NCBI GenBank assembly: GCA_026394215.1 | Contig: JAPKYR010000195.1 | Span: 1-32,281 of the forward strand | DNA length: 32,281 nucleotides | Source: a bacterium | GTDB taxonomy: Bacteria; JAJVIF01; JAPKYR01 | Direction: 5' to 3' | Shown: piece by piece, positions 1 through 32,281 of the stretch | How positions within the stretch are numbered: position 1 is the stretch's first letter | Layout: every line of letters starts with the position of its first letter | Translations under genes and position numbers: made by a program | Notes under the pieces: model-generated | Databases searched by the model: none | Told to the model about the DNA's origin: nothing | Seen by the model: only the letters and a program-made list of their open reading frames with translations

Positions 1-978
1 GCCCGGTTTGGTTTAACTATAAATGATGTTGAATCGGTACTTTCTTCGGCGGTCGGGGGCGTGAACGTAACATCGACCGTAGAAGGGCTGGAGCGCTATC
101 CGATCAATGTGCGATATCCGCGCGATTACAGGGACAATCTCGAATCGATCCAGCGTATCCTTGTTCCCACACCGGTGGGGGGGTCGGTACCGCTCGGGGA
201 ACTCGCGACTTTCGAGTTCACTAAAGGTCCGGAGGAAATTAAGAGCGAGAATGCCAGGCGTACCGCATGGGTTTATGTCGATGTTCGCGGTCGGGATATC
301 GGAAGCTATGTGTCCGAAGCAAAGAGGCTCATAGAAGCGAAAATCGCATCAGGCGAGATCAACGTGCCGCCGGGTTACAACATCATCTGGTCCGGTCAGT
401 ATGAGTATATGCAGAAAGCGAACGCGACACTTCGCATCGTTGTTCCGTTGACTCTTATTGTGATCTTCCTTTTGCTCTACTTTCATTTCCAGTCTTTCGC
501 ACAGTGCGCAATACACCTTCTGTCGATACCATTTTCGCTGGTGGGGGGATTCTGGCTGGTGTATCTACTTCACTACAACATGTCGGTTGCGGTATGGGTC
601 GGATTTATCGGACTCGCCGGGATGTCCGCCGGAACAGCGATAGTAATGATCGTTTATATTAATATAGCGATCAAGCACTATATCGACGCGGGAAAAATGA
701 ATTCAGTTGCCGATCTCGACGCAGCGATTCTTGATGGAGCGGTCGAACGCGTAAGGCCGAAGCTCATGACCGTAACTACTACCATTGTGGGTCTTCTTCC
801 GATCATGTTTGGACATGACACAGGTGTGGAAGTGATGAAGCCGATGGCCGCGCCCATTGTCGGGGGTCTCATCAGCGCGACAATCATGGTGTTGATTGGC
901 CTTCCTGCAATGTATGGCCTGGTTTACGAAAAGATTCTGCTTGGCAAGAAGGATTTGAAGGATGAAGTGAGGCATTAG
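1..978 (+). CDS. RND heavy-metal efflux pump, CusA/CzcA type, C-terminal part (5' end outside window)
   Basis: The frame is open from base 1, so the gene enters from the left and only the last 325 residues are present. It matches the C-terminal half of CusA/CzcA-type inner-membrane pumps, which export metal ions (Cu, Ag, Zn, Co or Cd) through a tripartite complex driven by the proton gradient. The periplasmic docking/porter part covers about residues 1-130 (RYPRDYRDN, then GGSVPLGELA and IIWSGQYEYM). A block of membrane helices follows from about residue 140 (LTLIVIFLLLYFHFQS, SIPFSLVGGFWLVYLLHY, WVGFIGLAGMSAGTAIVM), and the tail has the usual RPKLMTV and GLLPIMFG segments. In relatives the helix after LAG usually reads A-E-(T/F)-G; here it reads A-G-T-A, so an acidic residue is missing. 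The metal cannot be named from this fragment. Confidence 0.9.
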   Translation, partial: ARFGLTINDVESVLSSAVGGVNVTSTVEGLERYPINVRYPRDYRDNLESIQRILVPTPVGGSVPLGELATFEFTKGPEEIKSENARRTAWVYVDVRGRDIGSYVSEAKRLIEAKIASGEINVPPGYNIIWSGQYEYMQKANATLRIVVPLTLIVIFLLLYFHFQSFAQCAIHLLSIPFSLVGGFWLVYLLHYNMSVAVWVGFIGLAGMSAGTAIVMIVYINIAIKHYIDAGKMNSVADLDAAILDGAVERVRPKLMTVTTTIVGLLPIMFGHDTGVEVMKPMAAPIVGGLISATIMVLIGLPAMYGLVYEKILLGKKDLKDEVRH

Positions 979-1065
979 GAATGATATAATTGAGCGGTAT
1001 AATATGGGGGAGAACTCAGTGTGGAATATCGGCGACAGGTATGTGATTAAAGGAGTGTAGATAAA

Positions 1066-1374
1066 ATGAAACGTGAAATTTCAATATTTATTTTTCTATT
1101 AGGACTCTTCATGATCGGGATTGGACCTATATATTACTTATTTGGAGTTTTTACAGAACGCTTTGGATTTGCGGGTACCGGCGGTTGGGTTGTGATCTAT
1201 ATCCCTTTAGCTTTAATTTTCGCATGCTTCCCATTCATGCGTCGGCAAGTCACAAAACTGTTATCCGATATTCTGGAGAACAAGGAAATATCCACATATA
1301 TCAAAATCTCGGTAGTCATATCAATGGCGCTTTATTTAGTATCATTTCTTATTTATGCAATATTTATAATGTGA
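1066..1374 (+). CDS. Small membrane protein of unknown function
   Basis: This 102-aa protein has an ATG start preceded by AAAGGAG about ten bases upstream. It contains three likely membrane helices: residues 4-27, 40-59 and 80-101, with a short charged stretch (RRQVTKLLSDILENKE) between the second and third. I do not recognise a family. It lies 87 bp downstream of the efflux pump in the same direction and could be transcribed with it, but AT-rich TATAAT-like boxes around 984-1003 would also allow a separate promoter. Its codons are more AT-rich than those of the pump. A strong palindrome with a T-run follows it. Confidence 0.6.
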   Translation: MKREISIFIFLLGLFMIGIGPIYYLFGVFTERFGFAGTGGWVVIYIPLALIFACFPFMRRQVTKLLSDILENKEISTYIKISVVISMALYLVSFLIYAIFIM

Positions 1375-1401
1375 AACATGAGAAAGAATGGAAAGTGTAA
1401 A

Positions 1402-1453
1402 TCCCGGATAGCAGCTACCCTCCGCTTAAGCTCCGGGCTAGCTGCTACCGGGA
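1402..1453. repeat. Palindromic dispersed repeat, family A copy 1; could act as terminator
   Basis: The arms at 1402-1418 (TCCCGGATAGCAGCTAC) and 1438-1453 pair almost perfectly. The hairpin is followed by ATTTTTAAAAATTG, so it could terminate transcription of the small membrane gene. The left two thirds match, in reverse orientation, the copy at 10695-10740. Confidence 0.75.
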
Positions 1454-1496
1454 TTTTTAAAAATTGTTTTGACTGTGCGTGGTTCGGTTAATTATT

Positions 1497-1544
1497 CTCG
1501 GATAGCGGTTATCTGCTGTGGACGGCAGGATAACAGCTACCGAG
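1497..1544. repeat. Palindromic dispersed repeat, family A copy 2 (divergent)
   Basis: An imperfect palindrome runs from CTCGGATAGC to AGCTACCGAG, with GGTTATC and GATAAC continuing the stem. It lies in the interval between the end of the small membrane gene and the end of kdpE on the other strand. The ends share the CGGATAGC/GCTACCG signature of copies 1, 3 and 4. The rest of 1375-1590 shows no convincing gene. Confidence 0.6.
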
Positions 1545-1590
1545 TAAAGCCATATGCGGAACAAAACCCAATAATTGTCTGCGGGTATAT

Positions 1591-2295
1591 CTACAGTTTC
1601 GATTCAAGCAATTGCATTCTATATCCTACTCCCGGCTCGGTAATTATAAGTTGCGGACGATTGGGGTCGAGCTCCAGTTTCTGGCGAAGGTGCCCGATAT
1701 AGACGCGAAGATACTGCACATCCTGAATCGACCCGAGCCCCCAGACTTCATGAAGAATGAAGTGATGAGTCAGGACCTTTCCCGCATGACGGATGAAGAG
1801 TTTAAGCAGGTTATACTCAGTAGAGGTAAGGTGAATCTGCCGGTCACCGACAAAAACAGTTCGAAGTGAAAGATCTACTGTTAGAGCTCCGGATTTAAAA
1901 ATCGGCTCGACCTCTTCGGGTGTTGTATGGCGGAAGCAGACTCGAAGCCGCGCGAGCAATTCCGGCACACTGAAAGGTTTTGTCAGATAATCATCCGCCC
2001 CGTGATCAAGCGCTTCAACTATACTTTCCTCGTCGTTCACAACAGACAGGATCATTACAGGCCGCGTATACCATTCCCTCAGCTTTTTCAGAACCTCTAT
2101 TCCCTGCATGCCGGGAAGATTCATATCGAGAATTATCAATTCTGGTGATCGCGACGCCGCCAGCAATAAACCCTCTTCGCCGGTTGACGCGTCGATAATG
2201 TCATAATCGTGCGCGAGAAGCGTCATCCGAAGAAGCCTGCGAATCTGCGGCTCGTCATCGATCACGAGGATCAGCGGTTTTCCGGGTTCACTCAT
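1591..2295 (-). CDS. kdpE: KdpE, response regulator of the Kdp potassium-uptake operon
   Basis: This is an OmpR-family response regulator of 234 residues. The receiver domain (about 7-120) has the acidic pair D13-D14, the phospho-acceptor D57 in LIILDMNLPG and the conserved K106 in YLTKPFS. The C-terminal winged-helix DNA-binding domain (about 135-232) ends in QLIITEPGVGYRM. KdpE activates kdp transcription when phosphorylated by KdpD under potassium limitation. I chose the ATG at 2295 because MSEPGKPLILVIDDE is the family N-terminus; the longer open frame upstream is kdpD sequence. The ATG lies inside the end of kdpD (AATGAGTGA, 8-bp overlap), implying translational coupling. The gene is last in the operon. 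Confidence 0.95.
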   Translation of the reverse strand: MSEPGKPLILVIDDEPQIRRLLRMTLLAHDYDIIDASTGEEGLLLAASRSPELIILDMNLPGMQGIEVLKKLREWYTRPVMILSVVNDEESIVEALDHGADDYLTKPFSVPELLARLRVCFRHTTPEEVEPIFKSGALTVDLSLRTVFVGDRQIHLTSTEYNLLKLFIRHAGKVLTHHFILHEVWGLGSIQDVQYLRVYIGHLRQKLELDPNRPQLIITEPGVGYRMQLLESKL

Positions 2296-4966
2296 TTTTA
2301 TGAACCTCCAATGGCAAACGGATGATAAATTCAGCGCCGCCTTCAGGGTGGTTCCGGGCTTCAAGCTTTCCTTCGTGAGTTTCAATCCACCCTCGGGCTA
2401 TTGCAAGCCCAAGACCTGAACCGCCTGCTTTGAGAGGATCCGCTCTCCAGAATTTCTCAAGGACAATTTCCGGATTATCGGGAGGTAAACCGGGACCATT
2501 ATCGCGAATGTTGATAATCAGAAATTCTTTTTCTAACGACACAGTTATTTCTACCGGAGTACCGGGCGGCGTGTGCACAGCAGCGTTATGAACGATATTT
2601 ATCACTGCCTGCTCTATAAGTAGATAATCGATACTCACAAGCGGAATCTGGTCAGGGATTCTTAAAGTAAGAGGATGATCCGACAATTCCTTATCCAGAT
2701 ATCGCAGTGCGGTGCTGATCAGATCACGGACATCGCCCGGTTCCTTGTGAACAGGCAACACGCCCGATTCGAGCCGCGTCATATCCAGAAGGTTCCTGAC
2801 AATTCGAGACAAGCGTCGTGAACCGGCTTGAATTTCTTCGGCAAGATCATGAACGGATTTGTCGTCCCGCGCGACTACGGGATCGAGGAGAGCGCTCGCC
2901 GAGCCTTCGATAGCGGAAAGAGGCGTTTTTAACTCATGCGATACGGAACTCAGCATGGTTTTGTAAAGCCTTTCAGATTCCTCGATCAGCATTGTATGCC
3001 TTGCGAGCGCATTGAGCTGTTCGCGCTCGATGCCCATGGCAAGCTGCCTCGCAAAGGTCTCGGCCAGAGCAGTGAGTTCCGGGGTATCGGGACGTTTTCG
3101 ACGAGGTTTCAGACCCATAACCCCGACTGTGCCGTGCGATGCAACAAGCGGGAGATATAAAGCCTTTGCGGATGGAAGCGTGTCGGTAAAAAGTCCGGCG
3201 GACCGGCTGTGTAACGCGGTCCATTCCGCGACACTCATTTCCTTTTCATCCAGAATAAGAGTGTTCCCTTCGTGAGGCAATAGAACCTTCGATGGTTGTT
3301 TCACAAGAATTGCAATATCCGCTTCAAGAAGCGTACCGATGTTTTCAATAGCGGTGTCGAGAACATCATGCATGCTGATCGCCGATGATATTTCCCTTGT
3401 AAGGTGATAGAGGGCGGTCATGCGACGTTCGCGGATACGAAGATGTTTCTCGTTGACGCGAAGCCTCGCCGTCAGATGGCCGACTATTCCGGCAACCGCC
3501 AGAAACATGCCGAACATCATATAGTCTTCCGGTGCAGTAATCGCGAATGTATAAAATGGTGGTATGAAAAGAAAGTTCCATGCGAGACCGCATAAGAGCG
3601 CGCTTAATAAAACGGCGCCGCGGCTTATGTAAAGCCCGAGAATAACCACGCCAAGAAGGAATACCAGCCCGACGGCGTGATAGGCGATGATCGGATTCAG
3701 TAAATAACCAAGTATTCCGATAAGAACCGGCGCTGCTATGGCAATAATAAAATCTGTAAATAAAACGGGTTTTTGAGATACGTTGATCGATCCAACCGGC
3801 GCACTGACCTGGTCGGAAGATTCTCCCGAAACGATGTAGACATCTATATTGCCGCTTTCTTTCAATAATCGCTGTACGACCGATCCGCCATGGCGTAAAT
3901 TATGGAAAAATCCCCGTCGCGACTTGCCAACAATCAACTGAGTTACCCGATTCTCCCGCGCAAGCCTGATAAGGCCCCTGACAGGATCATCATCGACAGT
4001 CGTCACTACTTCTCCGCCCAGCTCTTCGACAAGAGATAGATTCTTCCTGAGAAGGCGATTCTCATCCTCAGTGAGAGTCCTATCGGATTCAACATATGTG
4101 GCGAACCACTCCGCATCCAGCCCTGACGCCATCCGCCGCGTCCAGCGGATCAGAGTTTCCGAATAAGGGCTTGCGTAAACGGCGACCATCAGACGGTGGC
4201 GTGTTTTCCATGCGTCTGTGATGTGATGAACTTGTTGGTAGTCATGTATATCGCGGCTTACACGGTCCGCGACAAGGCGAAGGGAGAGCTCCCGAAGGGC
4301 TGACAGATTTCCCGGGCGGAAAAAATGCTGCATCGCCCGACCGGCGCGCTCTTCGCTGTAGACTTTTCCTTCCTTGAGCCTTTTAATCAATTCTTCGGGG
4401 GCAAGGTCGATAAGAATAACCTCGTCCGCCATATCGATAATCAAATCGGGAATGGTTTCGGTAACTGTCACACTCGTTATTTCGTGAACAGTGTCCGCGA
4501 GGCTTTCCAGATGCTGGACATTGAGAGTCGTATAAACATCGATTCCCGCGTCCAGAATTTCCAGAATATCGTTCCATCGCTTCGAGTGCCGGCTTCCCGG
4601 AGCATTCGAATGCGCCGCTTCATCGATAAGGACCACCTGCGGATGCCTTTTCAATATGACATCGAGGTCCATTTCCTCGAGCGCGACGTTACGATATGGG
4701 ACAGCCCTTCGCGGGATTACTTCCAGACCTTCCATGAGCATTTCGGTTTCTTTGCGGCCATGCGTCTCGGCTAATCCCACAACAACGTCGATATCCCTCG
4801 CCTTGAGTTCATGGGCGACATTGAGCATAGCGAAAGTTTTGCCGACTCCTGCCGCCATTCCAAGAAAAACGATAAGCCGTCCTTTATCGGATTTCTCCTC
4901 TGTACGCTGAATTGCTTTCAGAAGGAGATCGGGATTGGGACGCTGGCGAAAATCAGGTTCGGTCAA
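2288..4966 (-). CDS. kdpD: KdpD, sensor histidine kinase for potassium limitation
   Basis: At 892 residues it has the usual length for full-size KdpD. The N-terminal KdpD domain has a Walker A motif at about 36-44 (GMAAGVGKT) and LIDEAAHSNAPGSRH. A universal-stress-protein-like domain follows (about 245-370). Then come four membrane helices (about 395-500; FIIAIAAPVLIGILGYLL and onward), a GAF-like segment (about 520-640), a dimerisation/H-box region (VSHELKTPLSAIEGS, near residue 676) and an ATPase domain with N (VINIVHNAAVH), G1 (DNGPGLP) and G2 (GGSGLGLAIARG) boxes. It senses K+ and turgor and phosphorylates KdpE. The start is a TTG overlapping the kdpC stop by four bases (TTGA), with GGAGCG upstream. 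Confidence 0.95.
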   Translation of the reverse strand: MTEPDFRQRPNPDLLLKAIQRTEEKSDKGRLIVFLGMAAGVGKTFAMLNVAHELKARDIDVVVGLAETHGRKETEMLMEGLEVIPRRAVPYRNVALEEMDLDVILKRHPQVVLIDEAAHSNAPGSRHSKRWNDILEILDAGIDVYTTLNVQHLESLADTVHEITSVTVTETIPDLIIDMADEVILIDLAPEELIKRLKEGKVYSEERAGRAMQHFFRPGNLSALRELSLRLVADRVSRDIHDYQQVHHITDAWKTRHRLMVAVYASPYSETLIRWTRRMASGLDAEWFATYVESDRTLTEDENRLLRKNLSLVEELGGEVVTTVDDDPVRGLIRLARENRVTQLIVGKSRRGFFHNLRHGGSVVQRLLKESGNIDVYIVSGESSDQVSAPVGSINVSQKPVLFTDFIIAIAAPVLIGILGYLLNPIIAYHAVGLVFLLGVVILGLYISRGAVLLSALLCGLAWNFLFIPPFYTFAITAPEDYMMFGMFLAVAGIVGHLTARLRVNEKHLRIRERRMTALYHLTREISSAISMHDVLDTAIENIGTLLEADIAILVKQPSKVLLPHEGNTLILDEKEMSVAEWTALHSRSAGLFTDTLPSAKALYLPLVASHGTVGVMGLKPRRKRPDTPELTALAETFARQLAMGIEREQLNALARHTMLIEESERLYKTMLSSVSHELKTPLSAIEGSASALLDPVVARDDKSVHDLAEEIQAGSRRLSRIVRNLLDMTRLESGVLPVHKEPGDVRDLISTALRYLDKELSDHPLTLRIPDQIPLVSIDYLLIEQAVINIVHNAAVHTPPGTPVEITVSLEKEFLIINIRDNGPGLPPDNPEIVLEKFWRADPLKAGGSGLGLAIARGWIETHEGKLEARNHPEGGAEFIIRLPLEVHKNE

Positions 4967-5556
4967 TGTTGATTCGCTCCTTCAAGTGGAGGTTTCCCGA
5001 ACGTATCGTCAACAGCAAGATTAAGTCTGAGCACATTTACTCTGGGAGCGCCGAAAACACCCCATTGCGGTTGCTCAATATATTGATTCACAAGTTCCCT
5101 GAGATGTGCTTTCTGTTCCGCGGATAAATTACGAGCCTGAGCCACATGGTCGATCTGAACCAAAGCGGCATCGGGACTGATATGCGGATCAAGTCCGCTG
5201 CCGGAGGCAAGAAGCAGATCAGCCGGAATTTGGCCGGAAATATAGGGAGTAAGCTCTCTCGACCGATCCTCAACAGCTTGCCTAAGAGCTTCACTTGTCG
5301 GACCCTGATTACTCGCACCGGATGGAAGGGCATTGTATTCCGATATCGATGGGCGCGGCCAGAAATATTCGGGAAGCGTGAACTTCTGTCCCGCCAGAAT
5401 CGAACCATGGATTTCCCCATCGCCACTAAGCAGGCTTCCGTTCGCCTTATCGGGGAAGGCTGTCTGAGATATGACGGTTATAACGAGCGGATATACCACG
5501 CCTGTAAGAACAGCCATGATCAGAAAAATCAAAATTCCAGATTTAAGATTTCTCAT
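4963..5556 (-). CDS. kdpC: KdpC, potassium-transporting ATPase subunit C
   Basis: This 197-aa protein has a single N-terminal membrane helix (ILIFLIMAVLTGVVYPLVI, about residues 9-27) followed by a soluble domain. Family hallmarks are GSLLSGDGEIHGS, FTLPEYFWPRPS, SGASNQGPTS, DLLLASGSGLDPHISPDAA and the C-terminal NVLRLNLAVD. KdpC assembles with KdpA and KdpB in the inner membrane and stabilises ATP binding. The ATG at 5556 has GGAG nearby and lies 15 bp after kdpB; the end overlaps kdpD by four bases, so kdpB-C-D-E are a tight unit. Confidence 0.95.
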   Translation of the reverse strand: MRNLKSGILIFLIMAVLTGVVYPLVITVISQTAFPDKANGSLLSGDGEIHGSILAGQKFTLPEYFWPRPSISEYNALPSGASNQGPTSEALRQAVEDRSRELTPYISGQIPADLLLASGSGLDPHISPDAALVQIDHVAQARNLSAEQKAHLRELVNQYIEQPQWGVFGAPRVNVLRLNLAVDDTFGKPPLEGANQH

Positions 5557-5571
5557 ATTCTTACTCCACTA

Positions 5572-7674
5572 TTATATCAATTTAAAATTGACCAGTAAGA
5601 GATCGATGAGCTTGATACCGACAAACGGTATGATAAGCCCGCCCAATCCAAAGAGAGCCAGATTTCTGCTGAGTATGACGGAAGCGCCAAGAGGCCGGTA
5701 TTTGACTCCCTTCAAAGCAAGCGGGATCAATGCAACGATTATAAGCGCGTTGAAAATTACCGCGCTCAATACAGCGCTCTGCGGGGAGTGAAGGCCCATT
5801 ACATTCAGTGCAGCGAGAGGTCCCAGTTGCCCTCCAGCGGAAGCGTAAAGGCCCGAAAACATGGCAGGCAGGATCGCGAAATATTTGGACACATCGTTTG
5901 CGATACTGAATGTGGTCAGGGCGCCTCGTGTCATGAGAAGCTGCTTGCCGGTTTCCACAACTTCGATCAATTTTGTGGGATTGCTGTCGAGGTCGACCAT
6001 ATTCCCGGCCTCGCGAGCAGCCTGCGTACCGGTGTTCATCGCGACCCCGACATCCGATTGCGCCAGCGCCGGAGCGTCGTTTGTGCCATCTCCGATCATT
6101 GCTACAAGGTGCCCTTCGGATTGCTCATCGCGAATTCGCTGAAGTTTCGTTTCTGGCGTGGCTTCCGCGATGAAGTCGTCGACTCCCGCTTCGGCCGCTA
6201 TTGAAGCTGCCGTGAGCGGATTATCGCCGGTAATCATAATGGTCTTTATTCCCATGCGCCGAAGCTCGGCAAAACGTTCCCTGATTCCGCCCTTCACGAC
6301 ATCTTTTAATACGATAAGCCCCAATACTTCGCTGCCTTCCGCCACAGCGAGCGGAGTCGCACCGCTCCTTGCCACATCGTGCGCCGTTACATTAAGCTCC
6401 AATGGAAATAATCCACCGTTGGATCGAACGTGATTCCAGATTGACTCTATTGCTCCTTTCCGGATAGTGCGCATAGTGCCGTCCCGTCCGGGCAGATCGA
6501 CACCGCTTATGCGAGTCCTTGCGGAAAATGGGATGAACCTTGTCTGAGAAGGAAGGTCGCGGCCGCGCAGTCCGTATTTGTCTTTCGCAAGAACCACTAT
6601 TGAACGGCCTTCCGGAGTTTCGTCGGGAAGAGATGCAAGTTGAGCTGCATCCGCGAGCCGGTCGATGCTTGTACCCCAGACAGGAATCAGAGAAGTCGCC
6701 ATCCGATTTCCAAGAGTGATGGTGCCGGTCTTATCCAGTAACATCACATCGATATCGCCCGCGGCTTCCACAGCTTTTCCGCTCATAGCAAGGACATTCT
6801 TCCGAAGCATCCGGTCCATACCGCTTATGCCGATGGCTGATAGAAGTCCTCCGATTGTCGTCGGGATAAGGCATACCACGAGAGAGATCAATACAGTTAG
6901 GCTGGCGAAGCTCTGGTTACCGGATGCATTTTCGCTGTATGTAGTGAATCCCTTAAGAGTGCCTACCGCGAGAAGGAAAATCGCAGTGAGGCTCAGTAAT
7001 AGCACAGACAGTGCGCGTTCATTCGGAGTCTGCTGACGTTTCGCGCCCTCGACCATCGAGATCATCCTGTCAAGAAAACTCTGGCCCGGCGTTGCCGTGA
7101 TTCCGATAGTAATTCGATCGCTTATGACTCTCGTCCCGCCGGTTACCGCAGACCGATCTCCACCGCTCTCGCGTATGACCGGCGCGGATTCTCCGGTGAT
7201 AGCCGATTCATCGACACTGGCGATCCCCTCGACTACATCTCCATCTCCCGGGATGATGTCGCCAGCCTCGCAAAGTACAAGATCCCCGATTGCAAGATCG
7301 CTTGCGGAAACTTTTTCCTCCTGTCCATTTCTGATTCGACGGGCAACCGTATCTTTTCGCATCGCCCGGAGAGTGTCGGCCTGTGCTTTGCCGCGACCCT
7401 CTGCGATTGCTTCCGCGAAATTCGCGAACAGGACGGTAAACCAGAGCCAGAGCATTATCTGAATATTGAACTTGAAATCGGAATATTGCGACCCGGCGAT
7501 TTCTACAATTACCACGATGGTCAGAATGATTGCGCAGATAAACACAACAAGCATGACGGGATTTTTTACCTGAATCCGGGGGTCGAGCTTTCTGAATGAA
7601 TCCGATATCGCGCGCCGGACAATCTGCGGATCGAAAAGGTTTGTCTTTTTATTTTGCGTTGTCATTTTGCTCAT
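5572..7674 (-). CDS. kdpB: KdpB, P-type ATPase catalytic subunit of the potassium pump
   Basis: This 700-aa class IA P-type ATPase hydrolyses ATP to drive K+ uptake through KdpA. The phosphorylation motif DKTGT has its aspartate near residue 314. The actuator TGES is at about 160-163, the ion-path motif is [12 protein letters not shown] (271-282), and the hinge contains [10 protein letters not shown] and [16 protein letters not shown]. Membrane helices are at about 40-60, 72-90, 225-245, 258-282 and near the C-terminus. Every catalytic motif looks intact, in contrast with the damaged kdpA upstream. The ATG at 7674 is 37 bp past the kdpA stop; a second in-frame ATG at 7665 is an alternative start. 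Confidence 0.96.
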
Positions 7675-7711
7675 CTCGTTTTCAATTGCTGACTTGATAT
7701 CGGCGCTGCAA

Positions 7712-9275
7712 CTAAAGTGTGCGTCCTCCGATCATCAGAAAGTGCTCAATAATCGGCCCAAGCGTGAGAGCCGGGAAGAATGTGAGAGCCCCGACAATGA
7801 CGATCACAGAAATCAGGAGAATTACAAACAAACTGCTTTCAGTCGGAAATGTACCGGTAGAAGGCGGAGTGTATTTTTTTCGCCCGAGGCTGTCTGAAAG
7901 CGCCAGGACAGGGATGATGACGCCGAATCGTCCGAGCAGCATGGCAATTGATGTAAGGATGGTGAAGTAAGGTGTCGAAGCATTCAGCCCCGCGAAAGCG
8001 CTGCCGTTATTGTTCGCAGCGGATGTAAATGCGTAAAGCACCTGGCTCAATCCGTGGGGACCCTTGTTCGAAAGACCAGCTAATCCACCCGGCACGACGA
8101 GAGAGATCGAGGATAGGATGAGAACAACCGCGCATGGAAGCAGTACACCGATAACCGCGAAAAAGACATCCCTCGTTTCAATTTTTTTACCAAGATATTC
8201 CGGCGTTCGCCCTACCATCAATCCCGCAATGAATACTGTCAATATGGCAAATAATACAATCCCATAGACTCCCGAACCAACCCCGCCAAAAACGACTTCT
8301 CCAAGCATCATATTGAATATCGCGACGAGTCCCGCAAGTGGAGAGAGGCTGTCATGCATCGCGTTTACGGAACCGTTGGATGCAGCAGTTGTCAATACGC
8401 TCCACAATGCGCTCGGGAATATCCCGAATCGGACCTCCTTCCCCTCCATGAAAGGCAGCCCGCCAATAGCGGGGTTTACATGGAACTCCGACCACAGCGA
8501 AATCCCGATTCCGGCGAATAGAATTATGAACATGGCCGACAGAAGCATGATTCCATGCAACCGTCTGTTCACCAGTATTCCAAATGAATAAACGAGTGCC
8601 GACGGGATAATAAGTATAGATAAATATTCAATAAAATTGCTGAATGGGGTCGGGTTCTCGAATGGATGCGCGCTGTTGACTCCGAAAAATCCTCCTCCGT
8701 TTGTACCGAGTTGTTTTATCGCTACCTGCGATGCTGCCGGACCCATCGGGAGAATCTGGCTGCCGCCTTCAAGTGTCTTCGCATCGATATAATGAGAGAA
8801 ATTCTGTACTACGCCCTGGCTGACAAGTATAACAGCGACGATTATGGATATGGGAAGGAGAATGTAGAGTATGGAGCACACCAGGTCCACCCAGAAATTT
8901 CCGAGACCCGAACTCTGCCTTCCTGTGATACCTCGCGCAAGAGCCGCCATCACGGCGATCCCGGTCGCGGCGCTCAGGAAATTCTGGACGTTCAGACCAA
9001 GAGGTTGAGTCAGATCACTCAACGTGGTTTCGCCTGGATATGCCTGCCAGTTTGTATTGGTCAAGAACGCAGCATGCATATTCTTTCCAGTTCATATCCC
9101 TATCGGTATCCACACCGGCGAAACGGTAGATGCCTCGTTCGACCGGCTTAAGGAAGGAGAGGACAGGCACCGTGTCCCCTCTCAGGACGCGCGCGTAAAG
9201 CTCTCCGAGAAGCGGAGTTAACCCGATGAGTAGAACCAGAAACAAGCAGAATTCAATCCACGCACTTGATGTCAT
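7712..9275 (-). pseudogene. kdpA: KdpA, potassium channel-like subunit, broken by an internal deletion and frameshift
   Basis: The first 67 codons (from ATG 9275, with AAGGAG upstream) encode the normal KdpA N-terminus through MNWKEYA. Near 9079 the sequence jumps, in another frame, to FLTNTNWQAYPGETTL, the first selectivity-filter loop. In E. coli KdpA about 45 residues, a membrane helix and a periplasmic stretch, separate those points, so roughly 130-135 bases are missing and the frame is shifted. Read straight, the first frame ends at 9015 after 86 residues. The downstream part (9079-7712) is intact, with filter loops TNGGGF, TTAASNGS and SAANNNGSAFAGL and the correct C-terminus. It is either a recent inactivating deletion or an assembly error. 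No kdpF-like peptide precedes it. Confidence 0.88.
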
Positions 9276-9348
9276 GATTCGCTCCTTATTTCAGACCTAA
9301 ACCTACTCGTAAATAGATAAATGAGGTGCAAATATTCAGCCTGCACGC

Positions 9349-9365
9349 ATAAATAAAATATAAAT
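9349..9365 (-). promoter_or_regulatory. AT-rich tract upstream of kdpA, possible KdpE/promoter region
   Basis: Read on the minus strand this is TTTATATTTTATTTATG, about 75-90 bases before the kdpA start. KdpE sites in enterobacteria are T-rich tracts of this sort, so it is a plausible operator, but no clear -35/-10 pair could be fixed. The call rests only on composition and position. Confidence 0.25.
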
Positions 9366-9379
9366 GGGATTTAGGAGGT

Positions 9380-9431
9380 GTCCGGATAGCAGCTACTTTT
9401 TCGGGGACGAAAAAGGTAGCAGCTACCGGAC
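9380..9431. repeat. Palindromic dispersed repeat, family A copy 3
   Basis: Long, nearly perfect arms (GTCCGGATAGCAGCTAC at the left; GTAGCAGCTACCGGAC at the right) surround an inner TTTTT...AAAAA stem. A partial extra copy of the right end (TTGCTACCGGACATT) follows at once. It sits between the divergently transcribed kdp operon and ychF-like gene. Confidence 0.75.
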
Positions 9432-9496
9432 ATTGCTACCGGACATTAGGAAGATTTCTACAAAGCGGTTCTATTTTGGAGTATTATTCCCCCCCT

Positions 9497-10576
9497 ATGA
9501 AAGTTGGAATTATTGGACTTGGACAGAGCGGAAAATCCTCGCTCTTTCATACTCTTACCGAACAGGTTCCGGAAGCACCTTCCGGGAAACCGCATCGACG
9601 GCTCGGTCGCGCGCTTGTTCCCGATGAAAGGGTCGAGACAATCGCGCGGATCGAGAATTCAAAAAAGAAAACGTACGCCGAGGTAAATTTCCTCGATCCG
9701 GACGGATTTGCTCCCGACTCGCTCAAGAGCCTGACGTCGGAACTTCTGGGGATGGCCAGGGGAAGCGAACTTCTCGCGCTGGTCATCAGGGCTTTTTCCG
9801 ATCCGTCGGTGATGCACCCGCTCGGATCGGTCGACAGCATGCGCGATTTAAAAAATTGTTTCGGCGACCTTGTCATACAGGACCTGGCGGTTTTCGAATC
9901 ACGCTACGAAAGGTCGTCGAAATCGTATAACCGTGGCGATAAATCTCTGAAACTGGAAGTCGAAACGCTTGAAAAGGCGTTGTTCATCTTAGGTGAGGAT
10001 AAATTTCTCGCTCAAGAGGAATGGTCGAAACCGGAGAAGGAATTCCTCGAAGGTTTCGAACCTCTGACCTTTACAAATGGAATTGTTGTATGGAATGTCG
10101 ATGAGGACGCGGCTTTCGGACGCGGCGGCGTCGGAGTTCCCGTGGAAGCAAAAGAGCTTTGCGATAAAAAAGGCTGGGGCATCGGGGCTGTAAGGTTGTC
10201 GCTCGAATCGGAGGTCATGGAAATCGAGGGCGAGGAACGCAGGATTTTCAGCATGGAGCTTGGCCTTAAGGAGACGGTCAGAGAACGGTATTTGAATTCG
10301 GTTTATGATCGACTGGGACTTCTGTCATTTTATACAGCCGGACCCAAAGAGGCAGCCGCACGGACAATCCGTCGCGGGGAAACCGCATGGGACGCGGCGG
10401 GCAAGATTCATTCCGATATCCAGCGCGGATTTATCAGGGCGGAGGTAATGAGTTTCGACGATTATGTAAAATACGGAAGCGAGGAAGGGGTCAAAAAAGC
10501 CGGAAGATATCGGGTGGAGAAGAAAGAGTATGTCGTGCAGGAGGGGGATATTTTTTATTTTCGATTTAATGTGTGA
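9497..10576 (+). CDS. YchF/OLA1-family nucleotide-binding protein (divergent)
   Basis: This 359-aa protein has a P-loop at residues 7-15 (GLGQSGKSS) and a C-terminal TGS domain. The last 80 residues are strongly YchF-like: TAGPKEAAARTIRRGETAWD, RGFIRAEVMSFDDYVKYG and VQEGDIFYFRFNV. YchF proteins are conserved P-loop ATPases/GTPases that associate with ribosomes and affect stress responses. The middle is more divergent than usual: the switch II DxxG is DPDG and lacks the normal IAGLVxGA context, while the base-recognition region reads VVWNVDED. I place the start at the ATG giving MKVGIIGLG; the open frame extends 7 codons upstream to a TTG. Divergence suggests a specialised paralogue rather than the housekeeping copy. 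Confidence 0.88.
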   Translation: MKVGIIGLGQSGKSSLFHTLTEQVPEAPSGKPHRRLGRALVPDERVETIARIENSKKKTYAEVNFLDPDGFAPDSLKSLTSELLGMARGSELLALVIRAFSDPSVMHPLGSVDSMRDLKNCFGDLVIQDLAVFESRYERSSKSYNRGDKSLKLEVETLEKALFILGEDKFLAQEEWSKPEKEFLEGFEPLTFTNGIVVWNVDEDAAFGRGGVGVPVEAKELCDKKGWGIGAVRLSLESEVMEIEGEERRIFSMELGLKETVRERYLNSVYDRLGLLSFYTAGPKEAAARTIRRGETAWDAAGKIHSDIQRGFIRAEVMSFDDYVKYGSEEGVKKAGRYRVEKKEYVVQEGDIFYFRFNV

Positions 10577-10609
10577 TTTTATGAGGGCAATTCCGATTTG
10601 CGTATTTAC

Positions 10610-10682
10610 GGGGACACCTTTTTTTGCCTGTCGAGAAATTTAGGTAAGTCAAGATTATCATAGGCAAAAATAAGGTGTCCCC
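10610..10682. repeat. Inverted repeat with GGGGACACC ends
   Basis: GGGGACACCTTTTTTTGCC at the left is matched by GGCAAAAATAAGGTGTCCCC at the right, around a spacer of about 31 bases. Ends of this kind are often seen near REP-associated (IS200-like) transposases in other genomes, but no transposase is present, so it is at most a small non-autonomous element. It may also terminate the ychF-like transcript. Confidence 0.6.
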
Positions 10683-10694
10683 TTTCTTGCCGGC

Positions 10695-10740
10695 ACCTGC
10701 TATCCCGGAGCGTAAGCGGAAGGTAGCTGGTATCCGGGAT
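10695..10740. repeat. Dispersed repeat, family A copy 4
   Basis: On the minus strand this reads CCCGGATACCAGCTACC, then TTCCGCTTACGCTCCGGGA and TAGC, and matches the copy at 1401-1441 with only a few substitutions. It lies just beyond the methyltransferase stop and overlaps the downstream edge of the GGGGACACC element. Confidence 0.7.
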
Positions 10741-10748
10741 GTAAATTT

Positions 10749-11297
10749 TCAGTATAATTTTTCGAGCAATACCACATGGCTGAACGCGAGAACCGGGCTT
10801 TCCTTCGCCTTGTATCCGATCTCAATCGCAGTTTTCAGCATCTTTTCAAAATCGCTGAACGGCACATGGAAACTGGGTTCTGCGATATAAATCAATCCTT
10901 TCGGCTTCAGGAGCGAATATACCTCCGAGAGAAGCATCGCCGTGCTCGGGATCTCATGCACAACATAGAACGCGACCGCAAGATCGAATTCACCCTTGAC
11001 CCCAAGCGATTCCCCGTCGCTTTTGTGATATTTGAGGATGTCGCCGACCCCCGCTTTATCGGCGTGCTTTTTCAACTTATCCAGCATTTCCTGCTGGACA
11101 TCGACCGCCGTTACCGATCCCGTGACCCCGACCATCCGGGCCAGCGGGATCGTGGTGAATCCTGTCCCGCATCCGATATCGAGCACCTTCATTCCGGCGC
11201 CGACATATTTTCCGAGTATTTTTTCGGGGTTCTGGAAATAGCGTCTCAAGGGACTGTCCAGAATTCCAGATAGCTTGTGTGAACATACATGGCTCAT
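10749..11297 (-). CDS. Class I SAM-dependent methyltransferase
   Basis: This 182-aa protein has a Rossmann-type methyltransferase fold. Motif I is VLDIGCGTGF (residues 38-47), followed by an acidic strand end AVDVQQEML and a motif IV-like FDLAVAFYVVHEIP. The family resembles UbiE/ArsM-like small-molecule methyltransferases, but no substrate can be assigned; SHVCSHKLSGILDSPLRRY at the start is typical of stand-alone enzymes of this group. It is monocistronic, divergent from the helicase gene and convergent with the ychF-like gene. Confidence 0.85.
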   Translation of the reverse strand: MSHVCSHKLSGILDSPLRRYFQNPEKILGKYVGAGMKVLDIGCGTGFTTIPLARMVGVTGSVTAVDVQQEMLDKLKKHADKAGVGDILKYHKSDGESLGVKGEFDLAVAFYVVHEIPSTAMLLSEVYSLLKPKGLIYIAEPSFHVPFSDFEKMLKTAIEIGYKAKESPVLAFSHVVLLEKLY

Positions 11298-11391
11298 TTT
11301 CTGTATCCTTCCATCGCGAGGTAATTATACGAAATATTTATCGTTTTTTCGCCCGTACTCATTTATGATAATTTAAACCATTAACATTATA

Positions 11392-11420
11392 TTGACATTT
11401 CGCCGTTCGAGTAACATCAT
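11392..11420 (+). promoter_or_regulatory. Possible helicase promoter (-35 TTGACA)
   Basis: A perfect TTGACA at 11392-11397 lies 30 bases before the helicase GTG. The best -10 candidates (TAACAT at 11412, spacing 14; CATCAT at 11415, spacing 17) are weak, so the call is tentative. Confidence 0.3.
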
Positions 11421-11426
11421 AGGCAT

Positions 11427-12619
11427 GTGAACTTCAACGAACTCAACCTTATCAAGCCACTGCTGAAAGCAATCAGCGACGAAGGCTATGTAGAACCCAC
11501 CCCGATCCAGGTCATGGCGATACCTCACCTGCTCGAAGGCCGCGACCTTATGGGCTGCGCGCAGACCGGTACGGGAAAAACCGCGGCGTTTGCCCTCCCG
11601 ATTATCCAGAAACTGACCGAGGAAAAACCAAAAGGGCGCAGAAGGCCGATTCGCGCGCTGGTACTCGCGCCGACACGTGAGCTCGCGACCCAGATCTACC
11701 GGAGCTTCATGACTTACGGAAAATATACTCCGATCAGAGGAGTCGTGATTTTCGGGGGAGTGAGCCAGGTGCCGCAGGCGGACGCACTTTACGCGGGAGT
11801 CGACATCGTTGTCGCAACTCCCGGAAGACTGCTCGACCTCATGAACCAGGGTCTGCTCAGGCTGGATACCGTGGAAGTGCTGGTACTCGATGAAGCGGAC
11901 CGGATGCTCGACATGGGATTTATAATCGATATTAAGAAAATCATCCGGGAATTGCCTAAGAAACGTCAAACGCTACTATTTTCCGCGACACTCCCAAAGG
12001 ATATCGTTCGATTCGCCGGCAGTATCCTGAACAATCCCGTGTCAGTAGAAGCTTCGCCAGAGATGCCGACGGTTGAACTCACAGAGCAGAAAATATATTT
12101 TGTGGAACGTATTCATAAAATTGATTTATTGAAGCATTTACTTGAAAATTCGGAGTTTTTCAGGGTTCTCGTATTCTGCGACACGAAGTACATGGTCGAC
12201 AGGGTCGAAACGCAGTTGAACAGATTCATTCAGGACAAAAAGCCAAGCGGGAAGCAGAATAGAAGATCGAGGCTCGCGGAGGCTATCCATAGCGACAAAT
12301 CTCAGCGTGCGAGAGAGAGGGCGCTCGACAGGTTTAAAATGGGCGAAATCCAGGTGCTTGTGGCGACCGATATCGCGGCGCGCGGAATAGATGTCGTTGA
12401 TATCGACCATCAGGGGCAAGTGGAATAGCGATTTCATTCTGCACCAGCCAGGATCGCATGATGCTTATACAGATCGAGCGTCTGGTCAAGCTCCACCTCG
12501 ATGTTGTTGCGGATCATCCTTTCAAATCCAACATTCCCGCCTCAAGGCCGACGGTACTGGATCCGAAGGAGAGGGCGAAAAACCTCGCAAAAAGCAGGAA
12601 GCTGAGACGAAGAAGGTAG
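11427..12619 (+). pseudogene. DEAD-box RNA helicase (RhlE-like), broken by an internal deletion and frameshift
   Basis: The first 333 residues (GTG start at 11427) form a normal RhlE-like helicase: Q motif TPIQVMAIP, Walker A AQTGTGKT (45-52), VLDEADRMLDMGF, FSATLP and the motif V region VLVATDIAARGIDV. Right after DIDH the frame runs into a stop (12426-12428). In another frame from about 12413 the sequence continues GASGIAISFCTSQDRMM and ends LAKSRKLRRRR at a TAG (12617-12619), a typical RhlE tail. Between them the HxxGRxGR motif VI segment, about 22-24 residues, is missing. So about 65-70 bases are deleted and the frame is shifted. Motif VI is required for ATP hydrolysis, so the product should be inactive unless this is an assembly error. 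Confidence 0.87.
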
Positions 12620-12655
12620 GTGAGGGGGAGCAGTAATTTCCATACATAAAGATGT

Positions 12656-12690
12656 GTGGCGGCGACAAGCGGAGCTTGTCGGCGATTCGT
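12656..12690. repeat. Hairpin repeat, family B copy 1
   Basis: GTGTGGCGGCGACAAGC and GCTTGTCGGCGATTCG surround a perfect 8-bp stem (CGACAAGC/GCTTGTCG) with a 3-base loop. The reverse complement of 13456-13505 shows the same outer sequence, so two related copies in opposite orientation bracket the gene between them. Confidence 0.65.
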
Positions 12691-12722
12691 CCGGTGTGGT
12701 AGAAATAGGAGTCGCATTAAAA

Positions 12723-13307
12723 TTATTCCTCTGGAAGAGTAAAATTTTCTGGTAGTCTTAATCCAAGTTCTTTGTGAACTTCCAGAGCTGCTCCATTCGT
12801 TGGGATCAAAATGGTCTTGTATCCTGCAATTCCTATACTTCCACTTGAACTTGCCCCACAACCAGATTCACTGACACCCGATTTCCACCAATAATTGACT
12901 GGAATTCCTTTGGCCTTCAGAATTTCAAAGGTTTCTGTATTTACAGGATAGAGCTCCCAAGAGTACTCCACCCATTGCTCCGTACCTATCAATCTTGCAC
13001 GCCATACAAAATACTCAATTCGCTCAATAGTACCAATAGTAGTGTTATATGTATAAGAGGATCGTGGCGGCGTGGAAGGATCTACTTCATATCCTTCATC
13101 TCGTATTTTATCAAAATATTCCCCTATCATTTTGACGTGACCTCTATTTGATCTCCAATTGTTATATAAATATCCTGGTGTACATACAAAATACAGTAAA
13201 ATACTTGCGATAACTAAAAAGAATAAAAATTTTAAAGAACGGAACCCAACGTTTCCATGTCGGATCCCATTATTAATTTCTTCACTCTTCGATCCATTTC
13301 CACGCAT
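12723..13307 (-). CDS. AT-rich orphan protein with one membrane helix
   Basis: This 194-aa protein of unrecognised family has a charged N-terminus, one membrane helix (FLFFLVIASILLYFVCTPGY, about residues 27-46) and a likely extracytoplasmic domain rich in Trp, Tyr and Ser (WRARLIGTEQWVEYSWELYP; ESGCGASSSGSIG). I chose the ATG at 13307 because GAGGG lies upstream; an ATG at 13334 is possible. The gene is clearly more AT-rich than its neighbours and sits alone between two related hairpins, so it may have been acquired horizontally. Confidence 0.6.
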   Translation of the reverse strand: MRGNGSKSEEINNGIRHGNVGFRSLKFLFFLVIASILLYFVCTPGYLYNNWRSNRGHVKMIGEYFDKIRDEGYEVDPSTPPRSSYTYNTTIGTIERIEYFVWRARLIGTEQWVEYSWELYPVNTETFEILKAKGIPVNYWWKSGVSESGCGASSSGSIGIAGYKTILIPTNGAALEVHKELGLRLPENFTLPEE

Positions 13308-13455
13308 TTTTAAACCCTCACGCTTCCCCGGCAAAGGAATGCCGGGCTACTTTCACGCCCCACGCGTTGTACTTGTATTCCTCCACACACTGCATATGCT
13401 CGCTCATCATCTATCTCCCCAAACATTTTACCACCACTCCCGTAAAAACAGGAAT

Positions 13456-13505
13456 CGCGGGTGCCGACGACAAGCCGTAGCGAAGCGAAGGCTTGTCGTC
13501 GCCAC
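13456..13505. repeat. Hairpin repeat, family B copy 2
   Basis: GACGACAAGCC (13466-13476) pairs perfectly with GGCTTGTCGTC (13490-13500) around a GTAGCGAAGCGAA loop, followed by GCCACACA. It is the inverted relative of the hairpin at 12656-12690. The 13308-13455 interval holds nothing else recognisable. Confidence 0.65.
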
Positions 13506-13532
13506 ACATAATCATTATATCAGGTACTTAAA

Positions 13533-13590
13533 TCGGAGGCACGACTGTACAGGAGTGCATGCCAGCACTTCCTGACGGTCGCGCCTCCGA
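13533..13590. repeat. Imperfect palindrome with TCGGAGGC/GCCTCCGA ends
   Basis: TCGGAGGCACGACTGTACAG on the left corresponds to the reverse complement of CCTGACGGTCGCGCCTCCGA on the right, giving an imperfect stem of about 25 bp. It is just upstream of the magnesium-operon promoter and is probably another dispersed palindrome; a terminator role is possible but there is no T-run. Confidence 0.55.
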
Positions 13591-13626
13591 ATGTAGTGCC
13601 ACCTGTATTTTCCTTCCATAATTCCC

Positions 13627-13654
13627 TTGCCCTATCACTGAATTCTGCTATAAT
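13627..13654 (+). promoter_or_regulatory. Predicted sigma-70 promoter of the magnesium-transport operon
   Basis: TTGCCC at 13627-13632 and a perfect TATAAT at 13649-13654 are separated by 16 bases. Transcription would start near 13661, giving a leader of about 60 bases before the first small frame, which includes the GGAAATTTCC palindrome near 13679. Confidence 0.6.
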
Positions 13655-13720
13655 GCCCGCGTTAGATAGAAGTTCCCCGGAAATTTCCTGGTTTAAGTAA
13701 TCATATTACAGGAGAGCCCA

Positions 13721-13858
13721 ATGGAGGACTCTGGTTCTAGCCAGCGTACGAACTCGACATCCGAGGGTCCGGACATATCGGACGACCCTCCTTCGATGAT
13801 AGGCTTTGATATCAGGATGGCTGCGGTGGTGAATTCCGCTTCAAAAGCTTTAGAATAA
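13721..13858 (+). CDS. Leader peptide candidate 1 (45 aa) with acidic/proline stretch
   Basis: This short frame is preceded by ACAGGAGAGCCCA, a strong ribosome binding site with good spacing to its ATG. It begins MEDSGSSQRTN and contains EGPDISDDPPS at residues 15-25. Runs mixing Asp/Glu with Pro are known to destabilise translating ribosomes when magnesium is low, and in enterobacteria such codons in mgtL control mgtA. Codons 15-24 also lie on a stem-loop (GAGGGTC at 13763-13769 pairing with GACCCTC at 13784-13790). Codons 35-39 can pair with the segment just after the stop codon (see 13825-13916). No homologue is recognised. The role as a sensor is inferred from composition, position and the pairings. 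Confidence 0.6.
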   Translation: MEDSGSSQRTNSTSEGPDISDDPPSMIGFDIRMAAVVNSASKALE

Positions 13859-13916
13859 GCATCGAGATTCACCTCCAGCCGTCGCGAAAAGCCGATGGAC
13901 TAAAGCGAGGTGAATC
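13825..13916 (+). promoter_or_regulatory. Mutually exclusive hairpins controlling a ribosome binding site (attenuator-like)
   Basis: Three segments compete. A is 13825-13835 (GGTGGTGAATT, inside leader peptide 1), B is 13866-13876 (GATTCACCTCC, just past its stop) and C is 13907-13916 (GAGGTGAATC, directly before the next ATG). B pairs with C over 10 perfect base pairs, hiding the GAGG ribosome binding site; an inner stem CCGTCG/CGATGG extends it. B also pairs with A at 10 of 11 positions, one of them a G-U. A ribosome covering A leaves B free to pair with C, closing the next site; a ribosome that stops earlier lets A take B, opening it. The pairings are visible; the regulation is inferred. 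Confidence 0.6.
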
Positions 13917-14075
13917 ATGAAGACTCAGCTTCTTCTGCAATTTACTCCTCTTTTGCGTTTTATTTTTCCGATACTGATTACACCGGTGAAACTGGTCGCA
14001 TGTCCGATTGCGCGAGTTGCCCGTTTCTCGAACCGGACATGCGAGATGCTTTGCCCAAGTGAGGAATACGCCTGA
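13917..14075 (+). CDS. Leader peptide candidate 2 (52 aa), probably coupled to the transporter
   Basis: The ATG follows GAGGTGAATC at ideal spacing. The peptide begins MKTQLLLQFTPLLRFIFPIL, which is hydrophobic with scattered basic residues, and ends with three cysteines in a polar tail (ACPIARVARF, CEMLCPSEEYA). Its TGA (14073-14075) is one base from the transporter ATG (14077), so ribosomes finishing it could restart on the transporter. Its ribosome binding site is the one sequestered by the B-C hairpin. It could be a true small membrane protein or only a coupling device; nothing in it matches a known family. Confidence 0.5.
   Translation: MKTQLLLQFTPLLRFIFPILITPVKLVACPIARVARFSNRTCEMLCPSEEYA
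13996..14044 (+). promoter_or_regulatory. Second leader hairpin, 11-bp perfect stem inside leader frame 2
   Basis: TCGCATGTCCG (13996-14006) pairs perfectly with CGGACATGCGA (14034-14044), with an inner CGAG/CTCG pairing. It ends 16 bases before a GAGG (14061-14064) that could be the transporter's own ribosome binding site. It may block independent initiation on the transporter unless ribosomes translate frame 2. Confidence 0.5.
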
Positions 14076-14076
14076 A

Positions 14077-15360
14077 ATGACTGTTCACATGAGTTTTTTC
14101 GACAGGCTGTTTTATGGCTTCCGGCGATCAGCGAAGACAATGAGAATATTTCTGCTGATTTCCGGTCCCGGCATCATTGTGATGCTCGCCGACAATGACG
14201 CAGGCGGGATCACCACCTATGCAGCTACCGGATCGAAGTACGGATACGGACTCATCTGGTTCCTGGTTCTTCTGCTACCAGTAGCGTATTACGTGCAGGA
14301 GATGACAGTGAGGTTAGGTGCGGTGACAAAGCATGGCCATGCAGAGGCTATATTCTATGCATTCGGACCATTCTGGGGATGGTTTTCGCTGATAGACCTT
14401 ATTCTGGTTGACTGGCTGACTCTAGTTACAGAATTCATCGGAATGACCGCCGCTCTGAGCATTTTCCATGTGCCGCCCGTTTTGACAGTAATCATAGTCA
14501 TAATAATCATGGCGATAATGGTCATACAGGGACGCTACTGGACATGGGAGAAAATCGCGTTCCTCTTTTGTGCTCTGAACCTGATTTACATACCTTGCGC
14601 TTTTATTGTCCACCCTTCAGTTTCAGACATTCTTAACCAGGGCATCATTCCTCATTTCCCCGGGGGATTCAATAACGAAATCTTCTTTTATCTAATGGCG
14701 AACATCGGCACAACCATTGCGCCATGGATGGTGTTTTTCCAGCAAAGCGCTGTGGTTGACAAAGGGCTCCAGGAAAAGGATATCGCCTGGGGCAAAATGG
14801 ACACTTTGATCGGCTCGACATTTACGGTTGTCGTTGCCATATTTATTGTTGTGGTGACCGGCACAGTATTGTACGGAGTCAACATTGAGAGCGCCGCGCA
14901 GGCATCTCTTAAGTTAATGGGCATTAATAAGTATGTCGGGACTTTCATGGCAATCGGATTATTCGACGCCGGATTCCTTGGCGCAATCTGCATTTCGCTG
15001 GCAAGCTCGTGGGCTTTCGGCGAGGTTTTTGGATGGGCGCATTCTCTTAATCATAAAGTCAGAGAAGCTCCCTGGTTTTATGCAACTTACCTTTTCGCAG
15101 TCGCTTCCGCGGGCGCAGTGGTGCTTATCCCTAACGCTCCGCTTGTGCTGATCACATTATTTGTTCAAGTCATAGCCGTTACTCTGCTTCCCGCAGCACT
15201 GGTATTCCTGATCCTGCTGCTCAACGATGAAAAAACGATGGGCAAGACCTACCGGAACAGTCCTTTGCAGAACATTATCTGCATTTCGATTGTGGTCGGC
15301 ATAATATTACTGTCAACACTGTACGGAGTCAGCGCGCTATTTCCTAACCTCTTCAGTTAG
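14077..15360 (+). CDS. NRAMP-family divalent metal transporter, probably magnesium-type
   Basis: This 427-aa polytopic membrane protein has 11 or so helices in the NRAMP (SLC11) fold. It aligns directly with family helix 1: GPGIIVMLADNDAGGI corresponds to the GPG...DPGN region, keeping the Asp (D41) but replacing P-G-N by A-G-G. In helix 6 the usual MPH is A215-P216-W217 (GTTIAPWMVFFQQSAVVDKG). The Met and Asn that coordinate Mn/Fe are therefore absent. NRAMP-related magnesium transporters are described as lacking those residues, and the MgtE-like gene downstream supports Mg2+. The start at 14077 is the first ATG after leader frame 2; an ATG at 14089 is an alternative. Confidence is high for the family and moderate for magnesium. 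Confidence 0.85.
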   Translation: MTVHMSFFDRLFYGFRRSAKTMRIFLLISGPGIIVMLADNDAGGITTYAATGSKYGYGLIWFLVLLLPVAYYVQEMTVRLGAVTKHGHAEAIFYAFGPFWGWFSLIDLILVDWLTLVTEFIGMTAALSIFHVPPVLTVIIVIIIMAIMVIQGRYWTWEKIAFLFCALNLIYIPCAFIVHPSVSDILNQGIIPHFPGGFNNEIFFYLMANIGTTIAPWMVFFQQSAVVDKGLQEKDIAWGKMDTLIGSTFTVVVAIFIVVVTGTVLYGVNIESAAQASLKLMGINKYVGTFMAIGLFDAGFLGAICISLASSWAFGEVFGWAHSLNHKVREAPWFYATYLFAVASAGAVVLIPNAPLVLITLFVQVIAVTLLPAALVFLILLLNDEKTMGKTYRNSPLQNIICISIVVGIILLSTLYGVSALFPNLFS

Positions 15361-15378
15361 GCCAGTAAGGAGCCGAAC

Positions 15379-15564
15379 ATGCTGAATAGTCTCAAACATT
15401 TTGTAACAAGTAATCTCCGCAAGGTAGAGGATATAAACCGGAAATATGCTGCGCCGCAGATACATATGAGCAAAATGGTGCGCATTTCGCTCTTATTCTT
15501 GAGGCTTTATCTGCTTTTACTTGTCGGCTTACTGGTATATAAATTCATTACTCTTATACGCTAG
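15379..15564 (+). CDS. Small single-pass membrane protein of the magnesium operon
   Basis: This 61-aa protein has a strong ribosome binding site (GTAAGGAGCCGAAC before the ATG). A polar, basic N-terminal 30 residues (LKHFVTSNLRKVEDINRKYA) precedes one membrane helix (ISLLFLRLYLLLLVGLLVYKFITLI). It sits 18 bp after the transporter and 15 bp before the MgtE-N/CBS gene, so it is almost certainly co-expressed. It could link the cytoplasmic regulatory protein to the transporter in the membrane; that is inference. No family is recognised. Confidence 0.75.
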   Translation: MLNSLKHFVTSNLRKVEDINRKYAAPQIHMSKMVRISLLFLRLYLLLLVGLLVYKFITLIR

Positions 15565-15579
15565 GGACTGGAGGATATT

Positions 15580-16854
15580 ATGGCTATTGCGCAGACAGAC
15601 AGTGTACAGGAACAGGTTAAGACTTACTTCCTGAGTGAGCTTCTCGGATCGGGAATCTTCAGCACATACGACAAGGAAAAACGGATTGGGAAGCTATCGG
15701 ATGTGACTATTCTTGAGCATGGTGCGATTCCGCACATCACGGAATTGATAATATCGCGGCCTTTCGGCGACCCGTCTCTTATTATACCGGTCGATAGGAT
15801 ATCGGAAATTTTGAGTAAAAAGATTATCGTGTCAATTGAGTCGATTTCGCAGTATGAGAGCAAGCCATCGCCTGGAGCCAAGCTGCTTGCGGACTTTGTT
15901 CTGGACAAGAAAGTAATTGACGTTGAAGGCAGGGAGATTTCGGTCGTTTACGATGTCAGAATCATACAGGTGAACGGGAAGCTGTATGTGAGTGATGTGG
16001 AAGTCAGCAAGTATGGCCTTTTCAGAAGGCTTGGCTTGAAACTGATTGCCGATCTGTTTAAGATAAAGGAGGATATTGTCTCATGGACCTTTATACAGAC
16101 TTTGCCTGAACAGATCAGCAGCTTCAAGGGCGACTTGAAGTTAACGATGATGAGGGAGAAACTTGCCGACATTCCTTCGGTAGACATGGCTGATATCATT
16201 GAAGAGCTTAACCATGAACAGAGAGAGTTGGTACTGAAGGAACTCGATCCGGAGCACGCGTCGGACACATTCGAGGAGGTCAATCCAAACGTACAGCGGG
16301 AAATTGTCTCTACACTCGACAAGCATGCAATTGCCCGGATGATAGATGAGATGACTCCAGCGCAGGCCGCTGATGTTCTTTCAGTATTATCGCATGCCGA
16401 GAAACAGAACCTCTTTAAAATCCTGAATCCCGATTTATCCGAGAAGATTCAGTCGATTCTTGGGAAACAGGACGAGAATATCATGAATTATGTCACTGAT
16501 AGGTTCGTTGCTTTTCCGCCGGATTACAGCGTGGAGACTGTAATCAATGAATACTCTGTAGCAGGCCAGGGAAAAGAGATTCGCCACTATGTCTATGCTG
16601 TCGACTCTGAGAACAAGCTCCAGGGCATAGTGGATATTGCCGAATTGCTGACCTCAGCTAGAAGCGCAATGCTTAGTGAAATAATGACAGAGAATATTGT
16701 CTTTCTTACACCACAAAATACGCTAAAAGAAGCATATACTGCATTTATACGTTACGCATTCAGAGGTATTCCTGTCATCAATGAGGAAGAGAAACTAATG
16801 GGCATTATTCTGTACAAGGATGTGATGAACCTGAAACACCGCTTCGTCTCGTGA
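15580..16854 (+). CDS. Channel-less MgtE-like protein: PRC-like domain, MgtE N domain and CBS pair
   Basis: This 424-aa soluble protein starts after GGAGGATATT. Residues about 15-175 look like a PRC-barrel-type region (GKLSDVTILEHGAIPHITEL; YDVRIIQVNGKLYVSDVEV). Residues about 195-300 form an MgtE N-terminal superhelix (VDMADIIEELNHEQRELVLK; DMADIIEEL, HASDTFEEV and QAADVLSVL repeats). Residues about 308-424 are two CBS motifs (IVDIAELLTS, MTENIVFLTPQNTLKEAYTA, RGIPVINEEEKLMGII). MgtE channels use these N and CBS domains to sense cytoplasmic Mg2+, but here the five-helix channel is missing. It is therefore probably a Mg2+-sensing partner that gates the NRAMP-type transporter encoded two genes upstream. 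Confidence 0.85.
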   Translation: MAIAQTDSVQEQVKTYFLSELLGSGIFSTYDKEKRIGKLSDVTILEHGAIPHITELIISRPFGDPSLIIPVDRISEILSKKIIVSIESISQYESKPSPGAKLLADFVLDKKVIDVEGREISVVYDVRIIQVNGKLYVSDVEVSKYGLFRRLGLKLIADLFKIKEDIVSWTFIQTLPEQISSFKGDLKLTMMREKLADIPSVDMADIIEELNHEQRELVLKELDPEHASDTFEEVNPNVQREIVSTLDKHAIARMIDEMTPAQAADVLSVLSHAEKQNLFKILNPDLSEKIQSILGKQDENIMNYVTDRFVAFPPDYSVETVINEYSVAGQGKEIRHYVYAVDSENKLQGIVDIAELLTSARSAMLSEIMTENIVFLTPQNTLKEAYTAFIRYAFRGIPVINEEEKLMGIILYKDVMNLKHRFVS

Positions 16855-16903
16855 AGGTAGAAGCAATAGATGCGATGGGAGGATTGTTAGACCTGCAGTA
16901 ATC

Positions 16904-18034
16904 TTATTGCTCGTATATATCATTAAAATATTTCTGCGCACTCACGACCGCTTCCCTCATCATATCCTCCGCGCGGGCGGTCTCACGTTTCGATAAATGT
17001 CCGAGCAATAATTCGTAATCGATCTCCCTCGACGCCATATCGCACGCCTCCCATGAGAGAATGCTTCTTACAACCCGGTCCACAGCCTGGTTTTCATTGT
17101 CGTACGGTCGCGGCTGTATGTCATGTCCACGCCACCGATTATAGCCCGCGTCATTGACCAGCCCCGCGATAGCGATATTGATCCCGTTGATCCTGACCCC
17201 GTGGTCGATATCGAATTTCCCCGGTCCGCCGTACGCGATTCCGTCGCTAAGTCCCTGCGAGTTAATATGCATGTGAACCATCATGCTATTGTCAAGTTCC
17301 TCGACCGTGTCAAGCACCGGATCGAGGCCGATCATTTCAGTGTGCCCGAATTCCTTGTTCACGCCTTTCCGGTCGAGTTCAACGCCATATTGTTCATGCA
17401 GCCGACGCCAGAAAAGAAGCGCGCTTGCGACTGTCGGGAGGAGCATCGCAGGATGCCCCTCGTTCGGTTTCGGTTCGATGCCGATATATAATTCGCTTCC
17501 TTTATTTTTTTCGTATGCGCAGAGTTTCGCGACACTCTCCTTGAGATTGCAGTACATTTTCCGAATGCCGACAGTCGCGAGATCGTAGCCGTACGATCCG
17601 TTCCACAATACCAGTGTAGGCGCTTTATCGGAGTCGGGATGCCACGCTTTTTTCAAGGGTCCGTACGTGAGATCGACCGTTCTCTCGCCGAATCCCTCGC
17701 TTAATTTTCGTTCGATAGGATCAAGCGACGCGATTCCGCCATAGCCGAAATGCCGGTGCGCGCCGGGGGTTGTCATGGCGAGGTAAATTCCGGAATCGAC
17801 AAGAGCGTCCGCAATTTCACCGGCGTTATTTTCGTTGAATTCGTAGTCGTAATGCATTTCCAGTCCAAGCTGGATGTTGTCGGGCAGACGGGGTTGAATC
17901 TTTTCGCGTATCAGTTTGATTTTCGCGACAGTGTCTAATTTATCAATCGACCAGTCGGGTCTGATATTTCCGGGGACAAATCCTCCTGCACCGGAGTGGA
18001 ATGTCCATGCGCATACGCTGTGTAAATTTTTCAT
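16904..18034 (-). CDS. Xylose isomerase-like TIM-barrel sugar isomerase (divergent)
   Basis: This 376-aa protein resembles the shorter, actinobacterial-type xylose isomerases. Catalytic-site counterparts are H61 and D63 (MHYDYEF), E187 and K189 (GIEPKPNE), E228 and H231 (NKEFGHTEM), D275 and D277 (FDID) and D305 (GHDIQPRP). The position equal to the bridging Asp of HIDLND is His256 here (VHMHINSQG), an unusual change at a metal ligand. It presumably interconverts an aldose and ketose, most likely xylose and xylulose because a xylulokinase lies immediately upstream (25-bp gap). I chose the ATG at 18034 because the family N-terminus starts there and the longer frame overlaps the kinase. Another pentose or hexose substrate is possible. 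Confidence 0.8.
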   Translation of the reverse strand: MKNLHSVCAWTFHSGAGGFVPGNIRPDWSIDKLDTVAKIKLIREKIQPRLPDNIQLGLEMHYDYEFNENNAGEIADALVDSGIYLAMTTPGAHRHFGYGGIASLDPIERKLSEGFGERTVDLTYGPLKKAWHPDSDKAPTLVLWNGSYGYDLATVGIRKMYCNLKESVAKLCAYEKNKGSELYIGIEPKPNEGHPAMLLPTVASALLFWRRLHEQYGVELDRKGVNKEFGHTEMIGLDPVLDTVEELDNSMMVHMHINSQGLSDGIAYGGPGKFDIDHGVRINGINIAIAGLVNDAGYNRWRGHDIQPRPYDNENQAVDRVVRSILSWEACDMASREIDYELLLGHLSKRETARAEDMMREAVVSAQKYFNDIYEQ

Positions 18035-18059
18035 CGATGTAACCCCATCATGTTTCAGC

Positions 18060-19544
18060 TTACAGAAGTTCAAGTACTTCAAGCCAGTTGTTGTAAGCCT
18101 CAGAATATTGTCCGACCTTTTCAGCGCCAGGCTCGATTGTCGATATTTTCTCGAGTCCCCTGAAGGCATCCTGAAAACCGCTGAAAATTCCCGATCCGAT
18201 TCCCGCGCCTCTTGCCGCGCCCTGAGAGCCGTCGGTCGAGTAAAGTTCAAGAGTAGCGTCGATGGTATTCGCGAACGCTTCCCTGAAAATTAGACTCAAG
18301 AACATATTTGCGTGTCCTGCCCGGACTACTTCGATTTTTAGACCCATCTCGCGCATGATTCCGACGCCGTAATTCATCGCGAATACGATACCCTCCTGCG
18401 CCGCGCGGAAGATGTGCGATTTGTCATGCACGTTGAAATTCAAATTATGAAGCGACGCGGCAAGGTCGCGATTTCCGAGCGTACGTTCCGCGCCGTTGCC
18501 GTATGGAATGAAGACCAGTCCATTCGATCCAATGGGCACATCCGATGCAAGCTCGTTCATTTCGTCGTATGTCATGCCGTGTCCGGAAAAATTCTTCAAC
18601 CATCTATTCAATATTCCCGTTCCGTTTATACATAAAAGAATGCCGTTGCGGGGATTTTCTGGAGAATTGTTAACGTGGATGAATGTGTTGACGCGGGATT
18701 TTGGATCGAAGAGAGGCTTATCGGTTACGCCATAGACCACGCCCGATGTTCCCGCGGTTGTGGCGATTTCGCCGGGATTAAGAACGTTAAGAGAAAGCGC
18801 GTTGTTCGGCTGATCTCCAGCTCTGTATGAAACCGGTGTGCCTTTTTTCAATCCAAGTTCATCTGCGATTTTTTTCGTGACATTCCCCTGGATTCCGAAT
18901 GTAGGGACAATTTCGGGAATCATATTCATTGGGATTTTCATCGCATCGAGAACCGTTTCTGAAATTCGATTCTTCGAGAAATCCCATAAAATTCCCTCCG
19001 ATAAACCGGATTCCGTCGTGCATGGTTTCCCGGTAAGCCTCATCGCGAACCAGTCGCCGGGAAGCATCGCCTTGAAAATATTCGAGAAAATATCCGGCTC
19101 ATTCTCTCGTATCCATGAGAGTTTCGACGCGGTGAAATTTCCGGGGAAGTTCAAATTATTTTCAAGGCAGGTTTCGCGACCGATCTTATCAGCGGCTTTT
19201 TCACCGATTTCGACAGCCCGCGAGTCGCACCAGATTATCGACGGTCGGAGCACATCGAGATTCCGATCCACAACGACAAGGCCGTGCATCTGGTAAGAAA
19301 TCCCGATAGCTTCAACATCATGAAGGTCTACACCCGGATGCTTGCCAAGAATTCCAGTCGCGATTTTTACATGCTCCCACCAGATGTCGGGATACTGCTC
19401 TGCCCAGCCCGGTTTCGGCGTATGGATATCCATCTCGCTTTTTTCGGGGGAAATTGCCGATGCAATCAGCTTCCCGGTGTCGGAATCGAGAAGCGACGCT
19501 TTGATCGCGGAACTGCCGAGGTCGTATCCAAGTAAAAGTCCGAT
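18060..19544 (-). CDS. xylB: Xylulokinase (FGGY sugar kinase) with a non-canonical start
   Basis: This FGGY-family kinase phosphorylates D-xylulose to feed the pentose phosphate pathway. The N-terminal phosphate-binding motif LLGYDLGSSAIKASLLD is encoded, but the frame from the TAA at 19563-19565 onward has no ATG, GTG or TTG before it. The only start with a ribosome binding site is ATC at 19544, six bases after GGAGGG. The first ATG (19433) would remove 37 residues, including that motif. Other features are SYQMHGLVVVD, WCDSRAVE, the catalytic Asp about 244 in AGDQPNNAL, TTAGTSGVVYG and the C-terminal GNGAERTLGN and GSQGAARGAGIGSG. With the ATC start the length is 494, normal for XylB. Confidence 0.88.
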   Translation of the reverse strand: MGLLLGYDLGSSAIKASLLDSDTGKLIASAISPEKSEMDIHTPKPGWAEQYPDIWWEHVKIATGILGKHPGVDLHDVEAIGISYQMHGLVVVDRNLDVLRPSIIWCDSRAVEIGEKAADKIGRETCLENNLNFPGNFTASKLSWIRENEPDIFSNIFKAMLPGDWFAMRLTGKPCTTESGLSEGILWDFSKNRISETVLDAMKIPMNMIPEIVPTFGIQGNVTKKIADELGLKKGTPVSYRAGDQPNNALSLNVLNPGEIATTAGTSGVVYGVTDKPLFDPKSRVNTFIHVNNSPENPRNGILLCINGTGILNRWLKNFSGHGMTYDEMNELASDVPIGSNGLVFIPYGNGAERTLGNRDLAASLHNLNFNVHDKSHIFRAAQEGIVFAMNYGVGIMREMGLKIEVVRAGHANMFLSLIFREAFANTIDATLELYSTDGSQGAARGAGIGSGIFSGFQDAFRGLEKISTIEPGAEKVGQYSEAYNNWLEVLELL

Positions 19545-19675
19545 CTTGATCCCTCCGATGAATTACCAGCTTGCAGGGAAGCAGGGAGTATTTTACCCTA
19601 TTAAAGTGTAAACTATGTACCCGAACACGCGTATATTTTGTGTCCGATTGATATTTTATTTAAGAGGATAGGCCC

Positions 19676-20686
19676 ATGACAAAAATAGAAATCCATACTG
19701 GCGATATCACCGATGAAATCGCGTCGATCGCGAGAGGTTACGAATTCAAGCCGTACTATTTCGTTACCGCCGCGAGCGACGAAGGCCTTAATAAACTGCT
19801 CCTGAATCGAATTTCGAAATTCCTCATGGTCGCAACGTCGCATCCCGACAAGGCTGCCATGTTTGTCGCGCGCGACGAGTCCAGGGCGGTCACAGGATTC
19901 GCGGGAGTGCAGATTCTGGATTTCGATACCGCGGTGCTTGGCGTGCCGTCCGGAAAAATTCCATTTTGTGTGGTCGGATCAAGCGCGCGGGAACATTACG
20001 AAACTTCGCGCGCGACTGCCGACGCGCTTGTCGGGTCGATTCTTGACTGGTTTAGGGAAAAGGGAATCGTCTTCACGAACATCCGTACCGCAGCGCTCGA
20101 ACTCCCGTTAATTCACGCGCTCGAAAAGTACGGCTTCTACTTAATCGACAACGGCATGACAGCGATCTATCACAAGGACTCTGTCACGCGCTATGAGAAA
20201 GGCTCGTACGATATCCGCCTGTTCGCGGGGAAAGACCTCCCGACCGTGCTCGACATCATGAAAGGCGCGTACACCAACGACCGATTCCACCAGGAGCCGC
20301 ACATCCCGTACGAGAAAGCGGAGGAGTTGTACCAGCTCTGGATACGACGGATCGCGACCGACCCGCACGATCAGGAGTGGCTTCTGATCGCCGAGCGCAA
20401 GGGGCAGATCAAGGGATTCCTGCAGTACGAAAACAACAAGGAATTCACCGAGGCGACGGGGATGGGGCTGTTCTCGTACGGTCCGGCGGCGGTTGTCCGC
20501 GACCGCACCGCGCTGGGAGCCTATTACACGCTGCTCTCATTCGCTGTCGACGACACAGTCATGCGCGGCTCGGATTACGGTATGACGCGCATCCCGTTCG
20601 GCATCCAGGCGATATTGAAAATGACGCTCCGCTTCGGCCCAAGCTTCATGACGAACGACCTGACGTTTCATCACTGGAGGGGGTAG
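19676..20686 (+). CDS. GNAT-superfamily acetyltransferase-like protein
   Basis: This 336-aa protein starts at an ATG after AAGAGGATAGGCCC. It appears to contain two GNAT-like lobes: residues about 1-160, ending ALEKYGFYLIDNGMTAIYHK (a GNAT-type C-terminal strand), and about 170-336, with SYDIRLFAGKDLPTVLDIMK opening like the first GNAT strand and helix. The layout resembles WecD-like two-lobe acetyltransferases that modify amino sugars, but the substrate is unknown. It is divergent from the xylose operon, with a 131-bp shared upstream region, and it is markedly GC-richer than the toxin-antitoxin pair that follows. Confidence 0.65.
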   Translation: MTKIEIHTGDITDEIASIARGYEFKPYYFVTAASDEGLNKLLLNRISKFLMVATSHPDKAAMFVARDESRAVTGFAGVQILDFDTAVLGVPSGKIPFCVVGSSAREHYETSRATADALVGSILDWFREKGIVFTNIRTAALELPLIHALEKYGFYLIDNGMTAIYHKDSVTRYEKGSYDIRLFAGKDLPTVLDIMKGAYTNDRFHQEPHIPYEKAEELYQLWIRRIATDPHDQEWLLIAERKGQIKGFLQYENNKEFTEATGMGLFSYGPAAVVRDRTALGAYYTLLSFAVDDTVMRGSDYGMTRIPFGIQAILKMTLRFGPSFMTNDLTFHHWRG

Positions 20687-20709
20687 GGGGGGAAAATAAG
20701 TAAAAAAGT

Positions 20710-20726
20710 GTAACTAATTTAGTTAC
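20710..20726. promoter_or_regulatory. Perfect palindromic operator candidate of the toxin-antitoxin pair
   Basis: GTAACTAA-T-TTAGTTAC is a perfect 8-bp inverted repeat with one central base, 14 bases before the toxin ATG. A second overlapping palindrome (TTTAGT-T-ACTAAA, 20718-20730) shares its right half. TAAAAT at 20727-20732 may be a -10 box, which would give an almost leaderless toxin message. This is the position expected for autorepression by an XRE-type antitoxin. Confidence 0.6.
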
Positions 20727-20740
20727 TAAAATTGACAAAT

Positions 20741-21085
20741 ATGCCGATATCTATTATATTTAAGGATGGAAAGCTCCGGAAATTATGTAATGAAAATAAG
20801 GAAGCTATCCGAAAGCTTGGTCCGAAATGCGCAAAGATCCTCAGGCAAAGGCTGGATGATCTGCACGCAGCCGAAACGCTTGCTGACTTTAGAAATCTTC
20901 CGGGTGATTGTCACGAGTACAAAGGCAAAGATGTGTTGACGCTTGATCTGGATGGTGGCAGACGTATGATGTTCAGACCAGCGGAAGACCCGATTCCCAG
21001 ATTGCCTGATGGAGTGAGTCTGGACTGGAGCAAAGTTACATGTATCGAAATAATTTTTATTGGGGATCCTCATGGTAAAAGTTAG
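20741..21085 (+). CDS. HigB/RelE-superfamily toxin
   Basis: This 114-aa protein is basic. It has the RelE/HigB-like order of two helices (LRKLCNENKEAIRKLG, AKILRQRLDDLHAAETLADF) followed by a beta-sheet (KDVLTLDLDGGRRMMFRP, CIEIIFIGDPHG). Such toxins cleave mRNA in the ribosome. The start is ATG 20741; an in-frame TTG three codons earlier is possible, and no ribosome binding site is evident. The gene overlaps the antitoxin-like gene by 14 bp, in toxin-first order as in higBA. Confidence 0.75.
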   Translation: MPISIIFKDGKLRKLCNENKEAIRKLGPKCAKILRQRLDDLHAAETLADFRNLPGDCHEYKGKDVLTLDLDGGRRMMFRPAEDPIPRLPDGVSLDWSKVTCIEIIFIGDPHGKS

Positions 21086-22154
21086 AAATGAATACAAACC
21101 TGATTTTGTCACACCACCGGGTGACACATTGCGAGAGGTCATTGATGCAAGGGGTATTAGTCAACCAGAACTGGCTGAAAGAATGAACCAGTCTCGTAAC
21201 AATGTGGCAAGAATCCTCAGTGGTGATGCTCCTATCACCACACAGACTGCACTCAAGCTTGAAAGAGTATTGGGAATCCCGGCAAGGTTTTGGGGTAATC
21301 GCGAGCTTCAATACAGGGAATTTCTTGCCCGGGAAGCGGAGCAGAAGGAATTAGCGAAACGGTCGGATTGGTTAAAATGTTTCCCGGTGTCGGGAATGGT
21401 CAAATTAGGTTGGATTGAACGGGAAAAAGATGTGGGTAAGCAACTCCAGGTAATATTGGACTACTTTAAGGTTGCCTCTCCGAAGGCATACGAAGAATAC
21501 TGGAGCAAGCCACAGGCGGCAACCAGGAGATCTCCTGCGCTGAAGATTGATCCCTATGCATTAGCTGCATGGATGCGTCAGGGTGAGATAGCTGCCGAAG
21601 AGATTTCCTGTGCCGTGTATGATGCGGGACAATTCAAATTGACATTACAGAAAATAAAAAAATTGACTCTTGAACCGCCTGAAGTTTTCCAATCTGAACT
21701 TATCAAGCTGTGTGCTTCATGTGGCGTTGCGGTCACTTTCGTACGCGAGCTCCCAAAGACCGCATGTGGTGCAACCAGATGGCTTAACCCCTCGAAGGCG
21801 ATGATACAGTTAAGCCTGCGCTATAAGTCGGATGACCACCTTTGGTTTACATTCTTTCATGAGGCAGGCCATATCCTCCTTCACGGAAAACGGCTGGTTT
21901 TTGTGGAGTGTGATAAGTTTGAAAGCCCTGAGGAAAGCGAAGCGGACGAATTTGCTTGTAATACGCTCATTCCCAAAAAAGTATTCCATGAATTTGTTTA
22001 CGCTGGGGAATTTAGTAAAGATACTATCCGCCGTTTTGCGAAGAAACAGGGGATCGCACCAGGAATAGTAGTAGGACGGTTGCAGCATGAACACTTATTG
22101 CCCTTCTCTCATTGCAATGATCTGAAGATTAAATTCAAGTGGCCTGATAACTAG
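21072..22154 (+). CDS. HigA-like antitoxin fused to an ImmA/IrrE metallopeptidase domain
   Basis: This 360-aa protein has an N-terminal XRE helix-turn-helix at about 15-75 (GDTLREVIDARGISQPELAE, LSGDAPITTQTALKLERVLG) typical of HigA. The C-terminal zinc peptidase domain carries HEAGH at 263-267 (FFHEAGHILLHGK) and a downstream acidic ESEADEFA that supplies further zinc-site residues. Fusions of this kind (COG3093 plus COG2856) accompany HigB-like toxins; the peptidase may degrade the antitoxin itself or a regulator under stress. The start at ATG 21072, after GGGGATCCTC, overlaps the toxin frame by 14 bp. No defect is visible. Confidence 0.85.
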   Translation: MVKVRNEYKPDFVTPPGDTLREVIDARGISQPELAERMNQSRNNVARILSGDAPITTQTALKLERVLGIPARFWGNRELQYREFLAREAEQKELAKRSDWLKCFPVSGMVKLGWIEREKDVGKQLQVILDYFKVASPKAYEEYWSKPQAATRRSPALKIDPYALAAWMRQGEIAAEEISCAVYDAGQFKLTLQKIKKLTLEPPEVFQSELIKLCASCGVAVTFVRELPKTACGATRWLNPSKAMIQLSLRYKSDDHLWFTFFHEAGHILLHGKRLVFVECDKFESPEESEADEFACNTLIPKKVFHEFVYAGEFSKDTIRRFAKKQGIAPGIVVGRLQHEHLLPFSHCNDLKIKFKWPDN

Positions 22155-22216
22155 AAGACATCGGAACTCTTGATATATAGATAAAGCACATCCTGTTAGT
22201 CGGGATGGCGAAGACC

Positions 22217-23308
22217 CTAATACTCCCCAAACAACCTCCCCCACTGGCTCTCCTCCAGCCACTCCTTGTATATCGAATTTCCCTTCATAGGCCAGTGGAT
22301 CATGTCGTGGTAGGCAAAGCTCGCGAAGATGAACAGATATACCATCGGCGTCTGGAAGAAAAATTTCTGCATGTGCCTCATCGGACCGAACCATAGCGGA
22401 TGACCCCCGTACTTCGCCGCGAAATTCGCGCCGACATGGAATCCCCACTTCTCCTTCGCGACCTCCGTGTCCCCCACGATCTCGATTTCGTCGAGGCGGC
22501 CTTTTCCCAGCCCCGCTTCGTGGGCGAGTCGGATGTATTTAATGTCGTCCATCGGTTCGAATCCCATCATGGAGGCGGACACCGCGTCGATCGCGACCTG
22601 GTCGGCGGACGCGAGGATCACATTTTTTTCGACCGGGATCATTGTGCGCGGTCCCGGACCATTCCCGGCTGTCGTACCGTCCATTACAGCGAAAACTCCG
22701 GAGTGAATCTCGTACTGGATTTTCAGGAGATCGACAAGGGTCTCGTGAATGACCGTGTGCGTGTAAAATCGGGAGCGGTTGAGAAGCCCCCCGAACGCGT
22801 TTTTCATTGCGCCGGTAGTGGTAGTGTAGATGTGGCACTTCATGGTCGGCTGATGGACGATGTTCTTCCCGAAAAAGTAGTCGGGGATCATGATTCCGTT
22901 CGGAAAGATTTGATTGAGGACCTTCATCTCCGCTTTCGGCTCATATTTGATCCACTTCATATCTTTTTCCAGGAAGTTGTAAAGGACCGGGATGTTGTAT
23001 TTTTTGAAGACGATGTCGTACTTGTTCAGCTTCTCGCCCTTATGCGCGCGTGTGACGACCGTTTCGTTCTGGACGCAGACGATGTCTTTATTTCCTATCG
23101 ACTGAAGTCCGAGGATGGTGGCTTCCATCTGCCATGGCGTTGTGTTCGCGCCGGGGAAGGGAAAATGCCACGAGATGTTGTCCTTCAGGATTGTGGTTTT
23201 ATTGACATCGATGAATTTGTCGATCTCCGCGAGCTTCATTGCTCTGACATAATCATCGAGAACGGTCTCGGGTCTGGTTCTTAAAACAGCGACTTTCGAT
23301 CTGGCCAT
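22217..23308 (-). CDS. DUF362-family protein
   Basis: This 363-aa protein begins MARSKVAVLRTRPETVLDDY and shows the DUF362 pattern. There is an early KTTILKDNISW segment, a central TMKCHIYTTTTGAMKNAFGG and a later AVMDGTTAGNGPGPRTMIPV followed by VILASADQVAIDAVSASMMG. The biochemical function of this family is not established; some members carry ferredoxin domains, but this one has no Cys clusters. The C-terminus has a hydrophobic segment (MVYLFIFASFAYHDMIHW). The start at 23308 fits the family and has AAGGAG 12 bases upstream. It is convergent with the antitoxin gene and divergent from the next gene. Confidence 0.75.
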   Translation of the reverse strand: MARSKVAVLRTRPETVLDDYVRAMKLAEIDKFIDVNKTTILKDNISWHFPFPGANTTPWQMEATILGLQSIGNKDIVCVQNETVVTRAHKGEKLNKYDIVFKKYNIPVLYNFLEKDMKWIKYEPKAEMKVLNQIFPNGIMIPDYFFGKNIVHQPTMKCHIYTTTTGAMKNAFGGLLNRSRFYTHTVIHETLVDLLKIQYEIHSGVFAVMDGTTAGNGPGPRTMIPVEKNVILASADQVAIDAVSASMMGFEPMDDIKYIRLAHEAGLGKGRLDEIEIVGDTEVAKEKWGFHVGANFAAKYGGHPLWFGPMRHMQKFFFQTPMVYLFIFASFAYHDMIHWPMKGNSIYKEWLEESQWGRLFGEY

Positions 23309-23536
23309 TAATACTGGCTCCTTCACAAAGAAATAGAGCATGGTAGCTCCGGATTTATTATACCGCATTCCAATACATCGGAAAGGAACAATAACGATGG
23401 ATTCCCTGAACGCGCGAGTCCGATTCCAGGTTTTTTTAATCGGGCCGTGCAGGCTGAAAATACCGGCCGGTTCCATTTTTTTGTAAAAATTAATTTTCAT
23501 ATTGAATACTTACCCAATACGTGTAGAATATGCGAT

Positions 23537-24280
23537 ATGCGTAAAGACCGTGAAGATCGCGACTCGAATGAAGGCGATTATGTAGAACGCCCTTATTACG
23601 ACAGCGAACAGGAAAAAGAGGAGCTCGAAAAAGTCCCTGTCGAATACCTCGGGCATCTTCAAAAGAAGAGAATATTCCGGCTGGAACAATTCATGTTCTG
23701 GTCGGTGCTTTGGATACTCGTACTCGGCTTCGGACCCGGCATCCAGGGTCAGAAATTGGACACCAGAAGCGGGCAGATAAAGACCTACTACACATTTATA
23801 TGGGGGCACTGGCGCTACGAAGATCCCCCCGAGCCAACCGAATGGACAACATGGTACGATTCATTGAACCCTGAACCATACGAGGAACACTGGGTGGATT
23901 ACGGGATCATTTATCCGGCGTTATTCGGCCATCTCACGTCGCCATGGGGAGAGAATCTGGGATGGGTAATTCCGCCGATAACCATCGAGAGAATGAAGGA
24001 ACTTGAAAATAAACTCCGTGCCGGCCTGATCATGAAAATCCCAAGGATTCTGAATTCTGTGAATACCGGCGCCGAATGGAACGCGATAATTGTCCCTCTG
24101 TGCCAGGGCACTGTTGATGATGCATACACATGGTGGAATGACAACGAAGAGCGATTTGCTGTCTGGTCAATGCAGCCATGGGGTACTCCCATGCCCGCAG
24201 CCCTTATCGAAGAGAGCAATGCTTATATTGAGAAAATGAATCAGACAGATGAGAACCTGATCCCGATAATGCCGAACTGA
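23537..24280 (+). CDS. Membrane-anchored protein of unknown function
   Basis: This 247-aa protein has a very charged N-terminus (MRKDREDRDSNEGDYVERPY, then EQEKEELEKV), one membrane helix (FMFWSVLWILVLGFGPGIQG, about residues 53-72) and a soluble region rich in Trp, Tyr, Pro and acidic residues (YTFIWGHWRYEDPPEPTEWT). I recognise no family. I chose the ATG at 23537, where the charged N-terminus begins; the longer frame crosses the region upstream of the divergent DUF362 gene. There is no clear ribosome binding site. Confidence 0.6.
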   Translation: MRKDREDRDSNEGDYVERPYYDSEQEKEELEKVPVEYLGHLQKKRIFRLEQFMFWSVLWILVLGFGPGIQGQKLDTRSGQIKTYYTFIWGHWRYEDPPEPTEWTTWYDSLNPEPYEEHWVDYGIIYPALFGHLTSPWGENLGWVIPPITIERMKELENKLRAGLIMKIPRILNSVNTGAEWNAIIVPLCQGTVDDAYTWWNDNEERFAVWSMQPWGTPMPAALIEESNAYIEKMNQTDENLIPIMPN

Positions 24281-24316
24281 CCGGAATCCATGAAAGAATC
24301 AACCAGATGCCGATTT

Positions 24317-24350
24317 CCATCCCCTTATTTACCGGGGGATGATTTTTTAT
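24317..24350 (+). terminator. Rho-independent terminator candidate
   Basis: CATCCCC (24318-24324) and GGGGATG (24335-24341) form a 7-bp GC-rich stem with a 10-base loop, followed immediately by ATTTTTTAT. It lies 37 bases after the unknown membrane-anchored gene and 62 bases before pyrF. Confidence 0.75.
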
Positions 24351-24412
24351 CACATAGACATCATAATATTCCCGAATCGGCAATCGATGCTCGACTCCGA
24401 CATAGGTGACAT

Positions 24413-25153
24413 ATGACAAATCGCATCCCGGCATCGGAACGTATTATTGTGGCACTGGACAGGTCGCCATTTTCCGGTAACCTGCCCCTTCTCGATATCC
24501 TCGAAGGCAGAGCGAAATGGGTTAAAATCGGGCTTAGGAGCATACTCGCGGAAGGACCCGGAATTCTTGAAAAACCAAACGAGCTCGGATACAAAATTTT
24601 TCTCGATTTGAAACTCCATGATATTCCGTCCACAGTCGCTGCGTCGCTTGAGAACCTGATTCCATACGGGTTCGACATGGTCACGCTTCATGTCGCTGGT
24701 GGACGGCGCATGATCGAGGCATTGAGGAAGACCGCCGATGAAACCGGGGGCGGTCGCAGGCCGCTATTATTGGGCGTTACGCTTCTAACAAGCCTCGATC
24801 AGACCGACATCCGCGACCTCGGCGTGATTTATTCCGTCGCCGGACATGTCAAGCGCCTCGCGGAAATAGCCCGGGATTCGGGCTGCGACGGGGTTATCGC
24901 AAGCGGTGCCGAAGTGAAGGTGGTAAGAAGCGCGTGCGGGGATGATTTTCTGATAGTCACGCCGGGAATCCGTCCGGGCGGTACCGACGATCCATCCTCG
25001 GATCAGCGTCGGGTGATGTCGCCATCGGAAGCCGTGCAACTGGGAAGCTCGATGCTTGTCGTGGGCAGGCCGATTCATGGTGCTGCCGATCCAGGCAAAG
25101 CGTTCGATGAGATCGTGAAGGAAATAGAAAGTACAGAAAGTCCGGCTGTGTAA
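24413..25153 (+). CDS. pyrF: Orotidine 5'-phosphate decarboxylase (PyrF)
   Basis: This 246-aa TIM-barrel enzyme makes UMP from OMP, the last step of de novo pyrimidine synthesis. Diagnostic motifs are IIVALDRS near the start, KIG for the next strand, the catalytic DLKLHDIPST (Lys-His-Asp charged network), TLHVAGG, LLGVTLLTS and TPGIRPGG near the phosphate site, then VVGRPI with the C-terminal RPI phosphate loop. The length is normal for the bacterial PyrF group. It stands alone after a terminator; upstream sequence has AGGTGAC near the ATG. Confidence 0.95.
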   Translation: MTNRIPASERIIVALDRSPFSGNLPLLDILEGRAKWVKIGLRSILAEGPGILEKPNELGYKIFLDLKLHDIPSTVAASLENLIPYGFDMVTLHVAGGRRMIEALRKTADETGGGRRPLLLGVTLLTSLDQTDIRDLGVIYSVAGHVKRLAEIARDSGCDGVIASGAEVKVVRSACGDDFLIVTPGIRPGGTDDPSSDQRRVMSPSEAVQLGSSMLVVGRPIHGAADPGKAFDEIVKEIESTESPAV

Positions 25154-25198
25154 AACAAGATTGTTCTTATTACCTATCCGCAAATAGTTTACAGTTCA

Positions 25199-25227
25199 TT
25201 GACATTAATTGATAAATCTATTATGAT
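25199..25227 (+). promoter_or_regulatory. Strong sigma-70-like promoter of the repeat lipoprotein gene
   Basis: A perfect TTGACA (25199-25204) is followed after 17 bases by TATGAT (25222-25227). The gene's ATG lies about 40 bases downstream, after GGGAGG. Confidence 0.65.
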
Positions 25228-25266
25228 TTTTCTCGTAAGGGCATTACATTCAGGGAGGTCGTCATA

Positions 25267-28197
25267 ATGAGGATTCATCATTTATTTTTCATCGCAGTGG
25301 TGCTGATCATCGTCGGTTGCGCAGGACATGGTTCTCAGCCAATTGCGCCGGGTGAAATGGCATCTCCCATGGAACTGACCGGCAACGCCGATGTATCAGG
25401 TGATTCAGGCATAAATAGCCACTATCTGCTAGCGTATGGTTATATTTATGTCGATCCTTACAGCCCGGACGGGCCGAAAATCGAAGTAATCCCGGTACGG
25501 GAAGGGGAGATCCATCTCAATATACTGAAATTCCTCGAGGACGGATCATGCGCGACCTGTTTTAAAATTGCCGGATTTAATTTCCCGCAGCCGGGCTATC
25601 TCGATATTGACATCGAGATCGAACATCCCTTTGGCGACCTGTTTTACTCGGTGTTTGATGTCCGTTGCATAATGATGTTTCAGGGGAGCCATGAGTTTCC
25701 GGTTGCAGGAAAATCGATATCCGATCCATTTCTCGGCGATGGGGCGTTATTGAACGCCGACGGCTACACTGCTCTCTACAACGGCTCGACATTTACCGCG
25801 CCGGTCGGCGGTTTGCAGAAATATTACCCCGGAAATTTATCTACCCCGACAATTCCGGATTCCGATATCAACGGCTACAAATATTTCATTACCGACAATC
25901 CGTCGAATCATCGAAATGCTTTCTTCGCGAATTCGTCCGATGTACAGACATTTTCGATGAAGCTCCCGACCGGACCGTTCATTATCGGCTACGCGGTCGA
26001 TGCCAACTGGTGGTTGCCGATATCCGAACCGGTCGATGATCCGCTGACTGATTTCGATTCGAACGCGAATTGTCCCGAAGGCTGGAAAATATTGGTTCAG
26101 GATATTGGCCCGGGTCTGTCTCCCGATGGAGGCAACACAAATCTTCTTATAAACGTCTATGACTGGCAGGGGAAGGATGAAACTTATCCGGTGCGGTGCG
26201 AATGCCCGGAATTATTCGATGGCGCCGTAGAAGCGACCTGGAAACAAGATTGCGTAGGATTTACACAATATGAGGCTGTGATAGCAAACTCAAAACTCGC
26301 GGCCAAGGGGAATTATTTCTGCATGGTCAGCAAGGAAGCTCAGGAGAATAATCCTACCGGGCAACCATGGCTTGATTTGACGGCGTATCAGATAACCGTT
26401 ATTGAGGTCGGAGGAATTCCTTTAAATCCAGTCGATGTCACCCCTCCGTGGCTGAACTTCTCCCCCGAAGATATTTGCGTTGAAGGCAACTATGCTTATG
26501 TGGCGGGTGGCGTTAATGGGCTTCATATTTTTAATGTTTCTGATCCAGCTAATCCGGTATGGGTAAGCCAGGTTGCCACGCCGGAGGGAGCACATGGTGT
26601 TGCTGTGTCGGGCGGTTTCGCGTATGTAGTGACGAATGATTATGGGGAGGATTCCGGTCTTCAGATAATCGATATAGAACCTCCCGATTCCGCATACATC
26701 GTTAATAATGTCGACACGCCGGGAGCGGGCAGGAGTGTAGCCGTGTCCAGCGGCTACGCGTATGTCGCGGATGGTGAGCCTGGTCTTCAGATTATCGACA
26801 TAGACCCTCCCGAGTCCGCATACATCGTGAAGGTAGTAGATACCCCAGATTATGCTAATGATGTATCCGTGTCCAGCGGATATGCGTATGTGGCCGATGA
26901 AGATTCCGGTTTTCAGATAATCGATATAGAACCTCCCGAATCTGCTTACATCGTGAATACAGTCGACACGCCCGAAGATGCACATAAAGTAGCCGTGTCG
27001 GGCGGGTATGCGTATGTCGCGGATGTTGATTTAGTAGGTTTAGAGATAATCAGCATCGAGCCCCCTGAGTCGGCATATATTGTAAATACAGTCGATCTTC
27101 CGGAGCATGCAGATGATGTGGCTGTATATGATGGGTACGCGTATGTCGTGGGAGGTGCTTTAAGTTTTCAGATAATCGACATAGAGCCTGCAGATTCCGC
27201 ATACATCCTGAATAAAATCGACGTACCGGGACACGCACGAGATGTTGCCGTGTCTAACGGATTTGCGTATGTCGCGAGTGATAATTACGGCATTACAATT
27301 ATCGATATCGATCCTCCCGGTTCCGCATACATTGTGAAGATAGTTAACACGCTGTGGGCGTCTATTAGTGTAGCTATATCCTCTGGCTACGCATTTGTGG
27401 TGAATCAACTATTCGATTTTACGATAATCGATATCGACCCTCCCGGTTCCGCTTACCCAGTGAATATTATCGACATACCGGATTATTCCCGAGGTGCAGC
27501 AGTATCAGGAGGCTATGCGTATGTCGCCGCTGAATTATCTGGACTTCAGGTAATCGATATTGAACCTCCCGGTTCCGCTTACACTGTAAATACTATCGAC
27601 ACGCCGGGGGGTGCGCTGGGTGTGGCGGTGTCCGGAGGCTATGCGTATGAGGCGGATTATAATAGTCTCCAGATAATCGACATAGACCCTCCCAGTGATG
27701 CATACATAGTGAATTCAATAAATACCGATGGGGCTAAAGATGTAGCAGTGTCTGGTGGTTATGCATATGTGACAGTTGATTATTCCGGTCTTCAAATTAT
27801 CGACATCGAGCCTCCAGAATCCGCATACATCGTGAATACAATCAACATTCCTGGGTATGCATATGCATCCGGTGTAGCCGTATCCGGAGGTTATGCATAT
27901 GTAGCGGCTGACGTTTCCGGCCTTCAGATAATCGACATAGATCCTCCCGAATCGGCATTCATCGCGAATACAGTCGACACGCCGGATTGGGCTTATGATG
28001 TTGCTGTATTGAATGGCTACGCGTTTGTGGCAGATGGCGTTTCCGGTCTTCAGATAATCGATATAGAGCCTCCTGAGTCTGCATATATCGTGAGTTCAAT
28101 TGACACGCCGGGGACAGCATGCGATGTAGCCGTATCCGGCGGATATGCCTATGTGGCGGATTTTAATCGCGGTTTGCGGATAATCAAGCTGTGGTAA
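25267..28197 (+). CDS. Large lipoprotein with 14 LVIVD-type beta-propeller repeats
   Basis: This 976-aa protein has a lipoprotein signal (hydrophobic FFIAVVLIIVG before Cys18). An N-terminal region (about 50-380) resembles that of the lipoprotein at 29601-32075: IDIEIEHPFG, FDVRCIMMF, LLNADGYT and NGYKYF match similar blocks there. From about residue 400, fourteen repeats of about 40-43 residues follow, each reading roughly GYAYVAD..SGLQIIDIEPP and then SAYIVNTVDTP, as in LVIVD repeats. The last blade ends IIKLW at the C-terminus. Repeats of this type form propeller blades; 14 would fit two seven-bladed propellers. It is probably a cell-surface or periplasmic anchored protein; its ligand is unknown. 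ATG 25267 follows GGGAGG. Confidence 0.85.
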   Translation: MRIHHLFFIAVVLIIVGCAGHGSQPIAPGEMASPMELTGNADVSGDSGINSHYLLAYGYIYVDPYSPDGPKIEVIPVREGEIHLNILKFLEDGSCATCFKIAGFNFPQPGYLDIDIEIEHPFGDLFYSVFDVRCIMMFQGSHEFPVAGKSISDPFLGDGALLNADGYTALYNGSTFTAPVGGLQKYYPGNLSTPTIPDSDINGYKYFITDNPSNHRNAFFANSSDVQTFSMKLPTGPFIIGYAVDANWWLPISEPVDDPLTDFDSNANCPEGWKILVQDIGPGLSPDGGNTNLLINVYDWQGKDETYPVRCECPELFDGAVEATWKQDCVGFTQYEAVIANSKLAAKGNYFCMVSKEAQENNPTGQPWLDLTAYQITVIEVGGIPLNPVDVTPPWLNFSPEDICVEGNYAYVAGGVNGLHIFNVSDPANPVWVSQVATPEGAHGVAVSGGFAYVVTNDYGEDSGLQIIDIEPPDSAYIVNNVDTPGAGRSVAVSSGYAYVADGEPGLQIIDIDPPESAYIVKVVDTPDYANDVSVSSGYAYVADEDSGFQIIDIEPPESAYIVNTVDTPEDAHKVAVSGGYAYVADVDLVGLEIISIEPPESAYIVNTVDLPEHADDVAVYDGYAYVVGGALSFQIIDIEPADSAYILNKIDVPGHARDVAVSNGFAYVASDNYGITIIDIDPPGSAYIVKIVNTLWASISVAISSGYAFVVNQLFDFTIIDIDPPGSAYPVNIIDIPDYSRGAAVSGGYAYVAAELSGLQVIDIEPPGSAYTVNTIDTPGGALGVAVSGGYAYEADYNSLQIIDIDPPSDAYIVNSINTDGAKDVAVSGGYAYVTVDYSGLQIIDIEPPESAYIVNTINIPGYAYASGVAVSGGYAYVAADVSGLQIIDIDPPESAFIANTVDTPDWAYDVAVLNGYAFVADGVSGLQIIDIEPPESAYIVSSIDTPGTACDVAVSGGYAYVADFNRGLRIIKLW
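26460..28197 (+). repeat. Tandem coding repeats (14 LVIVD blades, about 120-130 bp each)
   Basis: The DNA repeats the CAGATAATCGACATAGA.CC and TGGCTATGCGTATGT boxes with variable bases between. Divergence among units is mostly synonymous or in the variable loop, with some units nearly identical, indicating duplication within the gene. Period length and coding frame rule out CRISPR. Confidence 0.85.
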
Positions 28198-28341
28198 ACC
28201 TTGCCCGATCGACTCAGTTCTCCAACGTTGCCCGACGTTCCCCTGAAACCTGCGGGTGCATCCGGCAATTGATTTATTATCGGCATTAGGGATAATTGCC
28301 GAATAGAAAGGGATTGTTGAAAATTTACTGTTTCCTGTAAT

Positions 28342-28385
28342 TATGTAGGACATGCTTTCCAGCTTGTTATGCTTTCCAGCTTGTT
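28342..28385. repeat. Dispersed repeat, family C copy 1, with internal 17-bp tandem duplication
   Basis: A 28-bp core starting TATGTAGGACATGC and ending CAGCTTGTTA (28342-28369) recurs downstream of the second lipoprotein at 32177-32204 and, inverted, at 32234-32261. Here ATGCTTTCCAGCTTGTT is duplicated in tandem (28352-28368, 28369-28385). The unit ends close to the kdsD start. The remainder of 28198-28341 shows no gene. Confidence 0.75.
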
Positions 28386-28402
28386 ATTGAATGGTGACAT
28401 GA

Positions 28403-29416
28403 ATGGATAGTTCTGAATTAAAAACCGAAGTAAGCATCACTCCTCGCGACCGCGCGAAAGAAATAATCCATATTGAAAGCGACGCGCTCAACGGACTTGC
28501 GGATTCTCTGGATGAAAGTTTCGATACCGCCGTAACGGAAATCATGAAATGCCACGGACGAGTTGTGGTGAGCGGAGTCGGCAAATCGGGGATCATCGGA
28601 CGAAAAATCGCCGCGACATTTTTATCTACCGGTATTCCCGCCCTTTTTCTACATCCCACAGAGGGTGTACATGGCGATCTCGGCGCGATACTCCCGGACG
28701 ATGTCGTGATACTGATCTCCAACTCGGGCGAGACGAGTGAGATTCTCAGCCTGATGCCGGGGATTCGCGCTATCGGTGCGAAAGTGATCGCGATAACCGG
28801 CCGACCCGGAAGTTCGCTCGCAAATAACTCCGATCTGGTTCTCCCGTGCAGGATCGAGCGTGAGGCCGATCCGCATAATATGATCCCGACATCATCGACC
28901 GCCGCGCAACTCGCGCTTGGCGATGCGCTCGCGTTAGTCGTGATGGAGCGACGGGGGCTCAGTCGGGACGATCTCGCGAGACGCCACCCGGCCGGATCAA
29001 TTGGGAAGCGCCTGACCCTTAAAGTGTCCGATATCATGACCTCCGCTCCGCAAGACCCCAGGGTCAGGAATAATGAGACGTTCCGCGAGTCGCTTTTTGA
29101 ACTTACAGCGAAACGCCTTGGCGCGGTCAGTGTTGTCGATGAAGACGGCAAGCTGATGGGGATCATTACGGACGGCGATATCAAGCGTTTTCTCGAAATT
29201 CACGAGAAGGAAAAACGTTCGATCGATCAGTTGATGGAAACGAACGTAAATGACATTATGATCGTGAATCCCAAGCGGATTACCGCATGCACGCAAGCCT
29301 ACGATGCGCTCACCTTCATGGAAAAGCACCAGATCAGCCAGATACCGGTCGTGGATAATGGAGGGAAGGTTGTGGGGATGCTCAGGCTCCTGGACCTGGT
29401 CAAAGCAGGTTTATAG
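28403..29416 (+). CDS. kdsD: Arabinose-5-phosphate isomerase (KdsD family), SIS plus two CBS domains
   Basis: This 337-aa protein interconverts ribulose 5-phosphate and arabinose 5-phosphate, the first step toward Kdo for lipopolysaccharide. The SIS domain (about 40-190) has GVGKSGIIGRKIAATFLSTG, LHPTEGVHGDLGAI, ISNSGETSEI and the family signature DPHNMIPTSSTAAQLALGDA, followed by RRHPAGSIGKRL-like sequence. Two CBS motifs cover about 210-337 (VSVVDEDGKLMGIITDGDIK; ISQIPVVDNGGKVVGMLRLL). There is no obvious ribosome binding site, because the repeat at 28342-28385 lies just upstream. It lies alone between two large lipoprotein genes; GutQ-type paralogues are the only serious alternative. Confidence 0.93.
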   Translation: MDSSELKTEVSITPRDRAKEIIHIESDALNGLADSLDESFDTAVTEIMKCHGRVVVSGVGKSGIIGRKIAATFLSTGIPALFLHPTEGVHGDLGAILPDDVVILISNSGETSEILSLMPGIRAIGAKVIAITGRPGSSLANNSDLVLPCRIEREADPHNMIPTSSTAAQLALGDALALVVMERRGLSRDDLARRHPAGSIGKRLTLKVSDIMTSAPQDPRVRNNETFRESLFELTAKRLGAVSVVDEDGKLMGIITDGDIKRFLEIHEKEKRSIDQLMETNVNDIMIVNPKRITACTQAYDALTFMEKHQISQIPVVDNGGKVVGMLRLLDLVKAGL

Positions 29417-29565
29417 ATAAACAGCAGGCTGCAGTCCGGTTACGACAGCCGATACAGAGTACGGCTCATGAATTTACAGGAAATTAGTATCTATATTATT
29501 AGAAGTCTCTTGAATTCTGTGGTATTTTTAGTTCGCGTTGTACTCAACACGACTTAATATCAATC

Positions 29566-29574
29566 TGGTATAAT
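29566..29574 (+). promoter_or_regulatory. Extended -10 promoter (TGGTATAAT)
   Basis: TGGTATAAT is a perfect extended -10 box. No -35 with correct spacing is seen, which is usual for this promoter class. Transcription would start near 29581, only about 20 bases before the lipoprotein ATG; GGAGG at 29588-29592 is retained. The interval 29417-29565 holds nothing else recognisable. Confidence 0.55.
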
Positions 29575-29600
29575 GTTATTAAAACGTGGAGGATATGCAA

Positions 29601-32075
29601 ATGTACCGATGGACAGTAACCCTCGTTATGGTGGTGGTCATGGTTTGCGCTTCAGCGGGTTGTTCAGGATCGGGAAGAAATCCCCTCTCACCCTATGATG
29701 GACAACTAGATACATCTGTCGGAACTTCCAGCGAGCAACCGACTCAAGACTGGCTACTCAATTATTACGACATCTATTTCGATATTCAGAGCCAGACTTT
29801 TGAAGCGGTGGAAAATCGCACGGCGAGTTTCACGCTGAATATAGTCCCGTTCCTGAATCAGATGACGTTTCCCAAGAATGGAATATCGTTCGACCAGATT
29901 GTCCTGAATCAGGACGTTCCCGGAATTCTTGGTGTCGATGTAGTTTTCACGGTATATCACCCCTTTCCCGGGTATGCTCAGTACGATGCGTATGACATGA
30001 GGGGAATCCTAATCGGCGACGGCGCGGATAATCTTGCTTATGGCGGTCTCTCAGTCGCGAAACACGGGACCGATGTTTGGATGAAAAATCCGGACGGATA
30101 TTCCCGTTGGTTTAACCCGACAGAATTCACGACAGATAAAATTTTCGGCTACGCTCCTGGTGGATGGCAGAATTATGCCGGTGGAGCGACATTAAACCCA
30201 TATAAATATTACAGTAAACACCTTAATGCCGAACAGGATTTGTGGGGTTACTTGACAGGTACCAATAACTGGGACGGTGTTTTTGAAAATGGGGAGGGAA
30301 GGATGATGGAGCTTGAATTTGTCATGCCTACCGATGGAATCGGCTTAAAGTTCGGATACGCGATCGCGGTCTGCTGGGAAGAACAGGGTCCGACCCCGCC
30401 GTATCACCCGGTGCATGTAGCGGAACCTGTCGCGGCGAGGGTTAATAATCTTTCGGATATCTGGTACAACGAGACTGATGGCTCCGGCGGCAGCTTAATT
30501 CTAGACATCGATCTTTTCTCATGGGACGAGCAGCCATCGAAAGTGAAAATCGAATCGAGCGTGCTCAATGGAATCAAGGAATTCGATTTCGATACGTATG
30601 CGGTTCCCGGGGGAGAAAATTATTATACATGGCATGTCGAAGCGGAAGCGAAACCTCTGGATACAGGCGAAGGCCACTATTTCTGGGTAATCGCGGAGTG
30701 TGGAGGATATAATTATTCCAATGGGCTTCCCGATATTCCACATGCCAACGGACAGCTTGCGGCATTTTTCAGATACGATCTCGAAATTGGCACCGAACCG
30801 AATAACGAGCCCCCGACATGCAATGTCGTGGTTACCGATCCAATGACAACCCCTCCTGAGGGCTGGGCGCCGTTCATTTACACATTCGATTCCGGTGCGT
30901 TCGACCCGAATCAGGATTACACGACTTTAACATATGACTGGGATTTCGACGGCGACGGACTTTATTTTATAGCAGACAGCGATCCGGACGATTCCTGGAC
31001 AGGCAGTGACTGGACGCCGGTGCATGCGTTCCAGGAAACCCCGGTCGGTCCCTCGTCCGTAAGGGTAACCGATGACATGGGAGAGGTATCCGAATGCTCT
31101 CTTGATGAGATGCTTGTGCTTCCCATACATCAATCAAAAAATATCCCGCTGCGCGCAGGATATACCGCGTATGACCTTGGCGTCGATCCGGAAGATGGCG
31201 ATATTTATATAATCTACAACGATCATTCGACTTATGTTTACTCGTTGAACGACTGGTACGAGACATATTCAGATTATTTCCCCACAACTCAGTACAGTGA
31301 TTTCGACCGTGTCGATGTCGCTGCAGGCGGATGGGGAATTTACTCGAAAAAAATGAGTAACCCTGGTGTTTATGTTTACGATGGAGTCGGCATTTATGTG
31401 TCCGGCACTGCATGGGGCGGTGGCGAGAATAAACTTCGCGATGTTACGAACATGGGAATGGACGGCGAGTACGCCAACGATCTTCATTACTTCATTGGGT
31501 ATTACCACACGGGCATGGGCGTGAATATTATAATGCCCAGAAGTTACCTGGATGAACTCGGTTACCCTCAAAGCCCATGCTATTATTCCGAAGTCTTTAA
31601 CTACAACATATATGGAATTAATGTCGCGCATCAGGAATTTGTCCAGGCGATCGATGCCGGCATAGAGGGATCGAACTACTGGTACCTCGAAGCGCCGGAT
31701 TATTACTGCGCCGCGTTCAGGCAGACAGGAAGCGGCTACAGGCGCGACCCGGTTTATAACAACAGCTATTTCGGCACCGGCACAGAGGAAACTGGCGATA
31801 CATGCTGGACCGCCGATGTGTGCGATCTCGCGCATGATGCCGACGGCAGGTTCCATGTGCTTGACAAAGTTGACGGCGAAGCGGTAATCAAGGTATTTAG
31901 CGGAAGCGCGACAGGCGGAACCGCGCACGGATCGTATGGGGACGCCACAACAATCAAGAGTACGCCTTTAAGGATGGATGGAAGCGATTTTGACGGCAAC
32001 ATGATCGTGCTGCATGGAAATCCGACCGACGGGTATTTCATAAGCTTGTTTCTACCGAGCGAGTTTCCAGATTAG
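29601..32075 (+). CDS. Large lipoprotein with a PKD-like domain
   Basis: This 824-aa protein has a lipoprotein signal (TLVMVVVMVCASAGC, Cys21). The N-terminal region, to about residue 380, is related in motif order to the lipoprotein at 25267-28197: LGVDVVFTVYHPFPG, YDMRGILIGDG, MKNPDGYSRWFNP, IFGYAPGGWQNY and LNPYKYY. A PKD-like domain follows at about 410-510 (TYDWDFDGDGLYF). The C-terminal 300 residues are Tyr/Asp/Gly-rich with propeller-like hints (YTAYDLGVDPEDGDIYIIYN). I chose ATG 29601 because GGAGG sits eight bases upstream; GTG 29586 and ATG 29595 are poorer. Its function is unknown; surface or periplasmic location is likely. Confidence 0.8.
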   Translation: MYRWTVTLVMVVVMVCASAGCSGSGRNPLSPYDGQLDTSVGTSSEQPTQDWLLNYYDIYFDIQSQTFEAVENRTASFTLNIVPFLNQMTFPKNGISFDQIVLNQDVPGILGVDVVFTVYHPFPGYAQYDAYDMRGILIGDGADNLAYGGLSVAKHGTDVWMKNPDGYSRWFNPTEFTTDKIFGYAPGGWQNYAGGATLNPYKYYSKHLNAEQDLWGYLTGTNNWDGVFENGEGRMMELEFVMPTDGIGLKFGYAIAVCWEEQGPTPPYHPVHVAEPVAARVNNLSDIWYNETDGSGGSLILDIDLFSWDEQPSKVKIESSVLNGIKEFDFDTYAVPGGENYYTWHVEAEAKPLDTGEGHYFWVIAECGGYNYSNGLPDIPHANGQLAAFFRYDLEIGTEPNNEPPTCNVVVTDPMTTPPEGWAPFIYTFDSGAFDPNQDYTTLTYDWDFDGDGLYFIADSDPDDSWTGSDWTPVHAFQETPVGPSSVRVTDDMGEVSECSLDEMLVLPIHQSKNIPLRAGYTAYDLGVDPEDGDIYIIYNDHSTYVYSLNDWYETYSDYFPTTQYSDFDRVDVAAGGWGIYSKKMSNPGVYVYDGVGIYVSGTAWGGGENKLRDVTNMGMDGEYANDLHYFIGYYHTGMGVNIIMPRSYLDELGYPQSPCYYSEVFNYNIYGINVAHQEFVQAIDAGIEGSNYWYLEAPDYYCAAFRQTGSGYRRDPVYNNSYFGTGTEETGDTCWTADVCDLAHDADGRFHVLDKVDGEAVIKVFSGSATGGTAHGSYGDATTIKSTPLRMDGSDFDGNMIVLHGNPTDGYFISLFLPSEFPD

Positions 32076-32176
32076 GATCAACACAAGAAGTAATCCATCG
32101 TCGTGGCATGCGACTCCGGCGCAGGATTGAGCATGTGCCGGAAGGGGCTGTTAAAAAATTACCTGTTTGCTGTAAT

Positions 32177-32261
32177 TATGTAGGATATGCTTTCCAGCTT
32201 GTTATTGAATGCCAGCAATCATCATGGTTTCAGTAACAAGCTGGAAAGCATGTCCTACATA
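32177..32261. repeat. Dispersed repeat, family C copy 2, as a long hairpin
   Basis: The arms at 32177-32204 and 32234-32261 pair at 27 of 28 positions around a 29-base loop; the core TAGGA.ATGCTTTCCAGC is shared with 28342-28369. It lies about 100 bases after the second lipoprotein and may end its transcript, though it has no clean T-run. The rest of 32076-32281 shows no gene. Confidence 0.75.
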
Positions 32262-32281
32262 AATTTAATTAAAATCCACTT

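Follow-up and report, generated by a model that had tools for sequence, protein, structure and literature searches.

The transporter operon and its leader

The window, i.e., the whole 32,281-nt stretch of DNA that was analyzed, carries on its forward strand an operon in which a gene for an NRAMP-related, Mg2+-type transporter (NRMT/NrmT; 14077..15360; Pfam Nramp, 1.4e-71) is followed by a gene for a 61-aa single-transmembrane protein (15379..15564; ..INRKYAAPQIHMSKMVRISLLFLRLYLLLLVGLLVYKFITLIR) and a gene for an MgtE_N and CBS protein that has no MgtE channel domain (15580..16854). The best PDB match of the NRAMP protein is EleNRMT (7qia, 5.4e-65; the next match is at 4e-11), which is a Mg2+ transporter of solved structure, and the NRMT signature is found in both places, i.e., DxxG in helix 1 (D41-G44) and TxxA/T in helix 6 (T212-A215). 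Both results bear out the preliminary description of this DNA, which had named a Mg2+-type transporter, and judged by its sequence the protein is probably specific for Mg2+. Shin et al. (2014) described nrmT-mgtE operons, part of which have an M-box, and advised caution, as a member of the wider clade from A. capsulatum rescued Mn2+ uptake, not high-affinity Mg2+ uptake, and seems to be a carrier of Mn2+ (PMC4072509). MgtE_N lies downstream of the NRAMP gene in 70/70 loci that have enough sequence, and homologues of the 61-aa protein, 40-63% identical, are present in 68 of 70 loci. The latter protein has no Pfam or NCBIfam match and no mention of it was found in the 2014 NrmT paper; it seems to be a conserved part of the transporter that has not been described so far. 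One CorA is encoded in the host genome, in which the MgtE channel domain is absent and MgtE_N is matched a second time, weakly (28.7 bits; G000:C308:4466-4630, L159). Upstream of the Mg2+-type operon, on the minus strand at 1591-9079 of the window, the translations suggest a kdpABCDE potassium-uptake cluster.

The leader is on the forward strand as well. A possible promoter (13627..13654; TTGCCC, 16-nt spacer, TATAAT, with TG ahead) stands about 65 nt upstream of the first small reading frame, and with one found against 1.1 expected it is not above chance by itself. That frame, ORF1 (13721..13858), has its own Shine-Dalgarno sequence (SD), AGGAG at 13710..13714, and on direct reading encodes a 45-aa leader peptide, MEDSGSSQRTNSTSEGPDISDDPPSMIGFDIRMAAVVNSASKALE, ahead of the Mg2+-type transporter gene. 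ORF1 is not conserved in sequence; in composition only, it joins acidic residues with proline, i.e., E2 D3 (13724-13729) and D21 D22 P23 P24 (13781..13792). The preliminary description named no ribosome-stopping residues. We consider the codons of D21 D22 P23 P24 a candidate ribosome-destabilizing or stalling motif by analogy with EPDP of MgtL (PMC11282234), with E2 D3 as a second candidate. The ORF1 stop codon (13856-13858) is followed by ORF2 (ATG at 13917; 13917..14075), a 52-aa hydrophobic reading frame whose stop ends one base ahead of the NRAMP ATG at 14077. ORF2 has counterparts in the same place in L113, L121/L122, and L047, without sequence similarity. Within ORF2, a perfect 10-bp inverted repeat, CGCATGTCCG...CGGACATGCG (13997..14043, direct reading), directly precedes the NRAMP SD (GAGG, 14061-14064) and may tie the translation of NRAMP to that of ORF2.

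Rfam covariance models gave no family at gathering score in the window, including the mgtA leader, M-box, and yybP-ykoY models, in line with the earlier reading that no M-box or yybP-ykoY element is present; the M-box (RF00380) is absent from the whole genome too. A search of the leader for an intrinsic terminator gave none. An amino-acid attenuator was considered and rejected, as ORF1 has no run of codons for a regulated amino acid and the operon encodes a transporter.

Two mutually exclusive helices

Three segments of the leader, whose coordinates in the preliminary description proved exact on direct reading, can pair in two ways. Segment B, an anti-SD (GAUUCACCUCC, 13866-13876, extended by AGCCGUC to 13866..13883), starts only 8 nt downstream of the ORF1 stop codon and pairs with segment C, the ORF2 SD region (GAGGUGAAUC, 13907..13916), at 10 of 10 positions, so this perfect 10-bp helix hides the ribosome binding site of ORF2. 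Alternatively, B pairs at 10 of 11 positions with the core of segment A (GGUGGUGAAUU, 13825-13835), which lies within ORF1. The pairings are real and larger than was noted, as the A-B core belongs to an 18-bp helix between 13816-13835 and 13866-13883, and we take the extended A (13816..13835) as the anti-sequestor; the D21 D22 P23 P24 motif ends 33 nt ahead of A. The sequence of A is an imperfect copy of the C arm (GATGGCTGCGGTGGTGAATT versus GATGGACTAAAGCGAGGTGAATC), as is expected of an anti-sequestor.

When folded, the B-C hairpin has -25.0 kcal/mol (mean of shuffled sequences, -11.3; 0 of 1000 shuffles as good) and the local A-B hairpin -28.0 kcal/mol, and the two are exclusive. Neither helix is easily obtained by chance. 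Among 4000 dinucleotide shuffles of the region upstream of a fixed C, 30 have any perfect B, and 8 (about 0.2%) have a perfect B together with an A within ORF1. A pairing with the B region as good as that of A occurs in 26 of 2000 shuffled frame-1 sequences and in 20 of 2000 synonymous recodings of this frame, and an A for the given B in 22/4000 synonymous recodings of ORF1. One more complement of the kind seen in the G014 group discussed below, GCUUUAG in ORF1 near 13846 with CUAAAGC at 13899-13905, is expected by chance about once per four such regions and was left unused.

Folds of the growing transcript contain A-B at ends 13884-13908 and B-C from 13914 onward, i.e., A-B can form ahead of the transcription of C. 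At equilibrium, the full leader prefers the closed B-C state by about 8 kcal/mol, and because of this preference the computed accessibility of the SD is the same, 0.28, whether ORF1 is free or covered in the window folds. The open state would consequently have to be set during transcription. Given the usual size of a ribosome footprint, a ribosome at the ORF1 stop codon would sit downstream of A, so that A would be covered only while nearby codons are being read. The leader has two alternative RNA structures, and the progress of ribosomes in ORF1 would choose between them.

Leaders at homologous loci

Homologues were collected in one scan of species genomes, which gave 80 loci, nearly all with NRAMPs 65-80% identical to that of the window. 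These loci (L027-L106) come from records labeled as methanogens, Chlorobi, Proteobacteria, Nitrospirae, and others, mostly from lake, peat, and drainage samples; the scatter of the NRAMP over phylum labels, archaea included, may reflect either horizontal spread or binning errors. An evident ORF1 is missing in most of the 80 loci. About a dozen have a short ORF that starts with acidic residues together with Pro/Ser/Gly: MESDPGHRC.. (L027), MESDPGSRC.. (L031), MKKKSEDPGSPRSIYSAVCESSI (L047), MTEDSDDSSPAQPPPVRR.. (L028), MDDGPSSHK.. (L061), MDGGPSSHC.. (L071), MDGGPCSHS.. (L085), MDSDSSGHPESK (L090), MDPASTDTSSVPDDPGESPHCC.. (L092), MESHSSEYPPLPIPFPRW (L077), and MTDSDDKPADSSAHCTAC (L100). This list was partly picked by eye, and its composition is therefore not used as a statistic. 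Counted by rule, acid/Pro ORFs with a strong SD (at least 6 bases) stand ahead of 5/62 NRAMP genes compared with 1/207 other genes (p = 0.003), the sole control match being the operon's own small transmembrane protein read from an upstream start; the enrichment is weaker at looser SD settings (p = 0.014 at 4 bases and 0.033 at 5).

By covariance-model match, five loci have an M-box, i.e., L027 (2531-2698), L031 (2526-2693), L058 (2434-2600), L077 (2429-2597), and L100 (2358-2539), and in all five the acid/Pro ORF lies between the M-box and the NRAMP gene. With an M-box and a leader ORF ahead of nrmT, one mRNA would carry two putative sensors of Mg2+ one after the other. The 40 other loci scanned, a set that left out a few Chlorobiaceae loci and L080, gave no further M-box. 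L077 has a second M-box (5793-5960) after mgtE_N; the gene that follows this M-box, for an outer-membrane-like protein whose N-terminus resembles a signal sequence, has no acid/Pro ORF. The whole-leader folding energies of the other ORF1-bearing loci are unremarkable (z from -2.2 to 0.1), and we therefore make no claim on their expression platforms.

Near relatives were also sought for covariation in the window's own A, B, and C. One genome of the same genus and two of the same class gave no match; homologues of the G023 class (70%) and L108/L109 (58%) showed no acid/Pro ORF1 on reading; and the upstream regions of more distant NRAMPs (34%) have neither an acid/Pro ORF1 nor an M-box.

The leader most similar in sequence is that of L047, whose NRAMP is 73% identical to the window's and whose ORF1 contains SEDPGSP. 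The order there is ORF1, CGGUUCACC, GGAGGUGAACC, and then directly the ATG of a small ORF2. A, B, and C are kept, and one pair of the B-C helix, A-U in the window, is G-C in L047, a compensatory change. In a hypothesis-free search within L047, the best ORF1 partner was GUGAAUCG, which pairs with CGGUUCAC (p = 0.08 when taken alone), and this choice agrees with the A-B pairing of the window.

Recurrence in a distant group

A second set of leaders comes from the phylum of G014, whose own NRAMP is 48% identical to that of the window. In 17 leaders, ORF1 starts with M[RQ]SEPDSS, in which S-E-P-D-S-S is invariant (17/17), and codons 3-8 show synonymous variation only, with all four proline codons in use. 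Of 30 genomes, 19 have this start pattern, with a single copy in each except G413, whose two copies are both close to contig ends. Seven further homologues from one genus of this phylum (L114-L120) have a different leader before the NRAMP gene, without M[RQ]SEPDSS. By eye, the G014-phylum leaders have TTGACA...CATACT in a place comparable to that of the window promoter.

In these leaders, a hairpin covers the SD of the NRAMP gene or, in L113, L121, and L122, that of an intermediate frame. Over the 13 sequences of alignment A3, 95.5% of this hairpin is paired and 4 of its pairs are doubly changed (9 cells); 0/500 shuffles did as well. A hypothesis-free scan of ORF1 against the hairpin chose columns 153-161 with 285-293; the extended helix, 149-161 with 285-297, is 94% paired with five doubly changed pairs and was equaled in 7/500 shuffles, and slid versions of it are 21-56% paired. 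Please note that these shuffle counts are not probabilities, as the sequences are related. The ORF1 helix shares its 3' strand with the SD hairpin, and for this reason the two exclude each other. In most A3 members, searches of one sequence at a time placed the element at about nt 48-66 of ORF1 and at positions -33 to -20 relative to the start codon; L113 has an 11-bp complement of different sequence. An A2-B pairing was also tried as the general anti-sequestor of the group and was rejected, as it holds in one clade only and is 72% paired.

The two parts of this ORF1 are conserved in different ways. In L135, a frameshift alters the peptide at the anti-sequestor segment and the RNA is kept, which together with the synonymous-only codons indicates conservation at the protein level for the start and at the RNA level for the anti-sequestor. 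The ends of ORF1 vary from 24 to 52 codons; the position of the anti-sequestor is fixed. The acidic-proline motif ends 33 nt ahead of the anti-sequestor in the window, 32 nt ahead of it in L047, and 31-34 nt ahead of it in the G014 group; this spacing, known from these three cases, is compatible with the stretch that a motif-halted ribosome would leave uncovered.

In the distant group, then, both helices recur with compensatory changes, and the acidic-proline start is codon-conserved. The covariation expected for the window's A-B and B-C pairings was obtained in part: it is present in both helices of the G014 leaders, whereas the window's own B-C helix shows one such change, in L047. No close relatives of the window leader are in the searched collections, so the covariation comes from analogous leaders beyond L047. 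The earlier proposal of an attenuation-like logic acting on translation gains from both sources, i.e., the window folds and their repetition with covariation in the distant homologues.

Proposed mechanism and alternatives

We favor, with moderate confidence, a leader-peptide translation attenuator for the operon of the NRMT-type Mg2+ importer. When Mg2+ is sufficient, ribosomes would read ORF1 through A and keep A from pairing; B would then pair with C, and the ribosome binding site of ORF2 would be closed, that of the transporter too by coupling. At low Mg2+, ribosomes would drop off or stall at E2 D3 or at D21 D22 P23 P24, as on MgtL, and A would be left free, so that A-B could form once B is transcribed, C would stay open and the operon would be translated. 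Four parts of this scheme we infer, i.e., translation of ORF1, low Mg2+ as the ribosome stopper, the sense in which the switch turns ON or OFF, and the coupling through ORF2. Coding conservation of an analogous ORF1 is seen only in the G014-phylum leaders, and one feature of the window counts against the model, as its clearest acidic-Pro motif lies at residues 21-24, whereas that of MgtL is right at the beginning.

The same hairpins may serve a general translation-stress attenuator, with pausing at D-P-P or Ser/Asp when EF-P, proline, or elongation is limiting. The Pro-Pro pair within DDPPS would suit such a device, as would the reported effect of EF-P on the translation of Salmonella mgtL (PMC6460261). 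We consider it unlikely, since the regulated operon is that of a Mg2+-type transporter, an ORF of this kind follows an M-box Mg2+ riboswitch in five relatives, and the G014 peptides have a single proline beside the acidic residues.

The polarity may also be opposite to that of our attenuator, i.e., a ribosome terminating at 13856-13858 would open the foot of B-C, and completion of ORF1 would turn on ORF2 and NRAMP by coupling. This is quite improbable in spite of the mere 8 nt between the ORF1 stop and B: a ribosome on the stop codon would probably reach only the outer few B-C pairs, the ends of ORF1 in the G014 group vary from 24 to 52 codons around a fixed anti-sequestor, and A is left without a role.

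An output at the level of transcription, in which translation of the leader controls Rho-dependent termination and the SD hairpin is secondary, has in our estimate a very slim chance. It would agree with mgtL, which acts via Rho (PMC11282234), and with a leader in which no intrinsic terminator was found; the hairpin conserved over the SD in the window, L047, and G014 leaders points instead to translation. Finally, the view that B-C is an ordinary hairpin at a ribosome binding site and that A-B and ORF1 are coincidental could appeal to the single genome and to a chance for A-B given B of about 0.005-0.013, depending on the control, and it is scarcely credible given the joint chance of 0.2% and the recurrence of ORF1, hairpin, and anti-sequestor elsewhere with covariation.

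The arrangement of the favored attenuator recurs with different sequence in other lineages and probably extends a type of Mg2+ sensor known mainly from enterobacteria. In the literature we found, destabilization of the ribosome as a Mg2+ sensor so far rests on few enterobacterial leaders (mgtL, mgtQ). More broadly, and only tentatively, such destabilization by nascent peptides might be a widespread second bacterial sensor of Mg2+, used in NRMT operons of several phyla by peptides that act alone or behind an M-box. If this is true, two unrelated sensors of one ion, an aptamer and the ribosome, would be present on one mRNA. That such peptides operate in further phyla, at transporters of an unrelated family and within an RNA architecture of their own, would then suggest a general role of the ribosome as a gauge of Mg2+. 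The recurring leaders would be natural replicates for finding ribosome-destabilizing residues, and the leader peptide would offer a mark for Mg2+-type NRAMPs without a riboswitch.

Comparison with known systems

Switching of hairpins over a ribosome binding site by the position of the ribosome in a leader ORF is the principle of erm translational attenuation, in which the signal is a drug-stalled ribosome. For leader peptides at NRAMP-type transporters, alone or behind an M-box, we found no paper in a search that had most subscription journals outside it, and this silence of the literature is weak evidence of novelty.

The M-box (RF00380) shares with the window leader the nrmT-mgtE_N type of operon and an mRNA leader thought to read Mg2+ (PMC4072509), but it is an aptamer, mostly with an intrinsic terminator. 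The nearest published case is the M-box of Mycobacterium tuberculosis with the conserved uORF rv1805A, where anti-SD and anti-anti-SD elements are present and the small uORF, with a conserved, proline-containing N-terminus, lies between the M-box and the operon (PMC12810186). There, however, the aptamer sets the fold, and the uORF was reported as a regulated gene, its role being unclear in that work (PMC12810186).

The preliminary description saw no resemblance to enterobacterial mgtL, which stands for RNA homology, which is absent, but not for the peptide and the output, as the acidic-proline start is MgtL-like and the output is as in Salmonella mgtQ. In Escherichia coli mgtL, low Mg2+ leads to drop-off of the ribosome at EPDP and the mRNA conformation changes (PMC11282234). 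In both cases, the leader peptide ahead of a Mg2+ importer shows an alternation of acidic residues and proline in its early part, and the extent of reading sets (in our case, would set) the RNA fold; EPD of MgtL's EPDP is literally common to the G014-phylum peptides. The mgtL output is Rho-dependent termination (PMC11282234), whereas here a conserved hairpin closes a ribosome binding site. In Salmonella mgtQ, Asp2 and Glu5 promote release of the mgtB ribosome binding site from a stem-loop: a short acidic ORF overlaps one arm of alternative stem-loops, and the destabilized ribosome frees the ribosome binding site of a Mg2+ transporter (PMC8092293). The differences are that mgtQ is an 8-aa ORF between mgtC and mgtB in an enterobacterial operon for a P-type ATPase transporter (PMC8092293), whereas the window has a 45-aa ORF in a 5' leader, an intermediate ORF2, and an NRAMP-related transporter; sequence homology between the window leader and mgtQ was not found. 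By analogy, the device in the window fits the output of mgtQ joined to an MgtL-like peptide, without RNA homology to either.
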